DNA from: Pseudovibrio axinellae
Lineage (GTDB): Bacteria > Pseudomonadota > Alphaproteobacteria > Rhizobiales > Stappiaceae
Direction: 5' to 3'
Length of the DNA stretch: 64,000 nt
NCBI RefSeq assembly: GCF_900110875.1
Contig: NZ_FOFM01000001.1
Location: 744,001-808,000 of the forward strand
The notes under the pieces are model-generated. The model was not told the DNA's origin. It was given only the letters and a program-made list of their open reading frames with translations, and ran no database searches. Within the stretch, counting starts at the first letter, position 1; every line of letters begins with the position of its first letter. Below are positions 1 to 64,000 of this stretch, piece by piece. Made by a program: the position numbers and the translations under genes.

Positions 1-566
1 CGGGCGATGAAGCTGAACTCGTTCATATGGTTTCAACTGCCGCAGCTTATGACGAAGGTCCAATTGCCTTCCGTTACCCACGCGGTGAGGGAATTGGCAT
101 TGACCTTCCTGAGCAAGGTGTTCCGCTGGAAATCGGCAAGGGACGTATTGTTAAAGAAGGTACCAAAGTTGCCCTGCTCTCTTTTGGCGGGCGTTTGAGC
201 GAAGCTTTGCGTGCAGCTGACACGCTTGATGCTGCTGGTCTTTCAACCACCGTTGCTGATGCACGTTTTGCAAAGCCTTTGGATACGGACATGATTGGCC
301 GTCTGGCAAAAGAGCACGACGTCCTCATTACAATTGAAGAGGGTTCCATAGGCGGCTTTGGAAGCCAGGTCCTCCAGTTCCTTTCAGACAATGGATTGCT
401 AGACGGCTCGCTTAAGATCCGCAGCATGATCTTGCCGGACGTTTTTCAGGATCATTCCAAGCCAGAGCTTATGTACAAAGATGCAAAACTGGATGCTGAT
501 GGAATTGTCCTTCGTGTCTTCGAAGCCATTGGCAAAGCAAAGGATTTGCCGTTAAGGCTTGTTTAG
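1..566 (+). CDS. dxs: 1-deoxy-D-xylulose-5-phosphate synthase, C-terminal part
   Basis: This is the 3' end of the gene for DXS, the thiamine-diphosphate enzyme that condenses pyruvate and glyceraldehyde 3-phosphate in the first step of the MEP isoprenoid pathway. The reading frame enters at base 3 and covers about 187 of the usual ~640 residues. It holds the end of the pyrimidine-binding transketolase domain (residues AFRYPRGEG) and the transketolase C-terminal domain with its ETIEEG-like segment ([15 protein letters not shown]). The protein is cytoplasmic. In related genomes dxs often lies close to tlyA, which here comes only at 3963 after transporter and copper genes. The truncation is the window edge, not a mutation. 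Confidence 0.96.
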
Positions 567-676
567 AGCGTTGCATTTGTGTTCATAACTCAGCAAATGA
601 TTAAGTGAGGGGCAGCTTTTGCTGCTTCTCTAGTTTTATTTTTGAATATGACATGTAGTGTAAAGCCAGTTTTATA

Positions 677-2080
677 GTGTTGGCTGGTACGCTCATGATC
701 CTGCTGTTTGCAACTTTTGCGTCCTTAATGCTGTCTACAGTCCTGATTCTTGCAGGACACGGCCTTTCTTCGACGCTCATACCACTCAGAGCAGACCTAG
801 CTGGTTTCGGCAATCTCCAGATCGGCCTTATCTCCTCCAGCTTTTACATTGGCTTTGTGTTTGGTTGCCTATTTGGCCCTTATCTGATTTTGCGCGCTGG
901 CCATATTCGTGCGTTTGCGGCACTGGTATCGCTGATGTCAGCTGCAGCGCTGCTCCACCCCATCATGATCGATCCAATTGCCTGGGCGCTATTCAGGGCG
1001 ATTACCGGACTTTGCTTTGCGGGCATTAATCTGACCGTTGAGAGCTGGCTGAACGACCGTGCGACCAATGATAATCGCGGCACCGTCATGTCGCTCTATA
1101 TCATCTGCTATCTGGCTGCGACGATGAGCGGGCAGCTGATGGTGACCGGTTTTGAAATTACAACATTCGTCCCCTTCGCTATCGCTTCTATTTTTGTCAG
1201 CGTAGCAGTTGTTCCAGTTGTTCTGACCCACGCTGCACAGCCTGCTCCCATTACGCTTGTTCGGTTCAGGCCGGTCAGACTTTATCAAACTTCGGCTGTC
1301 GCTCTGATCGGCTGTTTGCTGATTGGTTTAGCAAACAGTTCCATGTGGGCATTGGCCCCACTTTACGCCGCTCAGGTCGGTTTCAGCATCAACGAAGCTG
1401 CCTATTTTGCAGCGGCGATCGTTTTGGGCGGTGCGGTTACACAATGGCCGGTCGGACGCTTATCTGACCGGGTGGATCGCCGCTTCATTATTCTCCTGCT
1501 TGGTCTTTGCGCTGCGATTGCTGCCATGCTGCTATTCTCGCTTGAAGGCAGTAGTTTCTGGACCACGTTCTGCGTCTTCATTGTGCTTGGAATGGCCAGT
1601 CAGCCAACCTATGCAATTGTGGCTGCACACGCCTTCGACTATGTGGAGCCTGAAGATTATGTTGAAACCTCTTCTGGTGTTTTGATGTCGAACGGCATCG
1701 GCTCGATGATCGGGCCGACCATTGCCGCTGGCCTCATGTTCATCATTGGACCAAATGGCCTCTTTGTCTGGGTTGCCCTCGTGGAGGTTGCACTAACCCT
1801 CTTTGTGATAAGCCGCCTGTTCATCAGTCCAGCTGATGAGGATCTGGAAAAGACCGACTTCGAATACGGCGCAACTTCAAACATGGGTGCCGTCCTAACC
1901 CCGGATCCACTCGATATTGAGCATCCCTACGTTATTCCGCCCGAGGAATTTCCTGCCTATGAGCCAGTTGAAGGGATGGCGTCAGAAGAAGTTGGTGATT
2001 TGCCAAATCGCAATGATGACGACGATGACCAGTCTATAGTCGATGAGACTCAGGATAATTCCAGATCTCAATCGGACTGA
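677..2080 (+). CDS. MFS transporter (YcaD-like) with acidic C-terminal tail
   Basis: The protein (467 residues) is a major facilitator superfamily permease with about 12 membrane segments between residues 1 and 385, beginning with LMILLFATFASLMLSTVLIL. The loop after TM2, the GCLFGPYLILRAGH region, and the WLNDRATNDNRGTVMS segment resemble the YcaD/sugar-efflux branch. The substrate cannot be read from the sequence. The last ~80 residues are hydrophilic and acidic (NRNDDDDDQS), probably a cytoplasmic tail. The start is GTG at 677; an in-frame ATG at 695 is the alternative and neither has a strong ribosome binding site. It stands alone about 110 bases after dxs. Confidence 0.85.
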   Translation: MLAGTLMILLFATFASLMLSTVLILAGHGLSSTLIPLRADLAGFGNLQIGLISSSFYIGFVFGCLFGPYLILRAGHIRAFAALVSLMSAAALLHPIMIDPIAWALFRAITGLCFAGINLTVESWLNDRATNDNRGTVMSLYIICYLAATMSGQLMVTGFEITTFVPFAIASIFVSVAVVPVVLTHAAQPAPITLVRFRPVRLYQTSAVALIGCLLIGLANSSMWALAPLYAAQVGFSINEAAYFAAAIVLGGAVTQWPVGRLSDRVDRRFIILLLGLCAAIAAMLLFSLEGSSFWTTFCVFIVLGMASQPTYAIVAAHAFDYVEPEDYVETSSGVLMSNGIGSMIGPTIAAGLMFIIGPNGLFVWVALVEVALTLFVISRLFISPADEDLEKTDFEYGATSNMGAVLTPDPLDIEHPYVIPPEEFPAYEPVEGMASEEVGDLPNRNDDDDDQSIVDETQDNSRSQSD

Positions 2081-2118
2081 GTGTAGACACAGTCATAGGA
2101 AGCTACTAAGAAAAACGG

Positions 2119-2532
2119 ATGGTCAAGCCGAGTAACACATTACAAGTACTCAGAAGCGAGCGGCATCCGCTTGTTTTGCTTGCCAGCATTGCGATGCTGG
2201 CGCGAGTACTGTTGCTTGCCTTGAGCCTTTCCGGTGCAGCTGTAGACCCAGCTGTTGCAAGCCTTGGCGAATTATGTACTCCCTCAGGAAGTTCACATAT
2301 TGCGAAGGTTGAAGGTTCGACTCACTCCGAAAATCCGCTCGGTGTGGGATGTGATTGCTCATTCATGTGCCCGCACACATCCAAACAGGCGAGCTACTTT
2401 TCGTTCGAACCTGAGACTTGGAAGAGCCCTTCCCTTGTCGTTGCAGGCTCTCTTTCCCTTGATATTACTCTTGGAAACGCAAGAAACCTTCGGGGTCATA
2501 ATTTCCACATCCGTGCTCCCCCTGTCTCCTAG
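2119..2532 (+). CDS. Cys-rich small protein (DUF2946-like) of a copper gene group
   Basis: The 137-residue protein has a hydrophobic N-terminal segment (about residues 18-48, [20 protein letters not shown]) that could be a signal peptide or anchor. A cysteine cluster, GCDCSFMCPH (about residues 77-86), follows, and it ends in IRAPPVS, similar to the RAPP ending of DUF2946 proteins. No enzyme domain is visible. It lies directly upstream of a PCu(A)C copper chaperone and a SCO protein in the same direction, which suggests a periplasmic role in copper handling. The family assignment comes from pattern memory only. The function is unknown; metal binding by the Cys/His cluster is inference. Confidence 0.62.
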   Translation: MVKPSNTLQVLRSERHPLVLLASIAMLARVLLLALSLSGAAVDPAVASLGELCTPSGSSHIAKVEGSTHSENPLGVGCDCSFMCPHTSKQASYFSFEPETWKSPSLVVAGSLSLDITLGNARNLRGHNFHIRAPPVS

Positions 2533-2617
2533 GTTCTCAACAACACCGACTTAACCTAGTTCGACAGTACTCCCCTGCGCACTTTTGCAGGTTGGAGCAA
2601 TTATTTGGATGTTAATT

Positions 2618-3091
2618 ATGAAAACACGTGCTCTTCTTGTTGCAGCAGCTCTCGTTGCCTTCGCTGGTTCCTCCGCTTTTGCAGACAGCGTTGAACATGG
2701 CAACCTGACCATCAAAGACAGCTGGACCCGGGCAACCCCACCCAATGCTAAAAGTGGTGGCGCTTTCGTTTCCATCACCAACAATGGCAATGAAGATGCG
2801 CATCTTGTTGCTGCAATTTCTGACCATGCAAAGCGCACAGAAATTCACGAAATGAGCGTAAATGACGGCGTCATGAAAATGCGTAAGCTGGATGATGGTG
2901 TTGTTATTCCAGCAGGCGAAACTCTTGAGCTGAAACCGGGCAGCTATCACGTGATGTTTATGGGGATCAACCAACCCTTCAAAATGGGTGAGGAACTCAA
3001 GGTCACACTTCAGTTCGAGAAAGCAGGCCCGGTTGAAGTGACTTTCCCTATCATGAAGATCGGTGCAAAATCTGGCAAGATGCACCACTAA
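2618..3091 (+). CDS. Periplasmic copper chaperone PCu(A)C
   Basis: The 157-residue protein starts with a clear signal peptide (MKTRALLVAAALVAFAGSS, cut near AFA-D) and carries the PCu(A)C fold. This family binds Cu(I) through Met and His and delivers copper to the CuA/CuB centres of cytochrome c oxidase. Visible ligands are the EIHEMSVNDGVMKM segment and the HVMFM segment, matching the H-M-x10-M-x21-HxM signature. A His/Met-rich end (GKMHH) may add binding. ATG 2618 was chosen because it begins the signal peptide and has GGAT 7 bases upstream; an in-frame ATG at 2585 would add a non-signal extension. The SCO gene follows 29 bases downstream, so the two are probably co-transcribed. Confidence 0.93.
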   Translation: MKTRALLVAAALVAFAGSSAFADSVEHGNLTIKDSWTRATPPNAKSGGAFVSITNNGNEDAHLVAAISDHAKRTEIHEMSVNDGVMKMRKLDDGVVIPAGETLELKPGSYHVMFMGINQPFKMGEELKVTLQFEKAGPVEVTFPIMKIGAKSGKMHH

Positions 3092-3120
3092 CCAATTGTA
3101 GTGTGTACGGGTAGAATAAG

Positions 3121-3723
3121 ATGAACGTTGCGAAAACAATTCGATATGGAGCGTGGGCAGCTGTAGCACTGCTTGTTGCTGCAGTATCAGCTGCCACAGT
3201 GATGAAGCTGACTGGCGATGATATCCCACAGGCGGCTACTGTACAGATCGGTGGCCCTTTTGAACTCGTGGATGGCAAGGGGCAAGTCTTTACCGACAAG
3301 AACCTAAATGGCAAACCAACCTTGATGTTCTTTGGCTTCACGTACTGTCCTGATGTGTGCCCAACAACGCTGTCAGACATGCAGGGTTGGATTGAAAACC
3401 TGGGCCCACAAGCCGATGATCTGAATTTCGTCTTCGTCAGCGTTGATCCTGAGCGCGACACACCAGATACCATTGCAGATTATGTGGCTGCTTTTGATAG
3501 CCGTGTCGTTCCGCTGACCGGCTCTGTCGACCAGGTCAAGAAGGTCGTCAAAGACTATCGCGTTTATGCAAGAAAAGTACCTTTGGACGATGGTGACTAC
3601 ACCATGGATCACACCGCAGCAGTTTACATGCTCAACGGTGATCTAAATTTTGTGGGCACCATCGGCTATCAAGAGCCTGAGGATACAGCCATGCCTAAGA
3701 TCAAAAAGTTGCTTGGTAGCTAA
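3121..3723 (+). CDS. SCO1/SenC family copper metallochaperone / thiol reductase
   Basis: The 200-residue protein is a membrane-anchored thioredoxin-fold protein. It has one N-terminal membrane helix (residues ~10-28, YGAWAAVALLVAAVSAAT) and a periplasmic SCO domain. The copper-binding motif FTYCPDVCPTT gives the CxxxC pair, and the distal histidine is in DYTMDHTAAVY. The family helps assemble the CuA site of cytochrome oxidase, working with PCu(A)C, which is encoded just upstream. Length and motif spacing are typical. The gene ends at a strong intrinsic terminator, so the copper group 2119-3723 looks like one transcription unit. Confidence 0.95.
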   Translation: MNVAKTIRYGAWAAVALLVAAVSAATVMKLTGDDIPQAATVQIGGPFELVDGKGQVFTDKNLNGKPTLMFFGFTYCPDVCPTTLSDMQGWIENLGPQADDLNFVFVSVDPERDTPDTIADYVAAFDSRVVPLTGSVDQVKKVVKDYRVYARKVPLDDGDYTMDHTAAVYMLNGDLNFVGTIGYQEPEDTAMPKIKKLLGS

Positions 3724-3733
3724 GTTAAGTTTA

Positions 3734-3763
3734 GGGTGTCTGAAAATTCAGGCACCCTTTTTT
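3734..3763 (+). terminator. Intrinsic terminator after SCO gene
   Basis: A 10-base-pair stem (GGGTGTCTGA / TCAGGCACCC, one G-U pair) with a 4-base AAAT loop is followed by six T residues. It lies 11 bases after the SCO stop codon and ends the copper group. Confidence 0.9.
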
Positions 3764-3773
3764 GGATAGACAT

Positions 3774-3920
3774 ATGAAAGATCACGCAGTTTTATATGCT
3801 GGTACAGCTGTTCTGCTTACACTGCTGATCGCTGCCTGTACTGCCCTTTGGATACGCTATGGCAATTTGCTTTTCTCTGACAAGCTGTTAAACGCACTGG
3901 CTGGTTGTTTCGGGCTCTAA
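3774..3920 (+). CDS. 48-residue single-pass membrane peptide
   Basis: This is a short open frame of 48 codons starting at ATG 3774, preceded by GGATAG. The product reads MKDHAVLYAGTAVLLTLLIA at its start, with one hydrophobic helix at about residues 7-27. It then has a short charged stretch and ends LAGCFGL. It lies between the SCO terminator and tlyA in the same direction. The clean helix, amphipathic tail and filled intergenic space argue for a real gene. I do not recognise a family and assign no function; a role in the inner membrane is all that can be inferred. Confidence 0.55.
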   Translation: MKDHAVLYAGTAVLLTLLIAACTALWIRYGNLLFSDKLLNALAGCFGL

Positions 3921-3962
3921 GCCCCCTCAACTTGACTAAACATCCCTAGGCTCAGGTGATCT

Positions 3963-4697
3963 ATGCGGCTTGATCAGTTCCTCGTTGAACATGGCTATTT
4001 TGAAACGCGCGCCCGTGCGCGTGATGCAGTTCTGCGCAATACAGTTTTCATTGATAACGCTCCAGCAAAAAAGCCTTCGCAGAAGGTTTTAGAGGGGCAC
4101 TGCGTCACTATCAACGACCCTGCTGCACAGTACGTTTCAAGGGCTGCTCTTAAACTTCTCAAGGCTTTGGAGGAGTTCAAGCTCTCTCCAGCTGATAAAG
4201 TCTGTTTGGATATTGGCGCGTCGACCGGGGGGTTCACCCAGGTTTTGCTGGAGCATCATGCAAAGGTTGTTCATGCAATTGATGTTGGGCATGACCAGCT
4301 TGCGGAGCGGATTTCTGAGGATCCGCGCGTTATCCGCAAGGATGGCTTAAACGCACGAGCGCTCACGCTTGACCACCTGGAAGGTCAAGCACCACAATTT
4401 CTTGTGTCTGATGTGAGTTTCATTTCCCTCAAACTGGCCCTTCCCCCAGCTCTGGACCTTGCAGAAGACGGTGCACTGGGTGTCTTTTTGGTGAAGCCAC
4501 AGTTTGAAGCGGGCCGTGATCGTATCGGCAGAGGCGGGCTTGTTGCTCCTGAAGTTGCAGAATATATCGCGCAGGACCTTCAGGATTGGATGAACGAGCA
4601 ACCGCACTGGTCTGTTGTTGGCTTTACATCTTCGCCGATCAAAGGCGGAGACGGCAATGCGGAATATCTCATGGTTTGCCAAAAGCACAGGTGCTAA
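3963..4697 (+). CDS. tlyA: TlyA family rRNA (cytidine-2'-O)-methyltransferase
   Basis: The 244-residue protein has an N-terminal S4 RNA-binding domain (residues 1-60, MRLDQFLVEHGYFETRARAR) and a Rossmann-type FtsJ methyltransferase domain with the SAM motif CLDIGASTGGFTQVLLE at residues 81-97. The KPQFEAG segment near residue 180 matches the family. TlyA enzymes methylate 2'-hydroxyls of cytidines in 16S and/or 23S rRNA and are often misnamed hemolysins. Length is typical. It precedes another RNA methyltransferase gene by about 80 bases, a sensible RNA-modification pairing. Confidence 0.94.
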   Translation: MRLDQFLVEHGYFETRARARDAVLRNTVFIDNAPAKKPSQKVLEGHCVTINDPAAQYVSRAALKLLKALEEFKLSPADKVCLDIGASTGGFTQVLLEHHAKVVHAIDVGHDQLAERISEDPRVIRKDGLNARALTLDHLEGQAPQFLVSDVSFISLKLALPPALDLAEDGALGVFLVKPQFEAGRDRIGRGGLVAPEVAEYIAQDLQDWMNEQPHWSVVGFTSSPIKGGDGNAEYLMVCQKHRC

Positions 4698-4779
4698 AAC
4701 ACAGGCAATTCCACGGATGTCTTCAGTCTAACTGATAAACGGATTGCATGTCTTGGCGGGGGGCTGTAAACGCAGTGCC

Positions 4780-6045
4780 ATGTCTAAGAAGCCTGAAGCC
4801 ACTATAGAAACTCTCCGCATTTCCCGCCTTGCCCACAAAGGCGATGGCGTTGCTGAAACCGAAACCGGTCAGATCTTTGTTCCCTTTACACTTGAGGGCG
4901 AACTCGTTAGCGCCAAAGTGCAAGGTCAACGAGCAGAGCTGAAAGAAGTCATTGAGCCAAGCGAACAGCGTATTGCCCCTGTTTGCAAGCACTATGGCGC
5001 TTGCGGTGGATGCTCTTTGCAACATATGGGCGAGGCTTCTTACAAGGAATTCAAACGTCAGCACGTCATTGATGCGCTTGCTGCACGTGCCCTCGACGTT
5101 CCGGTTGATGATGTTGTGCTGTGCGATAAGGGGAGCCGTCGCCGGGCTGTATTTGCAGCTGTAAAAGCAGGCCACAAGGTTCTGTTCGGCTACCATACCG
5201 CCAAATCCAACATGCTTGTCGACATTGAAGAATGTCCTGTAATTGCACCTGAGATTCTGAAAGCCGTTCCCGGACTTCGTAAGCTGGCCGGTGAAATTCT
5301 GTCCCACAAAGGTGAATTGAAGTTCACAGTGACGACCACGCAGAGCGGGTTAGATGTGGCGATCACCGGAATGGGCAAGAACAAAGAAAAACGTTATTTC
5401 GATTTGTCTCAAGCTGCGGTCGCCAATAATCTGGCACGCCTGACTGTTGATGGTGAGACTATTATCGAGATCCGCGCTCCCTTACTGGTTATGAGCGGCG
5501 TTTCTATCCCTATTCCGGCCGGTGGCTTCATTCAGGCAGCACTGAGCGCTGAACAGGCCATGGGGAAGTTACTTGAAGAAGGGCTTTCTGGGTGTAAACG
5601 CGTTGCGGATTTGTTCAGCGGTGCAGGAACACTGAGTTTCAAAATTGCGCAGAAATCAAATGTGCATGCAGTTGAAAGCGAAGCTTCTTCCTTGAAGTCG
5701 CTTATGCAAGGCCTTCGACAGGCTCAGGGGCTTAAGAAAGTGACGAGTGAGCGTCGCGATTTGTTCCGACGCCCGATCGTTGCCAAAGAGCTGGACAACT
5801 TTGGCAAGGGATATGACGGAGTGGTGTTTGATCCTCCACGCGCAGGTGCCCTTGCTCAGGCTCAAGAGCTTGCTAAATCACCGGTGAAGAAGATTGTCGC
5901 CGTGTCATGTAGCCCGGCCAGCTTTGCTCGTGATTTACGCGTACTGGTAGATGGTGGCTACAAAATCAAACGCGTGGTCCCGATTGATCAATTCCTCTAC
6001 TCCCCTCATGTTGAGGTGGTCGCATTGCTGGAACGGGTTTCCTAA
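4780..6045 (+). CDS. TrmA/RlmD-type SAM-dependent RNA 5-methyluridine methyltransferase
   Basis: The 421-residue protein is a class I RNA m5U methyltransferase of the RumA/TrmA group. An N-terminal TRAM-like domain precedes an iron-sulfur ligand set, CKHYGACGGC (C69, C75, C78), with a further Cys near ECPVIAPE. The SAM site is ADLFSGAGTLSFKIA, the catalytic region VVFDPPRAGA, and the nucleophile loop VSCSPASFARD. The target is probably 23S rRNA, but TrmA and RlmD cannot be separated by eye. ATG 4780 gives a family-like N terminus (MSKKPEATIETLRI); an upstream ATG at 4744 would add 12 unlikely residues. Confidence 0.88.
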   Translation: MSKKPEATIETLRISRLAHKGDGVAETETGQIFVPFTLEGELVSAKVQGQRAELKEVIEPSEQRIAPVCKHYGACGGCSLQHMGEASYKEFKRQHVIDALAARALDVPVDDVVLCDKGSRRRAVFAAVKAGHKVLFGYHTAKSNMLVDIEECPVIAPEILKAVPGLRKLAGEILSHKGELKFTVTTTQSGLDVAITGMGKNKEKRYFDLSQAAVANNLARLTVDGETIIEIRAPLLVMSGVSIPIPAGGFIQAALSAEQAMGKLLEEGLSGCKRVADLFSGAGTLSFKIAQKSNVHAVESEASSLKSLMQGLRQAQGLKKVTSERRDLFRRPIVAKELDNFGKGYDGVVFDPPRAGALAQAQELAKSPVKKIVAVSCSPASFARDLRVLVDGGYKIKRVVPIDQFLYSPHVEVVALLERVS

Positions 6046-6078
6046 CACCCTACAAGCTGGCGGCAAAGAAACGCTGAT

Positions 6079-6501
6079 TTGCCGCCACACTCTCATATCT
6101 ACTTAATACACGCCGCATGTGCGACTGCGTTACACAAGCTTCACAGCCGGTCACTATGCTTGTCTCGTGTTCAAAACGATCAGGCAGGCGAACCTTTGCT
6201 CAAAGGGCTTTCAGTTTTTGCAGCGGTACTATGCATTTTACTAGGCGTTCTAACGGTCTGGACGCCCATTCCAACGGGAATACCACTGCTGGCTCTCGGG
6301 ATCGTTTTACTCATTGCCAGCAGCCGCAGTTTTGCGAAATTCATCAGGCGTCACCGGAAGAATTTCAGCTTTCTAAATCGTGCCCTGCACTGGGTCGAGG
6401 TCCGCACCAGTGGGCGGTTTAGCAAAATTATTCGCAGGACCCGCCCACGCTATTTCAAGAAACAACAGGGTAAAACCCCGCCCTCTTCAAAAGATAAATA
6501 A
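6079..6501 (+). CDS. Small inner-membrane protein (PGPGW-like)
   Basis: The 140-codon frame encodes a hydrophobic hairpin, about residues 42-75 (LSVFAAVLCILLGVLTVWTPIPTG). It is followed by a strongly basic tail with RRHRKNF, RRTRPRYFKK and a Lys-rich end. The WTPIPTGIPLLALGI segment resembles the turn of PGPGW-type putative membrane proteins. The first ~38 residues look non-protein-like (MPPHSHIYLIHAACATAL), so the true start is probably downstream; in-frame TTG codons at 6160 and 6196 are candidates. The function is unknown. It lies 33 bases after the RNA methyltransferase gene. Confidence 0.6.
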   Translation: MPPHSHIYLIHAACATALHKLHSRSLCLSRVQNDQAGEPLLKGLSVFAAVLCILLGVLTVWTPIPTGIPLLALGIVLLIASSRSFAKFIRRHRKNFSFLNRALHWVEVRTSGRFSKIIRRTRPRYFKKQQGKTPPSSKDK

Positions 6502-6583
6502 GCGTAGTGCCGCATAGCTTTATCGTATTTCCATCACCTGGACGACTCAGTTAAAGTCTCCTTCCCAAAAGCAGGAGCACATT

Positions 6584-6874
6584 ATGCCAGCCTACATTGT
6601 TGTCGACACGAAAATAATCGATCCAGTTTCCTATGAAGATTATAAGTTACAGGCTCGTCCGATTGCTGAGCACTACGGTGGCATCTACCGGGCACGTGGC
6701 GGCGAGATGGATATCGTAGAAAACGATCTATGGACACCGCACCGGCTTGTTATTGTTGAATTTCCCGATATTGAGAAGGCTAGAGCGTTTCTCAATAGCC
6801 CGGAATACGCGCCTGTGGCTGCAATCAGGCATAAAGCTGCGGAGTGTAGCCTGACGATCATCGACGGGGTGTAA
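6584..6874 (+). CDS. DUF1330 family protein
   Basis: The 96-residue protein has the ferredoxin-like alpha/beta barrel pattern of DUF1330: PAYIVVDTKIIDPVSYEDY at the start, the GGIYRARGGEMDIVE strand, and VIVEFPDIEKARAFLNSPEY near the end. Members are small dimeric cytoplasmic proteins of unknown biochemical role. The start has AGGAG-type spacing (GCAGGAGCACATT before ATG). The gene stands alone between two unrelated genes and points toward a convergent methyltransferase gene. Confidence 0.88.
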   Translation: MPAYIVVDTKIIDPVSYEDYKLQARPIAEHYGGIYRARGGEMDIVENDLWTPHRLVIVEFPDIEKARAFLNSPEYAPVAAIRHKAAECSLTIIDGV

Positions 6875-6973
6875 CTTTGAAAATGTAAGGCTGACTGGAA
6901 TGCTCTGCACCAGATACGAGCACCGGCAAACTCTTTGTCATCGTCATGGAGAAAAGCGCTTGAGCGTACTTAT

Positions 6974-7711
6974 TTACGCACTCAGCCCACCACTAACGAT
7001 GATATAGGGCGCAGTATCATTTTGGCTCATTGTCGCCCAATCGCCATAGGACATGGTTGCCTGCAACCCTACAGCCTCTAACAAGTCGCGGATGTGATCT
7101 CTGTGAACGAAGCGGCGCATATTGCTCTTTGAGATATGCCTTCCCCCGCTTTTGTAGTGGGTTTGCATAAACACCAGACCGTTCTTGTCAGGCCCGGCAG
7201 TATCTTGCCACAGTGAAACGTCCTGACCCTCTACAGAGCGCACTCTAAGCGGTTTACCTTTTTGCCCCCACTTTTCCCACGGACACGCTTTCGGGTTTTC
7301 CATACCAAATGCAAACTTACCGTTTGGCTTCAGGTGAGAGGCGATGGTTTGAAGAACAAGGATCTGATCGGTATTGGTTGCGAAGGCCTGAAACGCATTT
7401 CCTGTGATAATGATGCGGTCAAACTTTTGAGAGAGGCGCACCATCCGCGCATCGGCTTTCACCCACTTCACATCGTTTGTGCGCTTAACGGCCTGAGCGA
7501 TTTTCTTTGGATTACGATCAAGACCAACAACACTTACCTTCTCTTGCGAGAGCGCTTCCGAAAGGGCACCGGTGCCGCACGCAATCTGTAGCACGCTTCC
7601 ATCTGGCTGGCAGGCAAAGTTGAAGAGGTAATCATCATCAGCACCCCAGTCTTTATCAAGGCTTGTAAAGCTTGATGCGGAGTTTTCGATGTTTGTGCGG
7701 TTCAGCTGCAT
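6974..7711 (-). CDS. Class I SAM-dependent methyltransferase
   Basis: The 245-residue protein has the canonical Rossmann SAM-binding motif I LQIACGTGALSEAL (residues 41-54), then VVGLDRNPKKIAQA, VKADARM and ITGNAFQAFATNTDQ, a methyltransferase-11/25 fold. The substrate is not evident. The C-terminal half carries a strand-rich region with GGRHISKSNMRRFVHRDHIRDLLEA, as in small-molecule methyltransferases. It stands convergent to the DUF1330 gene and is followed on its own strand by no obvious operon partner. Confidence 0.85.
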   Translation of the reverse strand: MQLNRTNIENSASSFTSLDKDWGADDDYLFNFACQPDGSVLQIACGTGALSEALSQEKVSVVGLDRNPKKIAQAVKRTNDVKWVKADARMVRLSQKFDRIIITGNAFQAFATNTDQILVLQTIASHLKPNGKFAFGMENPKACPWEKWGQKGKPLRVRSVEGQDVSLWQDTAGPDKNGLVFMQTHYKSGGRHISKSNMRRFVHRDHIRDLLEAVGLQATMSYGDWATMSQNDTAPYIIVSGGLSA

Positions 7712-7867
7712 GATGATCTGCCTTCCAGCTCCTACCCTTCCTAATAAAAACTAGGTTAAGAGTATTAACGCCATGTAACAGGATAGCTGTATTTGCGGCT
7801 AAACGAAGATTTATGACCTACTTAAGTTACTTAACGAGTGTTTATAGATTAGTGTTGCAGATATGCA

Positions 7868-8416
7868 TCATGCAGATTGATAAAATTGCCTAGTCCTTTG
7901 CAACAGGATCTCTGGATCACATGCAAGTAGATTTAAATCTAATTCAATTACTGGTGCATTTGACTTACCATTATTTAACCGCCAGTTCTTTCGCATGGCA
8001 GCTCTTAGCAATGACTTTTGGTCAGAATGATGCAAACACTCCTCAATCGGCCCTTTCAATTGAATACAAAGCTGGCGAAATTCCATTGACCTGACAGCCG
8101 TTGTTTGGATCGACAGGCCTTTGATCGCTGACCATCGTATAACTCCCAGACGCTCCAAATAGAGGCCGGTTTTATTTGCGCCCATTTGCGGACGTTTATC
8201 AATAAACGGATACTGCCAATACACGCTGAAAAAAACTGGCAAGGATGCGAGAACAGGGAGCAACATACCACTTACGATGCCGGTTCCAAGCAAAGCTGCA
8301 GCCAGCAAAAAACTACCAAGGACAACCGGTTCTGCCGTTCCCTTCTTGTAGCCCAGGGTAAACGGCTCTGGTTCATCATGGCTCTCCGGCCACGGATCAA
8401 GACTGAATTGGGACAT
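7868..8416 (-). CDS. Two-helix membrane protein with PH-like C-terminal region
   Basis: The 182-residue protein has a short acidic N terminus, two adjacent membrane helices (about residues 30-68, VLGSFLLAAALLGTGIVSGM...LPVFFSVYW) and a cytosolic ~110-residue part. That part begins KTGLYLERLGVIRWSAIKGL, which resembles the first strands of bacterial PH-like domains that follow two helices. The assignment is by pattern only and the function is unknown. It lies 40 bases downstream of ribB on the same strand. A perfect 11-base-pair hairpin fills most of that gap and abuts the ATG, so expression may be low or controlled. Confidence 0.6.
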   Translation of the reverse strand: MSQFSLDPWPESHDEPEPFTLGYKKGTAEPVVLGSFLLAAALLGTGIVSGMLLPVLASLPVFFSVYWQYPFIDKRPQMGANKTGLYLERLGVIRWSAIKGLSIQTTAVRSMEFRQLCIQLKGPIEECLHHSDQKSLLRAAMRKNWRLNNGKSNAPVIELDLNLLACDPEILLQRTRQFYQSA

Positions 8417-8448
8417 GCTCCCGGCACTTTCTTTGTTGTGCCGGGAGC
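8417..8448 (-). promoter_or_regulatory. Perfect 11-bp hairpin abutting a start codon
   Basis: Arms GCTCCCGGCAC and GTGCCGGGAGC pair perfectly around a 10-base loop. Read on the minus strand, the hairpin begins just after the ribB stop, and its last base touches the ATG of the downstream membrane-protein gene. There is no T run, so it is not a standard terminator. The only purine-rich Shine-Dalgarno-like stretch (GGGAG) lies inside the 3' arm. Confidence 0.75.
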
Positions 8449-8456
8449 CCTGTTTC

Positions 8457-9776
8457 TTAGTCTGCCAGCGATTCTGTTGCTTCTACTTTAAGGCCAAAAC
8501 CCTCAAGACCAACGTAATGGCGTGCGCGTGAAGCAATCACCCGGATCGAGTTTGCACCAAGATCCTTCAGAATTTGTGCACCCAAGCCAACTTCACGCCA
8601 ATCTTCCGAGCGGCCCTGAGCTGAGACATGCTGCTCATCTTCGGCTGCTTCAAGGTTATCGCGTTGACGATGAGGTTTACTGGCAACACCGACTGCACCT
8701 TCACGCAGGTACACGAAGATACCACGCCCCCTCTTAGCAAAGTCTTCCAAGGTCTTTTCGATAGGCTTAACTTGCCCGGTCACCGCATCCAACACATTTT
8801 CAAGATGAAGCCGTACAGGAATGTTTTGGCCATCACGAATGTCACCATAAACCAACGCCAAGTGACCAATATTGTCAAACGGCGTGGAGTATACAATCGC
8901 CCGCGCTTTCCCCGCCGGTGTATCAACATCAAACTCATCAGTGCGCTTAACAAGGTTTTCGTGGCGCTGACGCCAAGCAATCAGATCTGCAACAGAAACC
9001 TTCTTCAGATTATGTTCACGTGCAAACTCTTCTACCTGTTCGCCTTGTTTGACAGTGCCATCATCGTTCACCAACTCACTAATGACGCCGACCTCAGGCA
9101 GGCCTGTGAGCTTACACAGATCGACCGCAGCTTCGGTATGGCCAGAGCGCATAAGAACGCCCCCTTCTTTCGCCACAAGCGGGAAGACATGCCCCGGGCG
9201 AACAAAGTCACCAGAACTAGCATTTGGATTTGCAAGGCCGCGTACCGTTGCACAGCGCTGCTCAGCAGAGATGCCAGTCGTCAAGCCTGGCGCGTAGTCA
9301 ACCGAGACGGTGAACGCTGTAGCCAACGGTGCATCGTTCGAGCCAACCATAGGATCCAGATGTAAGCGCTTTGCTTCTTTGGGTGTCATAGGAGCACAAA
9401 CAATACCGGAGGTATGGCGGACGATGAACCCCATTTGCTCCGGCGTAATCAGGCTGGCCGCAACAATGAGATCACCTTCATTTTCGCGATCATCATCATC
9501 AGTTACGACAACCATTTCGCCTTTTTCGAAGGCGCGAAGGGCTTCAGCCACTCTCGATTGAGACACGACGTACTCCTTGTTTTCTTTTAGTCCGAGAAAA
9601 TCGTTTGGCGTCACCTGATGGTCCGTCGCAACTGCGATCTTTTGGGCCATTTCTCGAGAGATCCATGCGCTTGGATCGTTACATAAAGCGGTTACAGATG
9701 CAGGAGACAAACAAGCGCGACGTGCAAAAGCACTTCTACTTTCTCCAGTTTTTTCCAACCATTCGGTCAAGCGCAT
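8457..9776 (-). CDS. ribB: HTH - RibB (DHBP synthase) - degenerate GTP cyclohydrolase II fusion
   Basis: The 439-residue protein has three parts. Residues 1-62 read as a Cro/XRE-type helix-turn-helix (TEWLEKTGESRSAFARR, then LSPASVTALCN). Residues ~72-275 are 3,4-dihydroxy-2-butanone-4-phosphate synthase, which makes the four-carbon unit of riboflavin from ribulose 5-phosphate, with DDDDRENEGDL (residues 94-103), HTSGIVCAPM and RSGHTEA. Residues ~285-439 resemble GTP cyclohydrolase II but lack its zinc-binding cysteines, as in RibBX proteins. ATG 9776 is preceded by AAAGGGGAT; an in-frame ATG at 9842 lies upstream of the predicted transcription start. An in-frame GTG with its own ribosome binding site lies at 9566. 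No FMN riboswitch is visible upstream. Confidence 0.9.
   Translation of the reverse strand: MRLTEWLEKTGESRSAFARRACLSPASVTALCNDPSAWISREMAQKIAVATDHQVTPNDFLGLKENKEYVVSQSRVAEALRAFEKGEMVVVTDDDDRENEGDLIVAASLITPEQMGFIVRHTSGIVCAPMTPKEAKRLHLDPMVGSNDAPLATAFTVSVDYAPGLTTGISAEQRCATVRGLANPNASSGDFVRPGHVFPLVAKEGGVLMRSGHTEAAVDLCKLTGLPEVGVISELVNDDGTVKQGEQVEEFAREHNLKKVSVADLIAWRQRHENLVKRTDEFDVDTPAGKARAIVYSTPFDNIGHLALVYGDIRDGQNIPVRLHLENVLDAVTGQVKPIEKTLEDFAKRGRGIFVYLREGAVGVASKPHRQRDNLEAAEDEQHVSAQGRSEDWREVGLGAQILKDLGANSIRVIASRARHYVGLEGFGLKVEATESLAD
9564..9578 (-). promoter_or_regulatory. Internal Shine-Dalgarno and GTG start at the HTH/RibB junction
   Basis: On the minus strand AAGGAG (9573-9578) is followed after six bases by an in-frame GTG (9564-9566), codon 71 of the fusion. 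Translation from here would give a 369-residue RibB-RibX protein beginning with VSQSRVAEALRAFEKG, very like the N terminus of stand-alone RibB proteins. The element is seen directly; its use is inference. Confidence 0.6.
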
Positions 9777-9799
9777 AGCTTTATCCCCTTTGCCATAGA

Positions 9800-9818
9800 A
9801 TTTCAGTATCACTGAAAT
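9800..9818 (-). promoter_or_regulatory. 19-base perfect inverted repeat, candidate operator of ribB
   Basis: ATTTCAGT and ACTGAAAT flank a 3-base spacer. The element begins 24 bases upstream of the ribB ATG and about 10 bases after a consensus -10 box, so it would cover roughly +3 to +21 of the transcript. The position and symmetry fit a dimeric HTH repressor, and the obvious candidate is the HTH domain of the protein itself. Confidence 0.65.
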
Positions 9819-9827
9819 CAACCTTTT

Positions 9828-9856
9828 ATTATAAAAAATCAAGAGGTAAAATTAAA
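9828..9856 (-). promoter_or_regulatory. Putative ribB promoter
   Basis: On the minus strand a perfect TATAAT (9828-9833) is preceded at 17 bases by TTTAAT (9851-9856), a weak -35 match. The predicted transcription start is near 9821, just before the inverted repeat. Confidence 0.5.
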
Positions 9857-9959
9857 AAGACCTAAGCTACAGTCCTGATCTTTAGTAGCAGATGAGTTCG
9901 ATATGAATGAAAGGTTTATGGCTTCGTGACAGTCTAAGCTAACGGATAGTGGTTACAAA

Positions 9960-9988
9960 AAGGGCGTCGGTTCGCCCCAACGCCTTTT
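9960..9988 (-). terminator. Intrinsic terminator after aroC
   Basis: On the minus strand GGCGTTGG and CCGACGCC pair (8 base pairs, one G-U) around the loop GGCGAA, followed by C and five T residues. It lies 33 bases after the aroC stop and separates aroC from ribB. Confidence 0.8.
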
Positions 9989-10020
9989 CAATAATAGTAA
10001 AACTTCAGGAAGTTTTGAGC

Positions 10021-11112
10021 TTAACGCTCTCCGCACTGGCCTCGGTCACGCAGCACGTGATCAGCCAGAACACAGGCCATCATCGCCTCTCCGACAGGCA
10101 CGGCACGGATACCAACACATGGATCGTGGCGACCTTTGGTCATCACATCCACCTCTTCACCACTACGGGTGATTGATTTGCGCGGTGTGAGAATGGAGGA
10201 GGTCGGCTTTACAGCAAAGCGAACAACGAGTGGTGCACCGGACGAGATACCACCCAGCACGCCCCCGGCTTGGTTAGATAGGAAATCTGGCTTGCCATTC
10301 GCGCCCATACGCATTTCGTCAGCGTTTTCTTCGCCAGTCAGGCAGGCAGCTTCAAAGCCATTGCCAATTTCGACACCCTTTACTGCGTTTATGGACATCA
10401 TAGCCGAAGCCAGGTCTTGATCCATTTTACCGTAAAGGGGGGCTCCTAATCCTACTGGTACATTTTCAGCAATAACTTCGATGACAGCGCCAATAGAAGA
10501 ACCCGCTTTACGAAGGCCATCAAGGTACTCCTCATAGAAGGCAGCAGCTTCTTTGTCCGGGCAAAAAAACGGATTGTTATGTATCTCGTTCCAGTCCCAA
10601 TTATCGCGATTGATCTTGTGTGGCCCCATCTGCACGAGCGCACCGCGCACCCGTATATTCGGGATAACCTTGCGCGCCAAACCACCTGCTGCCACACGCG
10701 CAGCAGTTTCACGGGCTGAAGAACGCCCACCCCCGCGATAGTCACGAATGCCGTATTTGGCGTCATACGTGTAGTCTGCATGACCGGGACGGTAGCGCTC
10801 TTTGATCTCGGAGTAGTCTTTTGAACGCTGATCGGTGTTTTCAATCATCAGTGAAACAGGTGTGCCGGTCGTGCGCTGCACACCTTCTTCATCCACCATC
10901 ACACCGGAAAGGATTTTCACTTGGTCCGGCTCACGGCGCTGTGTGGTAAACTTGTTCTGGCCAGGTTTACGCTGGTCCAAATACACCTGTATCTCTTCGG
11001 CAGTAATAGGAAGAAGTGGCGGACAACCATCCACGACACAACCCAAAGCTGGCCCGTGGCTTTCGCCCCAGGTTGTTACACGAAACAGATGGCCAAAGGT
11101 GTTATGTGACAT
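10021..11112 (-). CDS. aroC: Chorismate synthase
   Basis: The 363-residue protein makes chorismate from 5-enolpyruvylshikimate-3-phosphate, the last common step of aromatic amino acid and folate synthesis, and needs reduced FMN. The N-terminal signature [17 protein letters not shown] is present, as is the [17 protein letters not shown] segment with the active-site Ser and Arg residues. The third conserved block is seen near [20 protein letters not shown]. Length matches the bacterial family. It depends on reduced flavin, and its neighbour downstream is a riboflavin gene, though a terminator separates them. Confidence 0.97.
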
Positions 11113-11235
11113 GTTCTACCGGTTCAGTTCTAAAAGGATACAGTGGTTTTAATTTGGTTCACTTGAGAGGTCAATTGAGAGGCTTGCAGCACTTGCGTAA
11201 TTTTACCAAATGTACAACAGCTCTTCTGGCTACTG

Positions 11236-11862
11236 TCAGACCCAAGCCTCAGCGCCATCCCGCCATAGTAGGAACTGGTCCTGCGGAGTTTCCAGATCTG
11301 GAATCTCGGCTGGTGCGTAACCGCACAACAGCCCGCGCAAAACACGCATGACAACACCGTGCGCGACAATAATCATCGGCTCACTCTGCTCTGACATCCA
11401 GTCATTGATACGTTCGGAAACCATTTTATAGCTTTCGCCGCCAGGGTGAACATAACCCCACTTGTCATTGCGACGGTTTTCAATCACCTCTGGGCGCTTA
11501 ATCTTCATCTCTGGGACAGTCAGCCCCTCCACCTCACCAAAAGTGATTTCGCGCAAACGTTCATCTACCTGGTAGCACTCTGGGTCAAGCCCCAGTTCCT
11601 TACGTAAAAGCTCCATAGTTTCGCGGGCGCGGATCATTGGAGAACACACGAAGGTAAACTCGTCAGAAGCCATATTCAGGTCTGACAGAAGGTCTTTCAT
11701 GACCATGCCATTGCGCCGTGCCTGGTTGCGGCCAGTATCGTTAAGGGGAATATCCTGCCCCCCTTGCATCCGACCTTCAAGGTTCCAGTCTGTCTGACCA
11801 TGGCGAACATATAAGAATGGGCTTGGCGCTATTTTCGCAAGGGGCATCAACGAACCTGTCAT
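11236..11862 (-). CDS. Histidine phosphatase (phosphoglycerate mutase-like)
   Basis: The 208-residue protein has the RHG motif of the branch-1 histidine phosphatases (LYVRHGQTDWNLEGRMQG, about residues 17-34). The second conserved Arg is in SPMIRARETMELLR, an acidic residue in EITFGEVEG, and the second His in IIVAHGVVMRVLRG. The substrate is unknown; cofactor-dependent phosphoglycerate mutase and broad-specificity phosphatase are both possible. ATG 11862 was chosen because GGAAG lies eight bases upstream; the frame extends back to 11955 without support. The gene lies between fabI and aroC on the same strand. Confidence 0.87.
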   Translation of the reverse strand: MTGSLMPLAKIAPSPFLYVRHGQTDWNLEGRMQGGQDIPLNDTGRNQARRNGMVMKDLLSDLNMASDEFTFVCSPMIRARETMELLRKELGLDPECYQVDERLREITFGEVEGLTVPEMKIKRPEVIENRRNDKWGYVHPGGESYKMVSERINDWMSEQSEPMIIVAHGVVMRVLRGLLCGYAPAEIPDLETPQDQFLLWRDGAEAWV

Positions 11863-12018
11863 AAAATGGGCTTCCAGCGGTGGTCCAATTGGTAAGTAAG
11901 CAGCAATTGTCTCTTTTCTTATGCGGTACATGAGGCATTCATCTTTAGAAATCAACCGTTATGTCGATCTTCCTCACCTTGACCCTACATGTTTTGCGAA
12001 GGATTAACGCTAATAAAA

Positions 12019-12044
12019 AAGGCGCCCAGAAGAGCGCCTTTTCT
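12019..12044 (-). terminator. Terminator after fabI
   Basis: A 7-base-pair stem (AAGGCGC / GCGCCTT) with an 8-base loop is flanked by A on the left and T on the right, so it can act in both directions. It lies 28 bases after the fabI stop codon. Confidence 0.75.
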
Positions 12045-12068
12045 TATAAGTTGAGTTATTTGGGCAAG

Positions 12069-12881
12069 CTAAACAACAGAAATGTCAGGCGCATCTACTG
12101 CCTTCATGCCAACCACATGATAGCCGCTGTCAACATGATGGGTTTCACCAGTGACCGAGCGGGACAGGTTGGACAGGAAGTAGAGCGCTGAGTTCCCTAC
12201 ATCATCAATTGAAACTGTTTCACGCAGTGGTGCGTTGTATTCGTTCCATTTGAGGATATAGCGGAAGTCGCCGATACCTGCCGCTGCAAGTGTTTTAATT
12301 GGGCCTGCAGAAATAGCATTTACGCGGATTTTCTGAGGGCCAAGATCTACTGCAAGGTACTTCACGCTTGCTTCCAGAGCTGCTTTTGCAACACCCATGA
12401 CGTTGTAGTTCGGCATTACCTTTTCTGCACCATAGTAGGTGAGTGTCAGGATGGAACCACCTTCAGTCATCAGTTTTTCTGCACGCTTGGATACAGCTGC
12501 AAGAGAGTAGCAGGAAATCTGCATTGTTTTGTTGAAGTTCTCTGGGCTGGTGTCCAGGTAACGACCAGTCAATTCTTCCTTATCGGAGAATGCGATCGCA
12601 TGAACAACAAAGTCGATTTTACCCCACTTTTGCTCAAGAACGTCAAATGCTGCATCAATGCTAGCTTCATCAGTAACGTCGCAATCACCCACAACAATTG
12701 CGTCAAGCCGCTCCGCCAGGGGCGCTACGCGTTTCTTAAGAGCTTCACCTTGGTAGGTGAGCGCAATTTCAGCTCCGGCATCGTGTAGTGCTTTCGCAAT
12801 ACCCCAAGCGATGGACCGATTGTTGGCCAGTCCCATGATGAGACCACGTTTACCGGCCATCAATCCTTGCGCTTCTGCCAT
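12069..12881 (-). CDS. fabI: Enoyl-[acyl-carrier-protein] reductase (NADH)
   Basis: The 270-residue protein is a short-chain dehydrogenase of the FabI type that carries out the last reduction of each fatty-acid elongation cycle. The cofactor motif is GLIMGLANNRSIAWGIAK (residues 13-30). The catalytic Tyr-x6-Lys is Y159 and K166 in PNYNVMGVAK. The GDCDVTDEASIDAAF and HAIAFSDKEELTGRY blocks are typical of FabI. The start follows CAGGAGAAAAAC, a good ribosome binding site. Single-gene unit with its own terminator. FabI is the target of triclosan-type inhibitors in other bacteria. Confidence 0.97.
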   Translation of the reverse strand: MAEAQGLMAGKRGLIMGLANNRSIAWGIAKALHDAGAEIALTYQGEALKKRVAPLAERLDAIVVGDCDVTDEASIDAAFDVLEQKWGKIDFVVHAIAFSDKEELTGRYLDTSPENFNKTMQISCYSLAAVSKRAEKLMTEGGSILTLTYYGAEKVMPNYNVMGVAKAALEASVKYLAVDLGPQKIRVNAISAGPIKTLAAAGIGDFRYILKWNEYNAPLRETVSIDDVGNSALYFLSNLSRSVTGETHHVDSGYHVVGMKAVDAPDISVV

Positions 12882-13057
12882 GTTTTTCTCCTGAAGTGAA
12901 TTTCACTTTATCTAGTAAACAGATCTAACGTGCTATGGCACACTGTTCATTTGGCTACAAGCCGCCGAAAAAAGTCCAATCTAACAATGGACGTGTTCTT
13001 GCGCTCCCATTATCTGATAGTGAGAGCCAGATCAACTTCCAACACTGTGATAGAAAA

Positions 13058-14470
13058 ATGACTAATCCAAATTTGGTAAGTGCCTTTCAAGGTCTCATCG
13101 GAGACGCAAATGTATTGGTCGATGACCATGACAAGACCCCGTTTCTCGTTGAGTGGAGAGACAAGTTCAAAGGGGCGACACCCATGGTGCTGCGCCCCGG
13201 CTCCACATCAGAAGTTGCAGAGTGCGTGAGACTTGCAGCACAGCACGATCTTAAGGTGGTTCCACAAGGGGGGAACACGGGTCTTGTCGGGGGGCAAATT
13301 CCTAATCCAGACGGCAGTGAAATCGTCCTATCTCTTTCTAGATTAAACAAAATTCGAAATATTGACCCCGAAGGCTATACGATGGTCGCAGATGCGGGCA
13401 TCACATTACAGGCCATCCATGACGCTGCGGAAAAACATGATCGTCTGTTTCCTTTGACGCTTGCTTCACAGGGGTCTTGCGAGATCGGCGGCAACATTGC
13501 AACCAACGCAGGGGGGACGGCTGTCCTGTCCTACGGCAACACCCGCGATCTTGTTCTTGGCTTGGAAGTTGTGCTTGCAAATGGAGAGGTTTGGCACGGC
13601 CTTCGAACCCTTCGCAAAGACAACACTGGTTACGATTTGAAACAAATATTTATCGGATCAGAGGGTACTTTGGGGATCATTACAGGGGCGAGCCTCAAAT
13701 TATACCCAGCTCCAGCGATTGTTGAAGTGGCCCTTGTGGCGCTAGATTCGCCTTCAAAGGCACTTTCTTTGTTCTCATTGGCAAAAAGCCATGCTGGAAA
13801 TATGCTGACTGGCTTTGAGTTGATACCTGACACCGGTATGCAATTCGTTTGCGAACATATGGAGCAATCTCGTTATCCGTTTGAAGCACCCCATCCATGG
13901 TATGTGCTTATCGAGATCTCAGCGGGAACGAAAGACATAGACGTTGCCAGCCTGACAGAGACAATCTTTACGGAAGCTTTTGAGAACGATTTGCTGCGTG
14001 ATGGCTTACTGGCTCAAAGTAAAGCCCAGGCAGAGGACTTCTGGCGGTTGCGGCACGGTCTTTCTGAAGCGCAGAAATTCGAAGGCGGCTCCATCAAACA
14101 TGATGTGTCAGTGCCGATTGCCAAAGTTCCTGAGTTCTTGGAGGACGCGATAGAAGCCGTCCAAAAAGCTGTCCCAGGATGTCGCCCGGTTCCATTCGGT
14201 CACATGGGAGATGGAAACATTCACTTTAACATTACTCAGCCGAAAGGTGCGGACAAAGCCGAATATCTCGCCAAGTGGGATGAGGTGAACCGGGTCGTCC
14301 ACGGGATTGTTGCTCACTATAACGGCTCTATCTCCGCAGAGCATGGAATTGGTATTTTGAAGCGAGATCTGCTCGCTGAGGTGAAGAGTACTACAGAGAT
14401 GAACATGATGCGCTCTATCAAAGCAGCGCTCGACCCGGCCAACATGTTTAATCCAGGTCGTGTGCTCTAA
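13058..14470 (+). CDS. FAD-linked oxidase (D-2-hydroxyacid dehydrogenase, GlcD-type)
   Basis: The 470-residue protein belongs to the vanillyl-alcohol-oxidase flavoprotein group. The N-terminal FAD_binding_4 domain has VVPQGGNTGLVGGQIP and GGNIATNAGG. The C-terminal FAD-oxidase domain has the PFGHMGDGNIHFNI metal-binding block and ends SAEHGIGILKRDLL and DPANMFNPGRVL. Members oxidise D-lactate, D-2-hydroxyglutarate or glycolate; which one is not decidable here. ATG 13058 gives a family-length N terminus; the frame runs upstream to 12935 but that extension has no similarity. It is transcribed divergently from fabI. Confidence 0.92.
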   Translation: MTNPNLVSAFQGLIGDANVLVDDHDKTPFLVEWRDKFKGATPMVLRPGSTSEVAECVRLAAQHDLKVVPQGGNTGLVGGQIPNPDGSEIVLSLSRLNKIRNIDPEGYTMVADAGITLQAIHDAAEKHDRLFPLTLASQGSCEIGGNIATNAGGTAVLSYGNTRDLVLGLEVVLANGEVWHGLRTLRKDNTGYDLKQIFIGSEGTLGIITGASLKLYPAPAIVEVALVALDSPSKALSLFSLAKSHAGNMLTGFELIPDTGMQFVCEHMEQSRYPFEAPHPWYVLIEISAGTKDIDVASLTETIFTEAFENDLLRDGLLAQSKAQAEDFWRLRHGLSEAQKFEGGSIKHDVSVPIAKVPEFLEDAIEAVQKAVPGCRPVPFGHMGDGNIHFNITQPKGADKAEYLAKWDEVNRVVHGIVAHYNGSISAEHGIGILKRDLLAEVKSTTEMNMMRSIKAALDPANMFNPGRVL

Positions 14471-14481
14471 CCTACCTGGAT

Positions 14482-14512
14482 CAGGTGCTTTCAAATAATC
14501 TGGAAGCACCTG
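14482..14512. other. 9-bp hairpin between convergent genes
   Basis: CAGGTGCTT and AAGCACCTG pair perfectly around a ~13-base loop, 12 bases after the oxidase stop codon and before the convergent YedK gene. There is no T run, so this is at best a weak terminator. Confidence 0.5.
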
Positions 14513-14574
14513 TCCTTCATCGAACCACAACCAATTCATCCAGTTTTCTTTTGGCACACGCTCCAAGGTCGTCG

Positions 14575-15345
14575 CTAGAACAAATCGAGCTGCCCACTTC
14601 CACTGGAAGATCCACCAGCCACCTTTTTCTTTCGCAGCTTCGGTTTTGCAGGTTCTTTACGTGGCACCGGCGGAACAGTGATTTCTTCTTTGGCCCATAG
14701 CGCGGGGTCATCATTCGTCACGCTGTTTACCCGTGTAGACACTGGCGTTGTGATAAGGAGCCCCTCCTGTGCTGGTTTAAGAAGCTGAACTGCCTCTTTG
14801 GCCATGACCGTTCCGTTGTCCAGCCACTCCTCAAAATGCTCAGGGGCGATGATTGCGGGCATGCGATGATGAATAGATTTCATCGTCATATTTGCTTCTA
14901 CTGTGATCACAGCAGCCGTATCTATGTCCCCTCCATCGGGGTGAGAGTAAGTTTCCCACAGGCCAGCGAAGGCAAGTAGGCGTCCGTCTGACGGCGCGAT
15001 CCAATAGGGTTGTTTTGCCGCTCCCTTGCGCTGCCACTCATAGAAGCCATTTGCAGGTATCAGGCATCTTCTGTGCCGAACTGCGGCGCGGAACGATGGT
15101 TTGTCCTCCAAAGTCTCGGCTCTGGCATTTAGCAAAAGAGTGAAACTTGATGGGTCTTTAACCCATGCTGGCACCAGCCCCCAGCGGGCTAACCCAAAGT
15201 GACGCCCACCATTTTCGTGTTTTACGAGTGCAATTGGCTGAGTCGGTGCTATGTTGTATCTCGGTGGAAAGTTAGGCTGTTCGATATAATCAAACAACGC
15301 TTTGACTTCTTCCGGAGACGCTGACAGGCTATATCTACCACACAT
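14575..15345 (-). CDS. SOS response-associated peptidase family protein (YedK/HMCES)
   Basis: The 256-residue protein is an SRAP-domain protein, which shields abasic sites in single-stranded DNA by forming a thiazolidine crosslink through Cys2. The sequence begins MCGRYSLSASPEE, so Cys2 is exposed once Met is removed. The other conserved residues appear in LNARAETL (Asn/Arg), NGFYEWQR (Glu) and IHHRMPAII (His). The C terminus carries a basic segment (KEPAKPKLRKKKV). I found no convincing alphaproteobacterial LexA box in the bases upstream, so damage induction is not supported by the sequence. Confidence 0.93.
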   Translation of the reverse strand: MCGRYSLSASPEEVKALFDYIEQPNFPPRYNIAPTQPIALVKHENGGRHFGLARWGLVPAWVKDPSSFTLLLNARAETLEDKPSFRAAVRHRRCLIPANGFYEWQRKGAAKQPYWIAPSDGRLLAFAGLWETYSHPDGGDIDTAAVITVEANMTMKSIHHRMPAIIAPEHFEEWLDNGTVMAKEAVQLLKPAQEGLLITTPVSTRVNSVTNDDPALWAKEEITVPPVPRKEPAKPKLRKKKVAGGSSSGSGQLDLF

Positions 15346-15431
15346 GCAGATTACTCTGTTCGAATTTTAGTAAAATTGCAACCAATTGAAAGATAGGTTG
15401 CGCGCGACAGATAGGAAGCTGGGAGGCTCTC

Positions 15432-15941
15432 ATGGATATGTATTGCGAGGAAATCGGCGTAGGAGATCTTTCTCCTGAGCTTTTGACGCATGCAAACATC
15501 AATCCATCCACGGGCTTAGCAACTGACTACCTCAATCATTTCAATGAAGTCGTCATGCTTCTTGAAATGCTTCCTGATATCCCCGAATGCGCAGAGGATG
15601 TCCTAGCATGGGCACCGGCAGACTATATCACACATTTCAGAGCCTCTAGTTTCTCAGAGAAAGAGCTTGCAATTCGCGCTTATGGGGCTGTTGAAGAGCG
15701 CCTGCGGAACGCGCTAGAAATGTGCATTGCCGAGATTGACCGCGAAGTTATCACCCTGCAAGAAATGCTTAGCTCAAGCGAACCATCAGAGGAACTGTTG
15801 CAAACCGTCCAGGGTAAGGCTGTAACCGCTATTCGACCATTGTTGTCGCAGGCTGGTTCGATAATCCACGGTCAGTTGCCCGACGACACATTCAACCTGC
15901 AAGAGAGCACGCAGGCGGATGTTGACGCCCTGTTCTCATGA
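15432..15941 (+). CDS. Conserved hypothetical protein coupled to a Nudix gene
   Basis: The 169-residue protein is acidic and largely helical, with no signal peptide or membrane segment. A stretch such as MLLEMLPDIPECAEDVLAW precedes HFRASSFSEKELAIRAYGAV and a Leu-rich middle. I do not recognise a named domain. The start has GGGAGGCTCTC before ATG. Its stop overlaps the ATG of the Nudix gene (ATGA at 15938-15941), so the two are translationally coupled and probably functionally linked. The function is unknown. Confidence 0.8.
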   Translation: MDMYCEEIGVGDLSPELLTHANINPSTGLATDYLNHFNEVVMLLEMLPDIPECAEDVLAWAPADYITHFRASSFSEKELAIRAYGAVEERLRNALEMCIAEIDREVITLQEMLSSSEPSEELLQTVQGKAVTAIRPLLSQAGSIIHGQLPDDTFNLQESTQADVDALFS

Positions 15942-16345
15942 GCAAAGAAAACGCTCCAACGTATATAGAGGCAGCGAGTGTTGCCTGCGTCCATAACAAT
16001 CAAGTTCTGCTTATCAAACGCGGTCTTCCTCCCGGCGAAGGTCTTTGGGCCTTTCCTGGTGGCAAAGTTATGCCCTTAGAAAGCCCTGAGCAGGCAGCAA
16101 GGCGAGAGCTTCTTGAGGAAACCACCCTTTATGCGCAGGATCTAAAGAGCTGGACGGTAAGCTACCCCTCGCCAGAAGATTGCGATGTCCAATACCGCAT
16201 TCATGTCTTTACCTGCAACTTGATGGTAGGCCGTGAAGAGGCTGCCTCTGATGCTGCTGAGCTGGGCTGGTATTCTTTGGAGGCATCGATGGGTCTTCCT
16301 TTGGCTCCCGGCATGCAACAACACCTCTTAAATCTTTTCAGGTAA
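15938..16345 (+). CDS. Nudix hydrolase
   Basis: The 135-residue protein has a full Nudix box, with G42 and E48 followed by RELLEE (residues 56-61), in GGKVMPLESP...RRELLEETT; the usual Gly after EE is Thr. Nudix enzymes hydrolyse nucleoside diphosphates linked to another group; an ADP-ribose or NTP substrate is possible but not shown. The length is that of a minimal Nudix domain. It overlaps the upstream gene by four bases and is followed by a TIGR02301-type gene, an arrangement I recall from rhizobial genomes. Confidence 0.92.
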   Translation: MSKENAPTYIEAASVACVHNNQVLLIKRGLPPGEGLWAFPGGKVMPLESPEQAARRELLEETTLYAQDLKSWTVSYPSPEDCDVQYRIHVFTCNLMVGREEAASDAAELGWYSLEASMGLPLAPGMQQHLLNLFR

Positions 16346-16504
16346 AGCTGGCGGTGACCTCAGTTGTTCATCTAGGGAAAACTGAAAATCCCCTAGGTTC
16401 CATAGTGGACAGGCAACAGAGACATGGTCATTCTGAAAGAATCTTAAGGCAACCAGCTTACTGTGGGATGCAGCTTGAATGAGAATACAAAACTCAACGG
16501 TTGG

Positions 16505-16954
16505 ATGCGACGCTTTATGAAGCCTTCTCGACTTAATGGATCTGGGATTTGTTTTGCACTTTTGCTTTTGAGCATAAATTGCATCCCTTCCGCGCTGGCG
16601 CAGAGTTCACCACAATCACCGGGAAAGCCAGATCAGCCAGAACTGAAAGAGCCGCCTTATGAGCAGCAGCTCATTCGTCTTTCTGAAATACTGGGCGCGC
16701 TGCACTACCTACGCCCGCTGTGTGGACATGATGAAGATGATGAATGGCGGCAGCGCATGTACTCGTTGCTTGGTGCCGAAGTTCAAAACGAATTGAGACG
16801 TCGGCGACTCGTTGAACGGTTCAACCAAAGCTACCGGGGATTCGCCTCCGTATACCAAACTTGCACACCAGCTGCTGTTGAGTCTTCGCGCAGATTCGCA
16901 GAGGAAGGCGTGATTATCACCCAAGAAGTCACAGGCAAGTACAGCCGAGATTGA
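16505..16954 (+). CDS. TIGR02301 family exported protein
   Basis: The ~149-residue protein has a signal peptide (GICFALLLLSINCIPSALAQ, cut after AQ). Its mature domain reads LIRLSEILGALHYLRPLC, then RRRLVERFNQSYRGFASVYQ and TCTPAAVESSRRFAEEG. These blocks match the alphaproteobacterial TIGR02301 family of unknown function. Two cysteines (in RPLCG and YQTCTP) could form a periplasmic disulfide. The exact start is uncertain: in-frame ATGs at 16463, 16505 and 16517 are possible, and the last two leave a normal signal peptide. It lies downstream of the Nudix gene. Confidence 0.8.
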   Translation: MRRFMKPSRLNGSGICFALLLLSINCIPSALAQSSPQSPGKPDQPELKEPPYEQQLIRLSEILGALHYLRPLCGHDEDDEWRQRMYSLLGAEVQNELRRRRLVERFNQSYRGFASVYQTCTPAAVESSRRFAEEGVIITQEVTGKYSRD

Positions 16955-17205
16955 TAAAAAAATCTGGTTGCAACCGTTTTCCACAAACAATTATTGCGTG
17001 TTTTTTGGATAACTCAGCTTTTCTGCAAATATTAACCATAAGATACGGAAGCTCTGGACGAGTTTACCAAAACACCAGTGAGTCGGTTGTTCTTGCCTCT
17101 TTGCATGTTAAGTTCCGATTAACAGTTTAGGCATGCGACGCTTCATTTGTTTTTATTTGCCGTTTAAATACATCGGCACATAAAAGAAGCAGCACATAGA
17201 GGGAC

Positions 17206-17493
17206 ATGAGAGCCAGCATGATCAAGGACGACGTTATCGCCGGCGAATTTACTGAAGAGATCGATGCATCTGATGCTGACATCCGCCGACTGGCTCTGAG
17301 CTTCATTCAGGAAGCTTGGGAGGATGGCCTATCTCACGGCATCGACAGTACAGCGCTCGCACATGCAGCCCTGTTTTCTGCAATGATGGACCTCGTTTCT
17401 CTTTATGGAGAAGACGCTGTATCCAAGTTTGCTGAAGAATTGCCACAGCGCGTTGAGCGTGGCGACTATTCACTGGAGCGCCGACTGCACTAA
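17206..17493 (+). CDS. Conserved hypothetical acidic protein
   Basis: The 95-residue protein is acidic and helical, with the blocks FTEEIDASDADIRRLALSFI and FSAMMDLVSLYGEDAVSKFA and a charged end (QRVERGDYSLERRLH). It has no signal peptide or membrane segment. I recognise it as a conserved type of small alphaproteobacterial cytoplasmic protein but cannot name a family. GAGGG precedes ATG 17206 by two bases; ATG 17218 is an alternative start. A strong terminator follows, so it is a single-gene unit. About 250 bases upstream hold no other gene. Confidence 0.75.
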   Translation: MRASMIKDDVIAGEFTEEIDASDADIRRLALSFIQEAWEDGLSHGIDSTALAHAALFSAMMDLVSLYGEDAVSKFAEELPQRVERGDYSLERRLH

Positions 17494-17518
17494 TTTCAGT
17501 TTAGTAGATTATTCAATG

Positions 17519-17543
17519 AGCCCCGATTAGTCGGGGCTTTTTT
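17519..17543 (+). terminator. Intrinsic terminator
   Basis: An 8-base-pair stem (AGCCCCGA / TCGGGGCT) with a TTAG loop is followed by a run of T. It lies 25 bases after the preceding stop codon. Confidence 0.92.
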
Positions 17544-17612
17544 GTTTTTAAGACGCTGTATGGGCTGCACTTTTATTGGTAGGCGTAAGAATAAAGCTGC
17601 GTCATAAACTCC

Positions 17613-18245
17613 TTAGAAGAAGACGTCCTGCGCGACCTTAGCAAGAATGAGCCCAGCAAAGACCAGTAGCACAACACCAGCCGTGTGGTTGATTGCAGCA
17701 AGCCACTTGTCATTCATACGATTGCGCAGTTTGGAAACCAGCGCTGACAGGCACGCCCACCACAACAACGCCCCACTCAAGACACCCAGCACCAGCGCAA
17801 GCGCGCCGAAGTAGTCGCCCTTTGCCGGCGCGCGCTCACCAAGAGAGCCGAAAATGGCAATGAACCCCAAAATGACGCCCGGGTTTGTAACCGTCATTAC
17901 AAAGGACAGGATCAGGCCGCGCCATACCGATCCACCGCCATTAATACTGCCTTTTAAGTGCGCTTGGGAGCGGTACACCACAATACCAAATATGATGAGC
18001 AGCACTCCACCTACAGTTTGAATATAGATTTCATGTTGTTGGACAAAATCGGAAATAGCCGTCACGCCAAATGCAGCTGCCGTTGCAAAAACACCGTCTG
18101 CCAGAAGAGCGCCAAACCCGGCAATGAGGCCCGGCAGAAAGCCATAGTGAACAGCCCTCCTGATCGCCAGCACGTTTACAGGACCAATCGGAGCCGATGT
18201 TAGAAGCCCGATGGCTATTCCTGTAATTAAGAGTTCAATGTTCAA
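17613..18245 (-). CDS. LysE family exporter
   Basis: The ~211-residue membrane protein has six predicted helices and the LysE/RhtB signature near the N terminus (IAIGLLTSAPIGPVNVLAIR). A second conserved block lies in the middle (SFVMTVTNPGVILGFIAIFG, with the NPG of TM4). Family members export amino acids such as lysine, threonine or homoserine; the substrate is unknown here. The frame extends to 18383 but the upstream part is not protein-like. TTG at 18243-18245, seven bases after a GGA stretch, gives the normal family length, so I chose it with moderate certainty. Confidence 0.85.
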   Translation of the reverse strand: MNIELLITGIAIGLLTSAPIGPVNVLAIRRAVHYGFLPGLIAGFGALLADGVFATAAAFGVTAISDFVQQHEIYIQTVGGVLLIIFGIVVYRSQAHLKGSINGGGSVWRGLILSFVMTVTNPGVILGFIAIFGSLGERAPAKGDYFGALALVLGVLSGALLWWACLSALVSKLRNRMNDKWLAAINHTAGVVLLVFAGLILAKVAQDVFF

Positions 18246-18415
18246 AGATTCAATCCAAACTTCCAGTACGCAAAGAAGACTAGTCAGATCTTCTCTTAAA
18301 TTCGCTAAAGGACCTCTAGCTTGTGCATAGGCAATCCTCCGTTTCTTCCTTGTTTCCCAACAAGGACTTAAACTAGGGGGCAAAATTCAAGCCCATTTCC
18401 GTTTCGGAGCACTTC

Positions 18416-19081
18416 ATGTATTTTCGCCTACTCATCATAGGGTTACTTTGCGCCACGACTCCAAGTCTGGCGGCAACACAGGCAATTCAGACCGAAACGA
18501 TTCGCATCCAACGACCCAAAGCCGAGCAGTTTCCCCTTTTGGATGAAGATTTCAACAGAGATACTAGCCAAGAAGACGACTTGGACAATGAATTTGCCGA
18601 GGAGCCCCCTTTACCGAAACTGGATATCTTTTACGATGACGCTGGCCTACCGGAAGCGGTAAAAGCGACACGCGATGCACTTATTAAAATTGCCCGCAGT
18701 GGTGATGTCGCAGCCCTGGCACCGTTGTTTGCTAAGCAAGACCAGTCGCCGGAACTTTCGTTTACCCCTGTGAGAGACCCGGTCAGCTTCTTAAAAGACA
18801 GTTCTGGGGATGGTGAAGGTCACGAGATCCTTGCAATCTTGCTGGACATTGTGACTGCCGGATATCTACGAGTGAACGAAGGGACAGAGGAAGAAACCTA
18901 TGTATGGCCCTACTTTGCCCATTACCCTTTGCACGATCTAACCCCTTCGCAAAAGGTTGAAATGTACCAGATCGTCACAGCGGCTGATTACTTTGAAATG
19001 CTGGATTATGGCGCCTGGACCTTCTACCGCCTTGGCATTTCCAAGGATGGAGATGTGCGAAGCTTTATTGCCGGAGACTGA
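18416..19081 (+). CDS. Exported hypothetical protein
   Basis: The 221-residue protein has a signal peptide (MYFRLLIIGLLCATTPSLAA). An acidic stretch (DEDFNRDTSQEDDLDNEFAE) leads into a globular domain with LFAKQDQSPELSFTPVRDPV and a conserved-looking end (AADYFEMLDYGAWTFYRLGI). The cellular location is probably the periplasm. I recall similar proteins in Rhizobiales but no characterised member, so no function is given. It is transcribed divergently from the LysE gene and convergently to btaB. Confidence 0.8.
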   Translation: MYFRLLIIGLLCATTPSLAATQAIQTETIRIQRPKAEQFPLLDEDFNRDTSQEDDLDNEFAEEPPLPKLDIFYDDAGLPEAVKATRDALIKIARSGDVAALAPLFAKQDQSPELSFTPVRDPVSFLKDSSGDGEGHEILAILLDIVTAGYLRVNEGTEEETYVWPYFAHYPLHDLTPSQKVEMYQIVTAADYFEMLDYGAWTFYRLGISKDGDVRSFIAGD

Positions 19082-19142
19082 TTGTCTCCGCCATAACAGC
19101 TCCCTGAAAACACAAGGGATTACCGGGTGGGCACCACTATAT

Positions 19143-19883
19143 CTACCCGGCTTTTCGAATTTCACGGTGGCTTTCATTCTGCGTTTCCAGCAGGTCATGG
19201 TGCGCAGGCTTTTCCATGAACCGCGTGTAGAAACTGCTGTCCAGTTCCGCATAGCAGGCATATCCGCGATATAGTGGTAGAAAGCGGAGTTTGGCGCTGT
19301 TTGCTTGAGCCAGATCACTCATAACTTGCTGCAAGTTCGGGCGCGGCGTGACATGAAACCGGCTGAGCCACTTTTCCAGCAGCAACTTAAAGAAACCTGG
19401 CAATCTTTCTTGCTGACCAAAATCCACCAGTGAAAGCTGGCCGCCTTTTGCCAGCAGCTTGGTTGCGTTTTTCAATGCGTCTTCCCATGGTGAGATCATT
19501 GAAACACAATAGGAAAAGAACACCCGATCAAAGGTTTCAATACCAAACTTTTCAAATGGATCTACGCGCGTCGCATCCCCCTGGGCCAGATGTATCCTAT
19601 GAGAGAGATCGGCTTTGTGGATGTTTGCCTCTGCCGTTCTTAACATCTGAGAGGAGATATCAACGCCAAAGAACTTGCAACTGGGGTATGCTTTGGCCGC
19701 TTCAATTAGGTTACGCCCTGTTCCACAGCCAAGCTCCAAAACAGTACCTCCACGCGGCGCAGATAGATTCCGGATCAGGTGATCTCGCCCGAAAAGGTAG
19801 TGCTTTCTTGTCAGATCGTAGAAATGTCGTTGGTTCTTATAGGTTTTATCCATCAGTGAGGCTGAGGACTTATCTATCGTCAT
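19143..19883 (-). CDS. btaB: BtaB: diacylglyceryl-homoserine N-methyltransferase
   Basis: The 246-residue protein is a class I SAM methyltransferase with motif I VLELGCGTGRNLIEAAK and the family start DKTYKNQRHFYDLTRKHYLFG. BtaB adds three methyl groups to diacylglyceryl homoserine, giving the betaine lipid DGTS at the inner membrane. The start at 19883 was chosen because GAGGG lies six to seven bases before that ATG; the frame runs back to 19994 inside btaA. It lies 28 bases after btaA on the same strand, which makes the assignment much firmer than the methyltransferase fold alone. Confidence 0.9.
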   Translation of the reverse strand: MTIDKSSASLMDKTYKNQRHFYDLTRKHYLFGRDHLIRNLSAPRGGTVLELGCGTGRNLIEAAKAYPSCKFFGVDISSQMLRTAEANIHKADLSHRIHLAQGDATRVDPFEKFGIETFDRVFFSYCVSMISPWEDALKNATKLLAKGGQLSLVDFGQQERLPGFFKLLLEKWLSRFHVTPRPNLQQVMSDLAQANSAKLRFLPLYRGYACYAELDSSFYTRFMEKPAHHDLLETQNESHREIRKAG

Positions 19884-19911
19884 TTCATTTCCCTCACATA
19901 CTTCTTCTTGT

Positions 19912-21204
19912 TCAGTTATAGATGTAGAGGTGGAAACCACCGTAAATGGAAGAGCGATCCAACTTGCCGAGGCGCTTGCTTTCTGCCTCATCATAGGTCC
20001 ACTGCCCCAATATTTCGTTATTCACCCGCCCCGGCAAAATATTGGACACACCGGCTGTCCTGAAGATGACGCGCGCACCTTTACGTGCACAGCGGGATAT
20101 ACCTGCCCATAAATCTTGTAGTTGCCTGTCTGTCATCCAGTCCTGAGCATCAAGCAGGACATAGGCATCAAGGCTGTTGGCATCCTGATTATCCAGATGC
20201 TCCGTGAAAGAGCGATTAACAACGCGAACACGAGAGCTTCTTTTACTGAGATCAGGGAAGTGCTCAGCCTGCAAATAAGGCGGCAAATTGCGTGGTAGAC
20301 TGGATCTGCTGCTCACGTTCAGGGGCGCGTAGCCGCGTGTGAAGGCCTGCCATGCAAAGTAGTTTTCATCCAATGAAAAATCACAGGCCAGCTTTTGGAG
20401 GCGTTGCTTGAGAACGCCAGCCATATGACCTCCCCCTTCGGCGGCCAGGCTTTCATATTGTGCGGGCGGAATACCGAGGCCGTAAAGTGATATTTTCCGA
20501 GAAAATGCCCAGCGGATCAGTCGCTTATCAAACAATGGAGCGAGCTCCTCGTTAAAATAGCTACGCTGCTCGTTCAAGTCACGTGTTCGCGCAATTCTCG
20601 TAAGGTCTACTCCATAGGTGCGGGCAAGAAAGTGCCCCAGACCAATGAAGTTTCCGAGCACGCCATGACGGTACAGATCACGGGCAAACAGAGTGATCCG
20701 TTTGCGGCCGCGAGTTGTTACGCCTCGCCCCTCCCAGTAAGCCATCGTTTCTGCATCTATCGCCGGCTTCAGGTACTTTTCGTAGGCCTGAATATTGGCA
20801 GATGCATCTGCATCTCCGAAAAAACGGTAGAAGGTTGCGTAATTTGGGAACTCTTGTAGTGCCGTTAGCTTGAGGCGAACCAGGGCGACATGGGCATGGT
20901 TTAGATCGACCGCCGTGATTTCCTGTAGGTTCGTCGTTAGATAAGAAAGGACATTGCACCCACCTGACGCGATCGCGACCATTTTGGAGTGCTCTTTCAG
21001 TTGCAGTGCCTGCATATCCACCTCTGGGTCCTCCCAGATCTGCGGATATACCAGTCCCTTAAAAACAAAGGTGAACAAACGCTCTAACACACCGTCTATA
21101 GAACCCAGTTTTGAACGGTGAACGGCTTGTTTCAAACGCTTATTTGATTGGCTGATGGTTGATGTCACAGGCACCTCCGGAATCAGATACTCAACTGAAA
21201 CCAA
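19912..21204 (-). CDS. btaA: BtaA: diacylglycerol 3-amino-3-carboxypropyltransferase
   Basis: The 430-residue protein is of the DUF3419/BtaA family, which transfers the 3-amino-3-carboxypropyl group of SAM to diacylglycerol in the first step of betaine-lipid synthesis. The family blocks are YPQIWEDPEVDMQALQL near residue 50, MVAIASGGCNVLSYL and VDLNHAHVALVRLKL (SAM site). Further blocks are FFGDAD and, toward the end, YVLLDAQDWMTDRQL and FRTAGVSNILP. In other bacteria the pathway is induced when phosphate is short, letting the cell replace phospholipids. The 287 bases upstream contain only a weak half-match to a Pho box (TTGTCAG...), so PhoB control is possible but not supported. Confidence 0.93.
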   Translation of the reverse strand: MVSVEYLIPEVPVTSTISQSNKRLKQAVHRSKLGSIDGVLERLFTFVFKGLVYPQIWEDPEVDMQALQLKEHSKMVAIASGGCNVLSYLTTNLQEITAVDLNHAHVALVRLKLTALQEFPNYATFYRFFGDADASANIQAYEKYLKPAIDAETMAYWEGRGVTTRGRKRITLFARDLYRHGVLGNFIGLGHFLARTYGVDLTRIARTRDLNEQRSYFNEELAPLFDKRLIRWAFSRKISLYGLGIPPAQYESLAAEGGGHMAGVLKQRLQKLACDFSLDENYFAWQAFTRGYAPLNVSSRSSLPRNLPPYLQAEHFPDLSKRSSRVRVVNRSFTEHLDNQDANSLDAYVLLDAQDWMTDRQLQDLWAGISRCARKGARVIFRTAGVSNILPGRVNNEILGQWTYDEAESKRLGKLDRSSIYGGFHLYIYN

Positions 21205-21491
21205 GGGTTACTTCACTTACAAGGCAAATTTACGACGACTTAACACTGACAATATTCAAAATTGAACCCTCTAATATATAAGTATACTTAATTTTACTAA
21301 TAAGCGCACGCACATTATACGCTTTATATTTATCCAACTCATCTTTATTAATTTATTGCAGGGACCGTCGGTGACCCTTGAGGTGATGGTGTTTGCGTTC
21401 ACCCACAGAAACTATTCTTTTTACGTGGTGTGAGAATAGCTGATAGGTTATGAAATATTCTTGTTGTTTTATCCATTGAAGGAGCAGGTCT

Positions 21492-22334
21492 ATGGCGTCT
21501 CAACGCACCATTCTCACTTCACGTCGGCTCGTGAAGGTTTTTGGCGAAGATGCCAAAGAGTTCCTCCAAAATCTGGTGAGCTGCGATGTGAGCAATGTGA
21601 GTCCCACATCCAGCGCTTTTGGTGCGCTCCTCACGCCGCAGGGCAAACTCCTTTGGGACTTTTTTATCTTTGCAGATGAAAAGACAGGTGGGTTCTTGTT
21701 CGACGTCGACGCTGAGGAAATGGATGCCTTTGCCAAGCGCCTTGCCTTTTACAAACTGCGCGCCAAAGTTTTTGTTGAACCAGAAGCAGAAACGGTTCGT
21801 GTCGTTGCCCAATGGGGCGACACCCTGCGTGAAGACAAGCCTCACGATCCGCGTCATGCGTTAATGGGCTTGCGGTATGAATCCCGCCAAGAGGTTGAGG
21901 AAACAGCCAGTGAAGCGGATTATCACGCACACCGAATTCAGCTCGGCATCCCACAAAGTGGGCTGGACTTTAAACTTGCCGATGTGTTTCCCCATGATAC
22001 GGACATGGACAGCCTGCACGGTGTCGCCTTTTCCAAAGGGTGCTTTATCGGTCAGGAAGTTGTGTCTCGCATGAAACATCGTGGTACCGCGCGCAAACGC
22101 ATTATTCAGGTGTCTGCGGACCATCCTCTACCTGCTGCAGGTTGCGATATTTTGGCGGATGGCAAGAGCGTTGGAACTATGGGTTCATCTTCTGGCACGA
22201 ACGGGCTTGCGCTTTTGCGGCTTGACCGGGTTAAAGCTGCAACGGATAAAGGCGCACCACTTACCTGCGATGGCACGGTTTTGACGGCGACTATTCAGGA
22301 TTGGGCGGGGTTCGACTGGCCTTCATCTAACTAA
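21492..22334 (+). CDS. ygfZ: YgfZ/GcvT-domain folate-binding protein
   Basis: The 280-residue protein is a YgfZ-type tetrahydrofolate-binding protein involved in making or repairing iron-sulfur enzymes. The hallmark motif KGCFIGQE is present with its conserved Cys (about residue 183). The N-terminal GcvT-like fold begins RRLVKVFGEDAKEFLQNLVS. The start has GAAGGAGCAGGTCT before ATG. It is alone here, with 154 bases before the next gene. Confidence 0.93.
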   Translation: MASQRTILTSRRLVKVFGEDAKEFLQNLVSCDVSNVSPTSSAFGALLTPQGKLLWDFFIFADEKTGGFLFDVDAEEMDAFAKRLAFYKLRAKVFVEPEAETVRVVAQWGDTLREDKPHDPRHALMGLRYESRQEVEETASEADYHAHRIQLGIPQSGLDFKLADVFPHDTDMDSLHGVAFSKGCFIGQEVVSRMKHRGTARKRIIQVSADHPLPAAGCDILADGKSVGTMGSSSGTNGLALLRLDRVKAATDKGAPLTCDGTVLTATIQDWAGFDWPSSN

Positions 22335-22488
22335 GCGAGCAGATGAGCGTACCGCTGAAAAAAGTGCGCTCAAGCTCTTTATTCTAGCAGATATCCTTAT
22401 CCGAAAACTGGTTTCCACTTTTCCAGAATATGCCTTAAGAGATATTGGTAGATACTCTTTTATTCCTGATGACTGGCTTGATTGACCT

Positions 22489-23130
22489 ATGTGTGCTGAG
22501 CTTTCCTCTTCTTCACCACGTGCCTGGCAACGAATGCTCTCTGGCAAGAGATTAAACCTTCTCGCCCCTTCTTCTTTAGATGTGGAGCTGAGTGACATAG
22601 CACATGGTTTGGCGCGCGTTGCCCGCTGGAATGGACAGACCTTTGGTGATCATGCTTTCTCCGTTGCACAGCACTGCGTTGTGGTGGAAGAAATCGCGTT
22701 GATGCTTGAGCCAGACCTTGCAGTGCAGTGGCGGATTGCAATCTTGCTGCATGATGCGCCTGAGTATGTGATTGGTGACATGATCTCCCCCTTTAAAAAT
22801 GTCATGGGCGGTACGTACAAATCTGTTGAAGAGCAGCTGCACCATGCCATTCATAAGGCGTTTGATCTGCCGGCAGACCTACCAGAGACCATTTCCAAGC
22901 TTAGTAAGAGAGCGGACATCATCAGTGCTTATCTGGAGGCAATCCATCTGGCTGGCTTCAGCCGCCAAGAGGCTAATAAGATTTTCGGAAAGCCTGACAT
23001 GCTCAGCGATCGCCAGCTGGAGCGGCTTGAAGGAAGCCTGCAACCGCTGCCGACAAAAGACGCGCAAGAGGCCTTTCTTGCCAAATTTGATGAACTGAAT
23101 CTGGCCCGCAAATCTGTCGAGTGTCGCTAA
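22489..23130 (+). CDS. HD-domain hydrolase (YfbR-like 5'-nucleotidase)
   Basis: The 213-residue protein is an HD-family metal phosphohydrolase. Arg46-Trp47, His88-Asp89, Glu92 and Asp97 are spaced as in the active site of YfbR, a deoxynucleoside 5'-monophosphatase (ILLHDAPEYVIGD). The substrate is inferred, not shown. Its TAA stop shares its last base with the ATG of the next gene (TAATG), and that gene overlaps a third, the NadQ-type regulator. The group is therefore translationally coupled, hinting at a role in nucleotide or NAD turnover. Confidence 0.88.
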   Translation: MCAELSSSSPRAWQRMLSGKRLNLLAPSSLDVELSDIAHGLARVARWNGQTFGDHAFSVAQHCVVVEEIALMLEPDLAVQWRIAILLHDAPEYVIGDMISPFKNVMGGTYKSVEEQLHHAIHKAFDLPADLPETISKLSKRADIISAYLEAIHLAGFSRQEANKIFGKPDMLSDRQLERLEGSLQPLPTKDAQEAFLAKFDELNLARKSVECR

Positions 23131-23654
23131 TGTTGCATGTCTGCCCACTTTCCAGATTGGAAGGCACCTTAAACAGCGCAAAGCCGAGCCATGTGCTTTC
23201 CCTTGTTTCTCCCGGTACTGACGTTCCCTTAGTTGCAAAGCACCAACCCACTGCTCACCTGATCTTGGAATTCAATGATATTGCTGAGGAACGCGAAGGG
23301 TTGATTGCGCCATCTGTGATCCATTTGGAGCAGCTGCTTGGCTTTTCGAAGGATGTGGCTGTGCATGGCTCTTTGCTGGTGCATTGCTGGGCAGGTGTGA
23401 GCCGGTCCACCGCGGCAGCTTTCATAATCGCCTGCGCTGCTGTGCCTGAGGTTCATGAGCAAACGCTCGGCCAGCATTTACGCAGGATTTCACCAGTGGC
23501 AACACCCAATCCGCTGCTCATTTCTCTGGCAGACACGCTTTTGCAGAGAAACGGGCGCATGATACAAGCCATAAAAGAAATTGGTCGCGGGGCCGAAACA
23601 TTTGAGGGTAACCAGTTTTCCATTGAGCCAAGAGCTTTGATTGAACTGGCATGA
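23130..23654 (+). CDS. Protein tyrosine phosphatase-like protein (COG5350 type)
   Basis: The 174-residue protein has the Cys-based phosphatase P-loop HCWAGVSRS (residues 85-93, Cys86 and Arg92). The loop follows a strand-helix pattern like small dual-specificity phosphatases. Its real substrate may be a protein or a small phosphate ester. ATG 23130 was chosen because it overlaps the preceding stop codon; the frame also has a GTG at 23121. The 3' end overlaps the next gene by four bases (ATGA at 23651-23654). I recall this phosphatase type next to NAD-regulator genes in Rhizobiales. Confidence 0.85.
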   Translation: MLHVCPLSRLEGTLNSAKPSHVLSLVSPGTDVPLVAKHQPTAHLILEFNDIAEEREGLIAPSVIHLEQLLGFSKDVAVHGSLLVHCWAGVSRSTAAAFIIACAAVPEVHEQTLGQHLRRISPVATPNPLLISLADTLLQRNGRMIQAIKEIGRGAETFEGNQFSIEPRALIELA

Positions 23655-24700
23655 CGGATACGGAGCAGAACTTGATGAGCAATGCACTGAAACCGGGAAA
23701 TACGGCACAGCAAGGTGCTGATATGGCACCTGTTCAGCTTGGCATTGGCTTGAATGCCGTCATTGTATCGGTAAAGGATAAGGTTCCCTTTGTGCTCACC
23801 GTTCCGCAAAAGGTACCGAACGAACTTGCCGGATTACCCTCTGGCCCATTTGACCCGCGTGTTCATCGCACATTTGAACTTGGCCTACGTGCCTTTGTGG
23901 AGGAGCAAACAGCCCTTCATATCGGCCATGTTGAGCAGCTTTACACATTTGGCGATCGTGGACGTTATTCACTTGCAAAAGCTGGCGAGCCGCACATGGT
24001 TTCAGTTGGCTACCTTGCTTTGACACGCCAGACACCAGGATCGGAAAAGCTGCTTGCACGGCAGGGGGCGCGGTGGCGTCCATGGTATGATTTTTTCCCA
24101 TGGGAAGACTGGCGCGGCGGACAGCCGAAGATGTTGGAGGCGATCATTCACCCCAGCATGGATGCGTTCAGCAAAACACCAGATGAGGATGCTAGAACCT
24201 ATCAGGAACTGAGCCGAAGAGACCGCTATCAGCTTGCCTTCGGTGTGGGCTCACTGAAGTGGGATGAGGAACGTGTTCTGGATCGTTACGAACTGCTTTA
24301 TGGTTCCGGGCTTATGTATGAGGCCCTGCGCGACAAACAGCCTACAGCGCTGGAGCGTGGTACCTTGCCTGATCTGGGAGAAGGCCTTGCCCATGATCAT
24401 AGGCGCATTCTGGCAACGGCGCTTTCACGGCTGCGCGCAAAGCTAAAGTACAGACCTGTTGTGTTTGAACTCATGCCGCCAGAATTCACGCTGACCGATC
24501 TCCAGCAAACGGTAGAAGCCATCTCCGGCAGGCACTTGCATAAACAAAATTTCCGACGTCTTGTTGAAACCGGACAGCTGGTTGAGCCGACGGGTCGCAC
24601 CTCGACGTATACTGGCGGACGCCCTGCCGCTCTTTATCGTTTCCGTCGAGACATTTTGAAAGACCGCCTCGCCCCCGGATTGCGTGTGAGTCTGCTTTGA
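23651..24700 (+). CDS. nadQ: NadQ-type regulator of NAD synthesis (Nudix-like domain + winged helix)
   Basis: The 349-residue protein resembles COG4111 proteins, annotated NAD regulator / NadQ in alphaproteobacteria. The N-terminal ~165 residues have a Nudix-related fold (LGIGLNAVIVSVKDKVPFVL, FGDRGRY, VSVGYLAL). A central region (RDRYQLAFGVGSLKWDEERVLDRYELL) links to a winged-helix end with FELMPPEFTLTDLQQTVEAI and GRPAALYRFRRD. There is no intact catalytic Nudix box, which fits a regulator that senses a nucleotide. The nadABC genes lie 5 kb downstream and carry two matching palindromes at the promoter. The NadQ name is by family resemblance and context; direct control is inference. Confidence 0.78.
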   Translation: MTDTEQNLMSNALKPGNTAQQGADMAPVQLGIGLNAVIVSVKDKVPFVLTVPQKVPNELAGLPSGPFDPRVHRTFELGLRAFVEEQTALHIGHVEQLYTFGDRGRYSLAKAGEPHMVSVGYLALTRQTPGSEKLLARQGARWRPWYDFFPWEDWRGGQPKMLEAIIHPSMDAFSKTPDEDARTYQELSRRDRYQLAFGVGSLKWDEERVLDRYELLYGSGLMYEALRDKQPTALERGTLPDLGEGLAHDHRRILATALSRLRAKLKYRPVVFELMPPEFTLTDLQQTVEAISGRHLHKQNFRRLVETGQLVEPTGRTSTYTGGRPAALYRFRRDILKDRLAPGLRVSLL

Positions 24701-25209
24701 TTCACTTTTTGCCCTAGTTGCCGTTAGGTTATCTACATCTATTTTGCGCTTTTTTCCTAGAAGATCAGCATAACGAAAATGTAGTTGTGGATTTTGCGAG
24801 GGGGCCAATGGTTAACCTTGTTAAGATTTTGATTGTGTTGATTTCCTAAAACACACTGCATCGCCACTAATGAATTTTGTGGCGGCGTGCCTTTAATATC
24901 CTATGATTTTTGGCCCGTGAAAAGAAACACCCAAACAAAAAATAGCCCTCGTTTCTTAGTGAGCATCACACGGAGAAATTAACTATATGCTGGTTGCTAG
25001 CCGTGCGTGCTGTGGCAGAAAAACTGGGGTTTTGGTGAACTTAACTTTATATCAAGGTTAAGAGCCAAAAATGCACTCATCCGAAAAATTGACGGGTGGG
25101 GATGTGTTTATCGGGCTTCTTCATCCTGTCGACCTCAGAGTTTGGAGTTTCCTTGTTTAGGGAGCTCAGGGGCGCTGAGTTTTGGGCGTTGCTTTGGAGT
25201 AAATTGCGT
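24701..25209. other. Non-coding stretch of 509 bases
   Basis: No gene is supported here. It is AT-rich at first and must contain the promoter of the SleB-type gene. An ATG at 24987 opens a 24-codon frame behind GGAGAAATT (see rejected items). No repeat or structured RNA was recognised. Confidence 0.5.
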
Positions 25210-26373
25210 ATGTCGGGCCGTGGGATGAAAAAGAATACAGGGCGCAGTGCTGTCCTCATGTACTTTAAGTACCCAATTCTAGCTGCAGGGCTTGCAGTTG
25301 GAACGTTTGCCGCGACTCCAGTTGCGCTTCAGGACATTCCTGCACTGACCAGATCGCTGGACGAAGATACTCCGCGGTGGATGCAGTTTGTTTCCGCACA
25401 AGACATAGCAAAGCTCTCCAAGTATCTGGTGCCGTCTCCGGCACAGCAAAAATTGGCTCAGCAAGAGGTCATCAATCGCGGTGGTAAGGGTGATATGCAA
25501 TTCACCAAACTCTCAAACCGGGCGGTTGCATTCATTCAAAATGCTGGCAAGCCAAGGACTTCTGATCGTTTCGTTTCCCAACTTCCACAAATGGCATTCA
25601 ATGGCCATTATGGTGGGGATGCGCTTGCGGGGCTTTCGCACAACCAGCAGCTTGATATGTCCCCTCTTGGCAAAGCAGCGCGACGTGCTGCATTGGCTGC
25701 GCGAAAACATATGGCGCGGAAAAAGGTCGTAAGGCAGCCTGGAACGATTTCCATTGCCCAGCAAAATGCCGCTGCCATGACAACCGCATATGCGCCTGCA
25801 ATCTCAAAGACAAACAAAGCTCCGTTTGATGCGTTGCTCAACAAGCCAAGGGTTTCCATCACCCCGTCGGGCAAGCCTGAGCTTTCAGATAAAGAACTGG
25901 CATCTTATTCAGAGACTAATCCTCACTGGTGGTACATGCGCAAGTTGCCAAGTTCGGCAAAGTCCAAACGTGACATGCGCTGTCTTGCAGAGGCTATCTA
26001 TTTTGAAGCACGCAGCGAACCACGCGACGGGCAAATCGCTGTCGCGCAGGTTGTGCTCAATCGTTTAAAGAACCCCGCTTATCCAAACACAGTTTGCGGC
26101 GTGGTTTATCAAAACAAAGGCAGGAAGAACGCCTGTCAGTTCTCATTTGCGTGTGATGGTATCCCAGAGCGCGTGACAGAGCCAGGTCCTTGGGCGAAAG
26201 CGAAGAAAATTGCGCGGCAGATTGTAGATGGGGAAGTGAGCATTCCTGCTGTGGATGCATCCACCCATTATCACGCGACATATGTGCGGCCGAACTGGGC
26301 GCCAACGATGCAGCGTAAGAAGCGCATCGGCAAACACATCTTTTACAAAACTTACGGTGGCGGCTGGAGCTAA
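25210..26373 (+). CDS. Cell wall hydrolase, SleB family
   Basis: The 387-residue protein has an N-terminal hydrophobic signal or anchor (YPILAAGLAVGTFAATPVAL). A long low-complexity middle, rich in Ala, Lys and Gln, is followed by a C-terminal Hydrolase_2 (SleB) domain at about residues 250-385. The domain is recognised from DMRCLAEAIYFEARSEPRDG, AVAQVVLNRLKNPAYPNTVC and CQFSFACDG, including the catalytic Glu of the EAR segment. Such enzymes cleave peptidoglycan glycan strands in the periplasm. The frame is open back to 25096, but ATG 25210 or 25225 gives a normal signal sequence. A strong terminator follows. Confidence 0.9.
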   Translation: MSGRGMKKNTGRSAVLMYFKYPILAAGLAVGTFAATPVALQDIPALTRSLDEDTPRWMQFVSAQDIAKLSKYLVPSPAQQKLAQQEVINRGGKGDMQFTKLSNRAVAFIQNAGKPRTSDRFVSQLPQMAFNGHYGGDALAGLSHNQQLDMSPLGKAARRAALAARKHMARKKVVRQPGTISIAQQNAAAMTTAYAPAISKTNKAPFDALLNKPRVSITPSGKPELSDKELASYSETNPHWWYMRKLPSSAKSKRDMRCLAEAIYFEARSEPRDGQIAVAQVVLNRLKNPAYPNTVCGVVYQNKGRKNACQFSFACDGIPERVTEPGPWAKAKKIARQIVDGEVSIPAVDASTHYHATYVRPNWAPTMQRKKRIGKHIFYKTYGGGWS

Positions 26374-26430
26374 TTTCTCACGGCACCGTGTTCAAGCGAT
26401 TTTTGGTGGCCTGACCGCTTCCATTTAAGA

Positions 26431-26464
26431 AACCCGCATCAGCCGAGACGGATGCGGGTTTTTT
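26431..26464. terminator. Bidirectional terminator between convergent genes
   Basis: A perfect 10-base-pair stem (AACCCGCATC / GATGCGGGTT) with a 10-base loop is followed by T on the plus strand and preceded by A on the other side. It lies between the SleB-type gene and the reductase gene, which converge. Confidence 0.92.
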
Positions 26465-26489
26465 GGATAATCCTGATAGAAAGCAGGCG

Positions 26490-27491
26490 CTATGCCACTT
26501 CTACGATTGTTCTTCCACGCACTTGCCCTTTGAGCAGCTTCGCAGCGCGCTCCTCAACATCAGCCAGCTTGATCACCTCGGATAGGGAATCCAGCTTCGC
26601 AAGGTCCAGGTCCTGCACAAGTCTTGCGTAGGCTTCTTCGCGAAGGGCCATCGGCGCCATCACAGAGTCCACACCCAGCAGTGCTACACTGCGCAGGATG
26701 AACGGCATTACGCTGCCTGATAGATCCATTCCCTGAGCCAGCCCACAAGCTGCGACTGCGCCGCCGTAATTAGTCTGAGCAATCAGGTTTGCAAGTGTGT
26801 GGCTACCAGCCACATCAACTGCCGCTGCCCATCGTTCCTTACCAAACGGCTTGCCCTTTTCTGACAATTGCGCACGATCCAACACTTCGCTCGCTCCAAG
26901 GCTCTTTAGAAAGTCCGTTTCTTCCAGACGACCCGTAAATGCAATGGTCTCAAAGCCAAGCTTGGAAAGAATGCTAATGGCAACAGAGCCAACACCGCCG
27001 GAAGCACCCGAGACAGCAACAGGACCTTGCTCAGGTGTGATCCCATATCTCTCCAATGCCATCACGCAGAGCATAGCCGTGTAGCCTGCCGTTCCAATGG
27101 CAGCAGCGCGTGCTGGGGAAAGCTCGCTTGGGCGATGCAGGAGGCATTCCGACTTCAAGCGTGCCACTTTTGCATAAGCGCCAGTGTGAACTTCGCCAAC
27201 GCCATAGCCGTTAAGAATAACCTGATCGCCAGGCTTAAAACGATCACTATCGCTGGTCAGCACTTCGCCCACCACGTCAATTCCCGGTACCATAGGAAAT
27301 TTGCGGACAATACCTGGAGCGCCAGCCAATGCCAGCCCGTCCTTATAGTTGATTGTCGAGTGAGTGACCTTAACAGTCACATCACCTTCTGAAAGCTGGT
27401 CTACCGTTACTTTGTTCCAGCGGGGAGGAAGGGGTTTGCGGCCACTTTCATCGGCTTCAATCCAAAGGGCTTCAAACTCATTCATGGCCAC
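26490..27491 (-). CDS. AcuI/YhdH-type acrylyl-CoA (quinone) reductase
   Basis: The 333-residue protein is a medium-chain dehydrogenase without the zinc ligands, of the YhdH/AcuI group. The substrate and fold signatures are ALWIEADESGRKPLP, the STINYKDGLALAG block, FPMVPGIDVVGEV and the NADPH site VSGASGGVGSVAISIL. AcuI reduces acrylyl-CoA to propionyl-CoA, which detoxifies acrylate from DMSP in marine bacteria; YhdH has the same activity in vitro. No other DMSP gene lies in the window, so the in vivo role is not certain. The gene stands alone. Confidence 0.88.
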   Translation of the reverse strand: MAMNEFEALWIEADESGRKPLPPRWNKVTVDQLSEGDVTVKVTHSTINYKDGLALAGAPGIVRKFPMVPGIDVVGEVLTSDSDRFKPGDQVILNGYGVGEVHTGAYAKVARLKSECLLHRPSELSPARAAAIGTAGYTAMLCVMALERYGITPEQGPVAVSGASGGVGSVAISILSKLGFETIAFTGRLEETDFLKSLGASEVLDRAQLSEKGKPFGKERWAAAVDVAGSHTLANLIAQTNYGGAVAACGLAQGMDLSGSVMPFILRSVALLGVDSVMAPMALREEAYARLVQDLDLAKLDSLSEVIKLADVEERAAKLLKGQVRGRTIVEVA

Positions 27492-27615
27492 ATCCTTTTA
27501 ACGAAATAAGACGCCTGAAACCTGTCAGAAACCCCGTTTGTTAGCAAGTAAATAACGCTAGGTAACACCACTCAGATCGCGAAACCGAGCTTTCGTGGAA
27601 TTTCAATTTTTATGT

Positions 27616-28878
27616 TTACGCTGGCGCGCGCACAAGAGCACTTTTAGAGGCAGATTGCTCGCGAATGGGCCAGTGAACGATTGCTGCAAAAATTCCAAGT
27701 GCAATGCCCAGCCACCAAATGGCGTCATAATTGCCGCTCTTTTCATAAAGCACACCGCCAAGCCAAACGCCAAGGAATGACCCGATTTGGTGAAACAGAA
27801 AAACGATCCCAAACAATGTGGCCATGAAACGCGGTCCGAACATGATTGCAACGAGGCCAGAAGTCGGTGGTACAGTCGACAGCCATAAGACACCCATTGT
27901 TGCCGCAAAGATCAAGGTCGAGGCTTCAGAGATTGGCAAACTGATGTAAAGCGTGATCGCAATTGCACGAGCAAGATAAATGACGGACAGCAGATACTGC
28001 TTGGGGACGCGGCTTCCCAGCACACCAGAAAACATGCAGCCAATGATATTGAACAAGCCAATTAGAGCAAGCGCCCAAGCGCCCAATGAAACGCTAAAGC
28101 CCTGATCGACTATAAAAGTCGGCATATGCACTGTGATGAATGCAACATGGAAGCCGCAGACGAAGAAGCCGAAAATGAGCAATATATAGTCTCTGGTTTT
28201 AAATGCTAATGCCAAAGCCTGAGATAGGGTCATGGTGTTTTGAGGGTCAACAGAACCGCCCGTTTTCGCGGCTGCAGACTGACCGCGCAGAAAGTATGCG
28301 AATAAAGGTACAAGGATCACCAGCGCTGCCATGTACACCAGAGCGTTGGACCAGCCGAAGTTGTCAATCAGCCCCAACCCGAGCGGTGCAAACAAGAACT
28401 GACCGAATGAGCTGGCTGCCGTTCCTATACCAAATGCAATACCATGATACTTTGGCTGTACTGAGCGGGCGAAGGCAGCCAGCACGAGTGAAAACGAAGT
28501 GAACGCAACCCCTAAGCCAACCAGAACGCCGGCTGAGACCTGAAGCAGTAACGGGGTATCTGACATACTCATAAGAAAGAGGCCTGTGGCGTAGATTGCC
28601 GCGCCAAGTACCAGAGTTCTCCCGGTACCGAATTTATCGGCCATCATGCCTGCAAAGGGCTGTGCAACGCCCCACATAAGGTTTTGAAGAGCGAGGGCAA
28701 ATGCAAACACATCTCTGCCCCAACCAAATTCAGAGGACATTGGCGTCAAAAACAGGCCCAAGGTCGCGCGCGGACCGAAAGACAATGCACCAATGATACA
28801 CCCACTCAGAATGATGAGGGGAACGTTGGGCTGATACCGGCGGGATGAACGTTCCGCAACTTGGGTTGCTTGAGGCAT
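27616..28878 (-). CDS. MFS transporter (OxlT/monocarboxylate porter-like)
   Basis: The 420-residue protein has 12 predicted membrane helices. The first loop reads GPRATLGLFLTPMSSEFGWG, followed by FALALQNLMWGVAQPFAGMMADKFG, a pattern typical of the OxlT / monocarboxylate porter group. Substrates in this group are small organic acids; none can be named here. ATG 28878 was chosen over 28911 because it follows GAAAGAAAG by a normal spacing. It is transcribed away from nadA, with almost 600 bases between them. Confidence 0.86.
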   Translation of the reverse strand: MPQATQVAERSSRRYQPNVPLIILSGCIIGALSFGPRATLGLFLTPMSSEFGWGRDVFAFALALQNLMWGVAQPFAGMMADKFGTGRTLVLGAAIYATGLFLMSMSDTPLLLQVSAGVLVGLGVAFTSFSLVLAAFARSVQPKYHGIAFGIGTAASSFGQFLFAPLGLGLIDNFGWSNALVYMAALVILVPLFAYFLRGQSAAAKTGGSVDPQNTMTLSQALALAFKTRDYILLIFGFFVCGFHVAFITVHMPTFIVDQGFSVSLGAWALALIGLFNIIGCMFSGVLGSRVPKQYLLSVIYLARAIAITLYISLPISEASTLIFAATMGVLWLSTVPPTSGLVAIMFGPRFMATLFGIVFLFHQIGSFLGVWLGGVLYEKSGNYDAIWWLGIALGIFAAIVHWPIREQSASKSALVRAPA

Positions 28879-29327
28879 TGCAGCTTTCTTTCTTGTGCCC
28901 GGCTTTAACACTTCAAACCGACTTCAAATCTTTGGGGTGAGTTATCTCTGAGTTTAGAAACAATGCTCAGGTTTAAATGAGATTTTAGACTTGGAATAAT
29001 TGAAATTAGTTATGCGATCCATCAGCAATTGGAATGAGCTTTTATCCTAGGGGCACTCTTTAAAAATGCAGCCTAGAAGCCCTTAGTTACCTGCAGAGAG
29101 CTTAGGTAAGTGGTTAATCCTGCCGTATTTCAGATGCACCCTATCTAGTAGGGGAACTTCACTTAGTTCTCAAAAGGTCATTTGCGGCCTGTTCGGTCTC
29201 AATGCGCTTTAAAAATGGGTATGCTCTGTTTATTTGTGCCCTGCAAATTTGAACTGATAAGTGGTTATTTTGTATAGAAAGTTTCCTCTAAAACGCCCCG
29301 ACAATATGCATTGGGCAAAAGAATAGC

Positions 29328-29356
29328 TTGTTCGCCGCACCGAAGCGCTCTATAAA
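29328..29356 (+). promoter_or_regulatory. Putative nadA promoter
   Basis: TTGTTC (29328-29333) and TATAAA (29351-29356) are separated by exactly 17 bases, a good sigma-70-type arrangement. The predicted start point, near 29363, falls inside the first CTCA-N3-TGAG repeat. Confidence 0.6.
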
Positions 29357-29373
29357 AAACTCAAAGTGAGCAT
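29357..29373 (+). promoter_or_regulatory. Candidate NadQ operator 1
   Basis: AAACTCA-AAG-TGAGCAT is an inverted repeat with a perfect CTCA/TGAG core and a 3-base spacer. It directly follows the -10 box and overlaps the expected transcription start of nadA, where a bound repressor would block initiation. Confidence 0.65.
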
Positions 29374-29419
29374 AATTATCTGAACCGACTTTCCAGTCGC
29401 ATTTTTTTAACAGCTCCTT

Positions 29420-29436
29420 ATACTCAGTTTGAGTAT
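29420..29436 (+). promoter_or_regulatory. Candidate NadQ operator 2
   Basis: ATACTCA-GTT-TGAGTAT is a perfect 7-base inverted repeat with a 3-base spacer, the same design as operator 1. The two centres are 63 bases apart, about six helical turns, so both would face the same side of the DNA. It lies 36 bases before the nadA ATG. Confidence 0.7.
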
Positions 29437-29472
29437 ATTGCGGTTTGAAACCGGAAGACAGAGGAAGAGCAC

Positions 29473-30579
29473 ATGTCCACCACCACACTCAGCACCGAAA
29501 CCGGGGGCATTGCTGCCAATATTCGTGACATTGCTGCGCAATCAGGCTTACCGGCCCAGCAACGTTATGCACCTGTGAAGCGCCCTGATCTGACCTATAC
29601 GCCAGAAGTCGCGGCAGCGACAGCTGGTGCCTATGAGAAGGTGAAGGACTTTATTCCCGCAATCGAGTGGGCAGCGCTTGCGCCATTAATACATGCGATC
29701 AACAAGCTGAAGAAAGAGCGCAACGCGGTTATTCTGGCTCACAACTACATGACGCCGGATATCTTCCACGGTGTTGCAGACATTGTTGGCGATAGCCTGC
29801 AGCTTGCCAAAGAAGCTGCCAAAACCGAAGCTGAAGTCATTGTACAGTGCGGTGTGCACTTTATGGCCGAAACATCGAAGATCCTATCTCCCGAAAAAAC
29901 GATCCTGATTCCTGATATGGACGCGGGTTGCTCACTTGCTGAATCCATTACCGGTGCGGACGTGCGCAAACTGCGCGAAGCAAACCCTGGTGTTCCGATC
30001 ATCACTTACGTCAACACCTCTGCAGATGTGAAGGCTGAATGCGATATTTGCTGTACCTCTTCCAATGCGGTTCAAGTTGTTGAGGCAATGGGAACTGATA
30101 AGGTCCTGCTGATCCCGGACCAGTACCTTGCAGCCAATGTGAACAATCAAACCGATGTGGACGTGCTGACCTATGCTGGCTCGTGCGAGGTGCATGAGCG
30201 TTTTACAGCTGAAGAGCTGCGAGATTACCGCGCGGTTGACCCGGACGTAAAAATCATTGCTCACCCTGAGTGCCCGCCAGAAGTTGTTGCTGAGGCTGAC
30301 TTTACAGGCTCTACGTCCCATATGATTGACTGGGTCAAAGACAACAGTCCAGAAAAGGTGATGATGATTACCGAATGTTCTATGGCTGATAATGTTGCGG
30401 CATCAACGCCGGGTGTAAACTACATTCGTCCTTGTAACCTGTGCCCACACATGAAGCGCATCACACTTACTAAAATTCTTGACTGTCTTATCGACATGTC
30501 CGGTGAAGTGATTGTTGATGAAAGTGTGGCTGATCGCGCACGCGCAGCCGTAGAACGCATGATCAACTTGAAGAACTAG
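29473..30579 (+). CDS. nadA: Quinolinate synthase A
   Basis: The 368-residue protein condenses iminoaspartate with dihydroxyacetone phosphate to quinolinate, the first ring compound of de novo NAD synthesis. It uses a [4Fe-4S] cluster. The ligand cysteines are visible in [28 protein letters not shown] and [12 protein letters not shown]. Further family blocks are [20 protein letters not shown] and AHPECPPEV. An N-terminal extension of about 70 residues precedes the core, as in other alphaproteobacterial NadA. The start follows GAGGAAGAGCAC. It heads the nadABC operon and carries two candidate NadQ operators upstream. Confidence 0.97.
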
Positions 30580-30620
30580 TGGCTTTCGTGTAGCTCGCTT
30601 ACACAAAACTCATATGCTCC

Positions 30621-30645
30621 CCTGCTGCCAACCACAGGCAGCAGG
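30621..30645 (+). other. nadA-nadB intercistronic hairpin
   Basis: CCTGCTGCC and GGCAGCAGG form a perfect 9-base-pair stem with a 7-base loop in the 107-base gap between nadA and nadB. No T run follows, so it may mark mRNA processing or protect the upstream message rather than terminate. Confidence 0.6.
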
Positions 30646-30686
30646 CTTCGAGACCTGGTCCCCATTAGCCTGGAATAATCTCTGAA

Positions 30687-32321
30687 ATGTCTAAGTCCGG
30701 TTCTTCTCTCGCCCCCGCTGTTGCCCTGAACGGCGTGGATGATGTTGTTATCTTAGGTGGTGGCCTTGCTGGCCTATTTTGTGCGCTCAAGCTTGCGCCA
30801 AGGCCGGTGACGATTGTTACAAACGCCCCAATTGGCGGCGGCACATCCTCCGCGTGGGCCCAGGGCGGCATTGCAGCTGCTGTGGCTGAGGGCGATTGTT
30901 ACTCAGCTCATGCACAAGATACGATCATAGCTGGCGATGGTATTTGTGACGAAGCGATCGTTGAAGGCATGACACGGGAAGCCTCCGAGCGCATCCATGA
31001 CCTGCTGGATTATGGCGTTCCGTTCGACAAGGACCTTGCTGGCAAGCTGGCTCTTTCGCGTGAAGCAGCCCACTCCAGCAACCGGGTTGTCCGCGTACGC
31101 GGAGACATGGCTGGCCAAGCCATTATGCAGGCGCTTGTTGAGGCCGCTTATAAGACACCGTCTATCCGTATCGTTGAAGGATATATCGGTTGCCAGCTTC
31201 TCACCGAAGGCCGGTATGTGACTGGAATTACGGCCCGCCGACGTGGTGGTACACAGCGTATTACCATTCCTGCAAAGGCGGTCGTATTGGCCTCTGGTGG
31301 TGTAGGCCACCTGTATTCCACTACAACCAATCCAAGCGAAGCAAACGGGCATGGCCTTGCGATGGCAGCACGCGCAGGGGCGCTGGTGTCTGATGCTGAA
31401 TTCGTCCAGTTCCACCCAACTGCACTTGATGTTGAGCAGGATCCGGCACCGCTTGCAAGTGAAGCTATTCGGGGCGATGGCGCTATTCTTGTCAACTCCG
31501 ATGGCCACCGGTTTATGGAGGGGAATCATGGCGACCTTGAGCTGGCTCCTCGTGACATTGTCGCCCGCGCGATCCACACGGAGATTGCACAGGGCAGAGG
31601 CGCTTTCCTCGACTGCCGTGAGGCAATCGGAGCAAGTTTCCCAGAACATTACACCCGCGTTTATGCTGCTTGTCAGAAAGCTGGCATTGATCCAGTGAAT
31701 GGGCTTATTCCTGTTGCCCCCGCTGCGCATTACCACATGGGCGGTGTATTGACCGATGCTTCAGGACGCACCTCTGTAGACAATCTTTGGGCCGCTGGTG
31801 AAGTTGCATCAACTGGTGCACATGGCGCCAACCGTCTAGCTTCCAACTCTTTGCTTGAGGCTGTGGTGTTTGCAGCGCGCATTGCAGAAGATATCCAGGC
31901 TTTGATGCCTCATCAGCGCGTGCACCACTGGGCCGAGATTGATGACCGCGATGATCAAGCCTCAACACGCAACCCACAAGAACGTGCTGTGGTTTCTTTG
32001 GTTCGCTCATTGATGTCTCGTAGTGTTGGTGTCGTGCGTGATGCTGCTGGCCTGACAAACACGCTTGCTCGCTTACATGCAGCTGAAAAGCTCTGCCGAA
32101 GAGATTCAATCCTCAACATGGTGATTGCGGCAAAGTTGATTACCGGTTCTGCTCTGCTTCGCGAAGAAAGCCGCGGTGGACACTTCCGCCTCGACTTCCC
32201 GCAGAAGGCAGAGGCAGCCAAACGTTCTTACATCAAGCTTGCCCAAATCGAAGCACTTGCACAACAAGCAAGCGCAAGCGACATCGGCCAGAAAGCGATT
32301 GAAGAGGAAGACCTGCTATGA
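30687..32321 (+). CDS. nadB: L-aspartate oxidase
   Basis: The 544-residue flavoprotein oxidises L-aspartate to iminoaspartate, the NadA substrate. The FAD site is DVVILGGGLAGLFCALKLA near residue 19. The flavoprotein family blocks are TSSAWAQGGIAAA, HPTALD, AAHYHMGGV and GANRLASNSLLEAVVF. The C-terminal helical domain of the succinate-dehydrogenase-like superfamily follows (RSLMSRSVGVVRDAAGL). Its stop codon overlaps the start of nadC by four bases (ATGA at 32318), which couples their translation. Length is typical. Confidence 0.97.
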   Translation: MSKSGSSLAPAVALNGVDDVVILGGGLAGLFCALKLAPRPVTIVTNAPIGGGTSSAWAQGGIAAAVAEGDCYSAHAQDTIIAGDGICDEAIVEGMTREASERIHDLLDYGVPFDKDLAGKLALSREAAHSSNRVVRVRGDMAGQAIMQALVEAAYKTPSIRIVEGYIGCQLLTEGRYVTGITARRRGGTQRITIPAKAVVLASGGVGHLYSTTTNPSEANGHGLAMAARAGALVSDAEFVQFHPTALDVEQDPAPLASEAIRGDGAILVNSDGHRFMEGNHGDLELAPRDIVARAIHTEIAQGRGAFLDCREAIGASFPEHYTRVYAACQKAGIDPVNGLIPVAPAAHYHMGGVLTDASGRTSVDNLWAAGEVASTGAHGANRLASNSLLEAVVFAARIAEDIQALMPHQRVHHWAEIDDRDDQASTRNPQERAVVSLVRSLMSRSVGVVRDAAGLTNTLARLHAAEKLCRRDSILNMVIAAKLITGSALLREESRGGHFRLDFPQKAEAAKRSYIKLAQIEALAQQASASDIGQKAIEEEDLL

Positions 32322-33181
32322 GCACCTCGTCCTTACCTGAACTCCCCTTGATCATGGTTGATAATGCCGTCAAGGCTGCATTGCTTGAGGACGTTGGCCG
32401 TGCCGGTGATATCACCTCGCAGGCTACTATTCCGGCGAGCGCTGTTGCTACTGGTGTGATCGCCGCTCGAAAAGAAGGTGTCCTGGCTGGCGTTGATCTG
32501 GCCCTTTCTGCCTTTCGTCAAATTGATCCGAACCTTGATGTTAATATATTGTCGTGTGACGGGGATAAACTAGAACCTGGGACAATCGTTGCGCGTATCC
32601 ATGGATCAGCCCGCTCACTCTTGACTGCCGAACGTGTGGCTTTGAACTTCCTCAGCCATCTTTCTGGCATTGCGAGCGCTACCAACGCATTTCAACGCAA
32701 AATCTCACATACCAACGCAAAAGTGGTTTGTACGCGCAAAACCACTCCGGGACTTCGCAGCTTTGAAAAGTATGCTGTGCGTTGTGGCGGCGGTATGAAC
32801 CACAGATTTGGTCTGGATGATGCGATCTTGATCAAGGATAATCACATTGCTGTTGCTGGTGGTGTTATCCCCGCGATTGAAAGCGCCCGCGCCTTTGCCG
32901 GACACCTGGTCCGCATTGAAGTGGAAGTGGACACACTGCAGCAGCTCAAAGACGCGCTGACTGCCAGGCCCGATGTGGTGATGCTGGATAATATGGGGCC
33001 TAGTCTTTTAAGGCAGGCGGTTGAGATAAATAATAGTCAGGCTGTGCTAGAAGCTTCTGGAACGGTTACGCTTTCAACCGTGCAGGCGATCGCAGAATCT
33101 GGTGTTGATATCATCTCTTCTGGCTGGATCACCCATTCAGCGCCCATACTTGATCTAGGGCTGGATATTGAAATCGGGTAG
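32318..33181 (+). CDS. nadC: Quinolinate phosphoribosyltransferase (carboxylating)
   Basis: The 287-residue protein converts quinolinate and PRPP to nicotinate mononucleotide, joining the nadA/nadB product to the common NAD pathway. Family blocks are LLTAERVALNFLSHLSGIAS, CTRKTTPGLRSFEKYAVRCG, HRFGLDDAILIKDNHIA and the C-terminal ESGVDIISSGWITHSA. Length and motif order are normal. It is the third gene of the nadABC operon, which ends in a strong terminator 31 bases after the stop. Confidence 0.97.
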   Translation: MSTSSLPELPLIMVDNAVKAALLEDVGRAGDITSQATIPASAVATGVIAARKEGVLAGVDLALSAFRQIDPNLDVNILSCDGDKLEPGTIVARIHGSARSLLTAERVALNFLSHLSGIASATNAFQRKISHTNAKVVCTRKTTPGLRSFEKYAVRCGGGMNHRFGLDDAILIKDNHIAVAGGVIPAIESARAFAGHLVRIEVEVDTLQQLKDALTARPDVVMLDNMGPSLLRQAVEINNSQAVLEASGTVTLSTVQAIAESGVDIISSGWITHSAPILDLGLDIEIG

Positions 33182-33211
33182 AGCGGTTTCGCAGGCTCAT
33201 TGATTTAAATG

Positions 33212-33243
33212 AAAAAGGCCCGATCTGATGACCGGGCCTTTTT
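33212..33243. terminator. Bidirectional terminator between nadC and ETF-QO
   Basis: An 11-base-pair stem (AAAAAGGCCCG / CGGGCCTTTTT) with a 10-base loop lies between convergent genes. The A and T runs in the arms let it work in both directions. Confidence 0.93.
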
Positions 33244-33267
33244 CTTGTTCTTATCTTATCCAACACC

Positions 33268-34947
33268 TTACATGTTTGGATAGTTTGGTCCGCCAGTGCC
33301 TTCCGGAACGGTCCATGTGATGTTGCCGTTCGGGTCTTTGATGTCACATGTTTTACAGTGTACGCAGTTTTGAGCGTTGATCTGGAAGCGCGGCGGCTCG
33401 CCGTTTTCTTCCACCCATTCATACACACCAGCTGGGCAATAACGGCTTGATGGTCCATCGTAAACATCGTGTTCTGAGAGCTTTTGCAAAGCTTCATCAC
33501 GCAGCTTGAGGTGGATCGGCTGATCTTCCTCGTGGTTCGTGTTGGACAGGAAGACAGAGGAAAGCTTGTCGAAGGAAATCTTGCCGTCCGGTTTAGGGTA
33601 GTCGATCTTTTTACAATCCTTAGCCGCTTTAAGGCTCGCAGCGTCGGACTTGCCGTGTTTCACGGTACCGAAGAAGGAGAAGCCTAGCAGCTCGTTGGTC
33701 CACATATCGAAGCCACCGAAAACCATACCCCACAAACTGCCGAGTTTGGATTGCAATGGCTTGACGTTGCGGACCTTTCGCAGGTCTGCACCGATCTCAG
33801 AAGAACGCCATGCACTGTCGAACTCGTCCAGCTCCTGATGTGCTTCACCGCGCCCGAGGGATTCAACCACCATGTCAGCCGCCATGATGCCGGAGAGAAC
33901 AGCGTTGTGCGAGCCTTTGATCCGCGGCACGTTCACCAAACCAGCAGAACAGCCGATGATCAGACCACCTGGGAAGGACAGTTTAGGTACGGACTGATAT
34001 CCCCCTTCGGAGATTGCGCGGGCGCCGTAGGAAATACGCTTGCCGCCTTCAAACAATTCCTTCTCACCAGGATGGGTTTTAAAGCGCTGGAATTCATCAA
34101 ATGGAGACAAATGTGGGTTCTGGTAGTTGAGGTTTACAACAAACCCAACCGCAACTTGATTGTCTTCCAGATGATACAGGAATGAACCGCCTTGGGTTTT
34201 GCTGTCCAGTGGCCACCCCATGGAGTGCTTCACCAGTCCCGGCTTATGCTTGGAAGGCTCAACTTCCCACAGTTCTTTGATACCGATACCAAATTTAGGG
34301 TGATCGCAGTCGCGGTCCAGGTCAAACTTGTCAATCAGGGTCTTAGCTAGAGAGCCGCGAACGCCTTCGGCAATCAACGTGTATTTGCCGAGCAGAGCCA
34401 TCCCACGCATATAGCCATCTTTGTGAGACCCGTCGCGAGCAACACCCATATCACCGGTCGCAACACCAATCACTTTACCGGCATCATCGTAAAGCATCTC
34501 AGCTGCTGCAAAGCCTGGATAGATTTCCACACCGAGCGCTTCTGCTTTTTCGGCAAGCCAACGACAGACATTGCCCAAGGATACAATGTAATTGCCGTGG
34601 TTGTTCATCAGCTTAGGCATAAGGAAATTCGGGAGCCGAATGCCACCCGAAGGACCAAGCAGGTTAAACTGGTCTGAAGTGACGGGGGTTTTGATCGGTG
34701 CAGTCTCATCCTGACGCCAGTCTGGAATAAGCTTATCAATGCCCACTGGATCAATCACCGCGCCGGACAGAACATGGGCACCAATCTCAGAGCCCTTTTC
34801 CAACACAACAACGGAGACTTCCTCACCCTTCTCCTGTGCCTGCTGCTTGATGCGGATTGCTGCGGAAAGACCAGCTGGTCCTCCTCCCACAACGACCACG
34901 TCAAATTCCATGGATTCGCGCTCTGGCAGAGTTTCCCCTTCAGACAT
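33268..34947 (-). CDS. Electron transfer flavoprotein-ubiquinone oxidoreductase
   Basis: The 559-residue enzyme passes electrons from electron transfer flavoprotein to ubiquinone at the inner membrane, serving fatty-acid and amino-acid oxidation. The N-terminal FAD motif is VVVGGGPAGLSAAIRIK. The middle shows the SMGWPLDSKTQGGSFLYHLE region. The C-terminal [4Fe-4S] domain has CPAGVYEW and then NCVHCKTCDIKDP. Length is typical of the family. The start has AGGGAGAAAAAT before ATG. It stands alone, with 383 bases upstream. Confidence 0.96.
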   Translation of the reverse strand: MSEGETLPERESMEFDVVVVGGGPAGLSAAIRIKQQAQEKGEEVSVVVLEKGSEIGAHVLSGAVIDPVGIDKLIPDWRQDETAPIKTPVTSDQFNLLGPSGGIRLPNFLMPKLMNNHGNYIVSLGNVCRWLAEKAEALGVEIYPGFAAAEMLYDDAGKVIGVATGDMGVARDGSHKDGYMRGMALLGKYTLIAEGVRGSLAKTLIDKFDLDRDCDHPKFGIGIKELWEVEPSKHKPGLVKHSMGWPLDSKTQGGSFLYHLEDNQVAVGFVVNLNYQNPHLSPFDEFQRFKTHPGEKELFEGGKRISYGARAISEGGYQSVPKLSFPGGLIIGCSAGLVNVPRIKGSHNAVLSGIMAADMVVESLGRGEAHQELDEFDSAWRSSEIGADLRKVRNVKPLQSKLGSLWGMVFGGFDMWTNELLGFSFFGTVKHGKSDAASLKAAKDCKKIDYPKPDGKISFDKLSSVFLSNTNHEEDQPIHLKLRDEALQKLSEHDVYDGPSSRYCPAGVYEWVEENGEPPRFQINAQNCVHCKTCDIKDPNGNITWTVPEGTGGPNYPNM

Positions 34948-35330
34948 ATTTTTCTCCCTTCACACTTTATCCACCCCATTTCCCAGGAAATGATGTGGCA
35001 GCGCACTATTTTTACGCGCATCAAGCGTCAAAACTTTATTTGATATCTGTGTAATTGACCGATTACTCTAGTGCAATGCGTTTTAAGGTGCATTCCTGTT
35101 GCTACCCCATCATAATATTTTCGGCCAACTTATGAAGTCATTATGATTTCCTCAATTCTCAGGAATGAATTGGGGGTGATGCGCGCATAGGCTCTTCAAA
35201 CTTGTTTTTCCAATGGACACGCACGACATCATATAGAATATAGGAGAGGAAGGCGCGTTGCCCTCCCATGGTGCATTGCAAAAGAGCTATTCCCTTTGGC
35301 GTTTACCATGCTGTGTGTCACAACTAGTGA
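34948..35330. other. 383-base stretch with no recognised feature
   Basis: This gap between divergent genes must hold the promoters of ETF-QO and of the uracil-DNA glycosylase gene. I see no palindrome, repeat or structured RNA in it. Confidence 0.4.
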
Positions 35331-36332
35331 ATGACTATGTCTGAAGTTCCTGTCGCAAATGCCGCCGAATTAGAGGCTTATCTGGAGTTCTTAAGTGCTG
35401 TCGGTGTCGACTGTGCTTTGGAAGATGCTCCAGTAGACCGCTTTGCACAAACGCAGGCGCAGCAGGTTAAACAGTCACCGCATCGTGCAACGCCTCAACA
35501 GGTACAATCAGAAGTACCCTCAGGAGCAGCTCCAGCACCGCAGCAGCCCAAAAACTTAAGCATTTCCCCTGCGGCCCTCGCCCGAAACATGCGCGAAAAT
35601 GGCGTCCCACCAGAGGCAAAGCAGGAAGCGCGTAAAATTCTGGAACGCCAGAAGGCAGCGAAGGAAGCCTCCGTCACCTCCTCATTGCCAACGGCGGTGA
35701 GTGATGGAAGTGCTGTTGTTCCCGATGCCGCTGCAGTTGAGTCTGCTCGCAATGCTGCCAAATCCGCACAGTCGCTCGACGACTTACGCCGTATCCTTAG
35801 CAAGTTTGATGGCTGTAATCTGCGTTTAACCGCGAAGAACCTGGTTCTTGGAGATGGCAATCCAAATGCGAGGGTTATGTTTGTCGGCGAAGCCCCTGGC
35901 CGGGAAGAAGACCTCAAAGGGGTGCCGTTTGTAGGTCGGTCCGGATATCTGCTGGACCGGATGTTGAAAGCGATCAAGCTTAGCCGCTCAGATGTTTACA
36001 TCACGAATATTGTGCCTTGGCGTCCTCCGGGAAACCGCACGCCAACGCCGCACGAGACCGAAATTTGTCGCCCATTTATTCAGCAGCAGATTGAGCTGGT
36101 TGACCCTGAGCTGATTGTTTTCCTTGGAGCAGCTTCTGCTAAGACGCTCAGCGGGACACGTGATGGTATTCGTAAACTGCGTGGACGCTGGTTGACCCTT
36201 GGTGAGGAAGGTTTTCAACGCAAAGCGATTGTGACGTACCACCCAGCTTACCTGCTTCGCAGCCCAGCGGAAAAGCGATATGCTTGGCGAGATTTCCTTC
36301 AAGCTCGTGCTGAGCTTGAAACAAACGTGTAG
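35331..36332 (+). CDS. Uracil-DNA glycosylase, family 4-like
   Basis: The 333-residue protein has a non-conserved ~150-residue N-terminal extension rich in Ala, Gln and Pro. A UDG domain follows, with motif 1 FVGEAPGREEDLKGVPFVGR and the C-terminal TYHPAYLLRSP. It removes uracil from DNA. Family 4 enzymes carry a [4Fe-4S] cluster held by four cysteines. Here one Cys of the first pair remains (FDGCNLRLTAKN), the third position is Trp (NIVPWRPPGN) and the last Cys remains (ETEICRPF), so the cluster is probably absent. The start is ATG 35331, with ATG 35337 close by. Confidence 0.9.
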   Translation: MTMSEVPVANAAELEAYLEFLSAVGVDCALEDAPVDRFAQTQAQQVKQSPHRATPQQVQSEVPSGAAPAPQQPKNLSISPAALARNMRENGVPPEAKQEARKILERQKAAKEASVTSSLPTAVSDGSAVVPDAAAVESARNAAKSAQSLDDLRRILSKFDGCNLRLTAKNLVLGDGNPNARVMFVGEAPGREEDLKGVPFVGRSGYLLDRMLKAIKLSRSDVYITNIVPWRPPGNRTPTPHETEICRPFIQQQIELVDPELIVFLGAASAKTLSGTRDGIRKLRGRWLTLGEEGFQRKAIVTYHPAYLLRSPAEKRYAWRDFLQARAELETNV

Positions 36333-36521
36333 CGCTTAGGCCCAGCCCTGTGAGTTCTCATGGCGCCATTTTGTCATAGAGATCACACAGTTTCACTTTC
36401 TTGGATATTTTGCCACTTCTTTTGGTCAGCACTCTTCTTTCTTGCTCAATGCTATCTATATTGATTGAAGCTGGATAATCCGGCGATACGTATATGATTG
36501 ACGTTTGAGGAGAGTTTTGAG

Positions 36522-37382
36522 TTGTTGAACAAGCTGCGCAGCTACATTCCGGGCAAATGGGGAGAAGTAAAGCCTGTTGTTCCTGTTGTCCGACTGAACG
36601 GTGTTATTGGAGCAGGATCTCCGTTGAAACCCGGTTTGAGTTTAAGCAGTGTTGAAGACGCGCTTGAGACAGCTTTTAGCTTTAAAGAAGCTCCTGCGAT
36701 TGCGTTGAGTGTCAACTCACCTGGCGGCTCACCTGTTCAATCAAATCTTATCTTCAAGCGCATTCGTCAGCTGGCTGATGAAAACAACAAGCAGGTTCTT
36801 GTTTTCGTAGAAGATGTAGCAGCTTCCGGCGGCTATATGATCGCATTGGCTGGTGACGATATCATCGTTGATCAAGCTTCAGTCGTTGGTTCTATCGGAG
36901 TTGTATCTGCTGGTTTTGGCTTTACGGAGCTTCTCCAAAAAGCTGGCGTGGAACGCCGCGTTTATACCAGCGGAGACAAAAAAGTTACGCTCGACCCGTT
37001 TTCGCCAGAAATCAAAGAGGACGTAGAGCACCTCAAGACGTTGCAGCACGAAATCCATGAAATGTTCATCGACATGGTGAAGCGCCGCCGCGGTGATGTG
37101 TTAGGCGACGAAAAAGAGCTGTTTTCAGGATTGTTTTGGACAGGAGCCAAAGCACGGGATCTGGGTCTGGTTGACAGTATTGGAGACTTACACTCAACGA
37201 TCCGGGAACGTTTTGGCAAAGAGACCAAAATCAAAGTTATTGGTGCCAAAAAGCGTTTCCTTGGACGTTTTATTCCCGGTGCAAGCCTTCAAGGCAACCT
37301 GACAGAGGCCGCAGGCAGCTTGCCCGCTGCAACTCTTGCAACTTTGGAAGAAAAAAGTCTTTGGGCAAAGTTTGGTCTTTAG
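36522..37382 (+). CDS. S49 family serine peptidase (SppA/SohB-like)
   Basis: The ~286-residue protein is of the SppA/SohB peptidase family. The nucleophile Ser lies in VAASGGYMIALAGD, and the likely catalytic Lys in SGDKKVTLDPFSP. The substrate-site blocks LSVNSPGGSPVQS and SVVGSIGVVSAGFGF are typical. Unlike many relatives it shows no N-terminal membrane helix, so it is probably cytoplasmic or peripheral. I chose TTG 36522, seven bases after GGAGAG; another TTG follows at 36525, and the frame is open back to TTG 36498. The substrate is unknown. Confidence 0.85.
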   Translation: MLNKLRSYIPGKWGEVKPVVPVVRLNGVIGAGSPLKPGLSLSSVEDALETAFSFKEAPAIALSVNSPGGSPVQSNLIFKRIRQLADENNKQVLVFVEDVAASGGYMIALAGDDIIVDQASVVGSIGVVSAGFGFTELLQKAGVERRVYTSGDKKVTLDPFSPEIKEDVEHLKTLQHEIHEMFIDMVKRRRGDVLGDEKELFSGLFWTGAKARDLGLVDSIGDLHSTIRERFGKETKIKVIGAKKRFLGRFIPGASLQGNLTEAAGSLPAATLATLEEKSLWAKFGL

Positions 37383-37455
37383 CCAATCTCCATATGATTG
37401 ACAAAATTGACCTTCAATAACAATGCTTCACATAAGTGATGGAAGGAAAATGCAG

Positions 37456-37656
37456 ATGACTGAGGTATTGGGAACTGTTGCCTTGATTGCAGGCGGATAC
37501 GCTCTTTACAAGGCTGTAAAAAAAGAAATCGCCAACATGGCATTCAAGAAACAGCCTGCCTATGCAACTGCTCGCAAGCGTGCGGTTGACCCAGCATACA
37601 CTCGTCTGGTTGAAGATCCGGCCACCGGCAAATACCGACCAGTTAGCAACTACTAA
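37456..37656 (+). CDS. Small conserved membrane-associated protein
   Basis: The 66-residue protein begins with one hydrophobic helix (EVLGTVALIAGGYALYKAVK) followed by a basic part and the ending VDPAYTRLVEDPATGKYRPV. GGAAGG nine bases upstream supports ATG 37456; ATG 37450 is also possible. No known domain is recognised. The ending LVEDPATGKYRPV looks conserved rather than random. It lies 73 bases after the peptidase gene, perhaps in the same transcript, and ends before a terminator. Confidence 0.65.
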   Translation: MTEVLGTVALIAGGYALYKAVKKEIANMAFKKQPAYATARKRAVDPAYTRLVEDPATGKYRPVSNY

Positions 37657-37688
37657 TATCGCAGTGGTTGCCTTCTTGCCTGACAAGT

Positions 37689-37720
37689 AAACCCCGCAAG
37701 ACATTTGGTCTGCGGGTTTA
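37689..37720. terminator. Terminator between convergent genes
   Basis: A stem of AAACCC(C)GCA with TGCGGGTTT (one bulged C), extended by GAC/GTC, encloses a short loop. It ends with T on the plus strand and has A on the left, so it may act for both the small gene and the flavoprotein gene. Confidence 0.7.
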
Positions 37721-37752
37721 TTGTCGATGGGCTGCGCTATTGCGCAAGCGAC

Positions 37753-39387
37753 TTAAAGGCTCCCATCAACCGGAATTGATTGAGCACTTGCAAACCAGTT
37801 GTGTGGATTCCAGTTTGATTTGATAGCTCGCAAATTCCGGTCCTGCGGCCCACTGTCATAGTTTTGTAAAAAATAAAGATACATGGCATTGGCGATTCCG
37901 GGTGAACTCTGGCCATTCACACCCAAACTACAGTCCGGATAATTGAAGTAACAGCCATCGACGATATCATCTGGGTCATTGCGTGGATCAGGGTAACCGC
38001 CATATTTGGCATAGACCGCCGAATACATATCGTTGATCCAAGTTACATGTGCGTGTTCACTTTGAACATCATCTTGCCCAATAGCAGTGTCGCTATCCCA
38101 ATAGGTTTGATATTGTAGCTTCATTATAGAACTACGCTGAGCGATCGGAGTATCAGAGCTTCCAACTTGGTTGATGGCACACCCATAACTATCGATTTGG
38201 CATAAGCTTTGTCTCATATCGCTTAAAGACAGCCCATCAGGAACGCGTTGTAAATGTTCATGCAACGCTGCAACCATATCGGAAGTAAAGCCTTTTTTCA
38301 TGTAAGCTGATTTGTACTTCCCAAACTGGTTCGGGCCTGAACCATTTGCATTTTGTACGCCTTCAAGAAAAGTAAAGTGACGTAGCTCAGATGAACTATT
38401 CACGGGCGTAATGGAGTGAGTTGTACCGTGCCATGGATGACCATTGATAGGTCCCGGCTGAACGGAAAGCTTTGTTATTTCGCTCAGAGATCTTCTTTGC
38501 TCTCTAAGCTTATCAGTCAGATACGATTCATATTCCTTGCCCTTTACTCCTAACGAGGGGGCATCAAAGTAATAGGACGCAAATACCATCTGACCAGCAG
38601 CTAAATGGTTTGCATGGAAGATTCCGAAGCTCGGCCATTTGGACTTATCCCCGTCCTGACCGTCTTCAGAAAACTTTGTAAACAGTTCAAGTAATTGGCT
38701 CATGACCTCTTCTGTGATGAGCAAGTTTCCGCCTGTATCTTTCCAATCAAATGAAAAAGCTGCGGTATACATATATTGAGGGGCTTTAGGTGTATTTTGA
38801 AAATAATAGCGTGTGATGATCCCGAAGTTTCCACCACCACCTCCACAAACCGCCCAGAAGATATCAGGATGGTTCACCGGAGAGATTTTTTCATAGAGTT
38901 CGGGGACTGACGCTCCTTTAGGTATCATCACAACATCAACCGCAGACAGGTAGTCGACTGTGAGACCAAATGCACGAGAGAGAAGGCCATACCCTCCTCC
39001 GGTTATATGCCCACCGAGCCCTACAGAATAGCAACTGCCAGCTGGTAAAGTTGTGTCAAACATGTTGTTAAACATGCGATACATCTCCCAGTTCCCATAG
39101 CCCACATCTATAAAATACCCATGATTAGCGTCACAACCAATCCCTCTCAGGCCCGTCAGATCAATGATGAACTTGGTCTCGTGGTTGTACACAAAGTTCT
39201 CATAGCAATGACGGCCACAGGTGATTTGCAAGTCACCGGCTCTCCCTCCCAAGGCGATAACTTCCTTCCATGCAACAGCCACCTCAGCTGCACTCGTGGG
39301 AGCAAAAACACGTTTCAGGTTATTCGCGTACCAACGTCTGTCAAACCCTTGTCTGTCACTTAATATTGGAAGGCGGGACGTAACCAT
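37753..39387 (-). CDS. Berberine-bridge-type FAD oxidase with bicovalent flavin
   Basis: The 544-residue protein has an FAD_binding_4 domain and a C-terminal BBE domain (NLRAIKSNWNPHNWF). His60 (in ITCGRHCYENF) and Cys119 (in PAGSCYSVGLGGH) are placed like the two residues that bind FAD covalently in glucooligosaccharide oxidase, 60 residues apart there and 59 here. The family oxidises sugars, alcohols or alkaloids; this substrate is unknown. ATG 39387 follows GAGGAG by six bases. No signal peptide is visible, unusual for a family often secreted. Hand counts of two 60-base lines give 43-45% GC against 57% in a line of nadB, which hints at transfer. Confidence 0.88.
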   Translation of the reverse strand: MVTSRLPILSDRQGFDRRWYANNLKRVFAPTSAAEVAVAWKEVIALGGRAGDLQITCGRHCYENFVYNHETKFIIDLTGLRGIGCDANHGYFIDVGYGNWEMYRMFNNMFDTTLPAGSCYSVGLGGHITGGGYGLLSRAFGLTVDYLSAVDVVMIPKGASVPELYEKISPVNHPDIFWAVCGGGGGNFGIITRYYFQNTPKAPQYMYTAAFSFDWKDTGGNLLITEEVMSQLLELFTKFSEDGQDGDKSKWPSFGIFHANHLAAGQMVFASYYFDAPSLGVKGKEYESYLTDKLREQRRSLSEITKLSVQPGPINGHPWHGTTHSITPVNSSSELRHFTFLEGVQNANGSGPNQFGKYKSAYMKKGFTSDMVAALHEHLQRVPDGLSLSDMRQSLCQIDSYGCAINQVGSSDTPIAQRSSIMKLQYQTYWDSDTAIGQDDVQSEHAHVTWINDMYSAVYAKYGGYPDPRNDPDDIVDGCYFNYPDCSLGVNGQSSPGIANAMYLYFLQNYDSGPQDRNLRAIKSNWNPHNWFASAQSIPVDGSL

Positions 39388-39692
39388 AAGATGCTCCTCA
39401 TCTGTCATGCAAACTGCTAAGACAACGCTCACTAGATACGGTTTCCCTCCCCTTCCCTAGCCCTTATATTTTGGAATGCTGTTCGCTGAGACCACACGTG
39501 AAATTCTACTTCCCCCCAAAACACCAACAGGCTAAAAAAAGAGTATTTCGCCTTAGTCCCCGCCATTTTTAAAAAATGTCTGTGATTTCTCAGGAATGCT
39601 TGACCTTCCCTGTTTGGCATGGCACCTGTGCACCACCTTGGATTTTGCGTAGTTTAAGCGCAGTACATTTTGGATTTTCAGGAAGCACTCCC
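39388..39692. other. Non-coding stretch between divergent genes
   Basis: About 305 bases separate the flavoprotein gene from glyQ. No T-box, attenuator or palindrome was recognised; it must hold both promoters. Confidence 0.4.
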
Positions 39693-40649
39693 ATGTCTAG
39701 TGAAGCCGTTCCGGCACATATGCAGCCAACCAAGTCGTTTCAGGGTCTTCTCATGACCCTCCAGAGATTCTGGGCAGATCAGGGTTGCGTTATTGTGCAG
39801 CCTTATGACATGGAAGTTGGCGCGGGTACGTCGCATCCATCAACAACACTGCGCTCCCTTGGACCTCGTCCTTGGAAAGTCGCATATGTGCAGCCATCTC
39901 GCCGTCCCACCGATGGCCGTTATGGCGAGAATCCAATGCGCTTGCAGCACTACTATCAGTTTCAGGTTATGCTGAAGCCGTCCCCTGCAAATCTTCAGGA
40001 GCTGTACCTCGCGTCCTTACGCGCAATCGGCATCGATACTGACATCCATGATATTCGCTTTGTTGAAGATGACTGGGAAAACCCGACACTGGGTGCATGG
40101 GGCCTTGGTTGGGAGTGCTGGTGTGATGGTATGGAAGTCTCACAGTTCACATACTTCCAGCAGGTTGCTGGTTTTGAATGTAAGCCTGTTGCCGGTGAGC
40201 TGACCTACGGCCTTGAGCGTATCGCCATGTACGTACAGGGTGTCGACAATGTTTATGACCTGAATTTCAACGGTCTTGAGGGTGATGAAAAGGTAACTTA
40301 CGGCGACGTGTTCTTGCAGGCTGAGCAAGAATATTCCCGTCACAACTTTGAGCACTCTGATACTGAAATGTTGTTCCGCCACTTCGCGGACCATGAGCGT
40401 GAATGTAAGCGCCTTTTGGCAGCAAGCGCAGAAGCAATGGACAAAGCTGGCGATGGCCTGCAAAAGGTTGTTCTTCCTGCGTATGACCAAGCGCTCAAAT
40501 GCTCTCACGTGTTCAACCTGCTTGATGCGCGTGGTGTGATTTCTGTGACCGAGCGACAGAGCTACATTCTGCGTGTGCGCGAGCTTTCCAAAGCCTGCGG
40601 TACAGCTTTCCTTCAGACAGAAGCTGGCGGTGTGGGTTACAACCCATAA
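39693..40649 (+). CDS. glyQ: Glycine--tRNA ligase, alpha subunit
   Basis: The 318-residue protein is the catalytic alpha subunit of the bacterial alpha2-beta2 glycyl-tRNA synthetase. The opening reads [20 protein letters not shown], then [17 protein letters not shown] and [20 protein letters not shown]-like blocks, all typical. ATG 39693 is preceded by GGAAG at seven bases; the frame is open to 39576 but that part is not family-like. It has its own strong terminator, so it is not co-transcribed with glyS, which lies 2.7 kb downstream beyond a GH3 gene. Confidence 0.97.
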
Positions 40650-40678
40650 GCTTACCGATTACCTGAGTTGAATTTGAA

Positions 40679-40709
40679 ATGCCGAGGCAGAGCTGTCTCG
40701 GCATTTTTT
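40679..40709 (+). terminator. Terminator directly after glyQ
   Basis: ATGCCGAGGCA and TGTCTCGGCAT pair along 11 positions (one G-U) around a GAGC loop, followed by a T run. It lies 30 bases after the glyQ stop codon, ahead of the GH3 gene. Confidence 0.92.
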
Positions 40710-40903
40710 GTTGCTACACCTCCCAGCGCAATGACTCCTTGAAAGATGACGGCTGAAAATCAGTAGGTTTCCATGTGTGCTGCCAATTGGATATTTTCAA
40801 TGCGATATCCTGACTGATTTGCAAGTCCATTCCCCTATTGCCAGCTGCCTGCGTATTGATGTGCAGATCCAAAATGGGGTGCATTCGCGGAGCTCTGTAT
40901 TCC

Positions 40904-43180
40904 ATGACTGTTGAAAGTGCCAAGGTGCTTGAAGAAGGCGGTGCGACTGCCTCTACTCATTCGTTGCCTGATGATGCGGCGCAGCCCTCTCCCATGCAAC
41001 ATTTGTCTGACGAACAGGTCGCGAGCGCTATTGTTTCCCGTTTGAGCCAAGACGATAAACTGTCGATGCGAGACGGTGACACAGCCTTTTGGCCTGGTGT
41101 ACGCGAGATGATGAACACTGGCTCACAATCAGCGCCCTGGCCAGCTGGCGCCCTGCCTGAACACCACCTGCCCGGTATTCATTACACTGAAGGTTCTCGC
41201 GGTATTGTACATAAGGGAGCTACTACGTTCCCAACAGCAATTGCAAGAGCTGCAACGTTTGACCCTGAACTGGAAGAGCGCATTGGCTCTGTCATGGGTT
41301 ATGAAATGCGTGCGCTTGGCGGAACGTTGTTCGGCGGCGTTCCTCTTAATCTCATGCGGCACCCTGCCTGGGGCCGCGCACAAGAGTCATATGGCGAAGA
41401 TAGCTTTGTCATTGGGGCCATGGGAGCAGCTCTGGTGCGTGGTGTGCAACAGCACGGGATGGCCTGTGTCAAAAACTTCGCTCTCGCCTCGATGGAACAT
41501 ACGAAACTAACGTTGGACGTCACGATCGGACAGCGCGCCCTCTATGAGGTTTATCTACCCCACTTTCGCAAGGTGGTTGAGGCAGGCGTTGCAGCTATCA
41601 TGACCTCTTATAGCTCCATTAACGGCGAACTTTGCGGGCATAACAAAGAGCTCCTCACACAGCTACTGAAGAAGGACTGGGGGTTCGACGGTTTTGTACT
41701 TAGCGATTTCATCTTCGGCATACGCGATGCCAAGAAAGCAGCAGCAGCTGGTGTTGATCTAGAGATGCCTTTCCAATTGCATTTCCACCAATCACTCAAG
41801 GAGTTAATTGGCGCCGACGAAGAAATCAAAGCGGCCTTGGATGATGCTTGCTATCGCCTCATTCTTCAGCAACTCAAACTGTTGCATCAAGGCACCTCTG
41901 AGAAGACGAAGGTCGGCTCCTCAGAGTTTCGTCAAATCGCGCAGGAGGCCGCTGAGAAATCTGGGGTACTGTTAAAGAACGAAGGTGGTATTTTACCTCT
42001 TAAGAACATCCAAAGCATCGGCGTTATTGGTCGATTGGCAAGTGTCGCAAATACAGGTGACAAAGGGTCCAGTGATACACAACCGATACATGTCATCACG
42101 CCCCTTGCAGGTCTGCGTTCCTGTTACAAGCATAAGGTTGATATCTGGCATGATAGAGGTCAGAACATCATTCGTGCTCTGCAGATTGCGAAGCGCGCTG
42201 ATGCAGTGGTGCTTGTTGTTGGCTATGATCACTCCTGCGAAGGTGAGAGGGTGGCCACTGATCTGGCAGCGCAATTCCATAAGATGCTTCCCCAACCACG
42301 TAGCAGAGAAGAAGCGCAGATCGCCTCCCAGTTTTTGCGCGCCTTCGGTGGTAGCGGCTCCACAGGACGCTCTCAATCCTCCGAAAAAGCAGAGGAAGGG
42401 TATGGCGCTGGTGACAGAGACAGCCTTCGTCTGCCTCCTCATGATGTTGAACTGATTGAACAGGTTTGTGCTGTTAATCCAAACTGTGTTGTCGTTGTAA
42501 TGGGGGGTGGCACGATCCTCATGAATGAATGGCAAGACAAACCTGCCGCGATTTTGCTTCACTGGTATCCTGGCATGGAAGGTGGGCGTGCACTTGCTCG
42601 TCTCCTCTCAGGAGAGGTTGCACCAAGTGGAAAGTTGCCTTTTGTCATCCCACGTCATGAAAGCGACCTGCCAGACTTTGACCGAAAGGCACGAAAGGTA
42701 ATTTACGACCTCTGGCACGGTTACCGAAAGCTAGAGAGAGATGGTGTTACACCCGCGTATCCATTTGGTTTTGGGTTAAGCTATACCCAGTTCCATTATT
42801 CTGAGCTGGTTGTTACGCCCCCAGAAGAATTAATCAGCGGGCGTATTCAAGTTGAGTTCTCAGTTACCAATATTGGCAAGGTTGATGCTGACGAGGTTGC
42901 GCAAGTCTACATTGCCCCAAAAGGCTCATCCGCCGAACGCGCCAAGCAAGAGCTCAAAGGGTTTCAACGTATAAGCTTGTCTACCGGAGAAAGCCGACGG
43001 ACTAGCATTTACATACCAATCGAAGAGCTTGCCATTTATGATGGTGAGCGCAACCAGATGGTGGTTGAGCGCATCAACTACGATGTCATCGTGGGCGGCT
43101 CTAGTCAGGACCCAAACAGCTTATCGAGCGAGTTAGACTTGTTTGGGGAGCCCCCCAAAAGCACTGAGAAGCCAGCATAA
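40904..43180 (+). CDS. Glycoside hydrolase family 3 protein (beta-glucosidase-like)
   Basis: The ~758-residue protein has the GH3 (alpha/beta)8 domain, the C-terminal alpha/beta sandwich (VGVIGRLASVANTGDKGSSD-like, then VVVVMGGGTILMNEW) and a Fn3-like end (AQVYIAPKGSSAERAKQELKG). The nucleophile Asp is in GFVLSDFIFGIRDA. The usual KHF motif reads VKNFALAS, with Asn in place of His. There is no signal peptide, so it is cytoplasmic. The real start is uncertain; ATG 40904 is favoured over 40838. It sits between glyQ and glyS with a terminator before it, an unusual position. The substrate is unknown. Confidence 0.88.
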   Translation: MTVESAKVLEEGGATASTHSLPDDAAQPSPMQHLSDEQVASAIVSRLSQDDKLSMRDGDTAFWPGVREMMNTGSQSAPWPAGALPEHHLPGIHYTEGSRGIVHKGATTFPTAIARAATFDPELEERIGSVMGYEMRALGGTLFGGVPLNLMRHPAWGRAQESYGEDSFVIGAMGAALVRGVQQHGMACVKNFALASMEHTKLTLDVTIGQRALYEVYLPHFRKVVEAGVAAIMTSYSSINGELCGHNKELLTQLLKKDWGFDGFVLSDFIFGIRDAKKAAAAGVDLEMPFQLHFHQSLKELIGADEEIKAALDDACYRLILQQLKLLHQGTSEKTKVGSSEFRQIAQEAAEKSGVLLKNEGGILPLKNIQSIGVIGRLASVANTGDKGSSDTQPIHVITPLAGLRSCYKHKVDIWHDRGQNIIRALQIAKRADAVVLVVGYDHSCEGERVATDLAAQFHKMLPQPRSREEAQIASQFLRAFGGSGSTGRSQSSEKAEEGYGAGDRDSLRLPPHDVELIEQVCAVNPNCVVVVMGGGTILMNEWQDKPAAILLHWYPGMEGGRALARLLSGEVAPSGKLPFVIPRHESDLPDFDRKARKVIYDLWHGYRKLERDGVTPAYPFGFGLSYTQFHYSELVVTPPEELISGRIQVEFSVTNIGKVDADEVAQVYIAPKGSSAERAKQELKGFQRISLSTGESRRTSIYIPIEELAIYDGERNQMVVERINYDVIVGGSSQDPNSLSSELDLFGEPPKSTEKPA

Positions 43181-43384
43181 TTGGTTCGTACACCTTTGAG
43201 CGACCTTTCACCTGAGGATCGACGGCAGCACACTCGCCTGTTGATGGGTGGTGTTGAGCTTGTGTTTTTTGCTCAATAACAGCCCCGTACTGTCTATTGG
43301 GGGTGACAATGTCCTTTAGTATTGCTAGGCACTACGCAATCTAGAATTCGCGATTGATTGACCAGTTAAAGGCGTCGTTCTCCA

Positions 43385-45622
43385 ATGCCCGATCTTCTCC
43401 TCGAACTCTTTAGCGAGGAAATTCCCGCTCGTATGCAACGTCGTGCGGCGGAGGATTTGAAATCCCTCCTAACCAATGCTCTTGTTGATGCAGGTGTGAC
43501 CTATGAAGGCGCAAAAGCCTATGCCACACCACGTCGTCTGGCGCTGCATATTGCCGGCCTTCCAGCAGCATCCAAAGCGACACGTGAAGAACGTAAAGGA
43601 CCGCGCGTCGGCGCACCTGAGAAAGCATTAGCAGGCTTCCTTCGTGGCGCAGGCCTTTCTTCCATTGACGAAGCACAAGTACAAAATGACCCGAAAAAGG
43701 GTGATTTTTACGTAGCAGTCATCGAAAAACCTGGCCGCAAGACAGAAGACATTATTGCTGATGTGATGCCTGGCATTATTCGTAATTTCCCATGGCCAAA
43801 GTCTCAGCGCTGGGGCACAGGTAGCCTGCGCTGGGTGCGTCCGCTGCATTCGATTGTGTGTACCTTCGGTCCCGAGACGGAAGAGCCTGAAGTCGTACCG
43901 TTTGAAGTTGATGGTATTGTTTCTGGAAAAACGACATACGGACACCGCTTCATGGCACCTGATGCTATCGAAGTGCGTCGTCTTGAAGACTACATGTCCA
44001 AACTGGAAACTGCCAAGGTTGTTCTGGATGGAGACCGCCGTAAAGACATCATCGAGACAGATGCCAAAAATGCCGCTATGGCTCTTGGCCTTGAACTAGT
44101 CGAAGATGCGGGTCTTTTGGAGGAAGTGGCTGGCCTTAATGAGTGGCCTACTGTTCTCATCGGCTCTTACGACGAGAGTTTCCTTGAGCTGCCTGACGAA
44201 GTTACTCAGCTTACGATCAAAGTGAATCAGAAAAACTTTGTTCTGCGCGATCCAGCAACATCCCGTCTTTCCAACAAGTTTGCCCTGACATCGAACATTG
44301 TTGCCAAGGATGGCGGCACAACGATTATCGCTGGTAACGAAAAAGTTGTTTCCGCTCGCCTATCAGATGCAAAGTTCTTTTGGGAAACTGACCTGAAAAC
44401 ACAGTTGGAAAGCAACGTGACAAAGCTTCAGGATATCGTATTCCATGAGAAGCTTGGCACTGTTGCAGCTCGCGTAAAACGTTTGGAGCGGCTCTCTGCA
44501 GAGATCGCCCCACTTGTTGGCGCGGACATTGAACAGACAAAACGCGCTGCCTGTCTGGCAAAAGCTGATCTTGTTTCTGCAATGGTCTTTGAGTTCCCTG
44601 AGCTGCAAGGCCTGATGGGTCGTTACTATGCAGAAGCACAGGGTGAAAAAGCTGCTGTTGCTCAAGCGATTGAAGACCACTACAAGCCCGCTGGTGCATC
44701 TGATGATGTTCCAACTTCGCCGGTTTCAATTGCAGTAGCTCTGGCTGATAAACTCGACATTCTTGCTGGTTTTTGGGCAATCGATGAGAAGCCAACTGGG
44801 TCAAAAGATCCGTTTGCTCTGCGCCGTGCAGCGCTTGGCGTGATCCGCCTCATCTTGGAAAACGATCTGCGCCTGCCGCTTCGGGATGTTCTGATTCAGA
44901 GCTTGCGCCGCAACCTTGCAGACATTGCAACGGCTCGTGGAGAGACTGCGCTGTCTGACTTGCCATTCATCGGCAAAGGAAAAACCGGCGAAAGCGTTGT
45001 TAAAGACATTTTCTCCATGGTTTCCAAAGCAGCTGATGTCGTGCTTGCGAATGTATCTGACAAAGTCCCTGAAACCTCAATGGAATCAGGCCTTATCGAC
45101 GACTTGATGAGCTTCTTTGCTGAACGTTTGAAGGTTGTTCTTAAGGACAAGGGCGTGCGTCACGATATGATTGATGCTGTGCTTGCTGTTGGCGGGCAGG
45201 ATGACCTTCTTCTGATCGTTAAGCAAGCTGAAGCGCTTGCTGCCCTTCTTGGCACTGAGGATGGCGCAAACCTTCTTGCAGGTTATAAACGCGCTGCAAA
45301 CATCTTACGTGCTGAAGAGAAGAAGGACGGCAAAGCGTTTGAAGGCAAGCCTGATGTGGCATTGCTGGAAGAACAGGCTGAAAAAGACCTCGTCGCAATA
45401 TTGGATACAGTTCTGACCGAGTTGAAGCCACTTGTTGACGCTGCTGACTATGAAAGCGCGATGGGCGCACTGGCAAAGCTGCGCGGCCCGGTGGATGGGT
45501 TCTTTGAGAACATTCACGTCAACTCAGAAAAGGCAGAGGTTCGTGAGAACCGCCTGAAGATCCTGTCTGAGATCCGTGCTGCTGTTCATCAGGTTGCGGA
45601 CTTCTCCAAAATTTCTGGCTAG
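43385..45622 (+). CDS. glyS: Glycine--tRNA ligase, beta subunit
   Basis: The 745-residue beta subunit supplies tRNA recognition and pairs with GlyQ. The start [20 protein letters not shown] is the classic GlyS opening. Further blocks are [38 protein letters not shown] and [17 protein letters not shown]. The C terminus has the ALIX/anticodon-binding region with [13 protein letters not shown]. It is separated from glyQ by the GH3 gene and about 200 bases, so it needs its own promoter or read-through from the GH3 gene. Confidence 0.97.
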
Positions 45623-45641
45623 CCCAGCCTTACAGAATAAG

Positions 45642-45678
45642 AAAAGCCCGGCACTCGCTTTGAGTTGCCGGGCTTTTT
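45642..45678. terminator. Strong terminator between glyS and a LysR gene
   Basis: AAAAGCCCGGCA and TGCCGGGCTTTT form a perfect 12-base-pair stem with a 12-base loop. The A and T ends let it stop transcription from both convergent genes. Confidence 0.94.
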
Positions 45679-45681
45679 GTA

Positions 45682-46593
45682 TCAGGACCCGCGAAGGGTT
45701 TCATAGTCGACAGCTGCTAAGGCGATTTCTTCCTTAAGCCAATCTCGCAGTTTTCTAACACTTTCGCTTCGTAATGCGCCCTGTCGGCAGAGAAACCAAT
45801 AAAATCGACCAGTCGAACAGTAATGCGTGAAGGGAACCACTAGTTGCTCCTGCTTTACTGCGTGGGCAACCAATGTATCCCAGCCTAAGAACACCCCATA
45901 ACCTGCAATTGCTGCATCCATGCAAAGAGACGCATTAGAAAACCCTGGACCTTTTGGAAGCTGGCTTTCTTTCAAACCAAATGGCTCCAACCAGTCACTC
46001 CACCTATAATAGGAGTTGTAATCTCGAATGATCACCTCATTTAAGAGATCTTTAGGGTCTCTAAGCCGTTTTGCGACCTCAGGGGAGCAAACTGGATAAA
46101 TAAAATGCTCGCACAAGCGCTCGGAGTAAACGTCCTCTGGTGCTCGTTTATGGACCCTGACACAGGCATCTACATCTGAATGGTTAAGGTTCAGGAGTTG
46201 ATCGTTCGCATCAAGCCTAAGATTGATGCCCGGGTTCGCCTCGATGAAGTTATTGAGCCGCCACACCAGCCACTTTTCGGCAAGAAGCGGGGCAACAGAC
46301 AGAAAAAGGCTCTCCTCCCGGTCCCTGTCAGCTAAGGCCACAGCATCAGAGATCTGCTTCAAACCAAGCGTCAATTCACGACAGATTTCCGCGCCAAGAC
46401 TAGTTAATTTGAGGCCTCCTGGTTCCCGCATAAAAAGGGGACGGCCTAGCTGGTCCTCAGTTTTGTGTATTTGCTGGCTGATAGCACCACTCGTGATCCC
46501 CAGCTCTTCTGACGCATTTTTGAGAGAGCCTAAACGGCCTACAGCCTCTACAACGCGTAGGCCTGCCAAGCTGACCTGACTGAGATTTTTCAT
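45682..46593 (-). CDS. LysR family transcriptional regulator (GcvA-like)
   Basis: The ~303-residue protein has the N-terminal LysR helix-turn-helix (LAGLRVVEAVGRLGSLKNAS, then ELGITSGAISQQIHKTEDQL). The C-terminal effector domain reads like GcvA/AmpR relatives (VYSERLCEHFIYPVCSPEVA). The start at 46593 is preferred; 46608 is the upstream option. It is transcribed divergently from a 56-residue small gene, and a 6-base inverted repeat (CTAAAC/GTTTAG) lies between them, a plausible self-binding site. The effector is unknown. Confidence 0.9.
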   Translation of the reverse strand: MKNLSQVSLAGLRVVEAVGRLGSLKNASEELGITSGAISQQIHKTEDQLGRPLFMREPGGLKLTSLGAEICRELTLGLKQISDAVALADRDREESLFLSVAPLLAEKWLVWRLNNFIEANPGINLRLDANDQLLNLNHSDVDACVRVHKRAPEDVYSERLCEHFIYPVCSPEVAKRLRDPKDLLNEVIIRDYNSYYRWSDWLEPFGLKESQLPKGPGFSNASLCMDAAIAGYGVFLGWDTLVAHAVKQEQLVVPFTHYCSTGRFYWFLCRQGALRSESVRKLRDWLKEEIALAAVDYETLRGS

Positions 46594-46617
46594 CGAGAAC
46601 GGTTCCAAGAAGTAATT

Positions 46618-46633
46618 CTAAACTGGGGTTTAG
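46618..46633. promoter_or_regulatory. Inverted repeat in the LysR / small gene intergenic region
   Basis: CTAAAC-TGGG-GTTTAG is a perfect 6-base inverted repeat with a 4-base spacer, 24 bases upstream of the LysR start and 68 bases upstream of the divergent gene. LysR proteins usually bind interrupted palindromes in such places. Confidence 0.45.
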
Positions 46634-46701
46634 TTATTCCAGATAGCACTGCAAATGCAAATGGCGCATTGTCGCTTCATCAAAAACCAAAGGAATTGAA
46701 T

Positions 46702-46872
46702 ATGAAGTCTCTTCTGATTAGCCTACTGGGCGGCAAGCCTTCGCGCAGATCAAAAACTCCTGGTAAGGCAAAGCCTTATTGCTCTGATCCGCTTTCTCAC
46801 CCAGATCTGCAGCGCATGGATCTTCGTGAGATTGGTGATATTTACATCAACCCTGAAAAAACGCAGCCTTAA
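46702..46872 (+). CDS. 56-residue small protein divergent from LysR gene
   Basis: The 56-residue protein begins MKSLLISLLGGKPSRRSKTP, with a weakly hydrophobic start and a basic middle. It ends HPDLQRMDLREIGDIYINPE, faintly like the L..RELxDIG core of DUF1127 proteins, though too short to claim the family. AAAGGAATTGAAT before ATG is a good ribosome binding site. A hairpin with a T run overlaps its stop codon. These two signals make a real gene likely; it could also be part of a small RNA. The function is unknown, but it may be a target of the adjacent LysR protein. Confidence 0.6.
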   Translation: MKSLLISLLGGKPSRRSKTPGKAKPYCSDPLSHPDLQRMDLREIGDIYINPEKTQP

Positions 46873-46886
46873 AGACTGCGTTTTAT
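46858..46886 (+). terminator. Terminator overlapping the stop codon of a small gene
   Basis: AAAACGCAG and CTGCGTTTT form a perfect 9-base-pair stem around a 9-base loop that contains the TAA stop of the 56-residue gene. A T-rich stretch follows. Confidence 0.8.
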
Positions 46887-46894
46887 TTTCTCCC

Positions 46895-47389
46895 TTAGTA
46901 AGGGATACCTACTTTTTTATAAAGAAAATGCATCAACCAGGCAGGTCCGACCATTAGGAACTGCACATCCTTGAAAAAGGAAGGTTTCTTTCCTTCGATG
47001 ATGTGGCCAATAAACTGCCCTACCCAGGCAATCACGAAGATTGCCAACGCTGCCTGCCAGAGTGGTACACCAAGACCAAACTGTTCATAAGTCACTGTTA
47101 TCCAAATCATAACGGCAGAGAAAACAGCCATTCCGACTGCCAGAGTGATGGATAGAGACAAATAGTAGATGATGGATAAACCGAGGCCGATCGTACACCA
47201 GTTCAGCCATGGTGAAATGGCAGAAAACCCACTGGGAACTGGAATAGACCAGAAAAGAGCTGTCACGGTCCAAAAAATGACCGGCACACAGATCCAGTGG
47301 ATTGCTTTGTTTTTGTGGTTTTGATGGCTTTCGCCATACTCGCCAAGCAGGCGATCAACCCGACGGCCTGTCGCTTCAGATATGCTCAT
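46895..47389 (-). CDS. Mpo1-like membrane protein (DUF962)
   Basis: The ~164-residue protein has the Mpo1/DUF962 pattern. A short soluble start contains YGESHQNHKNKAIHWICVP, with histidines used for iron in the yeast protein. It is followed by four predicted membrane helices and the conserved WVGQFIGHIIEGKKPSFFKD. Yeast Mpo1 is an Fe-dependent dioxygenase in alpha-oxidation of 2-hydroxy fatty acids. Bacterial members are uncharacterised to my knowledge, so that activity is inference. ATG 47389 follows GGGGGAGGAT, an excellent ribosome binding site; the frame continues to 47431. Confidence 0.85.
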   Translation of the reverse strand: MSISEATGRRVDRLLGEYGESHQNHKNKAIHWICVPVIFWTVTALFWSIPVPSGFSAISPWLNWCTIGLGLSIIYYLSLSITLAVGMAVFSAVMIWITVTYEQFGLGVPLWQAALAIFVIAWVGQFIGHIIEGKKPSFFKDVQFLMVGPAWLMHFLYKKVGIPY

Positions 47390-47537
47390 ATCCTCCCCCG
47401 TAATATCAAGCAGCACTAATTTAGATAGCATGCCCTATAGGGAAGTCATTATCAAGCCGACAAACTTCGGCGGACACACGAAGCAATGCCCGCCGAAAGT
47501 CTAATTTATCGTATTAAAGCGCAGAAAAGGGCGCTCT

Positions 47538-49829
47538 TTACTTACGGCACTGGGCATCAACTGCAGAGAGCGCAGTCATATTCACGATACCGCGCGATGT
47601 TACAGACGGTGTAATGATGTGCGCTGCTTTCTTCGCTCCAAGCAGGATTGGGCCAACATGAAGAGCATCTGTCATTGCCTTGATCAGATTCATAGCAATG
47701 TTGGAAGCATCAAGTGTTGGGAATACCAGCAGATTTGCAGGTCCCGAAATATGCGCATTCGGCATATAACGCTTGAGGATCTCCGGCTTCAATGCCGCAT
47801 CGCCATGCATCTCACCTTCCGCTTCCAGATCAGGTAGCTCTTTCCAAACCATCTGCAAGGCTTCCTGCATCTTCTTTGAGGTTTTGGAAGGCCTAGAGCC
47901 AAAGTTGGAATGGGAGAGCAACGCGACACGCGGCGTAATTCCAAATCGTTTGATCTGCTCAGAGGCCAGATGTGTGATTTCTGCAATTTCCTCAGCAGAC
48001 GGGCACTCAGTTACGTAAGTATCTGCAAGGAAGTAAGCCCCGGTGGTATTGATCAACATCGAGAGGGTTGAGAAATCCGCGACACCTTCAGAGCAGCCGA
48101 TGATGTTGGAGATATCACGCAGGTGCTTGTCAAAACGGCCTTCAAGGCCTGTTATGAGAGCATCTGCCTCTTCTCTGTGAAGTGCGAGGGCGCCGATAAC
48201 TGTCGTGTTTGTGCGAACGATCGTTCGAGCTGCTTCCGGCGTTACACCTTTACGGCCCACCAATTGAATCAGCGTGTCGACATAGCTACGGTAACGCGGG
48301 TCGTCTTCTGGGTTTACAAACTCAAAATCTTGACCTGGACGAATGCGAAGGCCGAAACGTTCACAACGATTTTCCAGAACTTGCGGACGACCAATGAGGA
48401 TTGGTGTTGCCAGTCCTTCTTCGATGACGACCTGAGCTGCACGCAAAACCCGCTCATCTTCACCATCGGCATAGATAACACGCTGCTTATCTGCTTTTGC
48501 GCGTGCGATGATTGGCTTCATCACCATGCCCGAGCGGAACACAAAGCGGTTCAGCTTGTCCATGTAAGCGTCAAAGTCTTCAATCGGACGCGCTGCAACA
48601 CCCGTATCCATTGCAGCTTTTGCAACAGCAGGTGCAATACGTAAAATCAGGCGGTTATCAAACGGAGATGGAATAAGGTAGTTCGCACCAAATGTATGGG
48701 TAACACCGCCGTAAGCTTTTGCTACCACGTCAGTGGGTTCTTCGCGTGCAAGATCAGCAATTGCTTCAACAGCAGCCAGCTTCATCTCTTCGTTGATCGC
48801 CGTAGCGCCAACATCCAGTGCCCCGCGGAAAATATGCGGAAAACATAGAACATTGTTGACCTGGTTTGGGTAGTCAGAGCGGCCGGTGCACATCACAACG
48901 TCATCGCGCACAGACAAGGCATCTTCCGGCATAATTTCCGGGTTCGGGTTGGCGAGTGCCATGACCAATGGCTGTTTTGCCATTTTTGCGACCATTTCTG
49001 GTTTAAGAACACCAGCAGCGGACAGGCCTATAAAGACGTCTGCGTCTTCAATGATGTCATCCAGAGTACGCTTATCGGTTTTCTGCGCAAACACGGATTT
49101 CCATTCATCCATAAGAGCTTCACGTCCCTCATAGACAACACCTTGGATGTCAGAAATCCAGACATTTTCGCGCTTCACGCCTAAGGACACAAGCAAGTTA
49201 AGACATGCCAATGCGGCAGCGCCAGCACCTGAGGCTACAACTTTGATATCCTCTAACTTTTTGCCAGCAAGCTCCATGCCGTTTCGGACAGCAGCTGAAA
49301 CAATAATCGCGGTGCCGTGCTGGTCATCGTGGAAGACAGGAATATTCATCTTCTCACGAAGACGCTTTTCGATCTGGAAACATTCTGGCGCTTTGATGTC
49401 TTCCAAGTTGATCCCACCAAATGTGGGTTCAAGAACGGAGACAGCGTCAACGAACTTATCAACATCAGTTTCATCAACCTCGATGTCAAAAACGTCGATG
49501 CCAGCAAATTTCTTAAAGAGAACTGCCTTGCCTTCCATAACCGGCTTGGATGCCAAAGGCCCGATTGCGCCTAACCCCAGTACCGCGGTACCGTTGGAGA
49601 TCACTGCAACAAGATTTTGGCGGGCAGTGTACTCGGCAGCTTTGGCCGGGTCTTTGTGAATTTCTAAACACGGGGCTGCTACGCCTGGTGAGTAGGCGAG
49701 CGCCAAATCACGCTGGTTACCCAATGGCTTAGTTGCTTGAATCTCCAATTTACCGGCGCGTGGATACTCGTGATAGAAAAGAGCTTGTTCATCGAGTTCG
49801 CCAGAGGTAGGGCGTTTTTTGTCCGTCAT
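47538..49829 (-). CDS. maeB: NADP-dependent malic enzyme with phosphotransacetylase-like domain
   Basis: The 763-residue protein has a malic enzyme part (residues ~1-430) with LALAYSPGVAAPCLEIHKDP and the cofactor site VASGAGAAALACLNLL. A C-terminal phosphate acetyltransferase-like domain (~440-763) follows, with YADGEDERVLRAAQVV and NAHISGPANLLVFP. It converts malate to pyruvate with release of CO2; the second domain is thought to be regulatory, responding to acetyl-CoA. Length is normal for the large MaeB form. The start follows a weak purine stretch. It stands alone between the Mpo1-like and ceramidase-like genes. Confidence 0.96.
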   Translation of the reverse strand: MTDKKRPTSGELDEQALFYHEYPRAGKLEIQATKPLGNQRDLALAYSPGVAAPCLEIHKDPAKAAEYTARQNLVAVISNGTAVLGLGAIGPLASKPVMEGKAVLFKKFAGIDVFDIEVDETDVDKFVDAVSVLEPTFGGINLEDIKAPECFQIEKRLREKMNIPVFHDDQHGTAIIVSAAVRNGMELAGKKLEDIKVVASGAGAAALACLNLLVSLGVKRENVWISDIQGVVYEGREALMDEWKSVFAQKTDKRTLDDIIEDADVFIGLSAAGVLKPEMVAKMAKQPLVMALANPNPEIMPEDALSVRDDVVMCTGRSDYPNQVNNVLCFPHIFRGALDVGATAINEEMKLAAVEAIADLAREEPTDVVAKAYGGVTHTFGANYLIPSPFDNRLILRIAPAVAKAAMDTGVAARPIEDFDAYMDKLNRFVFRSGMVMKPIIARAKADKQRVIYADGEDERVLRAAQVVIEEGLATPILIGRPQVLENRCERFGLRIRPGQDFEFVNPEDDPRYRSYVDTLIQLVGRKGVTPEAARTIVRTNTTVIGALALHREEADALITGLEGRFDKHLRDISNIIGCSEGVADFSTLSMLINTTGAYFLADTYVTECPSAEEIAEITHLASEQIKRFGITPRVALLSHSNFGSRPSKTSKKMQEALQMVWKELPDLEAEGEMHGDAALKPEILKRYMPNAHISGPANLLVFPTLDASNIAMNLIKAMTDALHVGPILLGAKKAAHIITPSVTSRGIVNMTALSAVDAQCRK

Positions 49830-49929
49830 TGTCTATTCTTGCCTGACCTAGTAAATGAGCGGCTCGCCACCGGGAATCAGTGTGACTACCGGCTCAGATG
49901 TCGCAGTTTGGCAAAACCTAGACCATTGC

Positions 49930-50628
49930 CTAGGATTCTGCACCGTCTAAGTACGTCTTAAAGCCTATAAATGCGCGAATTAGAATAAACAAAACGGTTG
50001 CATTCAAAATATGCCACAGAGAATGTGTGCCAGTTGGCAAAATTGGACAAATTGGTGCGTCTAAGAACCTGAACCCCATCGATATGGCGAAGACGATGCC
50101 TGCCAGAAGCAAAGCGCTGGAGGTTTTCCTGTTTTTGGTGTGAGTGAGAATTGCAAACAGCAGGATTGCGAGGAGTGCTGGAGCGTAACCCGCTGTTGAG
50201 CCCAGAAGACCTTCAAACAGCCCTGGGCCGACGATCATAGCACCAAGGAAAACAAGCGTTGCCCCCAGTGAGATCAACAGGTTAGCGCCAAGGTACCGTC
50301 TGGTTGCAAGGAAGAAATAGGTGAGCATAAAAAGAGCGATTGGGATGACGTCTGCGAGCATTGCCCACCGGGTCGCGAAGGTATGAAAGAGGAACGAGCC
50401 AATTCCAATAATGGTAAGCAAACCAATAAGAAACAGGCCTGCGAGGTCATTTGCGTTGGTTTGCGTGGAATGCGTTTTTTTTGCGTTGCTTCGTATTTTC
50501 AGCCAGATCTGTAACGCAAATAATGCTGCGATAAGAAAAGCAGCGTTGCTCACCGCGTTGAGTGGCTCAGACCAGAAAGCAGCTGACGTTCTTTCGCAGT
50601 ACTGGTCCAGATGCTGTTTCCAATCCAT
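49930..50628 (-). CDS. Ceramidase-family (CREST) membrane protein
   Basis: The 232-residue protein has about seven membrane helices and the ceramidase/CREST pattern. It starts HLDQYCERTSAAFWSEPLNA, then GIGSFLFHTFATRWAMLADVIP (His and Asp likely metal ligands) and GTHSLWHILNATVLFIL near the end (second pair of His). Relatives in eukaryotes are alkaline ceramidases and in bacteria often unassigned hydrolases or receptors. It is close to an Mpo1-like gene, which in yeast acts on products of sphingoid-base breakdown. The substrate is unknown. The start has GGAGGTGTC before ATG. Confidence 0.85.
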   Translation of the reverse strand: MDWKQHLDQYCERTSAAFWSEPLNAVSNAAFLIAALFALQIWLKIRSNAKKTHSTQTNANDLAGLFLIGLLTIIGIGSFLFHTFATRWAMLADVIPIALFMLTYFFLATRRYLGANLLISLGATLVFLGAMIVGPGLFEGLLGSTAGYAPALLAILLFAILTHTKNRKTSSALLLAGIVFAISMGFRFLDAPICPILPTGTHSLWHILNATVLFILIRAFIGFKTYLDGAES

Positions 50629-50669
50629 GACACCTCCGAGGGTACCGGGCTCACTGTGCTTTCAAACTC

Positions 50670-51254
50670 TTACTTTTGGAAGACCACTGTAGCGTTCAAC
50701 CAATGTATCCGGCTAGCCCTTAACACCTGCTTTAGTTGATCGTGTCGGCTCTGGTTCGACGTGGCTCTTAGACAGGATTGCAGGTGCATTTTCTGTATGA
50801 GCATTGGAAGATGTGCGCAGGAGGTTTTGATCAGCTTATGGCGCAGATTTTCAAACTTTTGTTTCAGCTGAGCAGTTGCTCCAAATTCTTGTGTGTAGCT
50901 TGGGTACATACCGACAAGATTAGATGCCGACTTCGCCGGCCCTGCCCGCTCGATAAAGGCTGTTGCATCATTTTGCCAGCCGCTCTGCAAAAGAGCACCG
51001 GGTTCAATTACCAATATCCAATCTGAACGGGTAGTTTGCTCAAGGCCTGCAATCAGTGTGCTGATGCCTGGGCCGGTGGATGTGACAAAGTTTGCTCCGC
51101 AGGCATCTGCGACGATTTGAGTTCCGTCGGTTGAGTTTTCGTCGGCAATGACAACTTCTCTTAGAATGCCTTCTGCGGAGGCTGAGACCAAAGCTGACAA
51201 GGTGTGTACGAGCTGGTGCTCGTTGTTTTTGGCGGGAATAAGTGCGCTAATCAT
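50670..51254 (-). CDS. Short GT2-like glycosyltransferase fold protein
   Basis: The 194-residue protein has the opening of family 2 glycosyltransferases (MISALIPAKNNEHQLVHTL) and the first nucleotide-binding acid in VVIADENSTDGTQIV. The usual DxD position reads VIEPGALLQSGW, so the metal-binding motif is degenerate. The protein is shorter than most GT2 enzymes (usually 230-300) and lacks a membrane segment. It may be an unusual or inactive transferase. It lies just upstream of the ceramidase-like gene on the same strand, 41 bases apart, and the two may form one transcript. Confidence 0.75.
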   Translation of the reverse strand: MISALIPAKNNEHQLVHTLSALVSASAEGILREVVIADENSTDGTQIVADACGANFVTSTGPGISTLIAGLEQTTRSDWILVIEPGALLQSGWQNDATAFIERAGPAKSASNLVGMYPSYTQEFGATAQLKQKFENLRHKLIKTSCAHLPMLIQKMHLQSCLRATSNQSRHDQLKQVLRASRIHWLNATVVFQK

Positions 51255-51322
51255 TCCAACAGTTTACAGTGATTTGTATACCTGCGGGAAGTAATGGCTT
51301 GCAAATCTAGTTATTTTTAGTA

Positions 51323-52492
51323 ATGTTCCCACTATGTTCTCATAAAGAGATGAAAGCACACCCCATGCCCACTGCACCCAATCGCAGTGCAAGTCCACAA
51401 GAGTCCACCTCTTCTGGATCTGCACTTCCGCTCAACATGACTGGCCGGGGGCGTGCAGCGCACTCAAACAAGGCTGGACGCTTTGAAACTGAGAGTCGTG
51501 AACTCATAGATGATGGTTGGGGCACGATTGACGAGCTGCCTCCGGTCAAGACTGAAGTCCAGAGCGAAACAGCGCGCCATGTCATTACCAAGAACACATC
51601 GCCTGATCTGCCTTTCGATCGTTCCATCAACCCTTACCGAGGGTGTGAGCATGGGTGTATCTATTGTTTTGCACGGCCAACGCATGCCTATATGGGACTC
51701 TCTCCCGGGCTCGACTTTGAGAGTCGGCTGTTTGCAAAACCTAATGCTGCACAAGTGCTTGAGCGCGAGCTGGGCGCTCCGTCCTATCAAGTCAAACCAA
51801 TTGCAATTGGAACGAACACAGACCCTTACCAACCTATAGAACGACAGCACCAGATCATGCGTGGGATTTTAGAGGTGTTGAACAAAACAGGGCATCCGGT
51901 CACGATCGTCACGAAATCGGCGCTGGTCATGCGTGACATTGATATTCTCAGCGATATGGCGCAGCGCAATCTGGTGAAGGTTGCGATCTCGGTGACGACA
52001 TTGGACCGGAAGATCGCACGAAGCCTTGAGCCGCGAGCGTCCACGCCGCAAAGACGCCTTCAAGCACTCGGAGCATTGTCTTCCGCTGGCATTCCAACAG
52101 CAGTCCTGGCGGCTCCAATTATTCCTGGACTTACTGACCATGAACTTGAAGGAATTTTGGAGGTCTGCAAAGAACACGGTGCGTCGGAAGCCAATTATAT
52201 TCTCTTGCGTTTGCCGCGAGAAGTATCGGAATTGTTCAAAGACTGGCTCCTGCGGGAGGCACCGGGAAGCTATCGACGTGTTCTCAGCTTGCTGCGCTCA
52301 ATGCGAGAGGGCAAAGACTATGATGCGCAATGGAACAAACGCTTCAAAGGAAAAGGCCCCTACGCCGACCAGTTAGCAAAACGCTTTCAGCTTGCCTGCA
52401 AGAGCAAAGGATTAACACCGCGATCTTTGAAGCTCTCCTGCGATCATTTCATTAAACCCACATGTGGCGGTGTCCAGCTTTCATTGCTGTAG
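51323..52492 (+). CDS. PA0069 family radical SAM protein
   Basis: The 389-residue protein has a radical SAM cluster motif CEHGCIYCFARP (CxxxCxxC) about residue 108. The family blocks are LPFDRSINPYRGCEHGC, THAYMGLSPGLDFESRL, and IGTNTDPYQPIERQHQIMRG. The function of PA0069 proteins is unknown to me. The N-terminal ~60 residues are low complexity. The start is uncertain: ATG 51323, 51350 or 51365 are all in frame, without a clear ribosome binding site. RNase HII follows on the same strand. Confidence 0.88.
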   Translation: MFPLCSHKEMKAHPMPTAPNRSASPQESTSSGSALPLNMTGRGRAAHSNKAGRFETESRELIDDGWGTIDELPPVKTEVQSETARHVITKNTSPDLPFDRSINPYRGCEHGCIYCFARPTHAYMGLSPGLDFESRLFAKPNAAQVLERELGAPSYQVKPIAIGTNTDPYQPIERQHQIMRGILEVLNKTGHPVTIVTKSALVMRDIDILSDMAQRNLVKVAISVTTLDRKIARSLEPRASTPQRRLQALGALSSAGIPTAVLAAPIIPGLTDHELEGILEVCKEHGASEANYILLRLPREVSELFKDWLLREAPGSYRRVLSLLRSMREGKDYDAQWNKRFKGKGPYADQLAKRFQLACKSKGLTPRSLKLSCDHFIKPTCGGVQLSLL

Positions 52493-52545
52493 AGGAGCGC
52501 AGATAGAGTGGTTGAATGCTGCCCGATCACGTGGCAAAGAGGGGC

Positions 52546-53202
52546 ATGTCGTATTATGCAAATTCCCTCTTTGATATCGCCTTTCCTGATGCTCCAGACC
52601 TGCGCTTTGAACGCTCTGTTGAGCAAGACCTGAAGGGCCGCTTTGCTGGCATTGATGAGGCAGGACGCGGGCCATGGGCTGGCCCTGTGGTGGTTGCCGC
52701 TGCCAGCCTCGACTACAACAATCTGCCAGAAGGGCTGAACGATTCCAAGAAGCTCACAGAGGCCAAACGGGAGGCCCTGTTTGAGCAGATCCTTGAGACG
52801 GCGGACGTCAGTGTGTGTGTTCAAAGTGCGCGCACAATTGACCAATTGAACATTCGTGAAGCGACTTTACAGGGCATGCAAAGTTGCGCCCAATCTTTAA
52901 GCGTTCCGGTCAAGCAGTTCTTCATCGATGGAAAAGACGTCCCACATAATTTGCAAGAGCAAGGCCAAGCGCTCATCAAAGGGGATGGCCGCTGTCTTGC
53001 AATTTCTGCGGCCTCTATTGTTGCCAAGGTGACGCGAGATCGCCTTATGGTGAAAATGGACCGATTTTACCCGGAGTATGGCTTTGCCAAACACAAGGGC
53101 TACGGCACCAAACAGCATCAGGAAGCTCTTGCCGCGCACGGTGTCACACCGCTCCACCGCCGCTCTTTCCGCCCAATTCGCGTGATGATTGAGGGAAGCT
53201 AA
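52546..53202 (+). CDS. rnhB: Ribonuclease HII
   Basis: The 218-residue enzyme cuts RNA in RNA-DNA hybrids, including single ribonucleotides in DNA. The active-site carboxylates are in AGIDEAGRGPWAGPV (Asp and Glu) and in FFIDGKDVP. The family blocks LNDSKKLTEAKREALFE and ASIVAKVTRDRLM are present, and GFAKHKGYGTKQHQEAL closes the domain. The start at 52546 follows AGAGGGG; ATG 52516 is an upstream option. It lies 53 bases after the radical SAM gene and may share its transcript. Confidence 0.95.
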   Translation: MSYYANSLFDIAFPDAPDLRFERSVEQDLKGRFAGIDEAGRGPWAGPVVVAAASLDYNNLPEGLNDSKKLTEAKREALFEQILETADVSVCVQSARTIDQLNIREATLQGMQSCAQSLSVPVKQFFIDGKDVPHNLQEQGQALIKGDGRCLAISAASIVAKVTRDRLMVKMDRFYPEYGFAKHKGYGTKQHQEALAAHGVTPLHRRSFRPIRVMIEGS

Positions 53203-53213
53203 CAGAAGCAGCC

Positions 53214-53744
53214 CTAGTCGCCTGCCAGTCTTCCAAACAGATGAACATCGTGACGGGTCTTTCCAAGAAGGGTTTCTCCGCGTTGCCTGCCTTCCGACAA
53301 GGAGCCTGCTTTTTCAAGGACTCTGTTTGAAGCCAAGTTCCCGTTGACGGTCCAGGCTTCGTTGCGACAAAGGCCCATTTCGTTGTGGGCGTGGTCTGTT
53401 ACTTCCATAAGCGCCTCCGTCATCAGGCCCTGGCCCCAATGTTGTGGGCTGAGTTCGTAACCGACTTCGGCGATGGATGTGCGCTTATCAATTGAGTTTA
53501 AGCGAATGCAACCACGAAGTTCCTCACTTCAAGCCTCTCGTATCATCCATGAAAATCCGTTTCCCTGTTCAGATATGCGGACCATCCAACGAAGAAAGCC
53601 ACTTGCACGCTTTTCAGTCTTAGTACGTGGCAGATTTGAATATTCAGTGGTTTTCGGCGCCAGGAATATTGGAAGACAGCCTTGCAAATCATCTGGCTGA
53701 ACCGGAGAAAGGCGCAGACGAGATGTGTTCAGTAGTTGCTTCAT
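53214..53744 (-). pseudogene. GNAT acetyltransferase (RimJ/RimL type) interrupted by an in-frame TGA
   Basis: Read on the minus strand from ATG 53744, the frame gives a RimJ/RimL-type acetyltransferase of about 176 residues. It begins MKQLLNTSRLRLSPVQPDDL and continues to WMIREA. A TGA at 53529-53531 then stops it, and the same frame resumes at once with SEELRGCIRLNSID, TSIAEVGYELSPQHWGQGLM (acetyl-CoA site) and ASNRVLEKAGSLSEG. No frameshift is needed; the TGA is the only defect seen. The ribosome binding site GGGGAGGGG before ATG is excellent, suggesting recent inactivation. Sequencing error or programmed read-through cannot be excluded. Confidence 0.82.
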
Positions 53745-54128
53745 AATCCCCTCCCCGCAAATCCATATAACGGCGTAAGTTCCAGCTGAATGCAGCTCCT
53801 TTTTATAGGGTGCGATGCTTTTAAACCACCGTTGCTGCAAAACCAGAAGTACGCCGGATTGCTCATGCCCACACCTCCATAACGGCCCAAAACAGCGGTC
53901 GTGAGACACCGCTTTTGCGGGCTACTGGTCGGGTTTACGTTCCCAGCGAGTAGCATGGATTTCCGCTGGGTTTTCTGCACTAAAGGCCCATAAGTTTAGG
54001 TAGACTAGAGTTTAGGTTTCAAACACAATCAATGAACACTTTCCAATACTGATTGGTGCATTCCATCCATTAGGCTCTACGGGCCTGCATATTCACGCCC
54101 CGCCAAGTCATCTGAAGAGGTCTTGCAT
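53745..54128. other. 384-base stretch without a supported gene
   Basis: It lies between the broken acetyltransferase gene and a divergent membrane-protein gene. Open frames here do not look protein-like. It presumably holds both promoters; no repeat or RNA was recognised. Confidence 0.4.
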
Positions 54129-54647
54129 ATGAACACACACGACCGACGCTTCGATGTGATTGAAGCTCTCCCCTCATTGGCGTTCCTGTCTTTGCTGCGC
54201 CTGGGAATGGAGCTTGAGTTAGCTGGTTGGATTGGAGCTGGCCTTGCTGCTGCAGCCCTGCTTTATCTGCACTGGGCAGGCGCCCGCTACAATCCAATCC
54301 TTTTGGGCATCAACGTACACTTGCTCATCGTCACTCCAGTGATCGTGGCTATATTCAAACTGAACGCGACCGCCTTGGGCGAAGCCCTAACGAGCTACTC
54401 TTATCAGGGTGTATTGATCACCATCTTCGTTGTTGGAGTTGCTCTCACCTTGACATCAAGACACGGCTTCATTGGTTTGGAAGGGGCGTCGTCCTCGGTA
54501 AAACGTCAATCTCTTTTCCTGCTGCTGGCAGCACTCTGCGGCATCGTTTGGAGCTTTACTTATGGCGGAGCCTCCTTTGTAGGTGTGGCTGTGCCGATCA
54601 TATCGCTATTTGTGATCCAGCGGGTTGTGCGAGCACGGGTAACCTAA
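54129..54647 (+). CDS. Five-helix hypothetical membrane protein
   Basis: The 172-residue protein has about five predicted membrane helices, with the first soluble segment DRRFDVIEALPSLAFLSLL, then GLAAAALLYLHWAGARYNPI and NVHLLIVTPVIVAIFKLNAT. The helix SLFLLLAALCGIVWSFTYGG comes later. ATG 54129 follows GAAGAGG by eight bases. No family is recognised and no function is given. It stands alone between the broken acetyltransferase gene and the ATP synthase genes. Confidence 0.75.
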   Translation: MNTHDRRFDVIEALPSLAFLSLLRLGMELELAGWIGAGLAAAALLYLHWAGARYNPILLGINVHLLIVTPVIVAIFKLNATALGEALTSYSYQGVLITIFVVGVALTLTSRHGFIGLEGASSSVKRQSLFLLLAALCGIVWSFTYGGASFVGVAVPIISLFVIQRVVRARVT

Positions 54648-54942
54648 AGCCGTAGGAAGGCGCGCATCTGGGCCTTACAGCTTCAGATATCGCTCTTCAG
54701 GTGTATTGGTGGATTTATCCATTTCCTGCCAGACAGTCCTTATCTGACTGCCCAGCTGCATCACACCATTTCAATTCAAAGACAAAAATCACGGTTACCG
54801 GCAAAGAACATTAAAACACCTGCGCGCCGGTCTCATCGCTTACAGGGTTTACACCAGCAGATCTTTCCAAGCACGCCCACAAAAAAAGGCTCCCGAAATT
54901 CGGGAGCCTTTTTTAATATTCTCATCAGAAGTGTCTAGCAGG
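54648..54942. other. Gap of about 295 bases ending in the atp terminator
   Basis: No gene is seen. Apart from the terminator of the ATP synthase operon (listed separately) I see nothing definite. Confidence 0.5.
54882..54914. terminator. Terminator of the F0 ATP synthase operon
   Basis: GGCTCCCG and CGGGAGCC pair around AAATT, with six A residues before and six T after, extending the stem to 14 pairs. It lies 28 bases after the atpF stop on the minus strand and can act both ways. Confidence 0.94.
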
Positions 54943-55428
54943 TCAGTTCAGGTTTGCAGAAACCTGGCTGATGCTCTGCTTGAGCACTTTGTCCTGAACT
55001 TCCGCGTTAACAGCGCTGGAAGCGACGATCGTTTCTGCTGCCTTAACTGCAACATCTGCAGCACGGGAGCGAACTTCTGCAATCGCATTTGTTTCAGCCT
55101 GAGCGATTTTCGCTTCGGCTGCTTTGGTGCGACGTGCAATCATCTCTTCGAGAGCCGCTTTTGCTTCGTTAGCCAGTCGATCAGCTTCGACTTTTGCGTC
55201 AGCAACAATTTGCGCTGCTTCTGCTTCAGCCTCTTTACGCTTGCGCTGGTACTCGGCCATAAGAGCCTGAGCTTCTTCACGCAGCTTGCGGGCACCTTCA
55301 AGCTCTTGCTTGATGTTGTCCGCTTGCTGGTCAAGCGCTGCACCAATCTTACCAGGAACCTTCAGGTACCATAGTAAGGCCAAGAAGAGGATGAGACCAA
55401 CGAGTGCCCAAAGGCTTGCATCGAACAT
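54943..55428 (-). CDS. atpF: ATP synthase F0 subunit b
   Basis: The 161-residue protein has one N-terminal membrane helix (ALVGLILFLALLWYLKV) and a long charged helix rich in Ala, Glu and Lys. It dimerises with b' to form the peripheral stalk that holds F1 to F0. The opening MFDASLWALVGLILF is typical of alphaproteobacterial b subunits. It is the last gene of the F0 operon, 11 bases after the b' gene, and ends before a strong terminator. The F1 genes are not in this window. Confidence 0.94.
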   Translation of the reverse strand: MFDASLWALVGLILFLALLWYLKVPGKIGAALDQQADNIKQELEGARKLREEAQALMAEYQRKRKEAEAEAAQIVADAKVEADRLANEAKAALEEMIARRTKAAEAKIAQAETNAIAEVRSRAADVAVKAAETIVASSAVNAEVQDKVLKQSISQVSANLN

Positions 55429-55439
55429 TCTGTCACCCC

Positions 55440-55994
55440 TTACTTAAGTGCTGCATCAACGGCTTTGGATACTTCAGCTTTTGCCGGAGCACGGCCACCG
55501 ATGAGTGCCTTCACAAGCTCGCCTGTTGTCTCTGTGGCGATTTCGCCAACATGCGACAGGCTTTCAACTTTGATCTTGGAAATGCTCTGTTCAGCTTCAG
55601 AAAGTTTAGCTGCCAGCTGCTCTTCAGCGGCTGCGCGAACGCTTTCTGACTCTGCTTTTACCTTTGCGCGCGCATCCTGAGCCATCGAAGAGGCTTTTTG
55701 GCGTGCGTTGGCAAGAGCACTTTCGTAGGAAGCAATGGCATCATCTGTCTCTTGTTTGAGACGGGATGCTTCTGCCATATCTCCTGCGATACGATCCCGA
55801 CGATCTTCGAGGATACCGCCGATGCGTGGAAGGACCACTTTCGACATTACCCAGTAGAAGACGCCGAACGAAAGAACCAACCACAACAGCTGAGACGGGA
55901 AAGTCGTGCTGTCGAACGGAGGAAAGCTACTGCTATCCTCTACAATGCCGACTTCGGCAGTTGTATTCAGGTTGCCTTGAGTATTCGACATCAA
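55440..55994 (-). CDS. atpG: ATP synthase F0 subunit b'
   Basis: The 184-residue protein is the second, diverged b subunit found in photosynthetic and other alphaproteobacteria. A ~30-residue N-terminal part (SSSFPPFDSTTFPSQLLWLV) precedes the membrane helix LSFGVFYWVMSKVVLPRIGG, then a long coiled-coil region (ILEDRRDRIAGDMAEASRLK). Together with b it makes the stator stalk. The DRRDRIAGDM motif after the helix is typical. The symbol atpG is used by some annotators for b' and by others for the gamma subunit, so it should be read with care. Confidence 0.92.
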   Translation of the reverse strand: MMSNTQGNLNTTAEVGIVEDSSSFPPFDSTTFPSQLLWLVLSFGVFYWVMSKVVLPRIGGILEDRRDRIAGDMAEASRLKQETDDAIASYESALANARQKASSMAQDARAKVKAESESVRAAAEEQLAAKLSEAEQSISKIKVESLSHVGEIATETTGELVKALIGGRAPAKAEVSKAVDAALK

Positions 55995-56091
55995 CTTCTC
56001 CGTGAACGCTCTTCGTAACGCTTTGAGTTTTGTAGAGACGGCCTCTACAAGTAGAGACCGTCACTCAAATGCGCTCTAATCTTTTTGTCGA

Positions 56092-56319
56092 TTAAACTGC
56101 GAACAGCAGAAGAAGTGCGACAAGAAGAGAGAAGATGCCGAGAGCTTCGGTCACAGCAAAGCCGAGGATGAGGCGGCCAAACTGTCCATCTGCTGCAGAT
56201 GGGTTGCGCAGTGCGCCGGCAAGGAAGTTGCCGAAGATGTTACCAAGACCGAGAGCTGCACCACCCATACCAAGGCAGGCGATACCGGCACCGATGTATT
56301 TTGCTGCTTCTGCTTCCAT
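56092..56319 (-). CDS. atpE: ATP synthase F0 subunit c
   Basis: The 75-residue protein is a two-helix hairpin that forms the proton-driven rotor ring. The N-terminal helix has [20 protein letters not shown], the polar loop reads [10 protein letters not shown], and the C-terminal helix carries the essential carboxylate Glu in [13 protein letters not shown]. The length is right. GGAGCTC precedes ATG by a normal spacing. It sits between atpB and the b' gene, the standard order. Confidence 0.97.
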
Positions 56320-56393
56320 GACAAGAGCTCCTAAACTAGCAATAGCGTCTATGACTTTGTTTTTGGGTACAAGACCCGGATTCTACACGTTAC

Positions 56394-57161
56394 TTAGTGG
56401 CTCGGATGAAGCGCGTCTGCAAGATACATGCAGGTAAGAACGGTAAAGACGTAGGCCTGAAGGAAGGCAACAAGGAACTCAAGAGCCGTGATGGCAACTG
56501 TGAGCGCCAGAGGTAAGATCGCGGATGCGATGCCAACAGCACCTGCACCAGTGAGCATAACCACGAAGCCTGCGAAAACCTTCAGAGTGATGTGACCAGC
56601 AAGCATGTTTGCGAACAAACGAACGGACAAGCTAACTGGACGGGAAAGGAAAGAGATTACTTCAATGATGGAAACGAGAGGAATAACCCCAATCGGAACG
56701 CCACTTGGGACGAACAGCTTAAGGAAACCTGCGCCATGCTTGAAGAAACCGTAGATCGTTACAGTACCAATCACGAGCATTGCGAGTGCAAATGTCACGA
56801 TGATCTGACTTGTAACGGTGAAGAAGTATGGGAACATCCCGAGCATGTTTGCAACGAATACGAACATGAACAGGGAGAAGACCAGCGGAAAGAACCGCAT
56901 ACCTTCATTTCCTGCTGATCCTCGTAATGTGGCAGCAACAAACTCGTAGGACATTTCCGCCATAAGTTGAGCCCGGCTAGGGACCAGGCCACGTCTGTTT
57001 GTAGACAGAACGAGGAACAAGGTCGCTACAGCGACGGTGACAACCATGAACAAGGAAGCGTTGGTAAAGGAGAAATCAACACCGCCAATCTCCACAGGAA
57101 AGATCTTGGAGATATGAAACTGGTGGATCGGATCGATCGCGTTGCCTGAATTTCCAGCCAC
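56394..57161 (-). CDS. atpB: ATP synthase F0 subunit a
   Basis: The 255-residue membrane protein forms the two half-channels through which protons reach the c ring. The conserved Arg of the proton path is in [19 protein letters not shown], and the closing helix is [20 protein letters not shown]. The opening [18 protein letters not shown] is typical of alphaproteobacterial a subunits. It follows atpI with 52 bases between and precedes atpE, all on the minus strand. Confidence 0.97.
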
Positions 57162-57213
57162 AGGTAGTACCCCTGAAGTGCCAATTTACGAGCGCAAGAG
57201 CGCGATGAATTAG

Positions 57214-57588
57214 TTAGTCCTGCTTATTACCGGAGTTTATCCGTCTTTCAGGTTGGGCGACTTTACCCGCTTCCCGAAGGACGTTTAAAATTCCAGCTGC
57301 AAAACCAAGCAACAGGAGAACTATCATTCCCCAAGGCTTGGTTCCAAGCCAGCTATCCGCCATCCAGCCGAGTGCCCCCCCGACAAAGATAGCAGCAATA
57401 AACTCGGAAGAAATCTTCCAAGCCTGTGATAAACCCGACAACGCGCTGGTCTTGTTCGGCTCCTCTTTTCCAGAGGTTTCCTCCAAGCGTGTATCCAGCG
57501 TTTTACCTAGGTTTTCTAGCCGCTCAGACAGGTGACTATCAGTTTCTTTCATGCCTTCTTTTCTCTGCTCATTCTCGTCGGGAGACAT
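57214..57588 (-). CDS. atpI: ATP synthase accessory protein I
   Basis: The 124-residue protein has a charged N-terminal half (KETDSHLSERLENLGKTLDT) and two membrane helices (AAIFVGGALGWMADSWLGT and MIVLLLLGFAAGILNVL). AtpI/AtpZ proteins help assemble the c ring and may aid magnesium or calcium transport. The helix-turn motif GGALGWMADSWLGTKPWG is the family hallmark. It is the first gene of the F0 operon, about 200 bases after smc on the same strand, so it probably has its own promoter. Confidence 0.93.
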   Translation of the reverse strand: MSPDENEQRKEGMKETDSHLSERLENLGKTLDTRLEETSGKEEPNKTSALSGLSQAWKISSEFIAAIFVGGALGWMADSWLGTKPWGMIVLLLLGFAAGILNVLREAGKVAQPERRINSGNKQD

Positions 57589-57632
57589 CTACATTCTTCC
57601 TCCATAGCAGCAGATAGCTCAAAGACACGGAC

Positions 57633-57651
57633 GCCCCTGAAAGTCGGGGGC
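57633..57651 (-). other. Short GC hairpin upstream of atpI
   Basis: GCCCCTGA and TCGGGGGC pair (8 pairs, one G-U) around AAG. It lies in the 196-base gap between smc and atpI, 45 bases before the atpI ATG, without a T run. It may be a leader structure or an imperfect smc terminator. Confidence 0.4.
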
Positions 57652-57784
57652 ACCATAATGCTCGTGATCTGCACTGTCAAGACTAGAGCTACTTAAGCTA
57701 AATGTCTGATATTTATAAATTTTTCAGAGTTTCTAACAGGGAATACGTATAAAGGATGCATTCAAGGCCGTATTGTACCCTATT

Positions 57785-60700
57785 TTAGGCTGTTTCTGTG
57801 AATCGCTCGGCGGTCTCAAGATCTACTGATACGAGCTGAGAGACACCCCTTTCGGCCATGGTCACACCAAATAATCTGGACATGCGCGCCATGGTAATCG
57901 GGTTGTGTGTGATCACGGTAAAGCGGGTTTGTGTGTTCGCCGCCATATTTTCCAACAGGGCGCAATACCGCTCTACATTTGCATCATCTAAAGGTGCATC
58001 AACCTCATCTAAAACACAAATTGGCGCAGGGTTTGTAAGGAAAACTGCGAATATAAGCGCCATGGCAGTGAGGGCTTGTTCCCCCCCTGAAAGCAAGGTC
58101 ATGGTCTGCGGTTTCTTGCCTGGTGGGCGGGCGAAGATCTCCAACCCAGCATCGAGAGGATCTTCTGCATCCACGAGTTTCAACTCTGCGGTGCCCCCTC
58201 CAAACAAGTGTGTGAATAAACGCTTGAAGTGCTCGTTCACATGCTCAAATGAGGTGAGTAACCGCTCACGCGCGTCCCGGTTCAGACCCATGATTCCTGT
58301 GCGCAACTTCCTGATCGCCTCAATCAAGTCGTCTCTTTCGGTAATCAGAGTGTCTCGCTGCTCCGTTATTTCCTGCATTTCCTCATCAGCGCGCAGGTTT
58401 ACTCCACCTAATCTTTCGCGCTCTGCCTTCAGGCGATCCAGTTTTCGCTCTGCCCCTTGTGCATCTGGCAACGGGGCATCTGGGGACAGGCCTGCCATTT
58501 CGTGAAGACGGGAGACTCTGGCTTCTAACAGCTCCTCCACCCGGCGCTCGATTTCCACGCGGCGCTCTTTTGCAGCTTCAAGGCGCTCTTCAGCACGGAC
58601 CTTACGTTCACGCGCTCCTGCAAAGCCCTCCAAGGCTTCCCTGGCTTTTTGGTCGGCAATCAGTTGACGCTTTTCACCTTCGGCCAGCTTATCATCTGAT
58701 GCCTTGCGGGCCTCTTCAGCCTTTGTAAGAGCGTTGAGCAAGTCCTGACGTTTGTGTTCGATTTCCTCAGGGCTTTCCAAAAGAATCAAACGCTCTTGTA
58801 CCGCCTCATCTCTGCGTTGTCGTAAAACGGAAATCTGTTTATCTGCATTTTGGGTGCGCTGAACCCAGTTTTGCCGATCACGCTCGATCGTTTCCAATCT
58901 CTGTAAACGCAGCTCCCCTTCCCGCTTCACGGCTTCAACGGCACCATTGGCTTCTGCAAGTTTGCTGCGCATGCTGGAAACTTCCTTGGCGGCTTGTTCC
59001 AGCTCCCCCGTAACGCCTGCAATGTCTGACAGGTCTGCCAGGGTGTTCTGCGCTTCCTCTAATGAGGCTGCGGTATCAGTATAATCTTCATTTGCGCGGC
59101 GGGACTGCTCTTTGAGCGTCGTTTTGCGCACAGACAGTTCTGTCACCGCCCGTTCGGCAGCGGCAAGCTCTTCGCGCAGCGCAACAATGCGGGATTGTTC
59201 AAGACGCAGTTTGTGCCGGGTATCTTGTTCAAAAAGCTCGGCTTGTCGGCGTTGCTCCGTCGCGTTTTCCAGCGCTTCACGCTTATCTTCCACCAGCTCT
59301 GCGGTTTGCGCGACAAGATCTTCAAGCTCTGAAAGGCGGTTTCGTTGGGCAAGGCGCTGCGCTGCTGGTGTTGGCGCATCGGCTGCTATGATCAGCCCAT
59401 CCCAACGCCACAAATCTCCCTGCTTACTCACCAACCGTTGACCAACCGCCAGCTCTATCATCAGTGCTGGACCATTTTGGGCCTCGACCAAACCAATTTG
59501 CGCAAGGCGGCGTGTGAGCTCATCCGGCGCTTTAACGAATTTGGATAGGGGCTCAGCCCCGTTTGGCAGTTGCGGATCACCTTGCTGCGCGCTGTTTAAG
59601 CTCCAACGGACAGGCGCGCTCTCTTCCATGGCAGCATCAAGGCCTTCGCCAAGGGCTGCGCCCAACGCAGTTTCCAGCCCCGGGTTGACGCTTATCCTAT
59701 CAACTGCTGGCGTCCAATCTCCACTTTGCCCAGCAGAAAGGACGGCTTGAAGGGTTTTGGCTTCGGTTTCAAACCTTGATAAAGCTGAATTTGCTTCACT
59801 TAGTGGATTACGGCAGGTATTTTCATCTTCCCGCGCAGATGCAAGTGCCTCTTCGGCCTGGACGGAAGCTTCTTCGGCCTCAGCAAGTTCCTCTAGGGCC
59901 AGTTCTAGCTCTTCGCGCTTATCGTCAGGACCACTTGCAGCCTTTATATCTGCTTCGATCACGGCCAACTGCTCTTTAAAGCGCTCAGCCTCTTCCTTAT
60001 AGCGCGCTGTTTTTTGGCGGATCGCTGAGATCTGGCTTTCCAGCTGAGTGTGTTTAGCAAGAAGGCTGGCATGATCTTGCGTGATGCGTGCATGGGTCAT
60101 CTCACCGGCATCAAGATTGTCTTCAGCGATCAGAACATGTTCCTGCGCTTGCTCCGCCCGTTCCTCCAACGTTTCAGCCGCTTCAAGCAACTCCTGCTTT
60201 TCGGCTTCCAACTCTTCCAGCTGCGTCACATTTTCTTCTGTTAACTGGGCCTCGCGCTCAATGTCCTGCTCCATTTGCACAAGGCGCGCCTGAAGATCCG
60301 TCAGTTTTTCCTTAACCCGGCGATCTTCTGATTCAAGGTCATTCTTTGCAATAATCAAGTGTTGCAAGGCAGCAGCTGCAGCTGCGGATGCCTCTCTCAG
60401 CGCTGGAATTTCGTGTGCGGCCAGAGCCTGCTCTTTTGCGGTGGAGGCTTGAAGTCCAGCAACATCGCGCATACCGATTTCAGCTTCTGCATATTGCTTG
60501 CGCGCCGCTTCCAGTGCTGCTGTTGCTTCATGCCAGCGCAGATACAAAATCGTCGCTTCAGCCTTGCGGATTTCGGAGGACAGATTGCGATATCGTGTTG
60601 CCTGACGCGCCTGGCGTTTGAGACCGTCAAGCTGCCCTTCAATCTGCAGAACAACGTCTTCCAGTCGCCCCAGATTGGTTTCGGCAGCTCGAAGGCGAAG

Positions 60701-61243
60701 TTCTGCTTCTTTCCGGCGACTGTGCAGGCCCGAGATACCAGCAGCTTCTTCCAGAATTTTTCGCCGTGACGTAGGTTTAGCTGAGATCAGCTCGCCAATT
60801 TGTCCCTGGCGTACCATTGCCGGTGAACGTGCACCGGTGGAGGCATCTGCAAACAGAAGTTGGACATCTTTAGCGCGTACATCCTTGCCGTTGATTTTAT
60901 AAACGGACCCGGCTTCGCGCTCAATGCGGCGTGTCACTTCCAGCGTATCGCTGTCATTGTAACCAGAGGGTGCAGTGCGATCTGAGTTTTCGAGGAAAAG
61001 GGTAACTTCAGCGGTATTACGGGCCGGACGGTTGAGACTACCTGAGAAGATCACGTCATCCATACCGGAGGCGCGCATGTTCTTATAGGAGTTTTCTCCC
61101 ATAACCCAGCGCAGAGCTTCTACCAGATTGGACTTGCCACACCCGTTTGGGCCGACGACGCCCGTCAGGCCATCGTCGATAATAAACTCCATAGGTTCAA
61201 CAAAGGATTTGAACCCAAGGACGCGAAGGCGCTCAAACTTCAC
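57785..61243 (-). CDS. smc: Chromosome partition protein SMC
   Basis: The 1152-residue ATPase organises and helps segregate the chromosome with ScpA and ScpB. Walker A is GPNGCGKSNLVEALRWVM (about residues 32-49). A long coiled coil leads to the hinge (about residues 510-630, RISVNPGLETALGAALGEGL) and back. The C-terminal head has the ABC signature LLSGGEQALTAMALIF and Walker B ICVLDEVDAPLDD. Length matches alphaproteobacterial SMC. It lies downstream of dsbA on the same strand. Confidence 0.97.
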   Translation of the reverse strand: MKFERLRVLGFKSFVEPMEFIIDDGLTGVVGPNGCGKSNLVEALRWVMGENSYKNMRASGMDDVIFSGSLNRPARNTAEVTLFLENSDRTAPSGYNDSDTLEVTRRIEREAGSVYKINGKDVRAKDVQLLFADASTGARSPAMVRQGQIGELISAKPTSRRKILEEAAGISGLHSRRKEAELRLRAAETNLGRLEDVVLQIEGQLDGLKRQARQATRYRNLSSEIRKAEATILYLRWHEATAALEAARKQYAEAEIGMRDVAGLQASTAKEQALAAHEIPALREASAAAAAALQHLIIAKNDLESEDRRVKEKLTDLQARLVQMEQDIEREAQLTEENVTQLEELEAEKQELLEAAETLEERAEQAQEHVLIAEDNLDAGEMTHARITQDHASLLAKHTQLESQISAIRQKTARYKEEAERFKEQLAVIEADIKAASGPDDKREELELALEELAEAEEASVQAEEALASAREDENTCRNPLSEANSALSRFETEAKTLQAVLSAGQSGDWTPAVDRISVNPGLETALGAALGEGLDAAMEESAPVRWSLNSAQQGDPQLPNGAEPLSKFVKAPDELTRRLAQIGLVEAQNGPALMIELAVGQRLVSKQGDLWRWDGLIIAADAPTPAAQRLAQRNRLSELEDLVAQTAELVEDKREALENATEQRRQAELFEQDTRHKLRLEQSRIVALREELAAAERAVTELSVRKTTLKEQSRRANEDYTDTAASLEEAQNTLADLSDIAGVTGELEQAAKEVSSMRSKLAEANGAVEAVKREGELRLQRLETIERDRQNWVQRTQNADKQISVLRQRRDEAVQERLILLESPEEIEHKRQDLLNALTKAEEARKASDDKLAEGEKRQLIADQKAREALEGFAGARERKVRAEERLEAAKERRVEIERRVEELLEARVSRLHEMAGLSPDAPLPDAQGAERKLDRLKAERERLGGVNLRADEEMQEITEQRDTLITERDDLIEAIRKLRTGIMGLNRDARERLLTSFEHVNEHFKRLFTHLFGGGTAELKLVDAEDPLDAGLEIFARPPGKKPQTMTLLSGGEQALTAMALIFAVFLTNPAPICVLDEVDAPLDDANVERYCALLENMAANTQTRFTVITHNPITMARMSRLFGVTMAERGVSQLVSVDLETAERFTETA

Positions 61244-61332
61244 AGAGCGCCTCCATACTTAAAGCCGTTAAGCGGAAATGCGCGCACAACTCTGTAGTCA
61301 GGTCATTCAGCCCAAATGGCTGCCTGCCGCTT

Positions 61333-61974
61333 TTACAGATTTTTGTCCACGTATTTGCTGAACTCCTCAATAGAGAGCGCTCCGCTTACTTTTTCACCGT
61401 TGATAAAGAACGTCGGTGTTGAATCTACGCCCAGCTTCTCTGAACCGTAGTCACGAACCTTTGTTACTCCGTCTAGTATTTCCTGATTCGTCAAGCAAGC
61501 CTTTACAGCATCTTCAGTAAATCCGATCTGCTTACCCAGATTTAACAGGGCGCTGTATGGATCATTTGTGAATGCCCAGTTGCGCTGCTGCGCGAACATC
61601 AGGCCTACAATGTCGTAATATTTGTCTTCTGGAGCACAGCGCGCAAGCATGAATCCTGCTGCAGCAACGGTATCAAGCGGGAACTCACGGAAGATAAAAC
61701 GAACCTTGCCGGTATCAATGTATTTCTTTTCAATTTCTTTGAACGTGGTGTTGTGGAAGTTTGCACAATGACCGCACGTCAAGGACGCATACTCAATTAC
61801 GGTCACTGGCGCATCTGCATCGCCAAGCACCTTTTCACTGAGTGGACCTGCTTTATTAAGGTCTGCCTCAGAGTAGCTCTGAGCAAGGGCAACAGATGGC
61901 ATGGCAGCAAAGGCGAGAGATGCAGCTGTAAGCGCACTGGTGCGCTCAAGAAACTTACGGCGAGAGAGTGTCAC
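61333..61974 (-). CDS. DsbA family thioredoxin-like protein with Tat-type signal
   Basis: The ~213-residue protein is a periplasmic thiol oxidoreductase of the DsbA/thioredoxin_4 group. The active site is CGHC (residues 67-70) in EYASLTCGHCANFH, and the cis-Pro loop is DSTPTFFINGEKV. The signal peptide starts with SRRKFLERTSALTAASLAFA, a twin-arginine-type motif (S-R-R-x-F-L). GTG 61974 was chosen: AGGAA lies just upstream and it leaves a complete signal peptide; an ATG frame extends to 62154 without support. It precedes smc, an arrangement found in other alphaproteobacteria. Confidence 0.88.
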   Translation of the reverse strand: MTLSRRKFLERTSALTAASLAFAAMPSVALAQSYSEADLNKAGPLSEKVLGDADAPVTVIEYASLTCGHCANFHNTTFKEIEKKYIDTGKVRFIFREFPLDTVAAAGFMLARCAPEDKYYDIVGLMFAQQRNWAFTNDPYSALLNLGKQIGFTEDAVKACLTNQEILDGVTKVRDYGSEKLGVDSTPTFFINGEKVSGALSIEEFSKYVDKNL

Positions 61975-62282
61975 GTTTTCCTGTCCCAACTTATAATAGT
62001 TTCGCCCTGTCCACTGGACTAGCGCTGTTTTATGTTCGCTAGAGGCAGCCAGAGGCTTAATGCGAGTATACACACGCTCTTCCAATAGCCTCAGATCACA
62101 AACTGGTGAGCAATCGATTACAAGAGCATCTACCCACAGCGCACTTTCCAACAACTATTGGTTTTCAGAAAACTATGTCAAATGCTTGTCGTAGGCTACC
62201 GATAATCCAGCATGGTTATATTAAATTTTTGTAAGGCAAAAATAATTGCGCATTTACGCTGTGAAAAAAGCAAAACCACTGA

Positions 62283-62305
62283 AATTAGGCGAAAATCTCC
62301 TAATT
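62283..62305. promoter_or_regulatory. Inverted repeat AATTAGG / CCTAATT
   Basis: A perfect 7-base inverted repeat with a 9-base spacer lies in the AT-rich dsbA-lipoprotein gap. It could be an operator or part of a small stem; no partner is known. Confidence 0.35.
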
Positions 62306-62423
62306 GAGCTCGGCTGCATCGACATTGCTGTATCTCCCACGGGTAAAATTGCGCAAACAAAACATACCCACAGAATTTATGCATGGAAAACAATAATAAT
62401 TTTGCATGTTGTTTTGTTTTTGC

Positions 62424-62435
62424 CTCATTAATGAG
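62424..62435. promoter_or_regulatory. 12-base palindrome CTCATTAATGAG
   Basis: A perfect palindrome without spacer lies 46 bases before the lipoprotein ATG, where it could bind a dimeric regulator. Confidence 0.35.
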
Positions 62436-62481
62436 TTATTAAAGATTTACTCAATTCGACAACAAGATGCTTGGAAACACC

Positions 62482-62973
62482 ATGAAGCGCTTGACTACAC
62501 TTTTGCTTCTCAGCACCCCACTTATTGCCTGCCAAGCGTCGGTATCCGAAGATTTCGTTGATGCTATACCTGAAACTACTCAGGATGCATCACTTAGCAC
62601 AGCAGCTATACCTGCCGCCCCTAGTGCTTTCTATACAGGAACCGCAGACTTGGGCGCCCTGACCTCTACAAACTGGATCGTCAGTGAAGGCAGTGGAAAC
62701 AGCTCTGCGCCTTGTCATGTGAGGTTTAACAAGTCCTCTCCTGCGACTGAGGCCTCTGGAGCTGCCATAACAAGCAGCTTCCGGGCTGGGGAAGCTGCGA
62801 CAAGCGGATGTGCGAATGAAGAGCTGAGCAGCGTCACGGCCTGGGCGGTGAATGGTGACACGATCGAGTTACGTGATGCGCAGGAAACCACAACGGCCTA
62901 CCTGCTCATGGAGCGCCCTGACCTGTTGCTTGGCTACACCGCAAAAGGGTACGATCTGGTTGTCAGCCATTAA
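62482..62973 (+). CDS. Lipoprotein with Inh/Omp19-like protease-inhibitor fold
   Basis: The 163-residue protein begins with a lipoprotein signal (MKRLTTLLLLSTPLIAC), with the lipid-bearing Cys at residue 17. The C-terminal ~100 residues resemble the AprI/Inh beta barrel. A pair of cysteines in SAPCHVRF and SGCANEEL is followed by the closing strands VTAWAVNGDTIELRD and AYLLMERPDLLLG. Brucella Omp19 and pseudomonad AprI are known examples that inhibit proteases. The activity is inferred from the fold. ATG 62482 is chosen over 62467 for its lipobox. Confidence 0.78.
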   Translation: MKRLTTLLLLSTPLIACQASVSEDFVDAIPETTQDASLSTAAIPAAPSAFYTGTADLGALTSTNWIVSEGSGNSSAPCHVRFNKSSPATEASGAAITSSFRAGEAATSGCANEELSSVTAWAVNGDTIELRDAQETTTAYLLMERPDLLLGYTAKGYDLVVSH

Positions 62974-62999
62974 GAGGTATGTGGGCTTGTAGCGGTCGA

Positions 63000-63539
63000 T
63001 CAGGAATTGTTTGCAGGCGTGCGTGCGACAATATTCTTGCCCAGCTTTTCCAGCGCAGCCTTCAGGCGATCATCAGAAACATCAGCGACCTTCTGCTCAA
63101 TCCGGCGACTTTCAATCTCAGAGAGTTCTCGGAGTGGTTTTGGTGTGGTTTTCTTCGTCTTGAGGGCCGGACGTTGCACAACTTTGATGCGTCCCACAGC
63201 ATTCCAACCCAAAAAGGCGTTTATGCGGCTACGCAGCTGTGGCGCTTCGTGGGTGAAAAACAATGCGGTCGGACCATCAGAATGAACAAGAAGAGTGGCG
63301 GGCTCTGCAACTGGCTCGCCATCAGCGCTTTTGGTCCTTGGCCAGACAAGCCTACCAGGCTGAACCTTTCCGTGATACTGCTTCCCGACAAGTTCAGGCC
63401 ATGCAGCAAGGAGGTCGGCACTGGCAAAACCGCGTTTGCGCGCGACAGGGTGCATGGTCTTACCGATCAGCTCGTTTAGCTGACGGCTAGATCTATTAGG
63501 AACCCGATTTTGCGCAGTTGCTTTCATCGTCTTCATCAC
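63000..63539 (-). CDS. DUF721 family protein (DciA-like)
   Basis: The 179-residue protein has the DUF721 core: LNELIGKTMHPVARKRGFAS, LLAAWPELVGKQYHGKVQPG and later ALFFTHEAPQLRSRINAFLG. DciA, in this family, loads the replicative helicase in bacteria that lack DnaC; that role is inferred here. The last ~60 residues are basic and less conserved. The start is ATG 63539, with ATGs at 63536 and 63527 close by. It is divergent to mutY and convergent to the lipoprotein gene. Confidence 0.88.
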   Translation of the reverse strand: MMKTMKATAQNRVPNRSSRQLNELIGKTMHPVARKRGFASADLLAAWPELVGKQYHGKVQPGRLVWPRTKSADGEPVAEPATLLVHSDGPTALFFTHEAPQLRSRINAFLGWNAVGRIKVVQRPALKTKKTTPKPLRELSEIESRRIEQKVADVSDDRLKAALEKLGKNIVARTPANNS

Positions 63540-63673
63540 GCCATGAGATTAAGGCACATATATGACCATTGCTTTATATTGGTTTTAAAACAGTCCTGTT
63601 TTTCGCGGTACCATGAATTACCAAGGGAACCCCAATTATTTAGGGATCAAAACCAAGGTTAACCCACAAAACC

Positions 63674-64000
63674 ATGCAAGATAATCTAGTTCTTCTTTAC
63701 TGGTATGACAGAAATTCTCGTCAACTACCATGGCGCACACCACCAACTGATATACTTTCCGGTGCAAAACCAGACCCTTATCATGTCTGGCTCTCCGAAA
63801 TTATGCTGCAGCAGACTACTGTTGCAGCTGTAAAAAGTTACTTCGAGCTCTTCATAAGGACATGGCCAACACTTGCAGATATGGCTCATGCGGAGGAAGA
63901 GGACATCCTGAAAGCATGGGCGGGGCTCGGTTATTATTCCCGTGCAAGAAATCTCTATAAGTGTGCAAAACATGTCCAACTGCATCACAATGGACGTTTT
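63674..64000 (+). CDS. mutY: Adenine DNA glycosylase MutY, N-terminal part
   Basis: This is the first 109 codons of MutY, which removes adenine mispaired with 8-oxoguanine. The opening LLYWYDRNSRQLPWRTPP carries the conserved WYD...LPWR motif. Next come DPYHVWLSEIMLQQTTVAAV (helix-hairpin region with the catalytic-site Glu) and WAGLGYYSRARNL (the GLGYY block before the helix-hairpin-helix). The ATG at 63674 starts it; the frame runs off the window. Its divergent neighbour is the DUF721 gene, a typical arrangement in Rhizobiales. Confidence 0.95.
   Translation, partial: MQDNLVLLYWYDRNSRQLPWRTPPTDILSGAKPDPYHVWLSEIMLQQTTVAAVKSYFELFIRTWPTLADMAHAEEEDILKAWAGLGYYSRARNLYKCAKHVQLHHNGRF

Follow-up and report, generated by a model that had tools for sequence, protein, structure and literature searches.

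A RibB Enzyme with an N-Terminal Helix-Turn-Helix Domain and a Candidate Operator at Its Own Gene in Alphaproteobacteria

Introduction

The best-known mechanism that controls riboflavin genes in bacteria is the FMN riboswitch, and the control of ribB without such a riboswitch is less clear. Metabolic enzymes can also repress the genes of their own pathway from within a single polypeptide, as do BirA, PutA and NadR of Escherichia coli, although these differ from the protein described here in their helix-turn-helix (HTH), in their pathway and in that their signal is known. Autoregulation is common among XRE/Cro-like regulators. RibBX proteins are reportedly the subject of work by Brutinel in 2013 and by Nouwen in 2021.

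According to a section of PMC3766115, in most species of Proteobacteria one biosynthetic gene, either ribB or ribH2, is under FMN control. We take the nearest functional parallel to the present protein to be the archaeal RbkR, a riboflavin-pathway enzyme that carries an N-terminal HTH and regulates genes. A passage of PMC8305020 shows RbkR to combine an HTH with a riboflavin enzyme. However, RbkR is a CTP-dependent riboflavin kinase from another domain of life that is not homologous to RibB, and its HTH is presumably unrelated. RibBX proteins, as characterized in portions of PMC10012899, share with the present protein a RibB domain followed by a tail resembling GTP cyclohydrolase II (GCHII) without its zinc and ring-opening residues. 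Those portions do not mention a DNA-binding domain, whereas the protein described here has an HTH before RibB and a candidate operator before its gene. No description of an HTH-RibB or HTH-CoaBC fusion was found in the titles, abstract starts and passages of the open-licence PubMed Central literature, and the term helix-turn-helix is absent from the searched text of a 2026 review of riboflavin regulation (PMC13028884).

A RibB Protein with a Predicted N-Terminal HTH

The gene is located at positions 8457..9776 (reverse strand) of the window, the 64,000-nt stretch of Pseudovibrio axinellae DNA that was analyzed, and its translation from the ATG at 9776 yields 439 residues followed by a stop codon. 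An alternative TTG start at 9842 was rejected: the stretch from there to 9776 contains the conserved palindrome described below, and the related proteins begin at the ATG. Profile searches identified a DHBP synthase (RibB) catalytic domain at residues 74-275 (8952..9557, reverse strand), with a Pfam DHBP_synthase match of 263.9 bits at residues 78-268 and a TIGR00506 match that also exceeds its cut-off. The catalytic motifs DDDDRENEGD, TGIS, RPGH and RSGHTEA are invariant or almost invariant across the 24 rows of our alignment A3, which identifies the domain as RibB.

The remainder of the protein, residues 276-439 (8460..8951, reverse strand), matches GTP_cyclohydro2 with 97.9 bits at residues 278-432. 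This tail contains no cysteine and therefore does not qualify as the GCHII of RibA or RibBA proteins; the zinc motif C-x(8-12)-C-x-C is likewise found in none of the 130 tails of HTH-bearing proteins. Besides the zinc motif, the tail of the window protein has lost EGRGIG, DTxxAN and TNNPxK, which we take to be the motifs with the corresponding roles in GCHII. The 370 C-terminal residues thus constitute a RibBX, a RibB joined to a GCHII-like domain without zinc and ring-opening residues. No CTP-dependent riboflavin kinase domain, the hallmark of RbkR, was present among the Pfam matches at E ≤ 1. In its own genome (5.13 Mb, 99.9% complete), the window protein is the sole RibB and the sole PF00925 protein that we found. 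Judged by protein similarity, the closest named relatives are Pseudovibrio.

The N-terminal residues 1-62 (9591..9776, reverse strand) are predicted to form an XRE/Cro-like HTH. Because the Pfam matches in this region lie below their cut-offs, this assignment rests on an AlphaFold2 model, on its Foldseek neighbors and on conservation. HTH_3 reaches 16.7 bits with the whole protein and 20.3 bits with residues 1-70 against a cut-off of 23, and the match to HTH_26 is also below its cut-off, which the same profile exceeds in the orthologue L149. Residues 1-66 were modelled with a pLDDT of 87 as five helices (residues 3-10, 14-20, 25-33, 41-50 and 57-60). The Foldseek neighbors of this model include SinR, HigA, DdrO, CylR2 and C.AhdI, with probabilities of about 1, TM-scores of about 0.7 and a best E-value of 0.059, the domain being small; confidence and neighbors together point to the five-helix fold. 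SinR, HigA, CylR2, DdrO and the C proteins have in common with HTH-RibB this fold and a palindromic site, but HTH-RibB differs from such regulators in that its dimerization part is a metabolic enzyme. The full-length AlphaFold2 model (pLDDT 68.5) is too poor for judging domain contacts or HTH spacing. Codons 1-62 are under purifying selection, with dN/dS values of 0.016-0.065 in the three unsaturated pairs out of the nine compared. The three domains in one frame given by the preliminary description (an HTH at residues 1-62, a complete DHBP synthase and a cysteine-less GCHII-like tail) are therefore recovered by Pfam and the model, including the fold that it anticipated for the N-terminus; the HTH_3 match that it proposed to look for exists but stays below the curated threshold.

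Phylogenetic Distribution of the Fusion

We compared 101 related genomes, 61 of which belong to the family of the window (Pseudovibrio, Roseibium, Stappia and Pannonibacter, which we take to be the Stappiaceae) and 40 to the rest of the order. The HTH is present in frame from residue 1, with no stop codon, in all 61 family genomes (the genome of the window and 60 sampled ones). Among the 40 order-level genomes, three others (G079, G082 and G087) also align from residue 1 and G089 bears a different HTH. The scenario that would speak against a true fusion, namely relatives beginning at residue 71, thus fails within the family; outside of it, relatives frequently begin near residue 71.

When 397 genomes from the order were sampled, the HTH profile matched 102 of them at E ≤ 1e-5 and about 74 possess an HTH-RibB as judged by E-value and open frame; 58 of these 74 were confirmed, either through a match over the full length or from the DNA itself, the other 16 being assigned by E-value and frame. 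These genomes represent at least eight families (f1, f20, f23, f28, f35, f36, f42 and f221), so that many relatives of the root-nodule bacteria carry the fusion. Across a class-wide sample of 385 genomes, the HTH of the window, used as a narrower query at E ≤ 1e-6, matched frames of at least 440 residues in five genomes including its own, and two of them (G142 and G366) fall in another order under the grouping used. Among the best 80 of 528 confirmed candidates, the fusion occurs in named genera such as Roseibium, Stappia, Pannonibacter, Xanthobacter, Ancylobacter, Aquabacter, Bosea, Microvirga, Phreatobacter and Labrys, and the close RibB proteins without the HTH include two Cohaesibacter records and one Tepidamorphaceae record. 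Presence and absence of the HTH changed at least six times on a quick tree of 135 proteins, on which gains and losses are not distinguishable.

A Conserved Palindrome Upstream of ribB

The upstream neighbor of ribB on the same strand is aroC (10021-11112, reverse strand), from which it is separated by 244 bp. Terminator-like stem-loops are found in this gap (9961..9984, reverse strand; two found against a mean of 0.3 in shuffles), which suggests that ribB is probably its own transcription unit. The gap also contains the perfect 7-3-7 palindrome TTTCAGT-ATC-ACTGAAA (9801..9817, unstranded; 8-3-8 if taken as 9800-9818), a candidate operator located 25-41 bp 5' of the ATG.

The palindrome TTTCAGT-N3-ACTGAAA is likewise found upstream of orthologues. 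When 150 bp of upstream sequence were scored (maximum 14), 101 of the 102 distinct upstream regions of HTH-bearing genes reached at least 12, compared with 0 of 42 regions whose RibB does not carry this HTH and 5 of 2,040 mononucleotide shuffles. The latter two sets are the real controls, since the motif was derived from the same HTH-bearing loci. The single exception among these, L210, scored 11 without a clear palindrome. Among the 42 regions, which include close relatives, one locus with a different HTH (L158) and seven genes of zinc-type or RibB-only proteins, 41 scored 10 or less and one scored 11. The gene therefore seems to carry at its promoter an operator for its own product.

The site mostly starts near -69 or near -42 relative to the ATG, and near -25 in one clade. 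The full site of 63 of the 130 loci begins 64-72 bp 5' of the ATG, upstream of the -35 element, and a TTG is found at the -35 place downstream of the operator in 60 of these 63. In a nearer class of 44 loci, the operator covers the -35 place; another 11 operators begin 24-26 bp 5' of the ATG, close to the -10. A TTG separated by 16-18 nt from a -10 that ends 5-8 nt 5' of the ATG was observed in 66 of 130 loci, where 2.1 would be expected from shuffles (with a window of 4-12 nt), and this -10 ends exactly 6 nt 5' of the ATG in 44 of the 66. Such a placement suggests transcripts that start at the ATG and a leaderless ribB mRNA in many bacteria with HTH-ribB. We found no sigma-70-type promoter in the ribB upstream region of the window itself, and a purine-rich Shine-Dalgarno-like stretch precedes its ATG, so that Pseudovibrio may differ in this respect.

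These positions bear on the sign of the regulation. As an alternative to repression, binding of the HTH could activate both ribB and ribN, for example once the enzyme is loaded with substrate or product. The farther class would suit such a role: with transcription starting at the ATG, its sites would be centered at about -60. A center near -60 is the usual place of a class I activator. The two nearer classes rather fit occlusion, as the TTG lies inside the operator in 24 of the 44 loci of the intermediate class and the 11 sites nearest to the start lie close to the -10; in addition, loci of the farther class such as L083 and L018 show, by eye, another, weaker copy or a half-site across the -35. 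The TTG inside the operator and the -10 close to the ATG in 66 of 130 loci are consistent with repression, and we consider activation unlikely.

A Second Site Upstream of the FMN Riboswitch

Searching the 5.13-Mb genome yielded exactly two perfect copies of the operator, one at ribB and one (TTTCAGTTAGACTGAAA, L144:2944-2960) on the 5' side of the sole FMN riboswitch of the genome, at a distance of 58 bp. The riboswitch (G000:C55:32232-32384) is followed by a gene encoding an EamA transporter of 299 residues, so that a candidate protein operator and a riboswitch are stacked 5' of one transporter gene. This transporter is RibN-like and a probable riboflavin transporter; in alphaproteobacteria, RibN is associated with an FMN riboswitch, unlike gammaproteobacterial RibN, as noted in part of PMC4418817.

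This arrangement is widespread in the family. Among all 39 FMN riboswitch loci above the cut-off, distributed over 36 genomes (one sub-threshold match in G001 was left out), the site precedes 31 of the 33 riboswitch-ribN loci, the exceptions being G010 and G054, and none of the six riboswitch-ribH loci. With the stricter filters used, 25 of the 61 family genomes had no riboswitch match. Outside the family, in genomes whose RibB has no HTH, the site was found at 0 of 3 ribN loci, 0 of 9 ribH loci and 0 of 1 unassigned locus (in G069, whose ribB is a fragment), from the 13 loci read out of 16 above the cut-off. In the family of the window, control thus appears to extend beyond ribB to ribN.

In other clades, the regulon appears to be ribB itself. 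We searched 23 genomes from clades with other operator types for the pattern TWTTAGYNNNRCTAAWA: 22 contain it exactly once genome-wide, always at ribB, and G679 lacks it, while the reversed control pattern gives three matches in all 23 genomes together; as the pattern was derived from those same ribB sites, the new information is that there is no second site. In the genome of the window, sites with two mismatches show no clear excess (33, against 24 for the reversed pattern). A wider regulon was rejected: the site with one mismatch (G000:C67:57798), of which about one is expected by chance according to our estimate, lies between a probable urate-oxidase-like gene and a probable gene for an ABC-transporter binding protein, both named from reading the sequence.

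No Rfam match in the 64-kb window reaches the gathering score, from which we conclude that there is no FMN riboswitch (RF00050) 5' of its ribB, as had been stated in the preliminary description. The association that it envisaged between the fusion and the loss of this riboswitch at ribB is not established, and the genome retains one at ribN beside the operator. Some ribB genes of the order that lack the HTH are under riboswitch control: judging by the coordinates of the three other loci above the cut-off outside the family, the FMN riboswitch of G097 precedes an HTH-less ribB by about 180 bp (G097:C141:260984-261910), and the two in G065 lie about 1.7 kb 5' of ribBA. The case of G097 indicates that the riboswitch and the HTH may be alternative controls of ribB.

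Co-variation of the Operator and the Recognition Helix

The predicted recognition helix spans residues 25-33 (PASVTALCN; 9678..9704, reverse strand), and its residue 30, an alanine in the window, co-varies with position 4 of the operator. Operators of the TTTCAGT type go with helices such as SPASVTAL, those of the TTTTAGT (or TTTAAGT) type with TPGAITQL or SPAAVTQL, and those of the TATTAGC type with TQGRVSQL. We counted these associations in 129 HTH-bearing loci of mostly related species (130 minus L230, whose helix was not parsed). With A, S or G at residue 30, position 4 is C in 187 of 188 half-sites, against a non-C (T or A) in 63 of 70 half-sites with Q or H. The exceptions are L037, L108, L236, L238, L242 and L243, among which L238 combines Q with a perfect CC site. 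With Q at residue 25, position 2 is A in 21 of 22 half-sites (both arms in 10 of 11 loci, one arm in the other), and with any other residue it is T in 236 of 236 half-sites (118 of 118 loci). Finally, in the 12 loci with R at residue 27, position 7 is C in both arms in nine, in one arm in two and in neither in one, compared with both arms in 0 of the 117 loci without R. Aligned with the 434 repressor, residues 25 and 30 presumably correspond to base-contacting glutamines.

One member of the TATTAGC clade, L220 (G761), is the sole protein of that clade with A in place of Q at residue 25; its site is CTTTAGC-N3-GCTAAAG, with T at position 2, and it is a natural specificity test. For four other loci (L208-L211), Q was seen at residue 30 before the upstream DNA was read; L209 and L211 turned out to have non-C palindromes, L208 a lopsided one and L210 none. 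The tree provided five supported independent pairs, of which 4.4 on average changed in the same direction and none in the opposite one (sign test, p 0.06-0.25). Because independent contrasts are few, the co-variation at residue 30 is suggestive and not significant. Operator variants as a whole track residues of the recognition helix, with exceptions and few independent changes. The switch of operator and helix in several lineages offers a natural data set on HTH specificity.

Some genomes contain free-standing short frames, of 70-154 residues, that match this HTH profile, and one could imagine that the palindrome belongs to such a separate XRE regulator, the HTH of RibB being a relic or a dimer or partner contact. 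We regard this as very improbable: the site occurs only where ribB bears this HTH and is missing from the 42 regions without it, close relatives included, its variants track the recognition helix of RibB itself, and purifying selection acts on codons 1-62.

Proposed Mechanism

A matching site at its own gene and, in one family, at a probable transporter gene makes it most likely that the enzyme controls its own supply. HTH-RibB is probably both a riboflavin-pathway enzyme and a transcriptional autorepressor of ribB and, in the family of the window, also of ribN. E. coli RibB is a homodimer, so that a dimer of the fusion would have two N-terminal HTH heads. We infer that both heads would bind the 17-bp palindrome at the ribB promoter, and that plentiful RibB would lower ribB transcription by blocking this promoter, the signal being how much RibB is present or in which catalytic state it is. 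In the family of the window, HTH-RibB would also bind 5' of the ribN riboswitch. Riboflavin synthesis and uptake would then be throttled together at initiation, with the riboswitch separately adding FMN control at ribN. The own-gene control put forward in the preliminary description is well supported at the level of sequence, by a conserved palindrome that is found at the ribB promoter only with this HTH and co-varies with its recognition helix.

The same description suggested that the HTH is switched by flavin, GTP or ribulose 5-phosphate bound at either the catalytic domain or the tail. This would refine autorepression rather than oppose it, and the coupling of an HTH to a riboflavin enzyme in archaeal RbkR (as described in excerpts of PMC8305020) provides a precedent. 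However, relatives that lack the HTH have the same kind of tail as those that possess it, so that the tail is not tied to the HTH. We hold such gating as tentative, somewhat short of an even chance, and a ligand of the catalytic domain or the tail as possible but unsupported.

Under autorepression, an enzyme that makes a lumazine precursor seems to control both the gene encoding it and that of a probable importer, and at one gene a repressor protein seems to act alongside an FMN riboswitch. For HTH-RibB, the enzyme, its operator, its regulon and candidate specificity-determining residues can all be named.

Other HTH Fusions and an Apparently Missing GTP Cyclohydrolase

In six loci of family f32 (L223-L228; e.g., L225:518-1957:+), an HTH matching the same profile is fused N-terminally to CoaBC (Dfp), as judged with Pfam run on three of the six. 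A 7-3-7 palindrome resembling ATTACAT-N3-ATGTAAT lies about 25 bp 5' of the start in three of these loci (7/7, 6/7 and 6/7 matches) and is weak or absent in the other three. In G089, a different XRE HTH (HTH_31, 46.5 bits, above the cut-off) is in frame on RibB (L158:425-1783:-), apparently as an independent fusion, and the palindrome GTTGCCA-AAA-TGGCAAC lies upstream. The Cro-like HTH might then be a portable module of self-control that was repeatedly joined to vitamin and coenzyme enzymes of the order: RibB, CoaBC (phosphopantothenoylcysteine decarboxylase/ligase) and RibB again, with the unrelated-looking HTH of L158. Each fusion would read a 7-3-7 palindrome near its own start, the cell would measure the enzyme and not the vitamin, and in the family of the window this would form a first gate before the FMN riboswitch. 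We see the chances of this idea as evenly balanced; the CoaBC and L158 cases make it plausible but thin.

The family also seems to lack the GTP cyclohydrolase of the pathway, as the RibB tail is the only PF00925 match in 50 of its 61 genomes and the zinc motif is present in 0 of the 30 family tails read. This gap bears on the undiscovered 'BrbG' mentioned in part of PMC9478397. A strong homologue of the BrbF-like creatininase-family formamidase (at least 374 bits) is found in 60 of the 61 genomes. The idea that the tail is a zinc-free but active GTP cyclohydrolase that cooperates with this formamidase was rejected as the main reading: its catalytic and GTP-base motifs are gone, and ten genomes of the order with a zinc-less RibB tail have no strong BrbF-like protein (G062, G063, G066, G068, G071, G074, G080, G082, G092 and G099). 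One of these, G080, has a second, weak PF00925 match. The sole family genome without a strong BrbF-like protein (G030) carries a second PF00925 copy that possesses the zinc cysteines (L187).
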